Shown: positions 1-64,000 of the stretch, piece by piece | Layout of the letters: the number at the start of each line of letters is the position of its first letter | Position numbering within the stretch: position 1 is the stretch's first letter | NCBI GenBank assembly: GCA_019044685.2 | Contig: JAGTXX020000003.1 | Location: 186,001 to 250,000 of the forward strand | DNA: 64,000 nucleotides | Reading direction: 5' to 3' | Source: Nannochloris sp. 'desiccata' | Taxonomy: Eukaryota > Chlorophyta > Trebouxiophyceae > Chlorellales > Chlorellaceae | Position numbers and translations under genes: made by a program | Notes under the pieces: generated by a model | What the model was told of the DNA's origin: nothing | The model's input: only the letters and a program-made list of their open reading frames with translations | Database searches by the model: none

Positions 1-535
1 ATCGTTTGGATCGAAAGAAAGGAAGCCTAAGCGAGTGAATTCTTGTGGGCTTTTATCTGTTGAAGTAGATGAGGAAGCTACTTGGAGTTCTATTTTGCCA
101 GCGATTTTGTATTCGTGTGAGAGCAACTGAATTTGTTGCAAGCGGGAGGGGTGCTCAAGTTGCAGAGTGAGGTGCTGAGGGAAGGTGCCGTTCCTGCATT
201 TGTGGAGACAGGTACACTGATGTTCGATCTTTGTGAATAAAAGAAGGGGAAGCGCAAAGTGTACAGAAGAAAAGAGCTAAAGAGGAATTCAACAAATGTA
301 CCTTGGGGTAGTCCAACCTTTACTGTCTTGAGTGTGAGCTAAAAGCTCAGTGCACGGACTATCGGCATCCTGCAGATGTACAAGTATGTAAACGCGGTTG
401 AGGTGGTGGATGTTTGCGAAAAAAGCGTGGCTGTTTATTGGATCATTCAAACGACAGAGGCTACAGACCGCCCTCTGACGGATAACTTACCTCTCCAGAG
501 CACTCTAAAATAGTAAATCCAATATTTGCAGGCAT
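1..535 (-). CDS. CEP104: CEP104 / FAP256 homologue, N-terminal part (5' end, runs off window)
   Basis: Three exons can be joined on the minus strand: 535..491 (ATG start, MPANIGFTILECSGE), 369..302, and 193..1, which is open to the edge. Donors (gtaagt, gtacat) and acceptors (ctgcag, atgcag) are normal and phases match (0, then 2). The joined product has the start of the CEP104 jelly-roll domain: an MPxxIGF start, a GW-x-x-PR segment, a TFPQHLTLQL strand, then QLLSHEYKIAGKIEL and FTRLGFLSF. CEP104 is a microtubule plus-end protein at the tips of cilia and centrioles, so the organism probably builds flagella. The homology is from recognised motif order, not a search. The rest of the protein lies outside the window. 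It is divergent with the ribosomal protein gene starting at 919. Confidence 0.78.
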
Positions 536-918
536 GATGATATCACTGAAGATGCCTCAACTCTTGCAAAAGTTCTTTGAAGGCAGTTTTTGCAAAAAAT
601 GGCAAAAATGAGCAAAGTGATCTAGCAACGCATAATCATTGATATGTGCACTGCAGTGTATGGAACTTGCTTAAATAAATACCAGAAATGCAGTTCAGTG
701 CTTGAATGCGTATGAAATGCATCAGCTTGTCACTCGGTCAACAAACAACGTTCTCCAGGATCAGAGAGAGTTAAAATTTCCGCTAAACCAAATAACTTTG
801 CAATTTAAGACATTCATCATATACACGTTTAGTTTTAATTCCTTGCTGCATAGGCTGCTGGCCTTGGAAGTAAACGTATAAAGACATCAATTTACAAATC
901 TTGCTTTAATTGCACAAA
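536..918. promoter_or_regulatory. Shared divergent intergenic region (CEP104 / mitoribosomal S18)
   Basis: These 383 bases separate the start codons of two genes pointing away from each other, so they must hold both promoters and 5' UTRs. The stretch is AT-rich. I see no strong TATA box or repeat. Confidence 0.5.
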
Positions 919-1935
919 ATGCTCCGAAGGCTTGTTCAGAAAAATTCCCTGCAGCTTTGGCTGCATGAATTATCATCTGGACAGTCACTGAATAGCAGCA
1001 CCTCTCTTCTTCTGAGGGTCCCATCATCATCATCATCATCAACGATGCAGCTTACTTGCCTGCGCAACTTCAGCGCAGCCAGTGCTGACAGCAGCGATAA
1101 ACCCGAGTCTCCATCTAAAGCTCAGACATCTACCACCTCTTCTTCTCCTACCTCTCATTCTTCTGAAGCAGCTGCTTCGCCATTACAGCCCCCGTCTCCA
1201 TCCTCAGCGACCACCTCTACAGCTATGCTTCAAAACGCAAAGCTCTGGCGTCAATGGGTTGACGGCAGAATTGATGAACGACACCGAATGCCTACCTCAA
1301 AAGACGGCACAGGAGAACACCACCAACAAAGAAACCCCAATCAACAAAATCAAAGACAACAACAACACCGCCCTAAGGATCCCTCGAAAGATTGGAAGAG
1401 CACCTCCCGTTCTCTCCGTTCCACCCAAGACCGCATCGCCTCTATCTTGGTCCCTGAAGGTGAAAACCCAACCCCTCACTACAACTCTGGTAAATATGGA
1501 ATTCTAGGCACCGCAGCAGATGCGCCCAAATTTGTGCCCGGGGCTGCCGCTAGAGCAGAAGAAGTCTCACCAGATCGCCTCTTACCTCATCGCTTATTCT
1601 ACCCTGGCGCGACCTATTCCCCTGATGAGTTGGACCCCTATAAGGCCAAACCAGTGGGTATGTTGTCTGATTTAACTGTCCGACGCGGCACTATTTCCCG
1701 ATCACTAGTTGCTACACAAGCAGATTTTAGAAACCCTTCTTTTTTAAATAATTTTATCAGTGATGCCGGCAAGTTGAATCCAAAAAGAAGAACCAGGTTG
1801 CCTGCCAAGATGCACAGAGAGTTGGGGAGACAGGTGAAATTAGCTAGATCGTTGGCATTGATGAATCCTATTAGTAAGGTGATGCCACCACGACAGATGA
1901 GGTCACTGATGATCAACCGGCCGTCAAAGAATTAA
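919..1935 (+). CDS. MRPS18: Mitochondrial small ribosomal subunit protein bS18m
   Basis: Single-exon protein of 338 aa starting at the ATG at 919; the frame extends upstream only by non-ATG codons. The first ~60 residues are rich in Arg, Leu and Ser with almost no acidic residues, as in mitochondrial presequences. They are followed by ~110 residues of Ser/Thr/Gln-rich low complexity. The C-terminal ~80 residues carry the S18 core: FRNPSFLNNFIS, a GKLNPKRRTRLPAK segment and a basic RQVKLARSLALMNP helix. An FYPGATYSPDELDP segment before it is typical of fungal and other mitochondrial S18 proteins. S18 sits on the platform of the small subunit and contacts S6 and rRNA. The long disordered insert is unusual for the family. 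Confidence 0.82.
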   Translation: MLRRLVQKNSLQLWLHELSSGQSLNSSTSLLLRVPSSSSSSTMQLTCLRNFSAASADSSDKPESPSKAQTSTTSSSPTSHSSEAAASPLQPPSPSSATTSTAMLQNAKLWRQWVDGRIDERHRMPTSKDGTGEHHQQRNPNQQNQRQQQHRPKDPSKDWKSTSRSLRSTQDRIASILVPEGENPTPHYNSGKYGILGTAADAPKFVPGAAARAEEVSPDRLLPHRLFYPGATYSPDELDPYKAKPVGMLSDLTVRRGTISRSLVATQADFRNPSFLNNFISDAGKLNPKRRTRLPAKMHRELGRQVKLARSLALMNPISKVMPPRQMRSLMINRPSKN

Positions 1936-2115
1936 AATTTCAAAATTTTGACTCAATTGTACTCCTATTTTCTTAGATTAATTGCTGTATTGAAGCGTCT
2001 CTCTATATGCTTTTACAATAATGATGCAAAATGGAGGCACCTCTCTACCCCGTATTAATGTAAGCATACAACTAAAGCTTTTATCAAGAATTTTTTAAAG
2101 TGTTTTCTTCAATCC

Positions 2116-3631
2116 CTATGCAAGATTCAAAGTCGCTGGATCGATGCCAAGCTCGTCCACCAACGCTCTCCATCTATATGGCTCAGAATCAAATATGTAA
2201 ACCATAGGCTGCACCAAAACACCACTTCCACCCAATTTTCTCAGCGATTTCACAGCAGGGTACAAGTCCTTCTTAGACACACAAATAACCGCAGCAAAGA
2301 GACCTGATTCTTCATTACCGCCTTTTGTATATACCGGTGAGATAGTAGGACCTTGTAATCCACAAAGCCCAGCAGCAAAGAGACGAGAAGAGACATCTTG
2401 ACCGCTACTTCCAGTCATATTTGCAATGACTGAATAGTAATTCTCTGCGGTTAGATGCGCTTCCAGTCGCTCAATCAACTCGTGGCAAATTTCCAACAGG
2501 CCAGGTCGTTCCAATAAAGCACGTCTGTTGGCGACTAAACAGCCCTGACTGTCCATAATCTTGGCACCATCAATCTGTTTCAAGTTATTTTCACGAAGGG
2601 TTACGCCAGTAGATACTAGATCCAAAATGATATCTGCAGAGCCCATTGCTGGTGCCGCTTCGAGAGCGCCATCAGCGCTTAATAAGACCACATGTTCAAA
2701 ACCCTTCTCAGCGAAATAGTTACGTGCAATGTTATGATATCCGGTAACCACTCTCAAAGGATTAGATGCAGACCAAGGCATGGCTTTGAGCTCGTCCAAA
2801 GAGTTAACATTTGCAAACTTGCCAGACATGGGGACACCCAGGGCCAAATGGCAATGACCAAAGCCCAATGCGTCGTGAAGAATCACCAACTCGGGGTCGT
2901 TATCCCCAATTTCCGCGAGCATATCGTAACCTACAATACCAAGATCGACGTCCCCGTACATGAGCTTGCGGACTACATCAGTTGCACGTTGAAACCAGAC
3001 CTCCATTCCGGGGAGTTGTTTAATTTGAGCAACATATTGGCGAGGGTTGGGCTTGACCACATTAAGCTGGCAATCTTTTAATAAAGCGAGAGTATCTTCC
3101 GCCATGCGACCTTTGGAAGGGAGGGCAAGGCGGATGGCCTCTCTCTCAGCAAGCTTGGCGGGTTTTTGAACTGCAGGAATAGCGATAAAGACGGAGGAAA
3201 TTAGAATTGATTGATTTTAAAAAGTAGAGGGATAAGAGGCCGTTTTGGATATTATTGTTGGCGTGAACATGTGTAAATCTCACGTCAAGGCAATAATCCG
3301 ATTTTTTCCAGTGAAAATATAGACGTCCAATGGGTGTGGGAGGGTAGTGATTGAAAATCAAGTTTAACTTACCTGGGGCGCTAGTAGTATTATTCAAGCT
3401 GCATGTGATGACGCAGGCGCGGTTAGACTTCGAAACACTTCTATTTGCAGAAATGTGGGCGCTGGTTAGTCTCAATGTCTTCATTGTTCCTTTTAAAATA
3501 CCAGCATGGATGCCACTTGCCAATGGCAATGAACGCTGCTGCTGCATAATAGTTGGCTGCATGCTTTCAATGCTGCGCATTGTCCCAATCATGATCAGCT
3601 GAGTTATGCAATGCTTTAAATAAACAGCCAT
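2116..3631 (-). CDS. HISG: ATP phosphoribosyltransferase (first step of histidine synthesis), plastid-type
   Basis: Two exons, 3631..3373 and 3170..2116, joined in phase 1 across a gtaagt/ctgcag intron, give 437 aa. The catalytic domain starts about residue 100 with RLALPSKGRMAED, the classic HisG N-terminus. It continues through GDVDLGIVGYD and ADIILDLVSTGVTLREN, the PRPP-binding loop region. A C-terminal HisG_C regulatory domain (YTKGGNEESGLFAAVICV ... LVQPMVYIFD) marks the long, histidine-inhibited form found in plants. The ~95-residue Ser/Thr/Asn-rich leader fits a plastid transit peptide. The enzyme condenses ATP and PRPP to phosphoribosyl-ATP. Its start lies 188 bp from that of the RRP6 gene on the other strand, implying a bidirectional promoter. 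Several Met codons near 3631 make the exact start uncertain. Confidence 0.9.
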
Positions 3632-3819
3632 TGTCAAACTTGATCATGATTTTGCTGCTGAGAAAAAAGGTTGAAGAAACAAGGAATATATTTTGGGGTC
3701 TCTTTTCGGTTCAGTTAAAAGACCCAAACCCCATTATCATGCATCAATCGCAACTGTAATTACAGTGTTTCGCCAATTTTAGGGAGCCTGTGCTTGCAAA
3801 AGCAGGACAAAGGCCCGCC

Positions 3820-6800
3820 ATGGCGGCCAAGGACGACACAACGCACCCTAAAGCGTTGAAGGCTCTTGAACAGGCTATTTCATCTGCTGCAAATGCTGCT
3901 CTACCACTTGAAGAAGATCACTATGTACGCTGTTTTTTAAATTATTACGTTTGCACAAATAATTAAATCAAAATCTTGAAATTCAAACGATTTAAAATTC
4001 TTTATTATTATTCCTGCAGTTCTACTCTAACTCATCTGAATTTAAGAATCAAATAACCGAGTTTCGGAATAAAATCCAGTCCATGCTCACTTCATTCCCA
4101 GGGGCACCTGCAGCACCTCACGGCATTTTCACGTCTGCTCCCGACGCTCACGACTGGACGGTGTCTTTGCTCGACGACACCTTGGCTCGAGTAGATGATG
4201 CATTAGCCGATGCAAAACGTGTTGCAGACCAGAAAAAGGTACTTGGAGAAGAAGCAACTCAACCTTATACTTCAGCTGTAGAAGCAGCAACAACGACACC
4301 AGCTGCCGCTGCCGGGGTGCGGGCAGTGAGGGCCCCTCCTGCAACTACGAGCAATACCAACCAAGGCTACGTTTCCTATATGCAGAGCACGTTGAAAGAA
4401 AAGCCACAAGACTCTTTTACTCCACCGATGGATAATTCCAACGCTCCATTTGTCCACAATTTGGAAAATGTAAAACATTTTCTAATACAAGAACTCGGTA
4501 ATAAGAATAATGATAACGACGGCAGCTCGATCACTACTATAGAGGACATGGGTGGAGCAATGGCAGCTGCCACAGCTGCAGGAAAACCCCCACCCCACCC
4601 TCTCCAATCTCTACTAGACAACTTAGAATACCCAGAATGGCAATTAAAGGTCCCTGAAATAGCCCATCAATATAAATCTTTTGAGGAAACCCCTTTTCAT
4701 TTCATCGACACCATCCCCGCTCTGGAAGCCCTTGCTCTAAAATTAGCTCAATCGAATGAGCTTGCTGTCGATTTAGAAGCACACAATTACCGTTCTTTCC
4801 AGGGGTTTTGTTGTTTGATGCAGCTGTCTACTCGAGAAGAGGATTTTATCATTGATGTTTTGGTTTTGAGACACCATGTCGGCCGGTGCCTCGCACCACT
4901 TTTCGCTAACCCGAGAATCGTGAAAATCTTACACGGTTCTGATGGAGATATCGTCTGGTTGCAACGTGATTTTGGGATCTATGTATGCAATTTATTCGAT
5001 ACAGGCCAAGCTGCTAGAGTTTTAGACTACGAGGGCCATGGACTTGGATATATGATGGAGCGTCTTTGTGACTTTAAGGCCGATAAACGATGGCAATTAG
5101 CAGATTGGAGATTACGGCCATTAAGTGATGAAGCTATTCATTATGCGAGGGCAGATACCCATTATTTGTTTCATTGCTATGATAAAGTAAGACAAGAGCT
5201 CGCGAGGAGAACAACAATACATGAAGGGGAAGAAGGGGAAATTGTATCTCCCCATGTAGTTGTGCCTCTTCCTGAGAAGAATCCTGGTGGTGCCTTGGGT
5301 ACTGTATTGGAACGGTCTCGTCAGATTTGTCTCCATCTTTACGAAAAAGAGCTGCTTAAAGAAGATTCGTATTTAGCGCTCTATGAGAAATTAAATAAAA
5401 ATTTCTCAGATGAACAATTATCTGTCTTTTCTGCTTTGTACAGCTGGAGAGACCGTGTTGCTCGTCAAGAAGATGAATCTTTTGGGTATATTCTGTCTAG
5501 AAATCAACTAATTGCGCTCTGTGAGTCTCTACCAATCACTGCAGCAGAGCTGAATCGGACGCTGGGAAGAGGCGCAGGGTTACTCCAAAGTAGAGCTAAA
5601 GAAGTATTATTACTAATGGCAGCAGCCAGAGAGGATACGACACGTGTAGCTGAACAGAAGAAAGCGTGGATGGAAGAGATGGCTACTAGACCAGTGCGAA
5701 GGGGAGCACGTGACAGAGGTGACAGAGGGGGTATGCTGCCAGATATGGCAGCAGCTGCAGCTGCAGCTGCTGCATCCCTGCCACCACCACCTCCACCGCC
5801 AGAAGAAGAAGCGCTTAAAGCTCCAGTGAATGAAGGTTTATTACTGAAACCAAAGGCTGTAAAGCCTTTGACTGGTGTTTCACCCTCCACTGTCGCAACT
5901 GCTTCTCTAGATGCTTGCCCAGCTGTTGACGGCTTAAAGGCTCGGAAGGTTGTTTCTTTAGGAGGTTCTAATGGAAATATAACTATGAATAACGGCCCAA
6001 AACTTGCTGTTTCGGGTGGATCTTCACTATTTGGCTCGTTATTAGCCGAGAAAAACACGAGCGATGGTGTCTTGGCTTCTGTTGCTGTTGCTGCTACCTT
6101 GGGCTACGGTGGTGTTCTTCCTCCCACAAACTTTGCATCTCAAGCTGAAGCCGAGGTAACACAGCAAGTAGAGGAAGAAACTCAAAAACACGGCCAACAA
6201 CACAGAGACCCTACTGCTGCGGAAAAGAAAAATGCAGTCAGAGCTGCAATGGCGAAACTTGCTGCTGATCAAGCAGAGGAAGATGAGAAGGAGCAAGGGG
6301 AAATACTCTCTGTAGAGAAAGAGAAAGACGATAACGACGAATTAGAAGATTTCTTGCCACTTTCTTTATCAGACAAATATAACTTGACAAAAAAGAAAAG
6401 ACGTCGACAGCAACTGCCACACGCTACCTTTGGTGGTGGTCATAATTCTGCCGGTGGTGGTGGTGGTGTAAAGAAGCAAAAAACAGTTAATGGTGGCGAA
6501 GATAGTCAGAAAGTAAAGGATACTTTAAAGCAGTTAGGCCTTGAAGGCGATGAACAGGACGGGGAGGGAGGAGTGGAAGAGGGCGGTGGAGATGCCGAAG
6601 CGGCTGCCGAAGCGGTGGTGGCGGCTCCTGTAGATTACGCTGCTGCCGCTGCAAAGTATGATATGGGTATAGTGAACCCTCATAGGCGTGGTGGGAGAGG
6701 GGGCCGTGGTGGGAGAGGGGGTAGAGGTGCACGAGGCCGAGGAGGAAGAGGTGGTGGTGGTGGTCGTGGTGGTAAAGGTAAAGGTGGAGGCGATGAGCCA

Positions 6801-6914
6801 GCCGGGATTCCTGAAGGCCGCTTTAATCCATATGCAGCACTTGATGTGACTGGTTTGAAAGGTGGGAAGCGTAGCGCTGTGCATGTACGTAGTGGAAATC
6901 GCAGCTCTCGATAG
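3820..6914 (+). CDS. EXOSC10: Exosome 3'-5' exoribonuclease RRP6 / EXOSC10
   Basis: Exon 1 (3820..3924) is joined to exon 2 (4020..6914) through a gtacgc/ctgcag phase-0 intron, giving 999 aa. The first ~65 residues form a PMC2NT-like segment (LPLEEDHY-FYSNSSEFKNQI) that in the family binds the RRP47 cofactor. The DEDD-Y nuclease has D-x-E in AVDLEAH (about residue 284), motif II in HGSDGDIVWLQRDFG and Y-x3-D in HYARADTHY (about 408). An HRDC domain (RDRVARQEDESFGYILSRNQL) follows. The C-terminal half is low complexity: poly-Ala, poly-Pro, acidic tracts and a Gly-Arg (RGG) block about residues 923-960 that probably binds RNA. It trims and degrades nuclear rRNA, snoRNA and aberrant transcripts with the exosome. 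Confidence 0.93.
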
Positions 6915-7149
6915 ATTGCAAAATTCAAATTCTTTTTACGGCTGCGATAGAGTTGGTGCGCTGCTTCTAGCCACGGAGACTTCGGCTGACTGTGCCCAGC
7001 GTTGATTTGGTTCTGTGTGCACGCATTGGTCGTTTAGACTGAATACATTGTAAAGTAGTTTAATTCTACAGAGTTAACAGCTGGTCTAAGGCACCATAGA
7101 AGGCACTTTGGCTTCGCGAATCGGAGTCAAAAATCGTTAATTTTTTAAA

Positions 7150-9120
7150 ATGTCGCCAGCAGCTTTGGATACCTGCGAAACGCAAGTTTTGCCTAGCACT
7201 CCAAAATTAGCTATTCCTCAGCTTGACAATGCCAAGGCATTAGTCCTCAAAGCGGTCGCAGACGCTGTCCCATGCCCACCTGGCCCTCTGCAAGATTACC
7301 TTGCTGAAGAAGGCCAACTGAGAAACCAAGGCACTCTTAGGTGCGTTTTAATTAATGTACATGATTTTCTACTGGTGGAATAGCATGCATTTGTGATACA
7401 TTCCTAATTAAATGAGCAAATGTGTGGATCAGCATCTTGTCGCACCACCACCGCTCAATTGCTTTATGCTATTTCAAACCGACTGAATCAAATCCCCCTT
7501 TTCTCACCCCCCCTCCCGCCCCTTCCTCTTTTTTTTAAATACAGATCTCTTGTGGGTCAATTTCAAGGTGTACCAGGCGTGGTCTCCCTCTCAGCCGGGT
7601 TCCCCCCGCCCCATATCTTCCCTTTTTCATCCATCTCCCTTCAACTCACCAACGGAACCCAAATAGCCCTTCCAGACATGACCGCGGCACAGCAGTACAA
7701 CGCGTCCCTCCGTGGCTACCCACCCCTCGTCCATTGGGCAACCAACCACGTCCAAGCTCTCCACCGCCCCCCTTCTGTACACGACATTCTAATAACCAAC
7801 GGGGCCAACCATTCATTAGAGTTAATTACATCGCTGTTTTTACAACGGGGAGATGCTCTTTTAGTTGAAGAATACACCTATCCGGTGATATTAGAATCAA
7901 TAGCAATGCCAAAGGGATACCGCACCCTCGGTGTGCCCATCGACAATTTTGGCATCATACCCTTGGGACTGGAACGTGTACTAGAAGAAGCTGCAGCTGC
8001 AGCTGCTACCCCTGGCGGACCCAAAATGCCGAAATTGTTATATACCGTCCCCACAGGGCATAATCCTACAGGATGTACTATTACCCCTGAAAGAAGAAAG
8101 CAAGTCTATGCTCTGTGCCGGAAATTCGATGTGTGGATTTTAGAGGATGATCCCTATTTTTATTTACAATGGGGCTCTGCTGCGCAATCTATGCTTGAGG
8201 CCGAGAGTATTGATCCTGAGACGGTAGAAGAAGATGCTTTACGCTCTAGTATGCCTGGTTTAAAGGGACTTTTAAGACCACCTGTATCAACTACCAACAC
8301 AACTTTATCTACTTCTTCGCCTTCCCCGTCACCGGCGACGTCTAGCTCTTCAATTCTTTCTTCCTCCTCTTCTGGCCCTGTGAGCATGAGTGGTGGTACT
8401 AATGTGAATACCTCTACTACATCCTCTATGAGTAGCTCATACTTAGCGTTAGATGTGGATTGTCGTGTCATTCGAGTAGATACCTTTTCAAAGTTCCTGG
8501 CTCCAGGGGTGAGGCTCGGATGGGTGACCGCTCGATCAGATCTGATTGAAAAATTAACTTCAGCGTTACAGACACATACAGTAGGACCCTGCTCATTAAG
8601 TCAAACTGTAGTGGCAGCAACGTTAGCTGCATGGGGTGATGCAGGGTTAGATGCCCATTTACGGCAAATACAAGCCGAGTATTCCCGACGCTGTGCTGTG
8701 CTGTGTAGGGCAGCATCAAGGGAACTTGGTAATGGATGTCTAGCAGAATGGGATGTCCCACGTGCTGGTATGTTTCTGTGGGTGAAGATTAACGGAGTAG
8801 AAGACGCAGTCGAGGTGTGGGATGCGCTACATGATGCGAAAATAATTGTGTGTCCCGGGAGAGTGATGGCGGCGGCAGCTGCCGGAGTCGGTGGAAGTTT
8901 CCGTAAAGAGGAAGACTCTCCCCATACCACTGGCAATACTACTATTAATAACTGTGCGGCAAATAAATTGAAGAGCCCCTTTGTTCGAGTAGCTTTCTCT
9001 TCTGTAGATAGCGCAGGATTGAAAGAAGGAATGAGGAGGTTCGGAAATGTGCTTAGAAAACATCACCGCGATACAAAAGCACAACAACAACAACAACAAC
9101 AAGATATGGTGGTTGTATAA
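7150..9120 (+). CDS. PLP-dependent class I/II aminotransferase, ARO8 / 2-aminoadipate type
   Basis: Exon 1 (7150..7340) and exon 2 (7545..9120) join in phase 2 (donor gtgcgt, acceptor aatacag) to give 588 aa. The fold-type I landmarks are clear: SLSAGFPPPHIFPF near the substrate gate, ITNGANHSLELI at the cofactor phosphate, VPTGHNPTGC, the LEDDPYFYLQ Asp, and the PLP-binding Lys in DTFSKFLAPGVRLGW. This set is typical of the Aro8/kynurenine/2-aminoadipate subgroup, which transaminates aromatic amino acids or aminoadipate; the exact substrate cannot be read from sequence. An ~80-residue Ser/Thr-rich insert splits the domain between the cofactor Asp/Tyr and the active Lys. The C-terminus has a short poly-Gln run. 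There is no clear targeting peptide. Confidence 0.85.
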
Positions 9121-9460
9121 TAAAGTTATTTCTTAATGATGCTGGTTACTTCCTTCTCTATTTCCCTATTTTTAATTGAGAATTTGATACGATTTAATGT
9201 TGTTCCCTATGGATTTTCTCTATATTTACGATGGATAAAAAAAATAGTTGAGTACCTTACCGACCGATATCTGATCTAGATTGACCCTCAATACTCTATT
9301 CGATTTCTAATTTGATTACTACTACCGTATTGCTTATTAAGTACAAATGAAACCATCTGTAACTACACAGAATGTCATTTAAAATGAATGTATTTCAACT
9401 CCACTCGGTCAAATTAAAGTCAAAAATCTATCCTATAATATATCGTGTTCAATATCTCTA
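9121..9460. other. Convergent 3' intergenic region
   Basis: About 340 AT-rich bases lie between the stop codons of the aminotransferase (+) and RUVBL1 (-). They presumably hold both 3' UTRs. No gene or repeat is seen. Confidence 0.5.
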
Positions 9461-11704
<2,244 letters not shown>

Positions 11705-13957
11705 ATGGAAGACGGTTATATGGATCCTACTCCTCTTCAAGGTCGCATTGTTGCTCCCACTGACAATGATGACCATGGTGCCCCATCTACTTCTACTGCA
11801 ACTGCTGGTAGAATTGTAGCTACAACCAGCAGTGTCAACATATATAATGGTATTATAGAAGGAGTAGAACCCAGTAGAAAACGTTTGAAACCTTCCTCCA
11901 GCAGCGGAGAAACAACTCCCACTCTCGGCATGACTGCTGCCACCACCACCGCTGCTGATCAAGAACTACAACAACAACAACAGCAGCAACCTTCAAGTGC
12001 AGCAAAGCGACGAGCTCCAGGTATTTTGACCACCGCTCTCGGTTGGGCACGGTCTCAAGCAGCAGATCTCGCGAGTTTCCAAGAAATAAAGGCCAGCGAA
12101 GGCCCTGAAAAGCCTTTACCACAGCTTCCTTTACCGACCAGGCGATTAGCTGCTGCTCACCACGACATGGTCAAAGCTGCGGCTAATCAGAAAAAAGGAC
12201 TTCGGCGGGGTGGAGGTGGTATAAATAGCAGTCTTAATCATATTAGCACTGTAGATTATCAGCAGCAGCAGCAACAGCGCCCTGTTTCAGTGGCCTTTGC
12301 AACCGGTACTGACCCCCAACTGGCTTCAGTCCTTGGCGCAGAATTAACCAGACTCGGTGATCTCGCACAAGCAGATCCTGCAAAATATGCTGCTTTAGCT
12401 GAAGAGTGTAAACTCTGGGCAGCAGGAACAACTGCCTCTGTTGGGGGACTGACTGCAACTGATTTGGAAAAGGCCCAGTATCAATTGAAAGCTGCAATGC
12501 AACACGTGCCGTTCTCAGGTGGTGGTGGTGGTGCTCCCAATAGTAGTGATGGGTATAGATCAGGCAATGCTGCTGGAGTACCGATGCCAGATCCTCGTGC
12601 GAGCTCATATTTTATCCAACCTGGAACCAATGGCGGCCGTGACGGTAATCCTCCTGCCGGTGGAGCAACCACACACCAACCGCGACAGCAACCGTTGTTT
12701 AATGCGTACAGCCAATACAACAATCCTCAGGCACATACTGGACCTGGACTTAGCCGACTTAACAACAGCTCCTTCGCTATGAACACTGCTCAAGGCCACC
12801 CCTATTACACCGCCAATACAGGAGGTAGTGGTGGTGATGGCGGTGGTGGTGTCACCCATCGGTACCCTCGCCGTTCTTCCCGTGCCCGTAATACGAAACG
12901 TGATGATGTGTATTTGACCCTGGATTCTGATGATGATCGTGATGATACTGAACGTGACGACGAAGACAATGAAGACCATACCGGTAATCGGGGGTGGATG
13001 AGAGCCGATATGAGACGAGGTCCTGGACGACCACGAAAGATGAATAATGATTCCTCAAATGCCCAACACTATCAAGACACGTATCAACAACAAGAGCAGC
13101 AGCAATTTAGTCCTAATTTAATGTTGCTTCACCCGGTACATCAGCGATTACAGCATAGAACGACCCCGCCGTCAATCTCCCCTCCTGGTGTAGCTAGTGC
13201 TGGTACGGGAGCACCTGGTGGCTCTATGGCGTTCTTTTCGCCTAATCTTGGGGATGTCTTATCTCCATTTGCTCAGTTTTTATTTGAACATAGTCCTGAT
13301 GGCAATCCTCCTGTTGGCATTGCAGCTGCTGCCGGTGTTGTTGATGTTGCTGTTAACGGTGGTGGTGGTGCTGGTGGTGGAATTCTTCAAGGAGTGCAGG
13401 GCACGAGTATAGACTTGCCTCGCAATACAGCCGTAGCTGGAACTATTGCTGGCAATGACACAACTACCGCTGCCGCTGCTGCAGGTAATGCTGACGCGGA
13501 TGCTGTAGACTACGCAGCACTTGATGAATTCATCTCTGGCCTCAATTTCACTAACGACGCAGTGCTTGGTAGTCCCAGTGCCATGGCAATGCTGGCAGGA
13601 GCCAAAGCAGCAGCAGCTGCTGCAGGCACTACAGTTGTTGTACTTCCAGGTATGATCCCGACAGGTGACTCTGGCGGTGCTATTAACTATACTGCGTCAG
13701 ATATAAATAATGCTTCTCTTCAACCTGAAACTGGTGGGGCTGCGGCAACAGGAGCAGCGCCACTGCCAACTGCCCCTGCTCACCACCTCGACCCGCAAAA
13801 TCCCGCAGCACAACTGCCCATTCTTGATCTCGCAATCTGCAAACCTTTAGAAACACCTACTGTAGCTGGAATGCTTTCTTTAGGCTTATCCAAGAAATCA
13901 CCCACCCCCATCACCTCGCCTCTTCTCTCGCCCACCCTCCTTGCCCTCAACTTTTGA
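11705..13957 (+). CDS. Large low-complexity nuclear protein with one AT-hook
   Basis: The first ATG in the open frame is at 11705, giving 750 aa without introns. I recognise no enzyme domain. The visible features are poly-Gln runs near the N-terminus and at about residue 185, an Ala/Gly-rich C-terminal half, an Asp/Glu-rich acidic stretch (LDSDDDRDDTERDDEDNED, about residues 405-425), a basic RRSSRARNTKR patch just before it, and an AT-hook core RRGPGRPRKM at about residue 440. The AT-hook binds the minor groove of AT-rich DNA. With the acidic tract and glutamine runs it suggests a chromatin or transcription cofactor, which is inference. A segment near residue 210 (PQLASVLGAELTRLGDLA) is the least biased and may be a short folded helix pair. 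Confidence 0.65.
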   Translation: MEDGYMDPTPLQGRIVAPTDNDDHGAPSTSTATAGRIVATTSSVNIYNGIIEGVEPSRKRLKPSSSSGETTPTLGMTAATTTAADQELQQQQQQQPSSAAKRRAPGILTTALGWARSQAADLASFQEIKASEGPEKPLPQLPLPTRRLAAAHHDMVKAAANQKKGLRRGGGGINSSLNHISTVDYQQQQQQRPVSVAFATGTDPQLASVLGAELTRLGDLAQADPAKYAALAEECKLWAAGTTASVGGLTATDLEKAQYQLKAAMQHVPFSGGGGGAPNSSDGYRSGNAAGVPMPDPRASSYFIQPGTNGGRDGNPPAGGATTHQPRQQPLFNAYSQYNNPQAHTGPGLSRLNNSSFAMNTAQGHPYYTANTGGSGGDGGGGVTHRYPRRSSRARNTKRDDVYLTLDSDDDRDDTERDDEDNEDHTGNRGWMRADMRRGPGRPRKMNNDSSNAQHYQDTYQQQEQQQFSPNLMLLHPVHQRLQHRTTPPSISPPGVASAGTGAPGGSMAFFSPNLGDVLSPFAQFLFEHSPDGNPPVGIAAAAGVVDVAVNGGGGAGGGILQGVQGTSIDLPRNTAVAGTIAGNDTTTAAAAAGNADADAVDYAALDEFISGLNFTNDAVLGSPSAMAMLAGAKAAAAAAGTTVVVLPGMIPTGDSGGAINYTASDINNASLQPETGGAAATGAAPLPTAPAHHLDPQNPAAQLPILDLAICKPLETPTVAGMLSLGLSKKSPTPITSPLLSPTLLALNF

Positions 13958-14873
13958 TAAGAGAACGAGAACGCTCTCTTAAAATGAACGTAACGATGGA
14001 TTATATTTCAAGAGTTCAAATTTACCTCTTTTGTTTCTACATCTCATAAGAACACATGGAGCTTTTCTTACAACCTGACGACCCATCATCAGTTTTATGA
14101 CTACACTGACCGACTGCTCTCAAAATGGAGCAACAGCTATATTTCTCCCTCTGCTATTCTGCCCCAAAACGAAACGAACACCAAACTCCCCAAAAATAAA
14201 TGAATACATTTTCCCAAAGGGTAGAAAACAACCTCTTCCATCTTTATACAACAGAACAACAACAACAACAATATTCTCCTTCTTCTCTGCATATATCATA
14301 CACTATGGTTTCATTTTTTTCTGTCCATTTTGAGCCCACTTCAAGACATTTTCTCTACCTGACCTCTTTACCTCTCTGGCACATCAGCATTTTATATAAG
14401 ATACTTTCCATGTTATTCCTGTCCAGTTTATAGAATGCCTCTCTTATACATCTTGCCCACTTCTTTTTATATTTTCCTCCTTTCTTTCCTAATATTTACA
14501 GACCTGCATTATCCTTCCGTGTCATTTATTTTTGTAAACAGAAAACAAACGCAATGAATAATGCTTATTTTTACAGGGTAGAACAGATGTCTTTATTTTT
14601 CTATATGCGCAGCACAGACGATGAACATAACAGGAGGAACGTTACTATTTAGGAAACTATACATAGACTAGATGAGTGAAAGAAACCGGAGACAGGGACG
14701 TGCAGGGCAGGGATGCAAAGAGAGCAAACGAACAAGAAAGTAAAAAGGGCCACTAAACAAACAAACAGACCGACAAGCCAGACAAACGTATACCATTTAA
14801 AAAAAATGAAAAGAACAGCAGAAAAAGAAAAGAAGAAGAAGAATGAATGAATGGAACGAGCTAGAAACTCGTT
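13958..14873. other. Convergent 3' intergenic region, low complexity
   Basis: About 916 bases lie between two stop codons facing each other. The left half is rich in pyrimidines on the plus strand and the right half (14690-14850) in A and G, so the strands switch purine bias in the middle. No gene is seen. Confidence 0.5.
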
Positions 14874-17135
14874 TTACGCAGCACTCAACCACCCTTGTTC
14901 AATCGCCTGTGCTTCATATTTCGGCAACAACACCGGGGCTTGTGTCACATCCAACGCTAAATCTTCCAATTCAGCCTTCACTCGATCAAAACCCAGTCGT
15001 AATTGAGTGGAACTGACTTCGCCAGATTCAGACAACTCTTGTAATAAACCTAAAATTTTATTATTCGTGGCATTGTTAGAGTCGTCATTACTAGGCGTGC
15101 TTGATTCAGAGTCCAAGGCAGCAAGTATGGCTTGATACACAAGCTCGTGGTGAAAATGCGGCACTCCTAAGTCTCGAAGGCACCTGACAGCTTCTTTGCT
15201 ATCCTCTTGAGCAGAAAACTCTTTCAACAGCTCAGAAATAGCGGTCGACATGGCATCAGCGTCAGAGGCAGAACGGGCATGCCAGCAGGTGGAAAATCGT
15301 TCAGCAGAGTGGCGAGCAGAGAGCATCGCCCCTGCTGCTTGTACGACCCCAATACCCAAACAGCCAGCAGGCAATTGAGGAACCACTTCAGCCAAAAATT
15401 TGGGAGGTAAGACTTCATCAACAATAGCACGACCAAGGAATAACGTCAGTAAATGCGCGGCATCTGGTATGTCAAGTTCCAGATCATCGGCAGCGGCAAG
15501 TAACCGAGTAAAACCTAGCGCCACTTGATCTTCTGAAATGCTGTTTGGAGATAATACAGGCAACATAGAAGACACCATTTCACGTTCTCGGTCTTTACGA
15601 TCCATTGCCAGCTGTACAGCATGCTTTATAGCTATGTTATGAAAACCGGGTTCTTCAAGTTCAGTCAATCGGCGCCCTACTTCGTCGACATCTCCACTTT
15701 CAAAGTACTCACGGATCATTTCCAAAGCATCCGCTTTAAAAGATTTGACAGTAGGGTGGAAGGCGCCACGGCCATTCGCCCAAACTTTCGACCCAGGGGC
15801 TCCAGGAGTTCCCGGAGTGCTGGAGGAAGTCGGTGTTGGCGACCAAGTTTCTTCCAGCCAGTTGCCCTTACGTGCTGCTTCCACTGCAGTGTCGTTGAAT
15901 AAACCACGTGCACCAGGGTTATCAAGCTCAATATCGGCCAGAGAATCAGCAACACGTTGGAACCCTTTTGTTATTTGAGAAGTAGAGATGTCATTTGAAT
16001 CACCAGCAAGCTCACCCAAGAGGTTCAAAGCTTGTTCCATAGGACCTGCACCTGCCATACCGTTTACAAGAACTTGTTTAACTAGCTCATGGTGGAAGAA
16101 CGGCACAGCCAAGTCACGGAGCAAGCGCCTTACTTCCGCTGTATCTCCAGAGTTCACATACTCTGCCAACATCGCTGCTATGGATGCTTTGGTCTCTTCT
16201 AACTTGAATCCAGCTCCATGTCCCCATGCTCGACTCATTCTTTCAGCGAAATGCTGATCAGCCAAGTGCGTTTCACATTTCAGCCTCAACGCTGCTGCAG
16301 CAGAGCCCTCAGCGCCATCAATTTTGTTAACTACAGCAGGAGGAAGCACATCATCTGCTACAGCACGGCAAATGAAAATAGCTACAAGATCAACAGCATC
16401 TGGTACATCCAATATAGTATCATCAAGCGCCTCCACCACATCCACGAAACCTCGGCGGACTTCCTCGGGACTGATCGTGTCATTATATAAAGCACTGAGT
16501 AAGTAGCTAATCATCTCTCTTTCACGATCATGGCGATCTAAAGCAGCTGTAATAGCTTTCTTCACGAAATAATGGCCAAATTCGGGGTGGTCAAGCTCTA
16601 CTAAAGAAGCAGCAGCTTCAGCGACATCCCCCGCATTAAGATATTCTTGCAAGATGCCTGTAATTGCAGCTTTATAAGCAGCGATTTGGATGCTTCTTTC
16701 TTCAGCAAAGGCTAATGCCATGTCTTCTTCTTCAGAATCCCAGTTGGGATCACCGCGATCAGAAGCAGCAGCAGTAGCGCCTTCGGTTTCAGTGGGGTCC
16801 CCGGCTTTGCCCCATGTGAAGCGACCACCAGCACCTGACTTTTTTGTTCGTCCATTTCCTTTACCTCGACGGGATAAATGATGGTCATGGGCGAGATCAC
16901 GTTTAGTTTTCATGCCTTCGGAGTACGGGTTCTTACCCATTTGGGGTTTGGAGGAGCCAACACCGGCACCAGCAGCACCGGCTGCTAGTTCCGGAGGGAC
17001 GCCATGGAGCTGAGGTTCATCTCTTTCAAGACGTTTTTTTGCCAGGGCAGCATCGAGAGCGGCACGTTGTTCTTCATTGAGTAAAGGCTCAGAAGGGAGC
17101 TCTAAATGCTCGGGGCGAAGTCCTGGTTTGCGCAT
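14874..17135 (-). CDS. Four-MA3-domain translation regulator (PDCD4 / plant MRF family)
   Basis: The 753-aa frame starts at the ATG at 17135. The open frame continues a little upstream to a possible acceptor (ctgcag, ~17165), so a 5' exon cannot be excluded. Four MA3 domains are visible, each starting with a K-x3-x-I-x-E-Y-type helix: about residues 155, 300, 465 and 615. Each contains an H-x4-F/H-x4-VKKA/VKQV-like second helix. MA3 domains bind the RNA helicase eIF4A. Animal PDCD4 has two, whereas plant MRF proteins, which tune translation under light and TOR signalling, have four. The N-terminus has a basic HLSRRGKGNGRTKKSGAGG segment like that of MRF proteins. The four-domain layout supports a green-lineage host. 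Confidence 0.88.
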   Translation of the reverse strand: MRKPGLRPEHLELPSEPLLNEEQRAALDAALAKKRLERDEPQLHGVPPELAAGAAGAGVGSSKPQMGKNPYSEGMKTKRDLAHDHHLSRRGKGNGRTKKSGAGGRFTWGKAGDPTETEGATAAASDRGDPNWDSEEEDMALAFAEERSIQIAAYKAAITGILQEYLNAGDVAEAAASLVELDHPEFGHYFVKKAITAALDRHDREREMISYLLSALYNDTISPEEVRRGFVDVVEALDDTILDVPDAVDLVAIFICRAVADDVLPPAVVNKIDGAEGSAAAALRLKCETHLADQHFAERMSRAWGHGAGFKLEETKASIAAMLAEYVNSGDTAEVRRLLRDLAVPFFHHELVKQVLVNGMAGAGPMEQALNLLGELAGDSNDISTSQITKGFQRVADSLADIELDNPGARGLFNDTAVEAARKGNWLEETWSPTPTSSSTPGTPGAPGSKVWANGRGAFHPTVKSFKADALEMIREYFESGDVDEVGRRLTELEEPGFHNIAIKHAVQLAMDRKDREREMVSSMLPVLSPNSISEDQVALGFTRLLAAADDLELDIPDAAHLLTLFLGRAIVDEVLPPKFLAEVVPQLPAGCLGIGVVQAAGAMLSARHSAERFSTCWHARSASDADAMSTAISELLKEFSAQEDSKEAVRCLRDLGVPHFHHELVYQAILAALDSESSTPSNDDSNNATNNKILGLLQELSESGEVSSTQLRLGFDRVKAELEDLALDVTQAPVLLPKYEAQAIEQGWLSAA

Positions 17136-17842
17136 TTTAATAGCTCTAAAAGGTGGAGTGTGTCCTGCCTGCAGCAATCAATCATGGGAGAGAAAATTGG
17201 TCGAGTTAGACAGGGTTGGATAGGTTATTTCAGCTGATCGCTGGTTCGCTATGATAGTATGACCGCAAAACATCTATTTGGCAGTCTTGTAAGGGCTGCA
17301 AAAGCGCATAACAGTGTCGAAGGCTTGTGATGGCCAAAGACATGTTGAGTTGGCCACTGGAACGGCGGCAACCTAAGCTGAGACCCAGTGATCTTACCCT
17401 GGTAATGCGTTTGCTAAATACTAGGTTTAAATGCTAAGGCAATTTGTCGAGGCACCCGGCACCTTTTGGTCCCGGCAGAAGCAACCAATTAATGGTTCGT
17501 AAAATTAATAGTGTGTGTGAAACACGATAACGGTAATGATGCCTCTTTCCGGGATGGATTTCGATAAAGATTGAGCTGAATTATCTAAATGATAAATCTG
17601 CCATGGTTTGACACCTTTATGCTCGGTTTCGCGTGATGAGCTGGCTGTAACCTGAGCAGCACGCGTGGAGACCTGAAGCGTGATGCTGTTGGCTGGTCAG
17701 CCCACTTCGTCTATTCTATTATATTTAGAAGTTATTCGATCTGACACAGCTTAGGGAAGAATACTACGTTAAGCTTAGTTATTGATCCATTTTGATAAAA
17801 ACAGCTTTGATCAAGCAACCAAACTGTAGATAAATAAGGCAC
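17136..17842. promoter_or_regulatory. Divergent intergenic region (MA3 protein / AP-1 sigma)
   Basis: About 700 bases separate two divergent start codons. The part next to 17135 may contain a 5' UTR exon of the MA3 gene. No other gene or repeat is seen. Confidence 0.45.
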
Positions 17843-18578
17843 ATGGTATGTCAATCGCGATGAATATTTTCAAGTGTTGATCTCAACAGGTCATTCAATC
17901 CTGATCTCATTTGCCTTCTTGGAATGTAATTAAATCTTTTGCAGATCAGGTTTGTGCTTTTGCTCTCTCGCCAGGGCAAGGTACGCCTTGCCAAATGGTA
18001 TACGACACTAAGCCAAAAGGATAGAGCAAAGATCGTCAAGGAAGTAACACCCGTGGTGCTATCAAGGGCTCCCAAATTATGCAACTTTGTTGACTGGCGT
18101 GACGCTAAAATTATATACCGTCGCTATGCGAGTCTCTACTTTGTCGCTGGCGTCGATGCAGGTTAGTGAACCTTTCCCATGTATTTAATGATAAAATGAT
18201 TCTACAAGGCATATACCTCTGCTGTTATCAAAAACAAAACTGACTTGAAAACTCTCACCGGGATTTTCTCTCCTCACATCTGTGTCCTTCAAAACCTTTA
18301 TTGCAGAAGACAACGAGCTGGTTACTTTAGAGATCGTCCATCAATTCGTAGAAATCTTAGATAAATATTTTGGCAATGTATGTGAACTTGATCTGATTTT
18401 CAATTTCCATAAAGCCTACTTCATTTTGGATGAGTTGCTCTTGGCGGGGGAATTGGCAGAACCTTCGAAAAGATCAGTGAGCAGAGTAGTAGAAGCACAA
18501 GATATGTTAGTGGAACAAGCGAAATTAGGTGGGCCACAGCAGAATAATATGCCCATGATTACCGGACCAAGAGGGTAG
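17843..18578 (+). CDS. AP1S: Adaptor complex AP-1 sigma subunit
   Basis: Spliced from 17843..17845, 17945..18161 and 18307..18578 to give 163 aa, the family's usual size. The first coding exon is only the ATG: its donor gtatgt follows at once, and the next exon begins ATCAGG, giving the conserved [13 protein letters not shown] start. Clear AP-1 sigma signatures are [51 protein letters not shown] and [19 protein letters not shown]. The small sigma chain is part of the core of the clathrin adaptor AP-1. That complex sorts cargo with dileucine signals between trans-Golgi and endosomes. The short C-terminal tail is not conserved. The gene is convergent with eIF3m. Confidence 0.93.
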
Positions 18579-18848
18579 TTAGCTATTCGATCAACTAGTT
18601 CATTTTAACTCTCGCTCTTTTTTTTCCCTTGTACATACGTGTTTCTTTAGTTTTATAAACTGTGTTCTGACCTTATTAGTGCACGTATGTGCTTTCATTA
18701 TTAATATAACCCAGCTAAATGTAACTCTAACGCTTTCTCTTGCATACTAGCATATTTACCCAGTGTTTTACATGTTTGCTGCTCCAAGTCGGTCTCGCTA
18801 TTCCCCTAAATAGCAAAGCCAATTAATATTTTTTATTCTTTGCCCTCG

Positions 18849-20212
18849 TTAAGCGCCAACAGAGAGCTCGGCAATACCCTTAGAAAGAACATTCTTCTCA
18901 TCTGTACCTAATTCCATCACTTCACCTACACTTTTCCTCCATGATGCTAACTGACCAAGCAACTCTTGCCACTGGGCAGCACCAAATGTGCGAGGAGCAC
19001 ATTTGGTCACAGTCACTACCTCCGCAAGCTGATCTATTTTGGCCTCCATAAGCCTCTTTCCAATGGCTTGAACAACCACAGTTTCGACATCTCCAGCTGG
19101 AAGATCCAAAGAAGAAGCAATTTCACTGAATTTGATCTCAGCTGATCCATGAGCCAAACCCATCAATGCAAGTAATTTCATTTTTCCAGCAGCTGCTTCT
19201 TCGGTAACCCCAAGCGATTGGAATACGGCTCCATTAGATTTAACAAAGTTGTTGAAATCAGCTACGCTGCCAGTCAAATAAATGGTCAACAGTTGATGAA
19301 GAGGAGCATACTGAGAATTTGATGCCAATGCAGCAATAGCTGGGTTATCTTTCAAGTCAAAATGGAAGAGATCAGGAGATTTTAAGTAATCGGAAACAAC
19401 CTGAGATGCAACGGCAGCTCCAGTAGCAGCTTCACCAGCAGAGGCGCCTTCAAATGTGACTAGGTACTTGCATAAAAGACGATATGCTTCTTTTGCTGCT
19501 GTTTTAGGTTTACGCGTGCATCCACGAAGAGCATCAGCACATGCAACGTATAAATTACGTTCATCAGCTGGACTGAGACTAAGACCAGCAGCCCAGGTGT
19601 CTGCGTGGGTGCGGACAACATTTAACATGACATCGGCAAGACCAGAAGCCTTTGAGAATGCCAAAGTTTGCAGTAATACCGTGTACTTAGATTGAGGGTC
19701 CCACACTACGTTATACAGATTGACCAGAGCTTGGAGACGGCGGTCAGGGCGGACAGTTGGAGTCGCCGCAAGTGCAGATGCCAGTCTGGAGGCAGCTGCT
19801 CCTGCTCCAGGAACAAGGATACGGGGCACCAGATGGCAGATAATGTTTATAGCACCTTCTAAGTCTTGATCATTTGCCGCTTTGCTAAATAAAATGTCCA
19901 GGTTGGCGGCAAATTGCTCCAACAAGTCTGCGTACTTTTCAGCGGCGTAAGATGCTTTACACTGATCTACAAAAAGAGACCCAGATGTCTCAACAAGCTT
20001 TGATCCCTCATCCTGCTAGTATATAAAAGAAAATGCAAGGTATTAGTTGTTGCAGAAATGCACATGCAAGGGCAAAATAGAGAATGCAACTAAGAAGTTG
20101 CCACCATTTAATGTGCAGGAGGCCTCACCTGTCCAGCATCAATCAACTCCCCAATATAACTAGCTACTGCGAGCCAAGAATCCTCTTCAGATGTCAATAC
20201 AAGTAACGCCAT
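18849..20212 (-). CDS. EIF3M: Translation initiation factor 3 subunit M
   Basis: Exon 1 (20212..20129, ATG start) joins exon 2 (20012 or 20015..18849) in phase 0. The acceptor is a tandem tagcag, so the protein is 414 aa or has one extra Gln. Family signs are SLRL/RRLQALVNLYN-like helices, FDLKDNPAI, HQLLTIYLTGSVADF, SLGVTEEAAAGKMKLLALMGLA and a C-terminal PCI winged helix (IKFSEIASSLDL ... EAKIDQLAEVVTVT, RTFGAAQWQELL). eIF3m is a PCI subunit of the octameric core of eIF3 that helps load the 40S subunit on mRNA. TGTAA on the coding strand lies ~80 bases past the stop. Confidence 0.9.
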
Positions 20213-21053
20213 ATTGTAAATTTGAGATGAGAAGAGACAAGTGATGCTTTGATATGGCGGCACCTCTTTTAGTTGGGCAAACGTGTAGGTATTGGTAAAC
20301 TATATAGTACAAAATGTATTATTATATTTTGCCTGCTATTCAAAGCCACTTGTTACGTTTTTAATTTTTCAAGGGATATTGTTGGTCCCCGGCACTGCAG
20401 GGTGGGGTAGAGAGCATTTTTAGGTACAGATCATGCTAGTTCACTTCCCAGATCGATCCAATTTCAATTGCGTTGTTCATAGAAGTATAATGTTCATGAA
20501 ATCACTGACTAACAATTTCAAAATTGCCCCCAAAAAGGATATTTCTGACGGTGCCGCCGGTGGCCAAGTTTGTAAATAGCACTCGTTGAACACGATCAAC
20601 AGTTCTAACGCTTGCAGATATCATCCTTTATTGCAAATAAAAACCTTAATGAGCGAAAGGCTTGCTCAAGCGTCTACAGGTTGCTCTTTTGGGAGACTCT
20701 CAGCAAGGCTGGGCGGGGCCGCTTTTTCTTTTCTGATGATTGCCTAGCCCCGTTGAAAGGGTCCGACGACCTTCAAATGCACTAATCATCATACTGAAGC
20801 TGACAATCTACCGTTTACAGTGTTCATACAATGACGGGCTGGATGTATCTTGAACGGAGATATCAAGTGCACTTTTTCAAGGCAGCGATTTTGCATTGGG
20901 AGCCCTTCGGAAGGTGGCGTTTCGAAACAAGTTTTCCTGCAAGGCTGGAACCCTCGTTTAATCTTTGAGTGTTCTTATTTCATTTTGAGTGTTTTTACTT
21001 GCTTTTGAGCTTCAAATTTCTAACAAGCGGCGCTAAAGCAACTCATTTCCGCG
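20213..21053. promoter_or_regulatory. Divergent intergenic region (eIF3m / CCT protein)
   Basis: About 840 bases between divergent start codons hold no ORF with protein-like composition. No TATA box or repeat is obvious. Confidence 0.45.
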
Positions 21054-22241
21054 ATGGAGTTCGGCAACTTCTTAGATGTGGTCGACCTTCCAGCTTGTTT
21101 GAAGCGTTGGGACTCTAATGGATCTTGTGAAGAAGGTATGTTTGTATACGCCGCCTGAGATTCGTTATAAAAGGCAAATTCTGACCCTATATTCGAATTC
21201 TTTCATGCAGGTTTGCTAACAGTTCCTAGTTATGATGACTTCAATAACATGAAGGCAATGCCCTGTATTTTTACTTTAGATCACGAGGATGAGGTAAGGA
21301 AGCAATTAAATTGCCAGTTAGACTGAATTCCTGTTAACATGCCCCCTGAAGACAATCGCTAACATGGAAGTACCGGTTTTGTCGTTGATGCAGAAATCAA
21401 GCGGCTTTTCCCTCGGATCTTCACCCTCTAATGCTAGTTCAACGTGAGAGAGCCTCTGACTGCAAAGTACTTCTCATTTCTCATATTTCATTGCCTTTGT
21501 CATCATAATTAAATTATGCTCACTTGTCCCTCTTTACTGCCTTTCTGCTATTGCAGAATGAAGGCTGACGTAGACCTTGGTCTCGGTTTTGGTTTTGAAT
21601 ATTTTAATGACGCCAGCGAACTTACATGCGGCTCAATGGATACTGCAACAGCCTCTCCATCCATCATCTCTCTTCCTGCTGCCTCGCTCACTTCTTCAGC
21701 CCCTTGTGCACCTATTGGCTTGCCCATTGGGAAGCTTAATTTGAAGCTTGACCCATCTGCCGTTGCATCTGCTTGGAACTCTATAGCTGGAAATGCCCCT
21801 GTGTTCAGTATGCCTCGTTCCAATCTCATCGCTGCTGCTGCCAGTATTCCTTCCGCTGAAGCCTGCGCCCACTCCTTATCTGTTGAAACACAAGAAGATT
21901 GGGTTAAGGACGCTTCTACATCTCGTCCTTCTTCTCGTAACACCTCTACCAGCCTCTTTCTACATGATGATGGTCCTAAGAAGGCTAGAAGAGCAGCGGT
22001 CCATACCTCGGCTCCTGTTTCCAAGCCTTTAGTGCCCCGCCCTCCCCGCAAGATAGCATCATCATCTTCTTCTCAGAAGCGCAAGACTGGCGGTAAGTCT
22101 TCTGATAAAAGACCCCGTATTAAGGGCCGTTTTGTCAGAAGGGATGAATTAGAGCGGTTTGTCTCTGCTGCCAATGATCATCATGGTAGGATGACTGATG
22201 ACGAGACCTTGCTTGTTGTTCCCGAGGCACTTATGCTTTAA
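21054..22241 (+). CDS. Protein with a C-terminal half CCT motif (putative transcription regulator)
   Basis: Four exons (21054..21135, 21211..21293, 21352..21443, 21557..22241) join with consistent phases 1, 0 and 2 into 313 aa. Most of the protein is Ser/Ala-rich. Near the C-terminus is a basic stretch, then KRPRIKGRFVRRDEL. This matches the second half of the CCT motif of plant CONSTANS, TOC1 and pseudo-response regulators, where it serves nuclear import and NF-Y or DNA contacts. The first half of the motif (R-x5-RY-x-KR type) is not seen; a looser run of Lys and Arg takes its place. A light or circadian role would be a guess. The acceptor of exon 3 (cctgaag) is weak, so that junction is the least certain. 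Confidence 0.62.
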
Positions 22242-23889
22242 CTGATGATACTAGCTGCAACAGTACCTAGCAATAATCCAGCTTTCCTTTTCTGGATTCA
22301 CAATGATTGCGACTGGTATCATGGAAGCTGAAGCGCAGCGTACTTACTAACTACGTGGAACATTCCTTACTTTGCATCTACAACGACCCGATGAGAAGAG
22401 AAAAATCAACAAAACTTTTTTTCTTTGAAAATTCTTTGAATTTTTTATTTTTTTGTGTTTTATAGTGCATTTCTTCTTTTTTGATCGAACCTAGGGTGTT
22501 GAGTACCCTCTATGCTTTTCTTAATTTTTCAATTTTCAGGCTACATTTTCAAATTCTACGCTTTTGCTTTTGAACTACCCTGGGAATTTTTTCATCTACA
22601 ATAATAATACTGGACAGAATCCACCCAATACCCCCAAATTCATTATTAAATATTGGAACCTTAATGAGATTAATTACCTTTCCTTTCTTATCTACGATAC
22701 TACATCCCACTCTTCTCGTTTTCAAATGTGTGTTTTTCATTTTTTTACCGTCACAACGCCATGCCTGCTATTTCTTTGTGTGTTTTTCTATCAACTTTGT
22801 TCTTGTTTATATGAAAAGAATGCTACGAATTCCCCATGTTTCTTTTTTTTTATATCCCATCCATCCCTTTTGCCTCGCCGAAGATACCAACTACTTCTAG
22901 CACCTTTTCAAATGAATAAAAAGTATCACCGGCCTTGAAAAGAAAGAATCCTTTTTTGCGCATTCTCTACCTTTCGTTAAACTTTCTCTACTTTCGCTAA
23001 TGTTGTGTTCTACGTACCTATGCTTTGCTTTCCTTGAGAAAAGGGTGGGAAAACGGGTCTTATTGTTTCCACTTTTCTTTCTTTCTTTTTTTGAATTAAT
23101 GTTTTTGGTGTCGTCCTATCGAGATTTTATGAAAAGATTTTTATGTGTCCACAAATGAAAAAATCTAAATCAAAAATAACCTATCCTACTATTGTTTTAT
23201 CATTTTGCTCTTCTCTTTGTCCTTCTTCGATCGTATTAGACTCAATCTACAAGTTTTCTCGTCCCTTTCCCCCATTTTAGCTGAATTTTTCATTCTTTTT
23301 CATTTGCTTCAACACGGATGATGGTGCTGTGTGGCGAGGAGAACTGGGACGGCTTTCATTTCCTTTCTTTTATGTTCTTTTACAACTACCCATATATCAA
23401 CCATTACCGTCATCGTCCATACTTTTCGATTCTTCTAGTTATATGTCCTTTTTCATGAGACTTTCCTCCACGTTGAAGCTTTTCAAAAAGGACGGTATCT
23501 CTTTCCACAACGAAATATACTATTTCGCTTTTTTATTTTTTTGTTTTGTTTTGTTGCTGAGCCGTATCTACGAAGCAGTAATGGCATTCTCCTATTAGAA
23601 ACGAATTTTCCTTTCTTTTTTCCTTACCATTTTTCTTTGAATAAATCCCTCAAAAAAGAAAATTGCATCGTTTCTAACGTTTTTTCACTCTTTCTTTTTT
23701 CTCTTCTCAATTTTCAAGTTTTTCTTTTTATGTTTTTGATGAGCTGTGTTGATAGTTAACTCTCTCGTTTACATATACTCCACCTCTTTAAAATATATAC
23801 ACAAGCTCTAGAACACAGAACTTTTCGGGACAATTTCCAAGGGGAGAAAAAGAAGACGAAAAACGCTCGCTCAATCTCTTTCCTATAAG
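22242..23889. other. Long AT-rich convergent intergenic region
   Basis: About 1.65 kb lies between two converging genes. The plus strand is very T-rich, with repeated TTTCTTTT and CTTTTC blocks throughout. The ORFs here are only Phe/Ser/Leu-rich artefacts of that bias. It probably includes a long 3' UTR. No RNA gene, repeat array or mobile element is recognised. Confidence 0.5.
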
Positions 23890-24732
23890 TTACTCTTTTG
23901 GTCGCAACACAGAGACTAATTTCCAGCGTGCATCCTCTTCAAACGCATCTTTCCAATCCTTTCCAGACCCCTCTAATAACGCTGCATAACAATTCCCAAG
24001 TTTAAGAGTCTCCCCAGCAAAGGACGAGGCTGCCTCTTGCCAGCCCTTGTTGTGGCCGAGACATAATACACAATTGTGACTGGCAGTCGCTTCTCCGATG
24101 ACGACTTCTTGTAAATGGCCCCGTGTTTGACCGTCTAGCTGTGAGATAGTATACAAGCTACCTAGAAAATGAATATCAGCGTAATCTGTTTCAGGGAGGT
24201 GTTCTCTGATGGCTTCGAATGTTTCTCGAGAGCGGACGGCATTGCTGCAGATGAAAACGTCAGGGAGCCAGCCTGCAGCCTTGATTTGATCAGCAATCTG
24301 TGATATATGTGGTTTAATAGTAGAGAGGAGGGGGAAGGTTAGTTATCTGTGTCCAGAATGGTATTAGAGGGTTTCAATAAATAAGAAGGATAAAAGCTTA
24401 CGTCTTTGGCAGCATCCTTGCCGCCAGCGGTGATAGGTCTATCATGATCTCTGACTCCTGGGAGTTGTTTCGGATCTTCACTATCAGCGTGTCTCATGAT
24501 GATCAGCTTCCTGAAAGAGGAATAAACTAGGTGTATGAGCTAGAAGGATGATAAATAATGATATGATTGCAAGTTTGCTTTTCAAAATAATCGTTCCGCA
24601 CCTCGTCGGGCCTTGTGCTGAGCATACTACAGGCATGGCATGTACAACTAGTCTTCTATAAACATGACTTCTAGTGGTAGGAAGACATCTAGGCTGAGTT
24701 CTCTTTGTTCCCAGGGGCTTTATTTTTAGCAT
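23890..24732 (-). CDS. SixA-like histidine phosphatase, organelle-targeted
   Basis: Exons 24732..24602, 24510..24402 and 24297..23890 (phases 2 and 0) give 215 aa. After a ~44-residue basic leader comes KLIIMRHADSEDP, the RHG-type active-site loop of the histidine phosphatase superfamily, in its SixA-like RHA form. It is followed by LPGVRDHDRPITAGGKDAA, the ICSNAVRSRET segment and the LCLGHNKGW loop holding the second catalytic His. SixA enzymes remove phosphate from histidine in phosphorelay or PTS proteins. Plant and algal members with transit peptides exist, but their substrates are poorly known. The leader (KIKPLGTKRTQPRCLPTTRSH) fits plastid or mitochondrial import. Confidence 0.84.
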
Positions 24733-24955
24733 CGTGATAAATTATCTACGTTCTATTGCTATTTACAGATATCTGTGCAGAGTTCCGAGTTCTTTATACA
24801 ACTTAAACTTCAATAAAAGGCAGTTTATGCTCGATTAACTTTAGATTTAGCAAGGCAATCTATATTTTCCTTCTTTCCCGACATGACGTCACCAAAAGTT
24901 TGAACTCCCCTTTTTTCCCTTACTTTCATCGCAGAGCAATAGCTGATCTCATAAT

Positions 24956-25687
24956 TTACTTGAGGATAGGGTTGCCATTAGCGTCCAAAGGCCAAGGCTT
25001 GCCCTCAACATCAACAGGTTTCTCCAACTTTCTCAACTGAGGGGTGGACCAGGCGTAGTCCTTGACAAGAGCCCATTCAACAGGCTTGCCAAAGTTTTTC
25101 TGGAGATGGAAGAGACAGAAAAATGATATATAGAATTTAGATAAATTAGGGCTCAAATACTCTGATGCAAAGAATGTGTATAGTCTCTGAAGACATTCAA
25201 AGAAAGCGGGAAATGAGCTCCAAGTGCTTGTTTGTCTTACCTTGAAAGAGTCAGTAAAGATACGCTGGGCTTCCTTGAATTCAGGAGTAGAGAAAGAAAG
25301 ACGAGGGTCCTCATTCTTACGCATGTCCTCGAGCTGCATAGAAAATTTTGAAAAAATTAATTGAAATAGAACCGAGCTTGTGTGAGCGGCCGAGCCAAAT
25401 CACTCTTTGGCAAAACACTAAACGCAAGATAAGCTACCCACCTTCTTCACATGCTGACGCATTTCTTCAAGGAGGGCTTGAGCGCTCTTATCATTGGGAT
25501 CCACGCGCTTTTCGAATTCCCTCTGCAAGAAAATAAATTGACGTCGAGCATTAGACTCTTTTGCTCTCCTAGGAAGCATGCAAATATATCTTCTTCGAAG
25601 CAGCATAGCTCCATTAAACATTTTTTTAAATCTTACAAGCTTGTCTACGTCCTGCTGTCCGAATTTATTGCCCACGTAGCTCGCCAT
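24956..25687 (-). CDS. Conserved-looking 122-aa protein, function unknown
   Basis: Four short exons (25687..25637, 25522..25442, 25333..25241, 25099..24956) are joined by three introns that are all phase 0, with good donors (gtaaga, gtgggt, gtaaga) and acceptors. The product starts MASYVGNKFGQQDVDKL. It is mostly charged helices (DDK/EE-rich, e.g. ALLEEMRQHVKK and LEDMRKNEDPRL) and ends in a WALVKDYAW ... KPWPLDANGNPILK tail. There is no signal peptide or membrane segment. The regular splicing and even amino-acid use argue that it is a real gene. The size and helical charge pattern recall small accessory subunits of mitochondrial complexes, but I do not recognise the family. Confidence 0.72.
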
Positions 25688-26016
25688 TGCTTCTAATCCC
25701 TCAAGATTGACTTGGTCAAAGATGCAGTAGAGCAGTCGAGGTGATGCGTTATACTCCGCTTAGGCGATCCTAGAGATATAATAGATACTAAATATTTAAT
25801 ATGGATTGAGATTCTTTTATTTTATGGCTCCTCATCGCCCGTTATTTGTCTCTTTTCAAACACCCCTTCTTCTTCAACGACAGCTAGTAGCTTGAAGCAA
25901 GGCTTGCTCGAGCTGTGAAGAAGCTCTTAGCCTCAACACGGCACGCTAGATTAAGAGCCTACTTTGGATTAATATCAGTGTCTAGTACACATTTGAAATA
26001 CTTTTTCATCACAAAC
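25688..26016. promoter_or_regulatory. Divergent intergenic region
   Basis: About 330 bases between the starts of the 122-aa protein (-) and the phospholipase (+). A TATA-like AT stretch lies around 25780-25800. Nothing else is seen. Confidence 0.4.
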
Positions 26017-26637
26017 ATGCATATCCAAGGCGTCTTTTTGGCTATTGTTTGCCTATTGGCAGGCAGCGCCCGTGCCCAAGACACAGTTGATACTTTGCTC
26101 TCTCCTCCCCAGCCTCCACCACAACCTGTTCTACCCCCCCCAGGCCCTCCTGCTCCTGGAGCTGCACCTGCAGAGCCTTGCCCATACGACCCTCAATTCA
26201 CTGCAGCAGACTGTCCCAACCAAAGCTGTTGGGCCGCCCCCCCAAATGGCTGTGGATCCAGCTCTCTGACGGTTATCAGCGAAGAGATTGTGCCCGACCA
26301 ATGGCCAGCTGGGGTGGACTTTAACGAAGCATGTGACGTCCATGACATGTGTTATTACACACCAGGGACACAAAAAAACGAATGCGATAATGAGTTCCAT
26401 GAAGCTTTGCTGGCAGAATGTAGAGAATCTCTGCAGTGCACGGATCTGCCAGTTGTTGGAGAACAGTGTTTTGAAAATCCTTCAGAGAACCCATTATTTG
26501 GGCCTTGCCAAGGATTAGCGGATTTGTACTTCAATGCGGTGCAACAGGTTGCTGAAGATGCATTTACTAGAGGTCAAGAGGAAGCAATTCAGCACGCTGA
26601 TCAATGCCGCCAAGCGGCCGCACAGCGGGCAGGGTAG
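26017..26637 (+). CDS. Secreted phospholipase A2-like protein
   Basis: The ATG at 26017 opens a 206-aa frame; the upstream extension lacks an ATG. It begins with a good signal peptide (hydrophobic core VFLAIVCLLAG, cut after ARA), then a Pro-rich linker of ~35 residues and a Cys-rich domain. The diagnostic motif is ACDVHDMCYYTPG, with the catalytic His-Asp pair of secreted PLA2 enzymes. It is preceded by an NGCGSSS loop and followed by a KNECDNEF helix bearing the partner Cys and Asp. Such enzymes release the sn-2 fatty acid from phospholipids with Ca2+. I count 13 cysteines after the signal, so one may be unpaired. TGTAA follows the stop by 66 bases. Confidence 0.82.
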   Translation: MHIQGVFLAIVCLLAGSARAQDTVDTLLSPPQPPPQPVLPPPGPPAPGAAPAEPCPYDPQFTAADCPNQSCWAAPPNGCGSSSLTVISEEIVPDQWPAGVDFNEACDVHDMCYYTPGTQKNECDNEFHEALLAECRESLQCTDLPVVGEQCFENPSENPLFGPCQGLADLYFNAVQQVAEDAFTRGQEEAIQHADQCRQAAAQRAG

Positions 26638-26791
26638 ACGGAATTATAATTGATGAGTTCAATTAGTTAGTTTGATTGTTTGTATTTCTTTACATCATTT
26701 TGTGTAAATTAGAGTTGATGATACAAGGCGTTTGCTTGGAGAACACTATTAGTATATAATTCGGATTGATCAAAGTCAAAAACCTGGAAAG

Positions 26792-28432
26792 ATGGGGTTG
26801 CGTGTGTTAACCCGGAATACGCGACATGCTGCAAATATATATGAAACTTTGATGGCAGTCAAAGGGCGTGCCCCATTTAAAGATGCCTACAAGAGTCTTA
26901 TCGGAACAGTTGTCCCTGCCTCTGCCCCTACAATGGGCAGTGCTTGCGATCATAGCTCCAGCTGGCACATGACGTGCTGGGGAGCAGCAGCTGCTGCATT
27001 CTTAGGAGCTACAGCTACAGTTGCATTGGCCGAAACAGCAGAATCTGCTGCGCCACCCACTGCTGATAAGGTAGGCCTTTCATTTTCATTCCACCTCTCC
27101 TCCCTCCCGCCCTGCCTTGGAAGCTTTCCTATATTAAACCCTTCTTCTCCTTTTCTTTCCCTAATTACTATCTATTCCTCCCACTTTTCAGGGTTTTCAT
27201 CTATTGTCTCTTGAACAACGTCGCCGCCATTTTTTCAAATACGAAAAACGAATCCGTGAACTTTCCTCCCCTGAAAAAGTTTTCGAGTATTTCGCCACAC
27301 ATGGTGATCTCACTCAAGGATTCACAATGACCCCCTCTGACATAATGCGATCTGTTGTTCCAGTCTACCCCCCAAGGGATAGTGATATCATCCGTGCAGG
27401 GTTTTTACCAGGGGAACCGAGTCCCGGTGTGCCTCAACACGCATCTAGATTTTTCGAGACATTTGATGTTGATAGTTCAGGAGGGATTAGTTTTGACGAG
27501 TGGTTGTTGTTTGATGTGTTGTTATCTATCCCAGAAGATGAAGTAGATGGTGAGTTAGAGAGCGTTGGTTTTTTCGAAGTGGTTCAGAATAGATAGAATA
27601 AGGAATTTCAGGCAAATCCTACGTTCTACTGTTTTCTAAATACATTCATTTTCTCTCTTTCTTCTTTACAGTTGCCTTTGCGTTGATGGATCATAATGGC
27701 AACGGATCTGTTGATAGGCAAGAATTCAGCAAAGTTCTTACAGCGATCCAAGCACGTGCTTCCCACCCTTCTTCCATTCAACACAAAATTAATGCAGACT
27801 TGATGTCAGCAGACGGCGGGTTGGTCAAACAATTTTTTGGCACCGATGGGAAGAAAGAGTTGACGCCAGGGAGTTTTAAGAAATTTTTAGCTGAAATGCG
27901 TGAAGCTTTGACCCGATTAGAGTTCCAATACTATGACTACAACGATAAAGGATATATTACTGCAAGAGACTTGGCTCTGAGCATTGTTGGTCATGCACGA
28001 ATCAAGCATGTGGATGGCTATTTAGATAAAATCGACGATATGCCAAAAGACCTTTCCCAGAAACGTATTACCTATGAAGAATTTAGAATGTTGCGTCTAG
28101 TTTGGCGTAGACTTCGCCAACTTTCTGTTGCTTTAGAATTCATGAAATCTTCTTCAGGTATGGATTTTACCCCGGACGAGTTTATAGATATCGTATTGAG
28201 AGTGATGAAGTTCAAATTACCTCAAACTATGGTTGATGTGCTATATCATCTGTTTGGTAATCAAAATGGGGGATTAAACACTGCATTTATGATGTCAGTG
28301 ATGGATAGATCGTTTGAGACGGGACCTGTCATCGGCGGTGACCAAAGTGGGAAGAAATCAGGTTCAGGTGGTGGGAGTAAGAGCTTTTTTGATTGTGTTA
28401 GTGAATGTACAGCAAAGCGTAGTAATGGGTAA
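26792..28432 (+). CDS. MICU1: Mitochondrial calcium uptake protein (MICU family)
   Basis: Exons 26792..27070, 27192..27549 and 27672..28432 (phases 0 and 1) give 465 aa. The N-terminus is basic and Ser/Thr-rich, like a mitochondrial presequence, with a hydrophobic Ala-rich segment (AAAAAFLGATATVALAE) near residue 70. The core starts RRRHFFKYEKRIRELSSPEKVFEYFAT, typical of MICU. It has EF-hand loops DVDSSGGISFDEW and DHNGNGSVDRQEF, a degenerate pair in the middle, and a FFGTDGKKELTPGSFKKFL segment. MICU proteins sit in the intermembrane space and gate the calcium uniporter MCU. No MCU gene is in the window. Exact subtype (1, 2 or 3) is not resolved. Confidence 0.88.
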
Positions 28433-28746
28433 TGGATAAGATGCATATGTAAATCAGGATTGATGAAACAGCCATAGAGTTGGGTTGGGGGAGTTGAGAG
28501 TTGCAGTTCTGAATTGAGGTTAGGTAGAGGTTCTTTTTTTTTTAATCCTAGCTGAAATTCAGCGAAGTCGCTTGATTTCATTTATTCTTATTACTTTTTT
28601 ATTATTGATACACGGATTTTGCAGTTTAATCAATCTTAAGCAGAAGGTGTTCCAATTCTGCGATTCTTTCAACCACTAATTGCGTAGTAAATTAAGCTCT
28701 AAAAGATGAAGTGATCCTCTAAATAAATCTAAATAATTATTTGAAA
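28433..28746. promoter_or_regulatory. Tandem intergenic region
   Basis: About 310 bases between two plus-strand genes. It contains a TGTAA element at 28448-28452, 16 bases after the MICU stop, probably its polyadenylation signal, followed by AT-rich sequence. Confidence 0.45.
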
Positions 28747-30963
28747 ATGCAGCAATCAGGCGTACGATCTTCCATGGCTGACCTAAAGGTCCAATTAGAC
28801 AATCTACATGAGCTTTATAATTCCACAAATGAAGAGGTGCGTCACGAGTTACTGCACGCTGATCACGCGTATGTGACACTTCACCAACCATCAAGATTAA
28901 GATGCGATGCTTCAAGCTCTGTAGTATTTTGACCCACTCTAACTACCATCTTGCCAACTGCAATTCCTTCTCAAGAATATTCATTATTTCAAACGCAGGT
29001 TTTCTCTCGCTTGGGATTCCTCTCCCCCTCTTCCAAACAACGTCTTCCAAATCCATCGTATGGAGCCTATCAAAGCTCTCCATTAGTAACAGCGGCAGCA
29101 CTTATGGAAAACAAAAAAGAAGAAGACTCTGCTCCCCGTCAATTCACCCGCCCTCGACCAACAGGTAATCTCTTCTTCTATCGACCTCAAAATGAAGCTG
29201 GCACCCCTCTCGAACAAGCCCAGCTTGCATCTGGGCCGCTTTATACCCCTAATTCTCCAAGCATGGTGTGCAGTGGAGGTTCTGGAATACAAGAAGAGGA
29301 GGAGGGTTGGAGCTGCCACAATAATAAGGAAGAAAGGATGACGCACAGGAAAACACCACTCTGGGAGCCACAGCAGCAGCAGCAGAAATCTAAAGAGACT
29401 TTCAACAATGCGTTTCCATACCCCAATTTCCCACCTCAGAACACTAGTAATAGACCAGCGATTAAGAAAGATACAGCAGCATTAGATTTGATTCTTCAAA
29501 AGGCTGCAGTTTTCCTCTCTCTATCCCCGACACCACAAGATCAAGGAAAGATTGAAGTAGAAGACTCTGTTGTTGTTGCTGAAGGACAAAAGCAAATGAC
29601 GCCAGGAGGGATGCCTATAGTTCCGCGGTGCTTGGCCTTTGATGAAGAAGAAGAAAGCATTTTAAATAGCTTAGAACAAGAAGAAGGACGGAAGCAAGGA
29701 CACGACGAGCTCTGCAGCGGTACCGCTTTGCTCATACCAGCACCACCACCACCAGTGGTTGAATCTATTGAACCTGTTGTCCCCCGCGCTGCCGGTCCTG
29801 CGTTACACAGATTAAAACAAAAGACTCTGGAACGACAATCCTCCCAAGTTGCTGCACTTTCGAAACTAAAACAACTCACGGTGCAGAAACAGCAACACAG
29901 AATCGCAATGATGCGACCACAGTCTGCTTTGAATTATTATAGTGGTAGTATTTATACTACGAGCACTGGGTGTATGAGTGATACATATGCCTACAACGAG
30001 TGTTCAAAAACGAATTCAGTTTCTATTGAAGAAATGGATCTCTGTTTGAAAACAGCTATCCAACTGCCACCTCCCCCGGCCCCTGACGCTGCACATCCTA
30101 AGCGAGGCGGAACTCTTCACCATCCTCATGCTATTGCTACTGCTTCCCCGTCAAGTGCAACAAATGCCATTGACAACAGACCTAGAACAGCAGCACCAGC
30201 TACAAAGAATTCTTTATCAACGAGTAAAAAACCATACCTTAAACGAAGATCAATTGCCATTCCGATGCAGCACCAAGGAGTCCCCGATTGGTCAGCTGTG
30301 AAACCACGAACGCAGAGTAAACTAGATCCAAACTTAATCTTAAGAACGAAAAATATCGATAGCAATGGGGGCGGGACTTCTCATGGTGCATCCTTAGCTG
30401 CTCGACAGGGGCACCAAGTAGCACCAAGGAGGTACATCGATGATCGTGGCGTTGGTATTGAAACAATGGAGCAATACACAGCTAAGTATAATCAACACAC
30501 GAATACGCATGGTGTTGCTAATAGACGTCCAGTAGCACCTTCATCGGTAACATCGAAATGCAGAAATCCTTGGGGAAGCAATCGACCATCAACAGCACCT
30601 CAAACATCCTCTGCAACTCCTTCTGCTGGTCCATTAGGCCAAGGCAAACCTCTCTCTGCTGCTGCGCAAAGAGCTGCAATACGGTCAACACCGTTTGACC
30701 CTACCTCTATAGGTGTAAACCCTGCTGGTACTCCTGCAGGAAGTACAGCCGCATTTGGTCCTTTAGGAGCTGCTGCAATTGCCTCTGGTGCTGGGTTTAA
30801 TCACCAAGGGCAACACTACCGCCACCGCGCCCACTCTGAGTTTGATCAATCCCATCGGTCTGTGTCTCATGATGAGATTGGCGACTATGAAGACCCTTTA
30901 CTGCCATTGGTGAGTCAGGTAGATCAGCTGTTGACTTCAGTAGGAAGAGCTATTCGTAGATAG
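28747..30963 (+). CDS. Low-complexity protein of unknown function
   Basis: Exon 1 (28747..28836) and exon 2 (28999..30963) join in phase 0 (donor gtgcgt, acceptor aacgcag) to give 684 aa. No known domain is recognised. A short helical segment at the start (MADLKVQLDNLHELYNST) could form a coiled coil. Next comes mostly disordered Ser/Thr/Pro/Gln sequence, then a basic helical stretch LKQKTLERQSSQVAALSKLK near residue 310. The C-terminus (DPLLPLVSQVDQLLTSVGRAIRR) looks like an amphipathic helix. The two ordered ends flanking a disordered middle suggest a scaffold or linker, perhaps cytoskeletal, but nothing shows this directly. Confidence 0.62.
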
Positions 30964-31195
30964 AATTTTAATTGAATGTATCATTTTCTTTCTACCTGCC
31001 TGTATTGCTCGCGTCTCCTAATTTACGTTGTATTCCTCTACTCTCATATAGAGTTCAATTCTCTAAATTGTCCGCCGTTTATATCTATCTATCTATACAT
31101 ACATGCCAAGAAGCTTACAAGTATCAAATCTACCTATCCATGAAACAGGGGGTTTCAGTTTAAAAACAAATAAAGAAAGTTCTTCAGTCGTTCTG

Positions 31196-31945
31196 TTAAA
31201 GTGCATAGTTGATAACAAAGCCTCCTTTGAGATCTGTCGTCACTCCCCAACAATTCTCCTCCACTCTTACAAACGGTACTGCCTTTCCTGCTCCATTGGG
31301 CGTCAAAGGAATCCTACACCCAGCAGATAATCTCACATCTTGATCATCTGAAAATTTAAATAAAGCGGTACTAATTTTGGCAACAGCTTCGCCACCCCAA
31401 GCTTCTGTCTTAATATTATAGTTGTAATTTGCACGTAAAGATGCTTCTGTATAGCTATTAAGGACTTGGCGGCCCCGAACCATTTCAGATTGTTTGTTAA
31501 GACGGACCTTTTGCTTTGCATTAAGGGTGAGAAAGACGTCTTCGGAGGATGAAGATGATTTTGCACCGATACCGAGACGGAGCCGCTGATCTGGACGGTA
31601 GATGTCGTCATCGGAGAATCGAGGTTCCGTACCGAGGCGGAAGAACTGCAGGAAATGATGGAGAAGGGTCGGAATGAATAATAAATAGAAGGCGGCAGCG
31701 GGAGGGGAGGGGGAAATGTTGTTTGAAGTTGTTCAACAGTCATGATGATTAGATTATTTCTGGGAGATGAGGGCCCTTTAACTATAGCTTACCTTCAAAA
31801 TGCTTCCTTCAACTTGAGCTCTGCTGGTGACAGTGTTGACCAAGCCATGCAGTTTCAAAGCGACATCACTTTTATGTTCAAATCTTTTCTTGAAAAAGAG
31901 GTTGAGCTGCTTGGTTTTGTTATCGAGCAATAACGAGGTCTCCAT
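31196..31945 (-). CDS. OEP21: Chloroplast outer envelope pore protein OEP21
   Basis: Exon 1 (31945..31793) and exon 2 (31645..31196) join in phase 0 (gtaagc/ctgcag) into 200 aa. The start METSLLLDNKTKQLNLFFKK and the end (FKFSDDQDVRLSAG ... VRVEENCWGVTTDLKGGF) match OEP21 of land plants along the whole length, including the DQDVRLxxG strand and the REN/EEN-x-W turn. OEP21 is a beta-barrel, anion-selective and rectifying channel of the plastid outer envelope. It passes triose phosphates, 3-phosphoglycerate and phosphate, and is gated by ATP. The Ser-rich SSSSSED loop makes it longer than the ~170-aa plant form. There is no transit peptide, as expected for outer-envelope proteins. Confidence 0.9.
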
Positions 31946-32230
31946 AGTTATTTATTTGGTTATTGTTTGGTGGTTTTCTACTCCTTTTATGAACTTTAAA
32001 GTTTGAAATCAAAATTGATGATAATTAAATGGCAGCTTTGAACAAATATATAGTGATGCTAGGCCAGTACCCAGATTAATTGTATTCAAAAGAAACTTCA
32101 CAAATGTATTTTGAACACGATTCTGCTCTGCAAGGTCTCATTTACCTTGTCGGAGTGCAAAGCTTGCCCTGCCTCCGGTTCCGCCAAGGCTCAAGTAGTA
32201 AATTCTATATCCTTACATGTTAACTATCTA
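31946..32230. other. Tandem intergenic region (minus-strand genes)
   Basis: About 285 bases hold the OEP21 promoter and the 3' UTR of the upstream secreted-protein gene. Nothing distinctive is seen. Confidence 0.4.
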
Positions 32231-32773
32231 TCATTTCAACCCTGTAGCTGCATTAAATAATGGTCGATCGCCGTCAATAGGGGGCAGATACCCACTATGT
32301 CCCATCCCATTCTGGTTCCACAAAACAGTGCCGCCCAGCTGATCTCGGCAAATCTCCTCGCTACATGTGCACCAACTCCACGACGTAGAGTTGCTTGCAG
32401 CCTTGATAACACGCTCTAAAGGGTTAAAGTTTCCGTGGGGTGAGTGGGAATTGTCTGGCATTTGAATATCCACGCAGCATACAAAGTGATGAGAACCTGC
32501 AAAATAATAAACGGTAGGGCAGGGGGAAAAAAGGGTTGAGGTGGAGTTGTGAGTGATAGAAATTTGCGTTAGAGGGTTATTTTTGGATAAGGATACTATA
32601 GCTTAGATGTATCTTTATAGGATTAAGAAGCACTTACCATCAGCAGGGAAGCAATGCTGTGTTAAAGGAGAGGTTAAATCCAAAGTCCCGCATGGAGCGG
32701 GAGGAGAGGGTTGCCCTGAGACTAAAATGCTTAGCAATCCCAGCACAGCGACCGCAATGCGCTTAGAATACAT
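32231..32773 (-). CDS. Small secreted cysteine-rich protein, function unknown
   Basis: Exons 32773..32638 and 32496..32231 join in phase 1 (gtaagt/ttgcag) to give 133 aa. A signal peptide is clear (core IAVAVLGLLSILVSG), then a short Pro-rich linker. The mature part has Cys in CGTLDL, HCFPADG, FVCCVDIQ, WCTCSEEIC. It also has a tight HH-x-VCC motif and an NPLERVIKAAS helix, then QLGGTVLWNQNGMG. The spacing HH-x2-CCVD ... WCTCS-x2-IC is distinctive and looks like a compact extracellular domain, but I cannot name the family. The His pair next to Cys-Cys could bind metal, which is speculation. Confidence 0.75.
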
Positions 32774-33196
32774 TGTTATTCCAGTTTTAGAGTATGTTTC
32801 TACTGGTATTTTTGTATGTTTTCGATTTCAACAAAGATTAAAGTAGTTTGAATGAACAACAACACTACCACCAAGTTTCACTGTATGACGTTTCTGCAGA
32901 CTGATACGTGTTTGCAATGATTAAACTACCAAGTGATGATTATGGAGACCAGCCACAGATAGGCAGAGATTGCACGCAATGCGTCTGTTTAGAAAGGGTT
33001 GGGTTGGGTTGGGTGTGGTGGCAAAGTGCTATCACAAGATTTTGAGCGCCTCAAAACAGATCTTTAATCGTTCCGGAGAGCTAAAACCCGAGCATAAAAT
33101 TGTTTAACAAGCATAATATTGCGCATGACAGGTGTCGGAGTACCATATAAATCGCGTTCTCGACCGAATGTGAGATCACTTTAATTTGGAGAAAAA
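32774..33196. promoter_or_regulatory. Divergent intergenic region with a G-quadruplex-type motif
   Basis: These 423 bases separate the secreted Cys-rich gene (-) from the LRR gene (+). At 32996-33013 are four GGG runs separated by TT, a minimal G-quadruplex consensus on the plus strand, about 185 bases before the LRR start. Confidence 0.5.
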
Positions 33197-35145
33197 ATGG
33201 GAATCCTCTGTTCCAAACAAAGCAAACACGACCCTCTGGGCACTTTGTCCCCTCGCATTTCCCCATTCGGTAGATTTACACGCCGCATCTCCCAGCAAAG
33301 TGATCTGAGGAGAACCTTTGTCAGAGAGGGCACCTTGTTGGTTGCATCCTTGGATACCCTCTGCAAAACCCTACATCTCCAAAGCCCTGTTGCACTATGC
33401 CAGCTTCCTGCAGACCTTGCACAGCTTCTATTAGACCGCCTTGTTCAAACGGGCAAGCTCAATGATGCCTCAGTTTTGCGCCTTCAAGGCCAAGCGTTCT
33501 ATCAACTACGCTTGGACTCTTACCCAAATCCCATTCGTGATTTCTGGGTGAGATTCTTAATAACAGAAAGCATTGAAGTGTTGGATCTCAGTAGAACCCA
33601 GGTAAAATTAGTAATTCTGGTATTAGTTTGCACTTTTTACTTGATATTTCAAGATTGGCGGGGATGTTGTGGTTACTTTTAAATTTTAAATCCGCTAATT
33701 CTCATCCACTGTTTCCCCCTTTTTTCCAGATTGACAATTTTATGCTATCCTCTGTACCCTATCTCCCCAAACTCCACACGCTACGCCTCGAATGCTGCGA
33801 TGGCGTCACCGATGGGGGTCTTGTTGTCCTTCAACGTTTTCCGGCTCTAAAAGAACTCAGTCTCGCTGGCTGTGACTCTGTTGGCCCCTTGGGTTTAGGC
33901 TGTATCGCTCGAATCCCTTCCTTATGCCGTCTGAATCTCGATGCGTGCCATAAAGTGTGGGGTTTAGGCCCTCTCCGGCGCCTTACTCAACTCGAGGCGC
34001 TCGATCTCGGCTGGTGCAATGCAATAGGCGATGAAGATGCAGCTGCATTAGGCTGTTTAACTTCATTAAAACAGTTGTGTTTGAGTCGGACAGAGTTGAC
34101 TGATGTAGGTGTGAGTAAGCTTTCTAGCTTGATTGAGCTGACCTGTTTATCTCTGGCAGGGGTGTCGATGCAAGATAGCGCTGCAGCTGAGTTGTTGCCG
34201 TGCTTTCCTAAATTGAAGAGTTTAAATTTGAGTCGATGTGTTAACGTTGGTGACGCTACATTGCATGCTTTAGCACACCTGGGTGATTCCACCTCTTCCT
34301 CATTTACTTATGGAAAAAAATCAAGTTCTACCTCTTCTAGAGAATCATTGTCATTGTCTTTAGAAGAGCTGGATTTGAGCTACACTTCCATCTCAGACGA
34401 GGCGCTTTTCTCAATTTTGCCTCGATTACTCCGCCTAAAGAAATTATCTCTCGATTCATGTTCTCTACTCACAGATACAAGTCTAAAGCAACTATCAAGT
34501 CTACAAGACTTGGAATCTTTAGATTTGAGTGATACAGCAGCTACTAATATCTCCATGGTGGCTATTTCACGTTTGCCTCGAATTGTCAATCTGAACCTTT
34601 CTTTTACTCAGGTCAACGATTGGGGCCTTGAACGCGTCAGCAAAGCAAGTACTTTGAAACGTCTGAATTTAGATTCAAGACATGTTGGCGATCGAGGGAT
34701 AGGTTTTATCTCTCAATTGCCCAATCTTGAAGTTTTGGATTTATTTGGTGCTGGAGTAACTGACGCAGCCTGTGCATTTTTAGCTAAAGCCACCTCTTTA
34801 ACTTCGTTAGAGATCTGTTCTGGGGTTGTAACAGATACAGGCGTCTCTCACGTATCTTCATTACCTAAATTGCGTCATTTATCTCTAAGTCAAAATTGGA
34901 GAGTGAGTAATGCAGCGATCCCTGCACTTATGCGGCTTCGCGGTCTCACAGCATTAAACCTTTCTCAAACCAGAGTAACCAGCTCTGCTGTGGTGACGTT
35001 TGGATGTTTACCGGATCTGCAAGTTTTGGCACTGGCTGGGACGAAAGTCAAGCCTCCTGCTGTCGAAAAATTGCACAGCATGAACCCGGATTTGGAGGTG
35101 AGAGGGGTCGCCATGCCAAATAAGATAATTAATGGCAGTGCTTAG
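33197..35145 (+). CDS. Leucine-rich repeat protein with lipidation-type N-terminus
   Basis: Exon 1 (33197..33601) and exon 2 (33730..35145) join in phase 0 (gtaaaa/ttccag) into 606 aa. The start MGILCSKQS fits N-myristoylation of Gly2 plus palmitoylation of Cys5, so the protein is probably membrane-tethered. After ~100 residues a long run of ~23-25-residue LRRs fills the rest, with repeats such as LHTLRLECCDGVTDGGL, LEALDLGWCNAIGDEDA, LEVLDLFGAGVTDAAC and LTALNLSQTRVTSSAV. These are Cys-containing (F-box/AMN1-type) LRRs that form a horseshoe for protein binding. No F-box, kinase or NB-ARC domain is present. A role in membrane-linked protein recognition is inference. Confidence 0.85.
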
Positions 35146-35660
35146 ATTTAAAGATCTATTAGTTGGGGGTATAATAGTAGGGTAAGTTTTGTTTGCATTT
35201 GTATATTTTGGGCTTTATCTATTACGTAATTTGTGTACCATATTGTTTTTTATCAGTACAAGTTTTCTTTTCCTTACTAATATCGCCAACCATCGATACC
35301 CCACCATCACAAACGCGCGAACCCCCCCCCCCCCAGAAAGAAACAAAGAAAATACTTCCACGTAGCGCAACGTTGTTTATTATTCTCATTTATATGCATT
35401 TGCTGGTGTTCAAAATTTGCACCACGTAGCATTCTCTCTTTTCTCTTCATTCTCTCTTTTCTCCTAGCACCAAGATTTTCAGATTTGTTCTGTGTTCAGA
35501 TATCCCCCCGCTTCTGTGTTTGCTTTTTTTTCTTTTTTTTTTTCTTTTTTTCTTTTCTTTCTCTCTTTGTGTAATCAACTATGCATATAATGACTTAAAC
35601 TACTAGGTTTCACACTTCCAACACTAAGAAACAACTATGCAGTATTAGTATAGCACCAAA
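35146..35660. other. Convergent 3' intergenic region with homopolymer tracts
   Basis: About 515 bases between the LRR and DPH1 stop codons. There is a 13-base C run at 35322-35334 and a long T-rich tract at 35520-35570. No gene is seen. Confidence 0.5.
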
Positions 35661-37061
35661 TTAACCCCCAGCAACAGCAACAGCAGCAGCAGCTTTCCTC
35701 GCTCGTGCTTGTGCCATCACCGCTTTTGCCGCCGCTATCCCTGCCCCTCTTTCTTGTCCTCCTTTCTTTTTATGGTAACTACTATTGTACTCTCCACCTT
35801 CCTGGGAATAATAATCCATAGGGTAATCTAGAGAACCCTCTTCCCACCACCCAGGCACTTGACCTAACGCTATAAAGGCCTCGTAAGGGTTCAATGTCGG
35901 TAATTGAAATTCCTCCCCCCAATCTATACTTAATCTAGGGCATGCTATTTGAATCCAGGCTTGTACAGCCCCATTTCTCGCCATTTCTTTTAGTTTCATA
36001 GGTGAAATTTCAGATAAAAGCACCGTCACGTACTTTTTATTCTGTTTTTCTAAATTACAAACTATTTTTTCTAAAATGTGTGGGTTGCCTTGACGGCCCA
36101 AAGTGCCCAATACAACACCCCATGTCCCTGCATCTCGTGCTTTTTCTACTGCATTTTTCCGCGCGTCGCGCATGCCCTGTTGGTCATACTCTTCCACAGT
36201 CAAGATTCTCCCGTACGGATCATATCTAAAAGTTTTGACCCGGGGATTTGCAATCATTAACGCCTCGAGATGGAATCTTCCATCTGCTACAAAGACAATA
36301 GCGTCATATTCACCTGGTACGACTGGAGCAGTACATCCCAATACTTCTCCTGGTGATAACGGTTTTGATTGTGGTACGGTAATTTCTGGGTAGTCAGTTA
36401 ATAAGGTAGTACGAGCAAGTTGCATCGAGGCAGCAAATTGGATTGTGCCGGCAAGAATAAGACGAGATCCAGAAGGGAAATTTGTACGAACACATGAAAT
36501 GAAATGTTCTGTATCCATTTTGATATCAACAAAGACGTACATGCAGGGGATAGAGGTAACACTCACTGGAATGAGGCAGGAGTGGCCATAGTGCACGAGA
36601 AAATCAGCATCTAAGGCAGAAGCTGAGTAATCGTCAACACAGCATGCTCCAAATGCAACGTCACCCATAATGAATGTTTCCTCTACTCCAGCAAAGCTTT
36701 CTAGAATGTCCGAGATGACGCACGAATATAGGAGCAACCCTTCTGGGAACTGGAGAGCGACACGGCGAGCATTGGCTTGCCGTATTCGCCATACAGTTTT
36801 ATGGACTTCAAAGTTGTAGTTTGCTGGTAGAATTGCAATTGCATTGTTTAGCGCCTGGTTTTTGAGGATTTCAGGGGGCACTTGTTGGCCTATAATGCGT
36901 TTTGCTACACGTGGGGCGGCAGTGGCGGGGGCAGTGGCGGGAATAGAGACAATTTCATTCGAAGGAGCTGATGTACATATCTCTGATGCTTCTGTAGTAG
37001 GATTAGACGTCCCGAAGAAACGTTTTGGAGCGTCATCTGCGTTCTCAGCTTGAGAACTCAT
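35661..37061 (-). CDS. DPH1: Diphthamide synthesis radical enzyme subunit DPH1
   Basis: A single-exon frame of 466 aa. It contains the family's Cys positions: GDVAFGACCVDDYSA in domain 1, and IQIACPRLSIDWG in domain 3. It also has LLLYSCVISDILESFAG, LVHYGHSCLIP and VVLGTLGRQGN. DPH1 with DPH2 forms a non-classical radical-SAM enzyme. It moves a 3-amino-3-carboxypropyl group from SAM to a histidine of elongation factor 2, the first step of diphthamide. The N-terminal ~70 and C-terminal ~35 residues (Ala-rich) are poorly conserved. It is divergent with the sulfate permease gene. Confidence 0.93.
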   Translation of the reverse strand: MSSQAENADDAPKRFFGTSNPTTEASEICTSAPSNEIVSIPATAPATAAPRVAKRIIGQQVPPEILKNQALNNAIAILPANYNFEVHKTVWRIRQANARRVALQFPEGLLLYSCVISDILESFAGVEETFIMGDVAFGACCVDDYSASALDADFLVHYGHSCLIPVSVTSIPCMYVFVDIKMDTEHFISCVRTNFPSGSRLILAGTIQFAASMQLARTTLLTDYPEITVPQSKPLSPGEVLGCTAPVVPGEYDAIVFVADGRFHLEALMIANPRVKTFRYDPYGRILTVEEYDQQGMRDARKNAVEKARDAGTWGVVLGTLGRQGNPHILEKIVCNLEKQNKKYVTVLLSEISPMKLKEMARNGAVQAWIQIACPRLSIDWGEEFQLPTLNPYEAFIALGQVPGWWEEGSLDYPMDYYSQEGGEYNSSYHKKKGGQERGAGIAAAKAVMAQARARKAAAAVAVAGG

Positions 37062-37386
37062 ATGAAATGTAAACTTGAATGTACAAATGAATCAAGAAAT
37101 CTCAAGTAAAATGCATGTTTGAGGAATGTATATGTGTATCTTCAGTTCATTAATATGCAAAATATTAAATATCTGCTTATCACGGATGGAAAAATTTTAA
37201 AATAGACCTTGCACATCCTGGCTATTCAAGCTTTGTGGCTTAGTCGACTTATTTCTCTATTTGACATCAATTTCAACATTTTAGCATATAAATAGCACTT
37301 AGATACAATTAACAATATCCTCTGGTAGCATCATTCTAATTCATTGTCATCGGAAATAGCATTGTGTGCTAGCAAATCGCCAGTCG
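37062..37386. promoter_or_regulatory. Divergent intergenic region (DPH1 / sulfate permease) with TATA-like box
   Basis: About 325 bases between divergent starts. GCATATAAATAGCA at about 37283-37296 is a good TATA-like element, roughly 95 bases before the permease ATG. Confidence 0.5.
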
Positions 37387-38652
37387 ATGTCTCCCGTGAT
37401 GGCCTCTGCAGGCCTTGTAAACCCACTGCAGAGGCATAGGACAGCTGTTAACAAACCCTCTACATCTCCCAATGCGGGCATCGTGGCATCAGCTGCACCT
37501 AGCTTACGGAATTTTGCTCCAACAATTGCCATCACATCAAGGCACCCCGCCACCGTCGCCCCAAGCACTAGGAGCGGAGCTGTTGGTATTTTCCAGCCTA
37601 TGAGAACGCTAGAATCTGGAAGAATAAAATCTTTCGTAGCATTGGCAGGAACTAGGGTATTATTAGCGCTTCCTACCAGACCAAAATACCGCTCCTCCTA
37701 CCCCCTCACCAAAATCGGCACGAGCAATTTGGGTGAGAACTTATTTAGACAAGGCAGAGGAGGTGCTGCTCTGCACATATGCAACAGCGGCCCAGCTGGC
37801 GGCATGAACAGCGGTTCTGGGGGTGGAGGACCTAGCCGAGAAGTGGACACAACAGGCAAAAAAGTCCTTGTAGGCATTGCAGTAACCTACATGGCGCTGA
37901 TTGTCGTGTTTCCCTTTTTAAATGTTTTCGTTGAAGCCTTCAAGAGCGGACCAAGTCCATTTTTTGAAACGTTAACCGATCCAGACTTCTTACAAGCGGT
38001 TAAAATGACGTTATTATTATCAGCTGTCGCTGTCCCAATAAACACAGTGTTTGGCATTTGCACAGCAATCTTGCTCGCTAGGAATGACTTCCCTGCAAAG
38101 CCGTTCGTTATTTCCATTCTAGATTTGCCGTTTTCAATCTCCCCTGTCGTTACAGGTATGATGTTGGTGCTATTATACGGTAGAAAAGGGCTTTTTGCGC
38201 CATTAATTGCTCAATATGGGTTTCCGATCGTCTTTGCCTTTCCCGGTATGGCCCTGGCAACGCTCTTTGTTACCATGCCATTTGTAGTAAGAGAACTCTT
38301 ACCTATATTAGAGGCTATGGATCTTGCTGAAGAGGAAGCTGCACGTAGTTTAGGTGCCTCCCCACTACAAACGTTCTGGAATGTGACACTTCCTAATATA
38401 AGATGGGGTTTACTGTACGGGATTATTTTAACCAACGCTAGGGCAATGGGTGAATTCGGTGCTGTTTCAGTTATTAGTGGCAACATTATAGGTCAAACAC
38501 AGACGTTGACGTTGTTTGTAGAGTCAAGTTACAAAGAATATAATTCAGAAGCGGCGTTTGCTGCAGCAGTGCTGTTGAGTCTGTTGGCTTTGGTGACATT
38601 GATTATCAAAGAACAGGTAGAAAGCGCCGCTGCAGGGGAAACATCCAAGTAA
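37387..38652 (+). CDS. SULP2: Chloroplast sulfate ABC transporter permease, CysW type
   Basis: The first ATG is at 37387 (421 aa, no intron). Residues 1-140 are Ser/Thr/Ala/Arg-rich, a long plastid transit region with a Gly/Ser-rich segment. The rest is a CysW-like permease: VFPFLNVFVEAFKSGPS, then VAVPINTVFGICTAILLARNDF, ILDLPFSISPVVTGMMLVLLYGRKG and PFVVRELLPILEAMD. The EAA loop is EEEAARSLGASPLQTFWNVTLPNI, which docks on the ATPase. NARAMGEFGAVSVISGNI is the sulfate-permease signature. About six membrane helices are visible. In green algae this permease brings sulfate across the plastid inner envelope with a CysT-type partner, an ATPase and a binding protein. In some lineages the gene stays in plastid DNA; here it is nuclear. 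Confidence 0.9.
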   Translation: MSPVMASAGLVNPLQRHRTAVNKPSTSPNAGIVASAAPSLRNFAPTIAITSRHPATVAPSTRSGAVGIFQPMRTLESGRIKSFVALAGTRVLLALPTRPKYRSSYPLTKIGTSNLGENLFRQGRGGAALHICNSGPAGGMNSGSGGGGPSREVDTTGKKVLVGIAVTYMALIVVFPFLNVFVEAFKSGPSPFFETLTDPDFLQAVKMTLLLSAVAVPINTVFGICTAILLARNDFPAKPFVISILDLPFSISPVVTGMMLVLLYGRKGLFAPLIAQYGFPIVFAFPGMALATLFVTMPFVVRELLPILEAMDLAEEEAARSLGASPLQTFWNVTLPNIRWGLLYGIILTNARAMGEFGAVSVISGNIIGQTQTLTLFVESSYKEYNSEAAFAAAVLLSLLALVTLIIKEQVESAAAGETSK

Positions 38653-39126
38653 ATAAATGAGATAAGTAGAGAGAGAAAATTAAGATATAACTTATGTAAT
38701 CTATAAGCAGCGCAGGGTATGTGTAGATAAAGAGCTGAGATGTAAGTATCTGGTGTGAGGTCTCTAGGTGGGAAACACCTATTTCAGGTTCAGCTGGTTC
38801 GCTGGCTTCAAGTTGATTGGGATAATTAGTTTCTCTTTATTTTTCTAGCCGAAGGCCTTTTCATTGCCAATTGCAAAAGTGGGTATTGCATTAAATAAAT
38901 AGATTTCAAGAGTTGAATAAATAGCTCTGGTTTCAGGCCGACATACGAGGTCGCTAAATGATTTATAGCCTGAACAAATTGATTGTGTATTAGCTTGGTC
39001 ATTGACACATTGCCATTAAATACTTTGTGATCACTATACGTCGGCTATTACGCAACATTAAACCGATATAGACTTTGGCCATTGTCCTGTTTACCGTAGT
39101 GTTATTAAAAGCAATAAATTTCCAAG
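38653..39126. promoter_or_regulatory. Tandem intergenic region
   Basis: About 475 bases between two plus-strand genes. TGTAA at 38695-38699, 43 bases after the permease stop, is a likely polyadenylation signal. No gene is seen. Confidence 0.45.
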
Positions 39127-40528
39127 ATGATTTTTCTTTCTGGCATGTCTCGACCTGCCAATGCGGCAAGACCATTGCACCAACGTGATAATAAATCGGT
39201 TCCTATGTGTGCTGCGAAACCATCAAATGGTACAGGTAAGCAAGAAATAAGCCCTTTACCCTACCCACTCAATGGAACGAAATGTTCTCACCACGTCAAG
39301 CCTCAGCTAAGAAAAACAATACCTCTTCTGTCTTCCTGTTTCTAACCATTTCATCTCCCTTTGGCACCATTAAATTGCAGCCCCCAAGGCTCGCCGCACT
39401 CGCAAGAGCTCATCTTCTTCTCCTACAGTAACGGAAGACGGTGTCGTCCTTCCCAGTGCTGGCACCGGTTTTGGCACCCCCATTGCTGCTGCAGCAGGAG
39501 ACAGAAGTTTACATCGTTTACACGGCACCAGCGAAACTCTCCGCGCTTTACTCGAGCGCCGCGCTGAACGTCAGAAGCAGCACATCGAATCTTCACCAGC
39601 TGTACCTCTTACAACTCGCACAGAAAATGAACCACTAAGCACCACGGCAGCCACCACGGCTGCTACTTCTGCTCAGAAAAACAAAGTCAAAGTCCGATTT
39701 TGGCTCCAATTTCGCGTAGAATTTGGTCAAAGCATCATTGTTGTCGGTGGTAGCCCCGATCTGGGTAATTGGGTGCTAGCTGATGGCGTTCCATTAGGTT
39801 GGAGCGAAGGCGACATGTGGAACGCCACAGTGGACATCCCAGCTGGGACAGTGACTGAGTACAAGTACGTGGTAGTGGGCCAAGGAGGCCATGCTGCAGC
39901 GTGGCAACAGGGGAATAACTCCGTGTTGGCATTGCGTCAATCTGATGATGTTGTAGAGGTATACGATAACTGGGGGGGCAATCCTGGAGCTCAGGTACTA
40001 GTCTCGGGTTTGGCCCCAATGACCAGAGAAAGCCGGTTGCTCTCTTGGGCAAATGAATTGGAGGCACAGGTCGCTGGACAACGACAAGAGCTGCGCCGTG
40101 CACGTATGGAATTGGTTGCTGCACAGGAAGAAGCGAGAGTTGCAAGGGAAGAAAGTAAAAAGTTAAAAATGGCCTTGGCAAAATCCGAGACTGACAGAAT
40201 TGCTGCCGTGGCGAATTTGAAGCAAGCAGAGACAGTGAACCAAATATTGCAAACACAGTTGAAGGAAACAACAATATCATTTTCTACAGCGCTGGAAACG
40301 GCCATGGAGCTGTTGACACCGAAACCGAAAGGTACCACGAGGAGCAGAGGAAAGAAGGCAGCTACAGAGAAGGCACAGATTGCCGCAACAGATGACACTT
40401 CCAGTACCACCACCACTAGTACAACAGCTACGGGTGATAATAGTAAGAATTCTAGTACAACGACCAGTACGACACCAGAGGTTGACAAAGTGAAGAGTGC
40501 AGCGTCTAGTAGTACAAGAAGAATATAA
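39127..40528 (+). CDS. CBM20 starch-binding protein with coiled coil, probably plastid
   Basis: Exons 39127..39235 and 39381..40528 join in phase 1 (gtaagc/ttgcag) to 418 aa. A basic Ser/Ala-rich N-terminus suggests plastid import. Residues ~150-255 are a CBM20: VRFWLQFRVEFGQSIIVVGG, SPDLGNWVLADGVPLGW, EGDMWNATVDIPAG, EYKYVVVGQG and WQQGNNSVL, with the Trp residues that stack on starch. A long coiled coil (about 275-360, e.g. NELEAQVAGQRQELRRARME) follows, then a Ser/Thr/Lys-rich tail. CBM20 plus coiled coil is also the plan of green-algal SAGA proteins, which organise pyrenoid starch, but this protein is much shorter and Rubisco-binding motifs are not evident. No catalytic domain is present. 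Confidence 0.85.
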
Positions 40529-40904
40529 AAAGATTTTTTTTGGGAATATCGACATTATCGGTAATGGCCTGTCTGGTTGAATATCAAGTGTTTGATTCGT
40601 TTTTATTTTGCTTTGTGTCTCGTTTTTGCTAGATATGATTAGAATATATAAACTGATGTGTATTGTTATAGCGTTTACTTGTTAACACGGGAACAAAAGA
40701 ATGTTTCGCGGGTTGTTTTAGTTAAAGTATCTATAAACAGAAGATATAAAAAGAAGGGCCTCCAAGGCAATTAGAGGGTGCAAACAAGATTTGGGGGGGG
40801 GGACCACTAAAGATTTTGGTTGATTATAAAGATATCTATTGTTTCTATTTAAGAAAGTTTAGGTAGGTGCATGTATGCAAAAGGTATCCATTCTCTTGAA
40901 GAAA
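40529..40904. other. Convergent 3' intergenic region
   Basis: About 375 bases between two stop codons. A run of 10 G lies at 40793-40802. No gene is seen. Confidence 0.45.
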
Positions 40905-40953
40905 TTAATTACCTTTCTTCTGCTTTTTGCTTGGAGCGGCAACGGGAGCATCG

Positions 40954-40993
<40 letters not shown>

Positions 40994-42920
40994 GATAAGG
41001 AGTCTGCTTGGCAACAATTTGAGCAGATTTTGCCGCTCCAGATGTTGATGAAATAGGCACAGCACCAGTAGAAGCATGTAATATTACGTGTTTCGGCTTG
41101 AAATGATGGTCTTGGACACCTTTCCCGAAAACTGGGTAGCGCCACAACTCGAGCATCGCAAGCTTGGCAGTACCTGCCCAACCAATCCAATTTCCAGCCA
41201 TTGCACCGATACGGATGGCCATTCTACCCCAAAATCCACGATTTACATCCATAATCTGAAAAATGGACTTCACACGAGCTTCCTGTGCTGTACTCAGCTG
41301 GCTATACCAGTGGCTATACTCGAAAAAAGTGTGGTGGCCAGCCATTCTGCCACCTTTATGCATGCCTTCGCCGTGATTAGGCAAAGGCGTGGCAAAGAGA
41401 GCTTCACGGATGTCTTCTTCTTTACCTTGACGGCAGACATCAACGGAGTGGAAGTACAATTCCAACTGTTTAATAGGTCCGAAGGGAACGTAGGCGAAAA
41501 CGAAATCTGAAGCGCAGCCAATGCGAGGATTCGGCCCAAGAAAGGCGAAGTTATGCAAATCCTTAAAGCCCAAATTGAGCTCTTTCAAGAAGGTAGGTTC
41601 TAAATTGTATTTGCAGCCAGATGCAACGACAAACATATCGCAAGGAAGGCGTTCTCCGGATTTCAAGACAACTTCACGAGTGTCTAAGCGATCCACGGTA
41701 CCAATCAAAGTAGTCAGCTTGCCATTGTGGGAAAGACGGAAATATCCATCATTGCACTGGCCAGAGAACTCCATTTCTTCAGCTTTATACGTCTGAGGAG
41801 CCCAGTGAGAGATTCCGCAGGGTGCGTAAAAGTATTTACGAAGATACCAGAGGGCCAACTTTGATTTCCAAGACCAAGGTACCAGAGGAGCGTTGGCAAA
41901 GGTGGAGATTGTATACTGCCTGGAGAAAGGGAGAATCCAACGGTAGCGAGGACGTCCAACAATGGTAATATGTTCAGCTCCACTGCGTTCAGCAGCTTCC
42001 AAAGCTTCAGCAGCAAAGGAACCAGAACCGAGAATGACTACCCTCTTACCGGTCAAGTCAGTTCGTGAGACTGCAGAGTCTTGGCCAGCGTGGCGCCCAC
42101 CATAGGTAACAATACCCTTGAACTTCTTAACATCTTTTACACCACGTTCTTCAGCAGACCATTGCGTGGAAAGGATACCACAGGTGACGCAGAGGAACTG
42201 GGAGTTGAAAGTACGCAAGGTGTTGGTGGTGTGGTCGAGAACGACGACGGTATAGCGACCTTGCTTTTCTTCTTTGACAGTGACAGCTTCGTGGTTGTAA
42301 AGAGTATGAGCAGGGATATCATGATCGGAGGCATACTCACCAAGCTTGTTCATGACCTGAAAAGGAATCGAAAAGGTGCGGGAAAAGGTCAATAAAAAAG
42401 TTTTATTGGCAACGGAAAAAGTTAATCAGTTTGGAGCATAAAACAAGGAAATTTTGCAACAAAAGACTTTTCCATTTACATCAACCGAAGTATTTTTGGT
42501 GAGAGGATCCTGGTTTAGGCGATATTTCTCATCAAAGCGGTAATTAGGCTCAAAAGCCTGCAAATGAATCAAAGGACAGTGGAGCAGGTGGTCAGCAGCA
42601 GGTAAAGAAATACTCAAGATAAATAGCAGCTGAAGATAATGTGGTATTTAGAGATCAAATATTAATTAGAGATGCTATACTGTTATTGTGATATACATTT
42701 TAATAAAATAACGAACCTGAAGGAAGGAGGTGCCATTAGCCATAGTATGCCAGACGCCACCGAGCTTGGACTCTTTTTCAACGACCACATACTTCATACC
42801 ACGATCGTGGCATTGCTTGGCAGCCAAGATTCCACAAATACCACCCCCGACAATGACCATCTCGGTCTCTTCGGTCTTCATCTTGGGGGAAATACCAAGG
42901 GTGACTTTTGCAGATGCCAT
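40905..42920 (-). CDS. Flavin-containing monooxygenase-like enzyme
   Basis: Exons 42920..42717, 42557..42480 and 42356..40905, all phase-0 junctions, give 577 aa. The N-terminus has the FAD Rossmann motif VIVGGGICGILAAKQC and KESKLGGVWHTM. A second nucleotide-binding motif, VVILGSGSFAAEALEAA, is where NADPH binds in FMOs. Between them is FLCVTCGILSTQW. The layout matches FMO/Baeyer-Villiger-like class B monooxygenases, though the exact FxGxxxHxxxY fingerprint is altered (KFKGIVTYGGRHAGQ). The substrate is unknown. Near the C-terminus is a run of about 13 Ala coded by an almost pure (GCT)n repeat, then a Lys-rich end. There is no signal peptide. Confidence 0.85.
40957..40994. repeat. (CAG)n microsatellite inside the monooxygenase gene
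   Basis: About 12 consecutive CAG units on the plus strand, read as GCT (Ala) on the coding minus strand. Being nearly pure, it should vary in length between strains. Confidence 0.85.
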
Positions 42921-43338
42921 TGCAGACTGGTAATCTGTTGTCGTAAAAGACAGTAAAGACCGATCAGCACCCAGAAAGCTCTTAAAAAGTCCAGGATTAA
43001 TTAGTATAATGCCAAGAGAGACAAATTCAGTGAAGATAAAGCAGGAACCAAGGCACGTATTCGCAGGTTCGCCCAGTCAGCCTCTGAAAATTCAAAGCGG
43101 GGGCGCTGTCAAAGTTTTGACTGGTTGTCTCCCCTGCATATAACAAGCCTTAAGCTAGATTTACGCAGATAGCACCTTTAAATTATTATACAATCGCAAG
43201 CAGCAGTACTGGGTATCAGGCTGCAGTCTCTCGTAGCAAGGCTGCTGCGCCATTGGTGTGGTCTCCGATCTTCTAATTACACATCCTTGAATATTTCTAA
43301 AAAGTCAGCTGCTGAAATAGCCTCGTTTAACGGCTTAA
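42921..43338. promoter_or_regulatory. Divergent intergenic region (monooxygenase / beta-helix protein)
   Basis: About 420 bases between two divergent start codons. The stretch holds no ORF or repeat that I can support. Confidence 0.4.
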
Positions 43339-46300
43339 ATGCGGTCTATAAGACGTATTCTAAAGATTTTCTGGATTGCCGTGGCAACTGTGCTTGTATG
43401 CGGTCACCTGAGTGCTGCTCAATTCGCTCCTCCCCCTCCACCACTGTGGAATTTTGCTGCTCGCTCAGCAGATAACAGCATAGTGCTGGTAAGACACATA
43501 GCATAAGCTGATTTATCTGCATAAGTTTATAGCTTTTTACAAATACTAGAGAAGAGATCGCAAGCTTCTGGCAGTTGTATACCGCAGCAGCGGCAGCGGC
43601 TATCACGGCTTCGGGCAGCAGACTCTATATTTTACGATTCAATTCAAAAATCAGTGAACTCGGATTTTAACTGACTTCCTACTTTGTTTCTTCTCTTTAT
43701 AGGTTATATTCTCTAAAGATTTCGTCACTTTTGAAGGCGAAGGCCCTTTCCCCCTAGACCAATATGTTGTTGAACGTTCCGCCTCTATTGACTTTACAGA
43801 CGTCACGACACTTGCTGGACCCTACATCGACGGCGGAACCTCTTATTTAGCAATTGATCAAGGTTTCACAGACGCCAATCGCCCTTATTATCGCGTTCGA
43901 ATCGACTCCAAGACTGGTGTCGAACTTGCATCCTCACTGCCTCGTGAAGCAATTGACCAAGCAGGCAATACCTTTGTCGTGAATGGTTTCCCTACTACCC
44001 CTGACACTCCTTGCGGTGATCTTGCTGGAAATCCATGCTCAGATATTAAAGCTGCACTCGCTACAGCAGCTGCTGGTTCTACCATCTACGTGACGCCTGG
44101 CATCTACTCCGGTGCCGGGAACACCAACTTGGACTACAATGGTAAAGCTATAACTGTCGAATCCACTAATGGATACGACGTTACCATGATCAATTGCACT
44201 GATCCTGTTACAGGAAAGAAGAGCAGAGCCTTTAATTTCAATAAAGGCGAAGGCCGAGACTCCGTGCTGGTCGGCATGACCATGGCAAGTGGAGCATCTG
44301 AAGCTGGTGGCTGCATGTCTATTACTGGAGCTGCTCCTACTATTCGTGATTCTATGTTTTTAGCATGTAACGCTACCACTGGTGTCTCCAGAGGTGGTGC
44401 TATCTATGCCAACGCCAACCCGGCTCCAGGACCTCTCATCCAAAACACTCAGTTTATTTTCAACTGGGGCGTTGAAGGAGCTGCTATTTTTGTTGGTGGA
44501 GAATCCCAAATAACCATTGAAGGTTCATTCTTTGAGTGGGGTATCTGTCCAACTGCTACTGGTCGTGGTGGTGCCGTCTGCGCCGTGCTTGCCAATATTA
44601 CTGTCACAGACTCCATCATGCGTAACGGCATTGTAGGCTTCGGTGGTGGTGGTATCATGCTTGAACGTGGTGTTGCGCAAATTTCTAATTTGGAAGCGTA
44701 TAATAACACTGCTGGTAATTTTGGTGGTGCTTTCTTGCTGTTCGGTGCTGAGATGAAAATTACCGGCTCTAGTATTACAGGGGTAAGTAGAAGTTAGTTC
44801 ATAATCCTTCTGTTAGTATACTGTGTATTCAATGCCTTGGTTGTTTATCTTGTAGTTTTATGGCCTTTCCGCGCTTTTCTAATTACTAATTTTTCCGTTC
44901 TTTCCTCCCCCTCCTCCTCTTTTCTGCAGAACCGTGGCAACATTTTTGCTGGCGGTGTTATCGTTACTTCTGCCATTTACGACGCTACCGATACCATCCA
45001 TAACGACAATTATGGGCGTGTTGGAGGTGGAGGAATTAAAGTTGTTGGTGGTCAGCTCAAGATGAAAGGCTGCCAAGTCAACGGCAACACAGCTACTTAC
45101 GGAGGCGGCTTCGATATTGCCAAACAAGGCGATCTTTCGACTCTGGTTACTACTATTCTTGTTGAAGACACTGAAGTACTCAACAACGTTGTCCCAGATC
45201 GTGGTGGTGGGTTCTACCTAGATTCTTTTGATGACGCAGTCTTTAGAAACGTTAAATTCCAAAACAACACAGCAACCAAAGGCGGTGGTGGCTGGTGCGT
45301 TTCTGCTACCCAGTCTGCCTTTATCAACAGCACATTTGAAGAAAATACTGCTCAAATGGGTGGTGGAATCTTTGCTGATGAGCCTTGTCGTATGAATCTC
45401 GATGGAGCTATCTTCCGCCGCAACACGGCTGTTGAAGCCGGCGCCGGTCTGGCCACTGGTGATGGTGTTGCGCTCACTATTGCTCGCACTTTATTCGAAT
45501 CCAACGGTGTTTCTGACTGCAAAACTACTAAACCTCCTGCCTCTGGCGGCGGCATGATGGTCGGCGTTGAACAATTTCAAATCAATAGTCAGTGCGGTGC
45601 GATCACTTCCACTATCCCCACCAACGTGACAATTACAGATTCTACCTTTGTTGGCAACATGGCACGTACTAAAGGTGGTGGTATCATTGTAGAATCTGGT
45701 AACTTGATGATGGATGGAGTGGAAATTGAGGGCAATAAAGCCTTGGGTAATGAGGATGGTGGAGAAGGTGTGGGTGGTGGTGTTGCTGTGATTGAGCGCT
45801 GCACTCCTGGTGCCCCTTGCTCTTCTGCTATTGCTAAAATTCAGAAGAGTCGCGTTATTGAGAATTCTGCTTTCTCTGCTGGAGGTGGCTTACATTTTGC
45901 TGGTAGCAGTAAAACTGGAGGTTTGACTGTTTCAAATTCAAACTTCTCTAGCAACGCTGTGCTAATGAAAAGCGAAGATGGGGTTAGTAAAGATGGTGTT
46001 GGTGGTGGTATTTTTGTAGGACGCAATAATTTCACTTTGTCAGATGTGGTGCTTTCTGGAAACGAAGCTTTTTACGGTGGTGCAATCTTCTTCTCTGCTG
46101 ACTTAAATACAGCCACAGCAAGACTCTCGAAGCTCAATACCAACAATAACAAAGCAAACATGGGACCCAGTGCCTTCTGGTTACGTTCTGCATCCCCGAA
46201 CGCAGCGCTTCCTCTTACTGCCTTCAGCAACTCCGACTCTACCAAAGAAGGTGCTGTGGCTACCGAGGTCTTGGAAGCTGCCTACAATTCACCCCCTCCT

Positions 46301-48652
46301 TCCACTGTCCAGTCTTCAGAAGACGTTGCTACCTTCTCTGTCTCTCTTTTGGATTACTACGGCAACGTTGGTTTAGCTGAATTAGGAACCTGCGCTGTGA
46401 CGGCACCTCCCAACATCGCTTCGGCTGATGGCAGCTCCAACAATGCTGTCACTGTCCGCCCTCTAGGATCAGATGTAGGCGTCAGCCGTGGTGGTGCTGT
46501 TTTCTCTCAGTTGGAAGTTACGGGTACTATTGGAAATAGCTACGAGCTGATGGTTGATTGCACACCAAATTCTCTTGGCCGCTCCCGCTTCCTCAACCTC
46601 ACTGGAAAGTCACTTCCCCCACTGGCTTTGCCTGTCAAAGTATCTCCTTGTACACCTGGTAAAGAGCCTAAAAGCACTGGCAGTGGCTCTATTTGTGTTG
46701 ACTGTCCCTATAACTCTTTCAACGTTGATGGAGAAGCGTGCTTGCCTTGTCCCGATGGCGCCTTGTGCCCCGGTGGTGACCAAATTTCTAGCCAACCTAA
46801 TTGGTGGCGCTCAAACCTCACATCTGAAGCATTCTACTCCTGTCGTACACCTGAAATTTGCTTGGCAGGGCCTGTAGCTGGAGATGAAGCTTGCATTGAA
46901 GGCCATGAAGGTCCCCTCTGTGCTGTCTGTAGAGAGGACTGGTTCCAGTTTGCTGGGAAATGCGAGTCTTGTAATAGCACTGGACAAGCAAAAGCTATGC
47001 TCGCAATTTCTATTATTCTCTTTATATCTATTGTGGTGCTTATTTTTGTTCGTAGCTGGGAATTTGGAGTTCCTGGAACCCCTGGTATCATGACAAAGAT
47101 TAAAATCTTAATCACCCACTTCCAGTTGATGGCGTTGTTTAGAGATTATGACGTTTTGTGGCCAAGTGCTACTGCAAATGGGTTCTCTTGGTTTGATACC
47201 TTTAATATAGGTCTTGCTATGATGGCCCCAGAGTGTTTCATGACGGATTATTCCTTTTGGTCTCGATGGATTTTCCAAATGTTGTTGCCGGTGGGTGCAG
47301 TAGGCCTCTGTGCAGCCATTTATTTCGGTGCTGATTGGGAAATTAAACGCAGAGATGACAAAATGCTATTAGAAAAAGGCGGGAAAAATGAAAAAAAGTG
47401 TGCTGGAAGTGTTTCTATTTTCGTATCTTCTATTTCCCCCGAAGATGGTCTCCACACCCCCGCCGCCGCTACTACTGCTGGTTCTCCCATCAGATCTCCC
47501 CCCCTTACCGAACCTGCTCTTATTGAAACGCAAGACAAGAATGCTGCTCGTCAAAAAAAGATATATGACTATCTTTTAGGATTGAGAATTCGTTGTTGGA
47601 AGAATGCTTTCTGGTTGGTTACTTTGCTATATCCTCGCGCCTCGATGACTGCCTTGCAAATGTTTGGTACTCAGACCATGGATATCGGTACTTACCTCAC
47701 TGCTGACTATTCCATTCAAATTAAGCCTCCTGGAGGCAGCTATACTGCTATTTATATCCGTTATATGGTGCCTGGTGCGATTATGCTTATCGCTTTTGCC
47801 ATCGGTATTCCTGCGCTCTGGTTTTATGTCACTTGGAAAAATAGACACCAGCTTGACGACCCGGTGGTTGCTAAAAAGTATGGATTCTTGTATGGATCTT
47901 ATAAACGTACCATCCCTTTTTGGGAAACTGTTGAAACTTTAAGGAAATTCAGTTTGGCTTTTATTCCTGTTTTCATTCCTCCAAATAGCGTCGGTAGTGT
48001 GCAAGGTACTGTGGGACAGATAGTCTCCCTTGGTTTCCTCGTAGTCTACCTATGGATTCGTCCTTATGCTAGAAGTGATGATAATATCCTGGCAATTGCT
48101 TCACAGATTGTGCTCTACTTGGTCTTGCTTTCTGGCTGCACCGCCAAGTGGGCTGAAATCAGCAAACATGGGCTCAAAGGTCTGGCTGCAGCTCAACTCT
48201 TGCTTTCTTCCGCAATTGCATTTGCTATCATAACTATGCTTGTGTTAGGATCCATGAAATGGAATAATAAGCGTAAGGAAAAGAAGGCTGATCGTGCTTC
48301 CATAGGTTCTGTTGGGAGTGACGGCGAAAATACCACTGGAGTCTCAATGAAAAAGCGTTTTTCGTCTTTCTTCAACGGGAGTGTCAAGACTGATAATTCT
48401 AATGGCACACCTACTCAAAACAGCGAGGACATCCACACCCTTCCATTAAATACCGGCCTTGCTGAAGAATTTCAGCAGCAGCAGCAGCGGACGTGCTTTG
48501 GAGGCTCCCTCACAAGAATGGCACCCTGGAACTGCGTCCGTGGAAACCATCTTGTGGCAGATGATGCTCCAGCAAATGCAGATGACGAGACACCTACTGG
48601 AATGAACCCCAGCGACAGAGATCATAGCTTCCAATTGACACAACAACGCTGA
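43339..48652 (+). CDS. Giant secreted parallel beta-helix (Pmp-like) protein with C-terminal membrane domain
   Basis: Exons 43339..43488, 43703..44782 and 44930..48652, both introns phase 0, give 1650 aa. It has a signal peptide (core FWIAVATVLVCGHLSA). An ectodomain of ~1000 residues follows, made of right-handed beta-helix turns with repeated GGGI/GGA motifs and N-T/N-x-A, as in GGGIMLERGVAQISN and GGGIIVESGNLMMDG. This resembles chlamydial Pmp and algal or oomycete relatives. Next is a Cys-rich stalk (CPYNSFNVDGEACLPCPDG, CEGHEGPLCAVC type). At least six hydrophobic helices follow, from LAISIILFISIVVLIFV to SSAIAFAIITMLVLG, with a cytoplasmic loop and tail. The layout suggests a surface adhesin or receptor-like protein; ligand and function are unknown. 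This is the largest gene here. Confidence 0.85.
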
Positions 48653-49427
48653 TCACCACCATCAAAAGCACAATATTTTTTCACCATTTGTTTTCGCTAA
48701 CAATTCCTTCTGGTGATTTACAAAGTACTTTCTAGTCATAGTAAATGTTCTATAATTTTTCCACTTTTCCTAGCGTCCAACTCTTACCAACATCAATTAT
48801 AGAAGCTCAAGCAGCTTCCCTGAAAGTTTCTCGTATATGGACAAAATCCGTTATGCAAAATTCAAGCTATCCTTGATCTATAAAGTATCATCATGTTCAT
48901 CAATCACCATGTTCATCCACTCTTTGCTTCAAAGACATTCCCTGTAACAAAATAAAACATGAAAATTGAGCCAGTGTAAGGCGAACAGAGAGGTGGTGCT
49001 TGGACAGAGAGGGGTGAATTCAATTCTGGGCTGGTCCAGAAGCTCGCTTGTGATTCAAAGTGGGAAAGTTCCAAAAGCACGCATATATATCATTTCCGAA
49101 AGTGTGTCTATTTGTATATTCCCTCCTCGGTGAGTTGGAGACGGCCAAGATGGGTGTTCAATCTTGACACTGCGCACCATTCGGCAGTAAATTCCTTCAT
49201 ACCCTTCATTTTGTGAAATGACTTCTCTTCAGCTCTTTCATGGCATACATATATGTAGCAACTATTATACTATATAGCTGACTATAATATCTTCTTAAAA
49301 GTGACAAATTTCTCTGCTCATTACGACACTATATAATGTAAAGATTGACTCAATAAGATACACGTATACATCTATACAAAACAAATGTAAAATACAACAA
49401 ATGCCTGGCCAGGCAGCAAAACCTTTT
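48653..49427. other. Convergent 3' intergenic region
   Basis: About 775 AT-rich bases between two converging genes. No ORF, repeat or RNA gene is recognised. Confidence 0.45.
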
Positions 49428-51251
49428 CTACAGCCATTCTTTGCGAGAATGTTCTAACAACACCCGCACCATTCCAGGATTTTCTTCTTCTACATCAAAC
49501 AGCATCCCGGCTTCAGCCAAGTACTCTACCACAGCAGGGAGTACCTTTGCTCTCCCTGGTATTGCACTATGCCTACCAAAACCTGTAACGACTTTCAAAA
49601 GAACACCTCCCGGGTGCTGAAGTCGTCCCAACCCTTCTACATATTTTTCCAATACAGTAACAGCTTCTTTAACATGCATTCCATGAAGATCTAGTTTAAA
49701 AATATTGAGAATTGCGGCATTATGTGCATGAAATGCAGCAGCGCTGGACCTTTGACGTGCCGCAAGAAAGGCTGATGCGTGATGGTGTGCTGTTCGAGCA
49801 TGGGCTCGAGCTGAGGTATGATTTCCTGCAGATTTAGCTCGTTTACTAGTTAATACAGCGGTTTTATAGGCGGTGTGGTGTGCGTTCATAATGGCGCGCT
49901 CGTTTTCTGCTGCTTCTAGATTTACTTCGAAAGCAGCATCTATCTGTGTTATACCATGGTGCTGGTCGGGGTCTTCGTCTTGTATACCTTCTTGGATAGT
50001 ACATCTGGCAGGTGTTGCTGCTGATGTAGTTACTTTAGTTACACTTGAGGTCTTCCACCAAGCTCGAGCTGATACTGCTATTGAAGAGTGAGAGGCCTCA
50101 GGTGTGGTTCCACTCCGTGATCGTCGTTTGCTTCTTGTCCCATTTGAATTTCTGGGAGTTGACCTGATCGATAATTGCCGGCTATTTGGTCTCCTAATGT
50201 TTATTGTATGATGCACTGCATCACTAGAAGAAGAAGAAGCAATATGACCAGCAGGAGGAAGAAAGGCATCTACTGGAGGAAAGCATCGATGGAGTAGCGA
50301 TACCAAATCCACCCCAGGAATAGAGCGCAAAGACGTAGTATTCTTTTTTTTTTCTTTCGCTAAGCCTAATAATTGGCTTGAAGGTTGTGGAAGGGGTAGA
50401 CTCTCATCATCGCCACCACAGGGAGCACCACAGCCTTGCTCACAGGCATCGTCGCCATCAAAAGCAACTGCCTCTCTCAGCTCTTCCTCCGAGTACACTA
50501 CCCTTCTATCCGTCAAGCATATGCCCACTATACCATGCAAGACACGCAGCCCATGTACAGGTTCAATCTTCCCTTGCATTTTTCTTTCTTTAAGTAACAT
50601 CCCTGCATCTCTCGCTTCACCGCCTTCCACTACAGAAACAGTCACATGGGGCGGTACAGATGTATTTCCGTACTGTGACTGGACCCAGGATGGTAGAGTT
50701 ACTTCTACTGCTTGACAACGATCATCAGCGGCACTTCCAACCACCCCTACAGATACAGTGCTGCCTATTGGAAATGACGTGTCTGAACACTCTGCAACGT
50801 CAAGGGCAATGTTGCCGTCATAGCCAAAGTACTGGAGTGTGACGTGGTGTGCATAGATGGTAGCATGGTGAGGAGGGTACCGTTCAAGTATGAGGTGTTT
50901 GGAGGGACCTGAGAGAAAAATTCCAGCGTATAGAGGACGTGCTGGCTCTATTAGCCCTTGGGGCCGGGTATTTTTTTGAGATGACGACGACGAAGAAAAA
51001 CTTTTGGCTATATGATTGTTTTGGGTGCAATCGCTAGACTCAAAAGAGGCAATATGCCGTGGCGATGAGTTGCCTGGTATAGCATGGTGCGGCCACAGGT
51101 GTTGAGGAGGGAGTGGGGCTGGCGGCGGCGATATCGATAGCAATGTTTCAGCTTTTGTAGTGGGAGCAGAAGGCCACCAAGCTCGATGGGCGCTCATTCT
51201 AGATGAATAAATTTTAAGGTTGTTTAATTTAGCGAAACAAGGATCACACAT
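49428..51251 (-). CDS. DUF1771-Smr protein with an N-terminal domain carrying two H-x-T/S motifs
   Basis: Single-exon frame, 607 aa from the ATG at 51251; a second in-frame Met (MSAHRAWW, 51197) is an alternative start. The C-terminal ~90 residues are an Smr domain: FKLDLHGMHVKEAVTVLEKYV, then VVTGFGRHSAIPGRAKVLP. The LDLHGMH motif is the usual nuclease loop, with TGxGxHS. Before it is a DUF1771-like helical region (ERAIMNAHHTAYKTA ... ASAFLAARQRSSAAAFHAHN). Residues ~110-260 hold a separate globular domain with HHVTLQYFG and, ~65 residues later, PPHVTVSVVEGG. That pair of HxT/S motifs is the hallmark spacing of 2H (LigT-like) phosphoesterases. The combination suggests RNA processing or cleavage, which is inferred. 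A Ser/Arg-rich linker joins the two parts. Confidence 0.8.
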   Translation of the reverse strand: MCDPCFAKLNNLKIYSSRMSAHRAWWPSAPTTKAETLLSISPPPAPLPPQHLWPHHAIPGNSSPRHIASFESSDCTQNNHIAKSFSSSSSSQKNTRPQGLIEPARPLYAGIFLSGPSKHLILERYPPHHATIYAHHVTLQYFGYDGNIALDVAECSDTSFPIGSTVSVGVVGSAADDRCQAVEVTLPSWVQSQYGNTSVPPHVTVSVVEGGEARDAGMLLKERKMQGKIEPVHGLRVLHGIVGICLTDRRVVYSEEELREAVAFDGDDACEQGCGAPCGGDDESLPLPQPSSQLLGLAKEKKKNTTSLRSIPGVDLVSLLHRCFPPVDAFLPPAGHIASSSSSDAVHHTINIRRPNSRQLSIRSTPRNSNGTRSKRRSRSGTTPEASHSSIAVSARAWWKTSSVTKVTTSAATPARCTIQEGIQDEDPDQHHGITQIDAAFEVNLEAAENERAIMNAHHTAYKTAVLTSKRAKSAGNHTSARAHARTAHHHASAFLAARQRSSAAAFHAHNAAILNIFKLDLHGMHVKEAVTVLEKYVEGLGRLQHPGGVLLKVVTGFGRHSAIPGRAKVLPAVVEYLAEAGMLFDVEEENPGMVRVLLEHSRKEWL

Positions 51252-51862
51252 TATACTATTGAATTACAGTTAATTTGTGAATCTAAACCACATGTTGGAT
51301 CAGTTCAGCCATCTTCGCGATAAAGCTAAAGCGCAGTGGTCCCACATTAATTGCAATTAATTTATGGCTAATGTAAATATTAGCTTATAGATTAGTGAAA
51401 TTGTATCTTCGCTCCGCTTTCGCCGCTCTGATTCTGCTCGAGGTTCAGTATTCATTTGAAAACACACGCGGCCCGGCCTGTTGTTGGCAGTGTCGGCACC
51501 TTCCACCGTACCTTCTGGCAGCTCTCTGTCTGTCTCTCGTTGAATACATAAAGCAGGCCAGAAAGCCTCATTGTCTAATATTATATATCTATTATTTGAT
51601 TTTCAGGTGAGAGCGTAACATCAACCACAATGCCAGGCAATGTAAAAGACATCCTGTAGATCACCACCTTGATTCACACTGCAATCACATTGTCTATCTC
51701 ACTCATTCTTTAATTTGTTGCCCTCAATATCCCTTCTATTGATTACTGGAAACATATTATTTACTTCCATTATTCATATAACTGCGCAGAACCTTTTCTG
51801 AGACATTTACCATCCTAAGGATCCCATCCCATCACTCCGCTCTCATCACTCACCACTTCACC
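51252..51862. promoter_or_regulatory. Divergent intergenic region (Smr protein / secreted Cys-rich protein)
   Basis: About 610 bases between divergent starts. Pyrimidine-rich sequence (51780-51860) precedes the secreted-protein ATG. No gene is seen. Confidence 0.4.
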
Positions 51863-52494
51863 ATGTCTAAGCTCTACATTGTCTCAGCTATTGTGCTTCT
51901 CCTCTGTGTCAGGTATGTTTCCCTTCTCTAAATCAGCAATTTTGTCGTCAGACACGCTGCAGCTCTCAACTGACTCCCCAGCTACCGTTATTTCTTTCTT
52001 CCCTTTGATACTGCAGCGAATGCACTGCCAGGCCTGGTAGAGGCAAGGGCAACGGCAACGGCTTTGGTAATGACAACGGCAATGGCTTTGGTAACAACAA
52101 GCCCGGTGCTTCCCTTGCCATTGGCGAGTGCTACAAGAAGAGCGACTGCAGGACCCGTGGAGGCGCCGCCGTTTGCGTCGGTGGTTATTGGCGCGGCCCA
52201 TGGTCGAATCAAAAGGGAACTTGCGCATGCAAAGACCCTTGCAAGACTTTCAAGCTTACTGGATTGAAGCACAACTACTGCCTCCCCAAGTGCAACATCG
52301 AGGCTGGTGAAGTTTGCCAAAGAGCTACCAATACATTCACTTCAACCATCACTTGTATTCCTCCACTTGTTACCCTTCCTCCGGTTGCTGAACCCACTCC
52401 TGCTCCCATTCCAGCTCCTGAACCCACTCCTGCTCCCATTCCAGCTCCTGCTCCGGCGCCTGCTCCGGAGCCAGAGCCTTCCCCTACCAAGTGA
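51863..52494 (+). CDS. Small secreted cysteine-rich protein with Gly/Asn and Pro-rich tails
   Basis: Exons 51863..51912 and 52017..52494 join in phase 2 (gtatgt/ctgcag) into 175 aa. The signal peptide is LYIVSAIVLLLCV. After it come a Gly/Asn repeat (KGNGNGFGNDNGNGFGN), a core with about eleven Cys (GECYKKSDC, VCVGG, TCACKDPC, YCLPKCNIE and others) and a Pro/Ala-rich tail. The tail includes a perfect 30-bp tandem duplication (52390-52419 and 52420-52449, coding EPTPAPIPAP twice). Even Cys spacing and small size suggest an extracellular cell-wall or defence-type peptide; the family is not recognised. A truncated relative of exon 2 lies at 59405-59544 beside COG7. Confidence 0.78.
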
Positions 52495-52986
52495 TTTTTC
52501 TTAAAGAAAGGGCCTTCTCCAGTCTAAATCAAACAATTTATCACCAATAAAATGGTTGAGAGTCTCGTCGCGATTCAATTTTTCCGTTCATGCAAGCTAA
52601 TAAATTATTAAAACATATCGACAGGTATTTTTAATTCAAATAGTATCTGAAATCTGTTTATCCTTCTCTCCCGCTACGTTTACGAATAATATAATGGCAT
52701 CTTCCCCTTCATTGAGAGTATACAGCCTTATATATTCTTGTCTATTTTCTTTCCTTCGTCTATGTGTTCTTCACTCCTAGTGAACCCACTAATAAGTAAA
52801 TAAATAAATTCTAATAAAAAAATTATTTCTTTGATGCTTTGTGTTTGTAAATAGCACTTCCCTTCCATTGAGCTGCATTACGATCACGTGATGTAAGGAG
52901 TACTTAAAGTAGAAACAATGAAACTTTAGAATAATAGCAGCGATCACATTTATTTTTACAGAATACAAAATTTTTGTATACATGTA
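52495..52986. other. 3' flank of the secreted-protein gene up to the mobile element
   Basis: About 490 very AT-rich bases. The last five (atgta, 52982-52986) form the left half of the target duplication of the inverted-repeat element. No gene is seen. Confidence 0.5.
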
Positions 52987-53058
52987 TGTGATGATATGGC
53001 ACAGCTAGCGAGAAGCTGCCTCGTCACAGCATGCATAGCACGCCTGCGCTGCGTGAGC

Positions 53059-53188
53059 AGCTGCAAGATGGAAGGCCCAGAAAAGAAAGTGCTATGAAGC
53101 TGATAAGCTACGCCTCTTATCTAAGCTGCAAGATGGAAGGCCCAGAAAAGAAAGTGCTATGAAGCTGATAAGCTACGCCTCCTATCTA
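53059..53188. repeat. 65-bp tandem duplication in the left arm
   Basis: Copies 53059-53123 and 53124-53188 are nearly identical (one clear T/C difference). The right arm has only one copy, so the duplication is younger than the element. Confidence 0.9.
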
Positions 53189-53469
53189 CTTCTAGACAAC
53201 AATTTGAGTTCTGTTATTTTCTTTGTTAAAGACTAGAGACCAGCAGCGGCTGTCTCTAAAAAAGGCAGCCCACCCACCTACTCCCTCTTACCCCTTCATT
53301 TCCTGCAATTATTTAACAGGAGGTATCTAATCTGAGTTCTAAATGAGAAAATAATATCATTAGAGCTCAGAAAACAGCAATCTCGCCAAACAAGTGAAGG
53401 CTGGTCTCAGTCAAAGTCAATTTGTACCGCTGAGGTACAGCCCACTGGGCATTCCAACAATACTATAAA

Positions 53470-53957
53470 ATGCACTTACCCTCACTTCCCACAATTGCTG
53501 GATTATGCAGCAAGTTTCGGTGCGTAGGTGTCTAGAGACACTGGTTGAATTGCCTATTTGTGATATGGACCGAGATCTCTACCTAAAATTATTAAAACAT
53601 TTGACAGAGACAACAAGATGTTGAGGAGGCTCACCTGAATTTTTTTTGAAAGCCAAAGAAAAGAGAGGTTGTTAGTTCATCCCAAGTGAGAGTTCGGCAG
53701 AAACTCTCGGTCCAATAAGATTTCAGGTGAGCAGCGTTGGGCTAAAGAGCGAGGGAGGCAAAATTATCAGCGGATCCTGAAGAAGAAAGGCTGGAGAAGA
53801 AGAATTGATTGATTGATTGGTGGTTAGAAGAAGAAGGAAAACGGAAAAAAGTTAGTGACTGAGCATCTAGATCAAAAAATATAAATAAAACAGTGTAAAG
53901 CAGACTAGAAACTACGTATATTAGTTTAAAAGAATAGCACTATAGAGAGTTTGAGAA
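53470..53957. mobile_element. 488-bp insertion inside the left arm, flanked by 8-bp direct repeat
   Basis: The sequence ACTATAAA occurs at 53462-53469 and again at 53958-53965, bracketing 488 bases that are absent from the right arm. The right arm has the empty site with one ACTATAAA copy. An 8-bp target duplication is typical of hAT or P-type transposons. I see no terminal inverted repeat at its ends (atgcacttac ... gtttgagaa). It contains a small internal palindrome (GCTCACCTGAA near 53630 and TTCAGGTGAGC near 53723) and no coding frame. Confidence 0.75.
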
Positions 53958-54059
53958 ACTATAAAGAACACCTTTTGCATTCTGTAGATTAACTTTGATT
54001 ACCTAGATTTTGTGGAAACTGTCACTAAAGCACTAGATTTACTCAGATATTAGTAATGG

Positions 54060-54080
54060 CACCCAAGGCGCGGCTAGAAT
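54060..54080 (+). other. Primer-binding-site-like sequence at the inner end of the left arm
   Basis: Just after the arm ends (...TTAGTAA) comes TGGCACCCAAGGCGCGGC. Retroelement primer sites begin TGG and are complementary to a tRNA 3' end (CCA). This resembles the TGGCGCCC type but no tRNA match was tested. Confidence 0.35.
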
Positions 54081-54212
54081 CTCCTTGCTCGCTCTCCTAT
54101 TAGAGTCTACCGGTGTTAAGCAAGCCTAGGAACCGGTGTTTTGCTGTTCTTAGTGAAATATCAAACTCCAAGGTTGTTTAGCTGAGCCTTGTTAACGAAT
54201 TACTAATCCAAG

Positions 54213-54347
54213 ATGAACGAAGAGCAGATTTTGGCAATGCAACAAGAAAATGCGAATTTGCAAAACACAGTACAGCAAATGCAAGCGCAGGTTCTTGCTA
54301 TGCAACAACAACAGCCACGACAGCTGGCCATTATTACTAATATCTGA
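54213..54347 (+). pseudogene. Truncated gag-like coiled-coil ORF in the element's spacer
   Basis: A 44-codon frame begins MNEEQILAMQQENANLQ and is Gln-rich with leucine spacing of a coiled coil. It runs into the right arm and stops there, so the 3' part of the original gene is missing. Its place downstream of the left arm and the PBS-like site is where an LTR retrotransposon gag would start. Identity as gag is inference. Confidence 0.4.
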
Positions 54348-54865
54348 GTAAATCTAGTGCTTTAGTTAGAGTTTCCACAAAATCTAGGTAATCAAAGTTA
54401 ATCTACAGAATGCAAAAGGTGTTCTTTATAGTAGTTGTTGGAATGCCCAGTGGGCTGTACCTCAGCGGTACAGATTGACTTTGACTGAGACCAACCTTCA
54501 CTTGTTTGGCGAAATTACTGTTTTTCTGAGCTCTATTGATATTATTTTCTCATCTACAACTCAGATTAGATCCCTCCACTATTGAATAAGTGCAGGAAAT
54601 GAAAAGGTAAGAGGGAGTTGGTGGGTGGGCTGCTTTTTTGGAGACAGCCGCTGCTGGTCTCTCGTCTTTAGAAAAGTATATAATAGAGCTTATATCTTGT
54701 TTAGAAGTAGAGAGGAGGTGCAGCTTACCCAGCTGCATAGCACTTTCTTTTCTGGGCCTTCCATCTATCAGCTTCACGCAGCGCAGGCGTGCTATGCATG
54801 CTGTGACGAGGCAGCTTCTCGCTAGCTGTGCCATATCATCACAATGTACATACTTCTTATCTAGG

Positions 54866-55110
54866 TTTCAGCAATTGATGCAAAGAGCGGGTTTCCTCTT
54901 CTTCTTACTATCTATCTATCTATCTATCTAAGTTCTCCCACCATTGCCACTCAATTCTATTGCTCTTAATTTTGTTACGATATCGACAGCAATCTTCGCT
55001 TCATCAGTACCACCTACAACACACAGGCCGATGGTTCCCTCACAATTTTCCTTGAAGATCCCCACATGGACGTGTTCATCACCACCACGGCTATTCTCAA
55101 TAAACGACAA
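54866..55110 (-). pseudogene. Duplicated COG7 tail fragment
   Basis: Bases 54868-55013 repeat 59533-59673: the last ~27 codons of COG7 (GGTDEAKIAVDIVTKLR...), its stop and 3' flank, with few changes (e.g. Ile for Met). The CTAT tract is longer here (54908-54930). Upstream of the GGTDEAK codons the frame continues into unrelated sequence (SFIENSRGGDEHVHVG), so this is a chimeric fragment without the rest of COG7. Confidence 0.8.
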
Positions 55111-55454
55111 GAAGCTCTTGCTACTTTTTTGATATTTTACCTAGATGACCGATTTATATGCATAGTTTTAGACTGTTAGGGTACATATAAAAAAGGAGAA
55201 ATTGAATAAAGTAAATAAATTGATGAGAGCAAAGAAGAAGAAAAATGTACCGGCTCGAAAAAACTTTTTGTTACAAGTATTATGTGGGTAGAGACGCCAA
55301 TTTTCATCTATTATTTAACCTTTGTATGGCGATTTTACAGATCAAATTATTACAAATTTCTAAAATACAATATAGCTATGATAATGAAACTTTTAAAGGA
55401 GAAATTTGCTCCGCTCACTCCCGGAGGCGGCAGGAAAAGCAAAATAGACACAGT
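55111..55454. other. Intergenic region
   Basis: About 340 AT-rich bases after the COG7 fragment. It presumably includes the 3' UTR of the ATPase gene. No gene is seen. Confidence 0.4.
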
Positions 55455-57403
55455 TCATTTGGTTTCTTTTTTCTCTACATTAACATCCGTCTGCACTTCC
55501 TTCAATCTGTTTTCTGCCTGCACCCACTCAGTTGCGACAACGAGGTGTGCTGCAGAAGGCATAGTTATCACTTCATCTAACTTACGATCAGCTGCCTCTG
55601 GCTTTTCGCCCTCCGGGCAGAAAGCCTGCCTAGGAATGTCCTTGGCCAGCTCAAAGTAGGGACGCATGTTGAGGACATTCCACTCTACCATGGAGAATAG
55701 GATCTTACGTGCAATCTTACGTGCATCAACTCCTTCAGGCATGGGCACCTTCAGAAGAGGCTCCAGTGCAGCAACGGCTTTTTGCACCGGCACTGCATGA
55801 TATTCGCTTTCGACAATGAGGGGCACCACAGCTTTGTAGTGGTCTGCTGTCCACACAGCTGCCCCAGCATCAATCGGAGGAACAAGACCGTCGGGACCAT
55901 CGATAGTAATATCTTTTATCCTACGTGCAGGCTGAATAAGAATACTTTCAATCCCTGCACGGCAAGAAAAGAAAGAAATGTTAGAAAAGGAAAAAAAAAT
56001 ACTCGTCTACTCAGAATAGTGCTTCTAAATACTGGATATAAAATTCCCACCCTCTCACCTTGCTGCCAACTTCCTGTACGGCCCGCAGAGTTAACACAGC
56101 GCGAAAGATCCAACATGCTGCCTCCACACGCTTCAAAAACATTCTTCCAATCGTCATCATTCATCTGTAGCTTTGGATACTGGGAGATCCACCCTGGCCA
56201 AAACTCTTCTTCGCCATTTTCATCCTCCATTTTGCCGCCACGCACAAACCTCTCAGCTTCCTCCTGTGACAGATCTCCCAACACCATTACCTCGAAGACT
56301 TTATCCCCGTTGCCTCTTTGCAGCCATGACACCATGAAGGACTCGGGGGTCAGCAAAACCACATGGGCATCTGTAGCTTCCTTTGAAATGCGCTGCAGAA
56401 AGTCCATGAAGCTGGCAAGATCGTCCGGATGCCTCTTCTGCCATCGCCTGAGCCTGTTTACTTCATCAATGATTATGATGGGGTACTTCTCCTGAGACAG
56501 GGTGCCGCAGGTCGGCAGCGTTTCCAAAAGGGCTAGAAAAGATTTCTGGATGTGCGCCAGGTCGCCAAGTTCAGCCTTAGCTTCGTTAAAATACCCTTTC
56601 TCCATCACTTTTCCTATTGCTGCAGACATTTCCATGCCATATCTGATTTTTTCTGGCAAAACTTTAACCCCTGACGCCTTCTCCATAGCTGTGATAACCC
56701 ATTTCAGCCAGCTCCAATTATTCTTATGACGCTCCATAATAAGCTTCTGAAGTTGCTGAGCCATATCCTTGGGTGTCGGTACCGCTTGCAATCCGCAGTT
56801 GACGTGGATGATACGTTGATTAGTAGTATCTTGAGAGATGAGCTCAGTCTTCAGTCTTGACTTGCCGCAATTTTTGGGACCCACAATCAGCAGTACTTCA
56901 ATCGGCAATATAGCTAATTTTTCTTGAAGAAACTTCATCTCAGAGGAACGATTATAAAAACGAAGATTCACAGGGCCGTTGGCAGCCTCTCTCCGAATCG
57001 CCGCAGCCTTCATTGCAACCTCAACCTGCGATGCCGACATGAGCCTACGTGCCAACGCCTCGTTCGTTTCTGAGGGATAGCTGTAGGTAAGTAAAGTTTC
57101 AGAGAGAACCTCTTTTTCTGGATTTGCAAATTCTTCAGTTGGGGAATGCCGCAGGTTCTCGGTGGTGTTCAGCGCAGAAAATTGCTTGAAACGGGAAAGC
57201 CGCCATGATCGAGCTGAAAGGGCCGGAGATTCTGCGCCGAGGAAAAAAGATGAGGTAGATCGAGATAGACTCGTCCTACCTCCATAGAATTGACCAGTTG
57301 CTTTCTGCTGGTGTCTCACACCAAGTTGGCGAGGCATCACCGTAAGCGGGACTGATTTAATGCTGGCTGCTGCCCGAGGGTGGGAGCTTTGGACGTGTGC
57401 CAT
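55455..57403 (-). CDS. Archaeal-type P-loop ATPase, probably organelle-targeted, function unknown
   Basis: Exon 1 (57403..56059) and exon 2 (55954..55455) join in phase 1 (gtgaga/gtgcag) into 614 aa. The first ~90 residues are rich in Arg/Ser/Ala with few acids, like a mitochondrial or plastid presequence. The ATPase follows: FYNRSSEMKFLQEKL, Walker A GPKNCGKSRL (about residue 173), Walker B YPIIIIDEVNRL (about 305), a VVLLTPES sensor-like strand and VLGDLSQEEAERFVRGG. This order matches the archaeal ATPase (Arch_ATPase/STAND-related) family, found in scattered multi-copy sets in algae, fungi and protists. Partner and role are unknown. The ~200-residue C-terminal part after the ATPase is not recognised. 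It lies next to mobile-element debris. Confidence 0.8.
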
Positions 57404-58704
57404 GGCCTTATGGCCACTACCAAGCAGCGAGACTCTCTAAAACTTTGCAAAGAGGAGAACAAAAGCCATCAAAACGCTCAACAAAGAGGCAGAATCCTGG
57501 ATGAAATCAGAGCAAGTTGAAGTCGTCAGAGAGGTGAGAAGGCCAATCTTTACATATGTGTGCATGTTGCAAGCTACTTAAATATTTCGAAAATGCATTT
57601 AAGGAATACCTGGCAAAGATGGCGATTCTAAAGAAGATCTTTCTGTAAATTCGTCAGTGCCTCTGTTTAGGCTGTCCACTTCAGAATTTCTGCTTACTCA
57701 GTCTTAAAAGTTCAAATACTGTTTCGAGAATGAATAAAAATGCGTCTGCTGACCAGAATTCTCCGATTTTTCCCACTTCTACCACACCTCGAGAGAAAAT
57801 AAATCAAAAATAAATTAGTGAGGGAGACAGTGAAATGGCCGTATTTAGCCCCTGAACGCAATTGGGGCTAAAACACTGTTCAAAGGGACAATTTTCCGGA
57901 GCTCTATCTGAAGCTGTTTGAGATCCGCCCTGAGGATCGAAGAGTGATCACTTCGTTTTTGGCAACTTGATGATTAAAAAACATGATGTGTCCACAGCGA
58001 TGACATATTTTGTGAGATCAGAAGCGAGAATTGGAGTCCTCTGCCCATAGAGACGCGGCAGCTCTTTCTGTGCCTTCAGCCTCCCCGCCGCCCCCCCCCC
58101 CCCCCCCCCCCCACACACACACACCCATCCCCGCCCGCCTGCAACAGCCTCGCTCAGGGGCAGCTATCTCCAGCCTGACCTGCCATGCCTCGCACAGGGG
58201 CAGCTCGGCCACGGCCAGGAAGAGCATCGTTCTTTGCAGCGCGTGTAGGGCCGTGTGTAGGGCCGTGGAAACCATCGTGATAATCGCCGGTCTTTTTTTT
58301 TTATTATTATTACTTTTGCGAAAATGCAAATGGCTGCTTCACGTATATAACTCAATCGGGTACGCTGCACACGCCATCAGGGAGGATAGCTTTGGCTAAG
58401 CTTGAAATAGGGCAGGCTCGAAGAAAACATCAAAGCTCGTGGAGGTCGAGCACTCTGGCGGTGATTTCAGCGGAGGTTCCTTCGATGCATCGCTCTTGGG
58501 CTTAGAGAGGCATTCTTTTTCAATATGAATTTTTTGCAAGGTATTTATTATATTTTTGATTATATCATGTGAACCAGATGAAGCACTGTAACCAAACAGA
58601 AAAGAAACGGAGAAAAGAAAAAGTTCACAAAAATGACAAAGCTATTTTTTTAGTTTTTCAATGAGAAACAGGGAAGTGCCTGGAAGCAAAGGAAAGGTAA
58701 AGTT
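57404..58704. other. Intergenic region with a poly-C/(CA) tract
   Basis: About 1.3 kb. At 58091-58128 is a run of ~22 C followed by (AC)n. The motif CAGGGGCAGCT recurs near 58155 and 58195, and GTAGGGCCGTG is repeated at 58245-58266. Base composition becomes more GC-rich after ~57.8 kb than in the rest of the window. No gene can be supported. Confidence 0.5.
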
Positions 58705-58905
58705 CTATTCGTCCTCCTCAACAAATGCATACCAATTTCTGGCGTCGCTGGGATGCCCTAGCTGCCAGGTGACGCCAAAGGTCTTAATGACAAACCGACG
58801 GGGCAGAGCTCGAGGAGGCAACAGATGATGCTTCCCTCGGCGATGGAGTAAATTTTGACCTGCGCTTTCATCAAACAGGACGCGTGGCTCCTTGGTGTCG
58901 ACCAT
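58705..58905 (-). CDS. Small ORF, possibly the last exon of an unrecognised gene
   Basis: From an internal ATG (MVDTKEPRVLFDES) the frame codes about 66 residues ending WYAFVEEDE. The composition is protein-like (Trp, Tyr, acidic end), and the frame is open further upstream to about 59001 without an ATG. It could be a terminal exon whose upstream exons I could not define, or chance. No family is recognised. Confidence 0.3.
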   Translation of the reverse strand: MVDTKEPRVLFDESAGQNLLHRRGKHHLLPPRALPRRFVIKTFGVTWQLGHPSDARNWYAFVEEDE

Positions 58906-59071
58906 GCGGCGACGCTCGGCGGTGCTGGGGAAAAAAAGTTCCCCGGGTAGAGCTAGGTGTTCAGCACGCTGCGAGGAGAACCTCGAGGGTCGAGAGCACA
59001 CTGTAGTGAGCTACGAAAGGGTTTTAAAGAGACGGGAGCTGAGAATCCATAAGCGGGCTGCCCAGCAGGGC

Positions 59072-59116
59072 GCAGCAGGGGCAGCTGCAGCGACCGTCGG
59101 CAGCTGCCCCTGCTGC
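59072..59116. repeat. Perfect 17-bp inverted repeat (hairpin)
   Basis: GCAGCAGGGGCAGCTGC at 59072-59088 is the exact reverse complement of 59100-59116. The 11-base loop itself contains a CGAC/GTCG pair, so the hairpin can extend. The arms carry the CAGGGGCAGCT motif also seen at ~58155 and ~58195. Confidence 0.85.
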
Positions 59117-59404
59117 AGGTGAATTCTCGCGCTGGCAGGGACAAAGACAAGCCTGCTGGAGCCACTACGGGCTATATAAAATACCTACAGGGTCCGTGAA
59201 GGGCTGTGGGTATGAAAACCCCGTCTTTTGTCTTTATGATCATGATCAGCAGCTTGATCGATTCTTGGGAAACAGCAAGTCGCCTAGTGCAGTCTCCCCA
59301 CGCGGCATAGAGTTTCCTCAGATGTATAGTATATATCACTATTTCACTGAAGGAACTCGAGTTTCCCAGCTTTTTCCAAGAGGACGAAAACTATTTCCCC
59401 CACC
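59117..59404. other. Intergenic region with TATA-like box
   Basis: GGGCTATATAAAATACC at about 59168-59184 looks like a TATA box for a plus-strand transcript. The only plus-strand remnant downstream is the truncated secreted-protein exon. Confidence 0.35.
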
Positions 59405-59544
59405 CCTTTCTTCCTTGATACTGCAGCGGATCCACTGCCAGGCCTGGTAAAGGCAAGGACAGGGACAAGGACAAGGACGAGAGCGGGAACGGCAATGGCA
59501 ACGGCAGCGGCAGCAACAAGCCCAGTGATTACCTCAGCAATTGA
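59405..59544 (+). pseudogene. Truncated copy of the secreted Cys-rich protein exon 2
   Basis: Bases 59405-59523 resemble 51992-52104: the pyrimidine tract, the GATACTGCAG acceptor, a TARPGKGK segment, a Gly/Asn repeat and SNKPS. The first mature Cys is replaced (TGC to TCC), and charged KDRDKDKD replaces part of the Gly/Asn repeat. Similarity ends at ~59523 and the frame stops at 59542-59544, before the Cys-rich core. From ~59533 on, the sequence is COG7 3' flank. Confidence 0.7.
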
Positions 59545-59585
59545 TGCAAAGAGCGGGTTTCCTCTTCTTCTTACTATCTATCTAT

Positions 59586-62221
59586 CTACGTTCTCCCACC
59601 ATTGCCACTCAATTCCATTGCTCTTAATTTTGTTACGATATCGACAGCAATCTTCGCTTCATCAGTGCCACCTTCCCCGGCAGCCAACCCTTTCAACCCT
59701 TCCAACGCGACAGTATCCGGCGCAACAAGCGCCGCTTGCCACGCTGCCAGTCCTGACGGCACAGCCAAGCCCAGCGTACTCAGCACGTTGCTGAAATATT
59801 CAATATCAGCTGCTAGCTGTCCTGCTCCTTGAGGAGATAACCCCTTTAATTTCTTTAATTCATTTAGGTAAAGTTGACAAGAAGCTAGAGCTGCACGATC
59901 CACCCACTCCGCAACGAGTTCAGCTGCTTCGGTTGAGTCTTCCTCGTGCTCTTCATGCTCTGCGTTAACATCAGCACCCCGTTCATCTTCGCGTACTACC
60001 GCTGCAGTTTCCTCAGTAGATAATGCAGACTCCAGTACTTGAGGCAACATCATCAGATACTCTCCAGCAGCAGTAATATATGGGAGAGGGTATGGAGTAA
60101 ACGAAGGAAGCTGGACGGAAGTTGCTGGCTTCGCGTGCCATTCAGGCAAAGCAGGCACAGTTGCAAAATGACCAGCAACACGTGCACATAACGCACGCTC
60201 AGCTAATGCATCTACAGCCAGAGCTAAATCTGCCATGGCAGAGTCTGCAGCAGTGAGGAACGTCGAGGTAACGGAATACGTTGAATCTGATGAAGCACGT
60301 TCCGCAGCGGCAGCGGTGGCTGCTGCAAATGTTGTTAGCTGCCGTCGTAAACCAGATTGTGTCTGCAATCTTAACGCTGAAAGAGGTACAGGTTCACTTG
60401 CAGGGATATCTGCAGGCAGTGCCCCTTGTAATACTTCAGTTATTGCGGTAGAAACCGCCTGAACAATCTCAGCAGTACACTCGTCCAATCGTCGTTGCAT
60501 TTTTAACACTACCAAGAGTAAAGGCAGCACTGCCTCGGGAATAGCTGCTGCACTGGACCCGCTTCCAGTCGCACCAACAGAAGGAACAGCTCCACCAGGT
60601 GTCTTTGAAGGACTTGTACTACCAAGATTTGTACTACCAATACCATTAAAGGCGTTTGTAATAATGGATTGTACTGCTGAAATATATTGCTGTACTACCC
60701 GATCCAGTACTCTTGAAAGTGTCGGTAGGGAAGTGCCACCGGTTAATCGTACACACCGAGCTACAGCTGCAGTCGCAGCACCAAATGCTGCATCCAAGGT
60801 GCCACCCAACACAGCATGCAACGACAAAAGTTTTCCTGCAGCCGCAGCGGCCGAAGCAGAAGAGGAGGACGCAGCAGCGACCAGTTCCCTTACCGGAGCC
60901 AGTAGCCGTGGCATCTCAGCAGTTAAATAGTGTACTTCTTTATCATGATACTGTGAAATTGCACCTTCAACAGGGGCTACTATTATATCAAGCACTTGCC
61001 AGCACCCTTGAATATGTTCTTGTTCTTGTTGTTTCGTATCATCAACCGCATTGCCATTGCTCTCCCCACCACTGCTACACCATGCACCAGCATCGATCAG
61101 TTCTCTTCGTAAATTATTCACAAAATCATTTACCGCAGAGGCAGCTTGTTCCAGATGTTCCAACGGTAACAAGGATCCCTGTGCACCTGTTAACGCACCC
61201 GCCAATCTCGCTCTGTATGGTTGATCAGTTGATGAGAAAAACGAAGAAAACAGATTGATCACAAGGTGAGGATAATAATCAGGTAGAGAGGTTCTGCACC
61301 ATTCACATTCTACAGCAACAGAACGCAAGACTTGATCATAAAACGTCGCGAGCCAGGGTACAAAGGGAGTGCCTGCTGTGTAGCCTTCCCATAAGGACCA
61401 CAGCGGGGCACAGCGGGCTGTGATATAGGCAGATACCACTTGATCTGATCTATCCATTGTAGATAGCATATTTGCTAGAGAGGATGCTTCATCACCACGT
61501 TGATTTGTCAATGCTGCAGCTAAAGGGGCTTCAGCAGCAGCGGAGAAACGGTCTTCGAGGCGAGCTAATCGAGCTCGGCCATCTCGGAACTCGGGAACTG
61601 AGTCTGCAACAACAACAAGACCTCTTCGTATACCAGCTAAAGCATCTGCTGCACGAGAAAGATCCCCAGAAGTGAATAAATCATCAACTAAGCTGAATAA
61701 AGTGGAGAGGCCAGCTGCTTCCTTCAATGTGTTGCAAGCAGACTCCATTTTTCGTTTCACGTCGTCAATTTCTTCAAGGGCAGCCAACGTTGCTGCAGTT
61801 GAGGAGGATGTTGTAGGCTTGTTAGTTTCTTGGATTTTACTGAGGGCGGTAGCGACAGACGCACGGACGCTTTGAGCGTCTTCGCGGATTCTGGCCAGTT
61901 CCCTTGCAGCCACGGGAATGCGTTGAGTGGCTCGGGTGGACTGATCTTCAAGATAGAGACCGATATCGTCAGAGCCTAAATGAAGCTTCATCTCCAATTC
62001 AGCTAGATATCTGTAGTGTGGAAAATTGGATTTGATAGCTTTAGAAATTGATAGGAATTGATAATATCTTATATATGTTTAAGAGCAAGTGAAACTTAAG
62101 TGATCATTGTTGCTCAAGCGTACCTATCCAAAGCTTTATCGGCGGGTTTATTAGCACATGCTGCATTTATGTATGCTTTAGGATCAAAGTCCTCCTCCAG
62201 GAAGACCTGAAGATCGGCCAT
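59586..62221 (-). CDS. COG7: Conserved oligomeric Golgi complex subunit 7
   Basis: Exon 1 (62221..62124) and exon 2 (62010..59586) join in phase 2 (gtacgc/actacag) into 840 aa. The N-terminus MADLQVFLEEDFDPKAYINAAC matches COG7, where an FDxKxWIN segment follows a short acidic stretch. Long helices follow (RLARLEDRFSAAAEAPL, LNELKKLKGLSPQGAGQL near the end). Low-complexity Ala/Ser loops lengthen it relative to animal COG7 (~770 aa). COG7 belongs to lobe B (COG5-8) of the tethering complex that holds intra-Golgi retrograde vesicles and keeps glycosylation enzymes in place. The last ~27 codons and 3' flank are duplicated at 54868-55013. Confidence 0.88.
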
Positions 62222-62504
62222 CGTGCGTTTGATTTGTTTAAATTATTGCAGCAATTCCTTTCTTGCTTCTACTCTACCATTAATTACACATAAAAGCGCG
62301 CATTGACAAAGATAAGTTCAAATTCAAACAGCAAAACATTCGCTAACAACCTCAAAAATGCCAGGTTTTTAACTTTTTTCTTTTATCGTCCTCAAGGCGC
62401 CGTTCCTTGCTGCTGCGCCGATGATGTAGCATTTATGTTGGGCTTCCAAATTGAGTTTAAACAATCAACGATAAATCAACTGTGCTCTATATGGCATGAT
62501 TCAT
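62222..62504. other. Short intergenic region
   Basis: About 280 bases between the COG7 start and the stop of the next minus-strand gene. Nothing is recognised. Confidence 0.4.
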
Positions 62505-63306
62505 TTACTGGATAGGCTTCATCAAACGGCGGAACATGCCACCGTGAGATTGAGTCGAGGTATTGCGGACAAACTCTGCACTGGTCTCGGGGTTCGCAGC
62601 CACCGCTGCAGGAGATACCCTGCCACTATCGAGAGTGTAGTAGAAACTGATGTCATCGGAAACAGCAGCAGTGGGGTTGATCATGTGAAGACGGGATGTA
62701 CGGTAGACAGGAGCTTCGGAAGCCATATGGGCAAAACCTGAAAGAGAAGGGGGAAAAGGGTTGTTAAGCTTGACGTAGCCAAGATCACTATTTCAATAGA
62801 GAGTACTCGACAAATCGACTAATTTTGGCTTCTTACCTGCTGCAAAAGGCATGTATTTCTTCCCAAAAGTCTCTGGGCCTGCAGCATCCGACGAGCGGTG
62901 CGCTGGAGCCCTTAATTTTGTATGGAAAGCATATCCAAGTTCGCCTTGGGGTTCCTCGTGGGCAGGGCTGATTTCGTTACCAGTCATATGACGAACATCT
63001 GCAATGAATTTGAAGAAATTTTAGTTATAAAATTTAAAGAATTCATTTTATGTTCTTTCTTGGATAGAGTTTCTCACCGATGCTGCGATGCTCAGATTTG
63101 CCAGTAGGTGTCCCAATTGAATGAGATTGCACCTTGGAAACGACATTCTCTTCAATTTCCTTTGTAGGGTATCTTTGACTACCCCGTTCTTTGCTTTTCA
63201 TGCTTGTAGGAACGTCGTGAACTCCACTTTCACCTCCTTGCCACTCTCGGTCACCCTCCCACTGTCTAGTGTCATTCTCCATTGCCATGACGTTTCCGTT
63301 GCTCAT
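62505..63306 (-). CDS. Unrecognised 207-aa protein
   Basis: Exons 63306..63078, 62998..62837 and 62737..62505, both junctions phase 1 with good sites (gtgaga, gtaaga; ttgcag, tttcag), give 207 aa. The protein is hydrophilic. The N-terminal third is charged (MENDTRQWEGDREW), the middle has a GYAFHTKLRAPAH segment, and the end is SHGGMFRRLMKPIQ. There is no signal peptide, membrane helix or known motif. Regular phase-1 introns and sensible composition support a real gene. I cannot suggest a function. Confidence 0.65.
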
Positions 63307-63674
63307 TATATGGTAAATTTATTGAATTTAAAGTAATAACTAAAGAAACACACACCTCCAAGGCAATTTTGCTGCTGAACGCGCATGGAAAGCCAAAAAA
63401 AAACTGCCTAGTCAGCCTAGTCGACAACCTTCAGGAAAGGTTCTTTAAACCGCGCGGCTAGCTCTCGTTGTCTCGCATTTGCCTTTATAAGAGGCTTTGC
63501 ACTCCTCTAAGAGACATAATAACGATTTATTTGCACACCTGCAAGCTTCCAAAACCAAGCTCTCTCATCTGCCCCTTACTTCTGCAGAAAGTTGTAAAGC
63601 GTTGTTCTTTTGTAGAGCAGCCATCTTTTAAAGCCTAGTTTAAGGATTCAAGCCCCGCCTTCTCACTCGTAAGC
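63307..63674. promoter_or_regulatory. Intergenic region
   Basis: About 370 bases between the minus-strand 207-aa gene and a possible small plus-strand ORF. No clear element is seen. Confidence 0.35.
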
Positions 63675-63776
63675 ATGGGTTCTGTTGTTCAAGGAGTCAA
63701 GCAAATCATCCTTGCTCCCTTTGTCGCTATACAAACAGCTATTGGAGGCCTCTTCCGAGCCTGCCGTGGTGTCTAG
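63675..63776 (+). CDS. Putative 33-aa microprotein
   Basis: The ATG at 63675 opens 33 codons to a TAG. The product starts MGSVVQGVKQIILAPF and ends GGLFRACRGV. It is an amphipathic to hydrophobic helix with basic residues at both ends, and Gly2 with Ser3 might allow N-myristoylation. TGTAA (63845-63849) follows the stop by about 70 bases. Such a short frame can occur by chance, so this is tentative. Confidence 0.4.
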   Translation: MGSVVQGVKQIILAPFVAIQTAIGGLFRACRGV

Positions 63777-63905
63777 GACGACAGAATGAAATTGCTTTGT
63801 TTTGTTTTGTTTTATAACTATCAATCTATGCAAACGTGACACCATGTAACACAAGTTTAAAGCCAATTTCCCTATAATATAGTGATCAGTAAACGCAGTC
63901 AGTCT

Positions 63906-63995
63906 TCAAAAGATCTTCAGAACAGCATTGGTAGCCATGCCGCCGATGGCGCCTTTGATGTGGGCCCACTGTAGTAATGTAAATGCTGGCAGCAT
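63906..63995 (-). CDS. Terminal exon or tiny ORF at the window edge
   Basis: On the minus strand a frame ends WAHIKGAIGGMATNAVLKIF-stop (63906). It is either the last exon of a gene extending right, using the acceptor ttacattactacag before 63968, or a 29-codon ORF beginning at the ATG at 63995. The sequence looks like part of a membrane helix. No family is recognised. Confidence 0.35.
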   Translation of the reverse strand: MLPAFTLLQWAHIKGAIGGMATNAVLKIF

Positions 63996-64000
63996 CTTAA

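Follow-up and report, generated by a model that had tools for sequence, protein, structure and literature searches.

Reverse transcription of retroviruses yields by-products with inverted LTRs, in the form of palindromic or self-integrated cDNA (autointegration products), and palindromic retroviral cDNA is known mainly as unintegrated DNA. Inverted LTRs are also the normal form of DIRS-1, a retrotransposon family that uses a tyrosine recombinase, according to the part of PMC5633606 drawn on here. Ginger2/Tdd elements, as the part of PMC2836005 concerned with them describes, are DNA transposons with a transposase gene, a gypsy-like integrase and TGT...ACA tips, and TDD-4 and TDD-5 generate a 5-bp duplication.

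Here we describe an insertion with inverted LTRs in the green alga Nannochloris sp. 'desiccata' (genome of 21.6 Mb in 18 contigs). It lies in a stretch of 64,000 nucleotides from contig C3 (the window, at its full length). Very probably it is an aberrant insertion of a Ty3/gypsy family, named family A here, in which a cDNA of the order LTR(+)-leader-gag-LTR(-) was integrated by integrase through its two U3 ends, making the ATGTA duplication. The observations behind this reading are the two LTRs with U3 outward, the single-copy leader, the target duplication, the variants common to both arms and a second case elsewhere with a duplication of its own.

Structure of the insertion

The insertion occupies positions 52987-54843 of the window and has ATGTA at each side (Table 1). 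An earlier note on this DNA had reported tips of the form TGTGATG...CATCACA on inverted arms and the 5-bp duplication; both are present as described, the tips reading TGTGATGATATGG and CCATATCATCACA. By simple arithmetic, the chance of finding the same 5 bp exactly where they are predicted is 1/1024. The two flanks do not mirror each other, unlike those of a large inverted duplication on contig C15 (see below), and the whole palindrome occurred once in genome searches.

The arms, put at ~515 bp by the earlier note, need some correction. The right arm is indeed continuous (54333-54843), while the left arm is split by a 65-bp duplication and a 488-bp repeat. The inverted correspondence comes in blocks, of which those with a length of at least 56 nt are 70 nt (100%), 100 nt (98%), 90 nt (96%), 56 nt (93%), 61 nt (89%) and 63 nt (84%); that they are in register cannot be due to chance. 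Nor are the arms pure LTR: they contain two SINE-like repeats, which the earlier note had overlooked. Their likeness is uneven: the LTR-derived parts are 98 to 100% alike (100% over 70 nt and 98% over 100 nt), and the ~338-bp middle, made up of repeat B, ~88 to 89%.

Table 1. Features of the palindromic insertion, with positions counted from the start of the window
Feature	Position	Strand	Basis
Target-site duplication, left copy (ATGTA)	52982..52986	.	Sequence comparison
Left LTR, U3 part, family A (TGTGATG...)	52987..53058	+	~96% to eight other family-A LTRs, of which seven reach the TG end; first 70 nt (52987-53056) fully complementary to right arm (54774-54843)
SINE-like repeat B, subfamily 1, antisense to LTR	53059..53460	-	Repeat comparison
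65-bp tandem duplication, 3' end of left repeat B (53059-53123 / 53124-53188)	53059..53188	-	Self-comparison
ACTATAAA, left copy of direct repeat around repeat C, LTR sequence	53462..53469	+	Read from sequence
SINE-like repeat C (488 bp), nested in left arm	53470..53957	+	36 genome matches, itself included
Remaining left LTR (TATA region, R, U5)	53958..54056	+	Starts with right copy of ACTATAAA (53958-53965); U5 end lacks family-A terminal ATCATCACA
Single-copy centre: putative primer-binding site TGGCACCC..., 5' leader, gag codons 1-39 (gag ATG at 54213)	54057..54331	+	~96% to four other family-A copies
Putative strand-switch junction, gag ...GGCCAT joined to inverted U5	54326..54345	+	5-nt microhomology (GCCAT) plus extra TTA
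Right LTR, inverted U5-R-TATA part	54334..54434	-	54333-54432 98% complementary to 53958-54057
SINE-like repeat B, subfamily 2, antisense to inverted LTR	54435..54773	+	96-97% to L012-L014; ~89% to left-arm B
Right LTR, U3 part, ending CATCACA	54774..54843	-	All 70 nt complementary to 52987-53056
Target-site duplication, right copy (ATGTA)	54844..54848	.	Sequence comparison

An Rfam scan (gathering threshold) and a bacterial-code tRNA scan of the window returned nothing, as did a PDB search with a neighboring ORF.

Family A and the repeats within the arms

The arms recur elsewhere in part. Their outer 72 bp match eight other places in the genome, all of them LTRs of one family (family A), and their middle matches a dispersed repeat. 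The family-A LTR is ~195 bp long (TGTGATGAT...ATCATCACA). At L032, two such LTRs lie in direct orientation ~5 kb apart; the 181 bp that they have in common are identical, the 5' LTR lacking its first bases. Two long ORFs of L032 have matches to gag, protease, RT, RNase H, integrase (rve core), a Tf2-1-like SH3 domain and a chromodomain. The arm ends thus recur as direct LTRs around gag-pol, one of the two arrangements that the earlier note had foreseen. The LTRs of the window element are homologous to those of a gag-pol element with the order RT-RNase H-integrase, and this family-A parent is an ordinary Ty3/gypsy chromovirus.

Four of the eight family-A LTRs are followed by TTT, the primer site TGGCACCC, the leader and gag. 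The window element has the same succession of primer-binding site (putative as to its tRNA), leader and gag next to its left LTR, with TGGCACCC directly adjoining the LTR and without the TTT that precedes it in those four copies. Because the centre holds a single leader and gag start, the element must be read in the order LTR(+), primer site, leader, 39 gag codons, LTR(-), with U3 outward on both sides. Direct LTR orientation, a trait of Ty3/gypsy elements, is absent here, and since the right LTR is inverted the window element is a derivative product rather than a standard member of that group. Short target duplications of fixed length were found here (ATGTA) and in family D (CTGAT, GGGCA). 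No matching pair of 5-bp flanks was seen at the eight other family-A LTRs. When the flanks of L032 were compared with a repeat, the 3' flank matched five uninterrupted copies and the 5' flank did not.

Both arms carry three U3 variants that are absent from the eight other family-A LTRs (L028 lacks a base at one site). They also have a common U5, which in the alignment is unlike that of all eight; a 27-base piece of it was found only in the two arms when the genome was searched with up to three mismatches. As these variants and this U5 are common to both arms and missing from the eight other LTRs, one template must have given rise to both. If the parent RNA also lacked the ATCATCACA tip, insertion by two U3 ends may have been its sole route.

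Repeat B, located in both arms between U3 and the TATA region and antisense to the LTR, is absent from all eight other family-A LTRs. It is a dispersed repeat of ~340 bp with 27 genome matches, itself included, and at least two subfamilies. At nearly all sites that separate subfamily 1 (L009, L010) from subfamily 2 (L012-L014), the left copy follows subfamily 1 and the right copy subfamily 2, although neither has a 6-nt insertion that belongs to subfamily 2. The two copies occupy the homologous place in each arm, their edges differing by 1-2 nt, and direct repeats were found around neither. Since the LTR parts stem from one template, either at least one repeat B was exchanged (gene conversion by a copy elsewhere would be an example) or both arrived later. 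The presence of two subfamilies at the same place in both arms is left unexplained by the palindrome.

For repeat B, SINE-like is a weak label. Some of its copies are partial or chimeric (L017-L019 match the first ~140 bp and continue with a different tail), and imperfect direct repeats of 9-12 bp occur at two sites, namely the flank common to L006-L008 and that of L015; at the other copies inspected by eye no clear ones were seen. Repeat B begins with TGTTGGAATG and had been considered as a copia-type LTR, a candidate that was dropped because the partial and chimeric copies and the imperfect direct repeats favor a SINE-like repeat. The 5' end of repeat C hardly varies (ATGCACTTACCC), its 3' ends are variable, and direct repeats of ~8-12 bp, judged by eye, are present at about 7 of the 22 copies compared. 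In the left arm it has ACTATAAA at both sides. Repeat C and the 65-bp duplication would be later additions to that arm.

U3-out palindromes elsewhere in the genome

A pol search found three further families (D, E and F), and neighboring LTR matches of families A, D, E and F lying less than 10 kb apart were paired. The matches of D (25), E (35) and F (18) were used whole. Family A entered with 10 of its 18 rows, i.e., the eight other LTRs and the two outer arms; the rows left out were two from inner LTR parts of the window element, a weak match and five that match only a repeat flanking L023. The lists of LTR matches being lower bounds, this gave at least 41 pairs (35 direct, 4 U3-out and 2 U5-out), which are neighbors and not always the two ends of one element. 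The U3-out pairs are the window element, a pair within a giant inverted duplication on contig C15, and two new ones.

One of the new pairs belongs to sister family D. This palindrome of 647 bp (C1:244715-245361, which is L083:816-1462) has the structure LTR(+)-leader/gag-LTR(-), with inverted LTRs of 226 bp and, in the 195 bp between them, the family-D leader and gag start once. GGGCA is duplicated on both sides, and the flanks are not palindromic. A family-D element with direct LTRs likewise has a 5-bp duplication, CTGAT. The two LTRs of the C1 palindrome differ at one site, and they have three variants in common that are absent from 10 rows representing 9 other places. One shorter row was dropped from this comparison and the remaining family-D matches, some at 98 to 99% identity, were left out of it, so that the three variants may not be private to the palindrome. 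A second, independent palindrome in a sister family suggests that the event can recur.

The other new pair, from an F-like family (C9:401091-402080, which is L087:792-1781), has arms of ~430 bp that are 98% alike and consist of LTR, leader and gag start; their outer ends coincide exactly with the TG/CA tips of the LTR (TGTTGCAG and CTGCAACA). A 5-bp target duplication was looked for and is absent at L087 (GCGGC versus AGTTT). We regard L087 as a third case, weaker than those in the window and on C1.

Two candidates were rejected. The head-to-head family-D pair at C15:625188-633997 was set aside because its flanks are mirrored to ~130 kb on each side. Around the center of this inverted duplication at ~629,597 (L072, L074-L081), four mirrored pairs of 501-base probes match over 419 to 491 bases at 98.9 to 100%, and the mirror axis falls inside a family-D retrotransposon. 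The duplication is either a fold-back or haplotype misassembly or a real palindrome. The second candidate, on C10 (L085:5384-6088 and 6448-7152), is a 705-bp inverted repeat at 99.9% identity that contains the 3' end of pol from a chromovirus, surrounding a piece of RT. Its outer ends are pol sequence rather than U3, and it is a rearranged retroelement copy of a different type.

Other LTR arrangements were also noticed. The two U5-out pairs of the scan lie at C8:13516/23143 and C1:1044907/1047018, and another lies at C8:170093/171495; the one on C1 (C1:1044907-1047152, L088), near the contig end, consists of F-family LTRs 1.9 kb apart. Twice on C8 a family-E LTR abuts the U3 end of a family-A LTR (C8:45090/45091 and C8:214058/214062, with 0 and 3 bases between them); the two LTRs have the same orientation at one of these places and opposite orientations at the other. 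Many of the at least 35 family-E LTR matches are near contig ends (C2, C3, C5, C6, C8, C11, C14, C16), some in tandem, and others are inside C8 (45-405 kb); most are 99 to 100% identical. This suggests recent activity of family E and perhaps a preference for chromosome ends.

Origin of the palindrome and comparison with known systems

Plus-strand DNA of LTR elements begins at the U3 tip, and in vitro integrase can pair like ends (U3/U3). A palindromic LTR retrotransposon integrated by two U3 ends was one of two readings offered by the earlier note, and it is supported: wherever else the arm ends were found, they are ordinary LTRs belonging to a gag-pol element, the spacer is the leader and gag start of that element, and a sister family has a second case with its own 5-bp duplication. 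If the insertion is of this kind, its cDNA probably, though not securely, arose by a strand switch during reverse transcription. We infer both a switch guided by microhomology and the use of integrase. The growing plus-sense DNA (U3-R-U5-primer site-leader-gag) would leave its template 275 nt past the LTR, resume at the LTR/primer-site boundary of a plus-sense strand and copy the LTR back to the U3 tip; integrase would then insert the cDNA through its two U3 ends, giving the 5-bp ATGTA duplication. A plus strand that starts at the U3 tip and is copied back after a switch would have exact U3 ends at both tips, as is seen in all three cases. A strand that snapped back on itself would become a hairpin open at one end, which calls for a further step; switching to a second plus strand would require no extra step.

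The junctions bear on this proposal. In the window, gag meets the inverted LTR/primer-site boundary (reverse complement ...GCCATTACTAAT) to form GCCATTATTACTAAT. In the family-D case, the inverted LTR retains TTTT past ACA and is followed by one more base and then gag, with little microhomology. In L087, the gag strands meet at TTCAA, and three bases of an A run are missing. The switch would thus have taken place at the LTR/primer-site boundary in the window and D cases and within gag in L087. The single-copy centers measure 275 nt in the window, ~189 nt in D and ~130 nt in L087.

The same palindromic insertion could have formed by end joining, a possible route that we think rather unlikely and whose probability is contained in that given above to palindromic insertion as a whole. 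In this case a cDNA with a broken or unfinished end in gag would have been joined there to a second cDNA whose U5 end was still unprocessed, and the joined molecule would have been integrated through its two U3 ends. The TTTT of the inverted D LTR, taken as the 3-nt spacer plus one primer-site base, fits an unprocessed U5 end with an extra base after it, and the window junction also allows a reading in which the U5 end is followed by a single primer-site base, an extra base and gag. Yet 5-nt microhomology with a small slip, present in the window (GCCAT) and in L087 (TTCAA), is more typical of strand switching, and three centers that are all short (~130-275 nt) are not predicted by random breakage of a 5-kb cDNA. 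End joining may apply chiefly to the D case.

A normal insertion that afterwards underwent an in-place inversion of its 3' LTR and lost most of its interior is very unlikely. Large inverted duplications do occur in the assembly (contig C15), but the break would have had to fall exactly at the LTR tip, leaving the duplication intact, and to do so again in family D with another duplication. The C1 case strongly disfavors such a history. The fold-back that may have produced the C15 duplication likewise lends something to the idea of an assembly artefact, which we take, together with that of two independent solo LTRs in opposite orientation, to be highly improbable. The common variants, the single-copy leader between the arms and the identical duplications at both tips speak against either; moreover, the arms differ (repeats B and C, the 65-bp duplication) and the flanks are not mirrored, unlike those on C15.

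The other reading of the earlier note, a non-autonomous DNA transposon of the Ginger/Tdd type, here with long terminal inverted repeats, is scarcely credible. TGT...ACA tips with a 5-bp duplication are found in TDD-4 and TDD-5, but Ginger1 makes 4-bp duplications (CCGG or CCGT) and Ginger2 other than TDD-4/5 makes 4-bp ones, as the relevant part of PMC2836005 reports. The arm ends and interior belong to an LTR retrotransposon, being its LTR, primer site and gag leader; non-LTR terminal inverted repeats around a transposase gene, which would mark a Ginger/Tdd element, are not what was found, and the whole palindrome occurs once in the genome. A DIRS-like retrotransposon, with inverted terminal repeats by design, has next to no probability: inverted LTRs do surround retroelement sequence as in DIRS-1 (in the part of PMC5633606 drawn on), but the parent has direct LTRs and a DDE integrase (rve core) instead of a tyrosine recombinase, and the window element has a 5-bp duplication.

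Palindromic cDNA remains our preferred explanation. Counting against it are the two repeat B subfamilies, the missing duplication at L087, the scarce microhomology of the D junction and the lack of a confirmed duplication at any other family-A insertion.

RNA of positions 53957-54432 folds to -234.7 kcal/mol, compared with -107.3 (SD, 6.8) for shuffled sequences, 0 of 100 of which were as low. The low energy results from the inverted arms and does not imply function. In each palindrome, two putative LTR promoters would face each other around a hairpin-forming leader. Mu killer of maize, an inverted duplication of part of a mobile element, silences the family of that element, as the part of PMC3440606 drawn on here describes. 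The window element is likewise an inverted duplication, from which hairpin RNA is possible in principle; silencing is the feature of Mu killer. A Piwi domain is encoded at C11:123501-124418. It is conceivable, though doubtful, that U3-out palindromes are a recurrent insertion class and at the same time Mu killer-like loci, whose double-stranded RNA would silence the parent family via Argonaute. Such palindromes would supply hairpin RNA and would be one way for the silencing of a retrotransposon family to start in a genome.

To speak of an undescribed mobile element, as the earlier note did, was an overstatement: each palindrome turned up a single time in the searches and is a by-product of Ty3/gypsy-type elements. 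What sets the product apart from a standard element is a single defining feature, the orientation of its LTRs; its novelty is unproven. Among the listed titles and abstract openings in the open-licence literature, we found no report of an integrated U3-U3 palindrome; the term "palindromic LTR" occurs there in papers on HIV, foamy virus and LTR finders. The second case with its own target duplication raises the finding above a mere curiosity. Target duplications in two families indicate that integrase can complete an insertion from two U3 ends in nature, and a cDNA with its U5 end missing or buried is then not necessarily lost. The palindromes also mark positions at which reverse transcriptase may switch strands. 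Software that searches for direct LTRs would overlook them, and they may be misfiled as DNA transposons.

Compared with Ginger2/Tdd elements, as far as the source cited above describes them, the window element has like tips but a primer site and gag in place of a transposase gene. Inverted LTRs are common to it and DIRS-1, which, in the account cited above, uses a tyrosine recombinase. Ty3/gypsy chromoviruses with Tf2-like domains, such as L032, resemble it in LTR, primer site, leader, gag start and TGT...ACA tips, and their 5-bp duplication is seen in sister family D; the window element departs from them in its inverted second LTR, the absence of pol, U3 at both tips and a U5 without the terminal ATCATCACA. 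With palindromic retroviral cDNA it has the inverted LTRs in common, and it differs in being integrated, with a target duplication.
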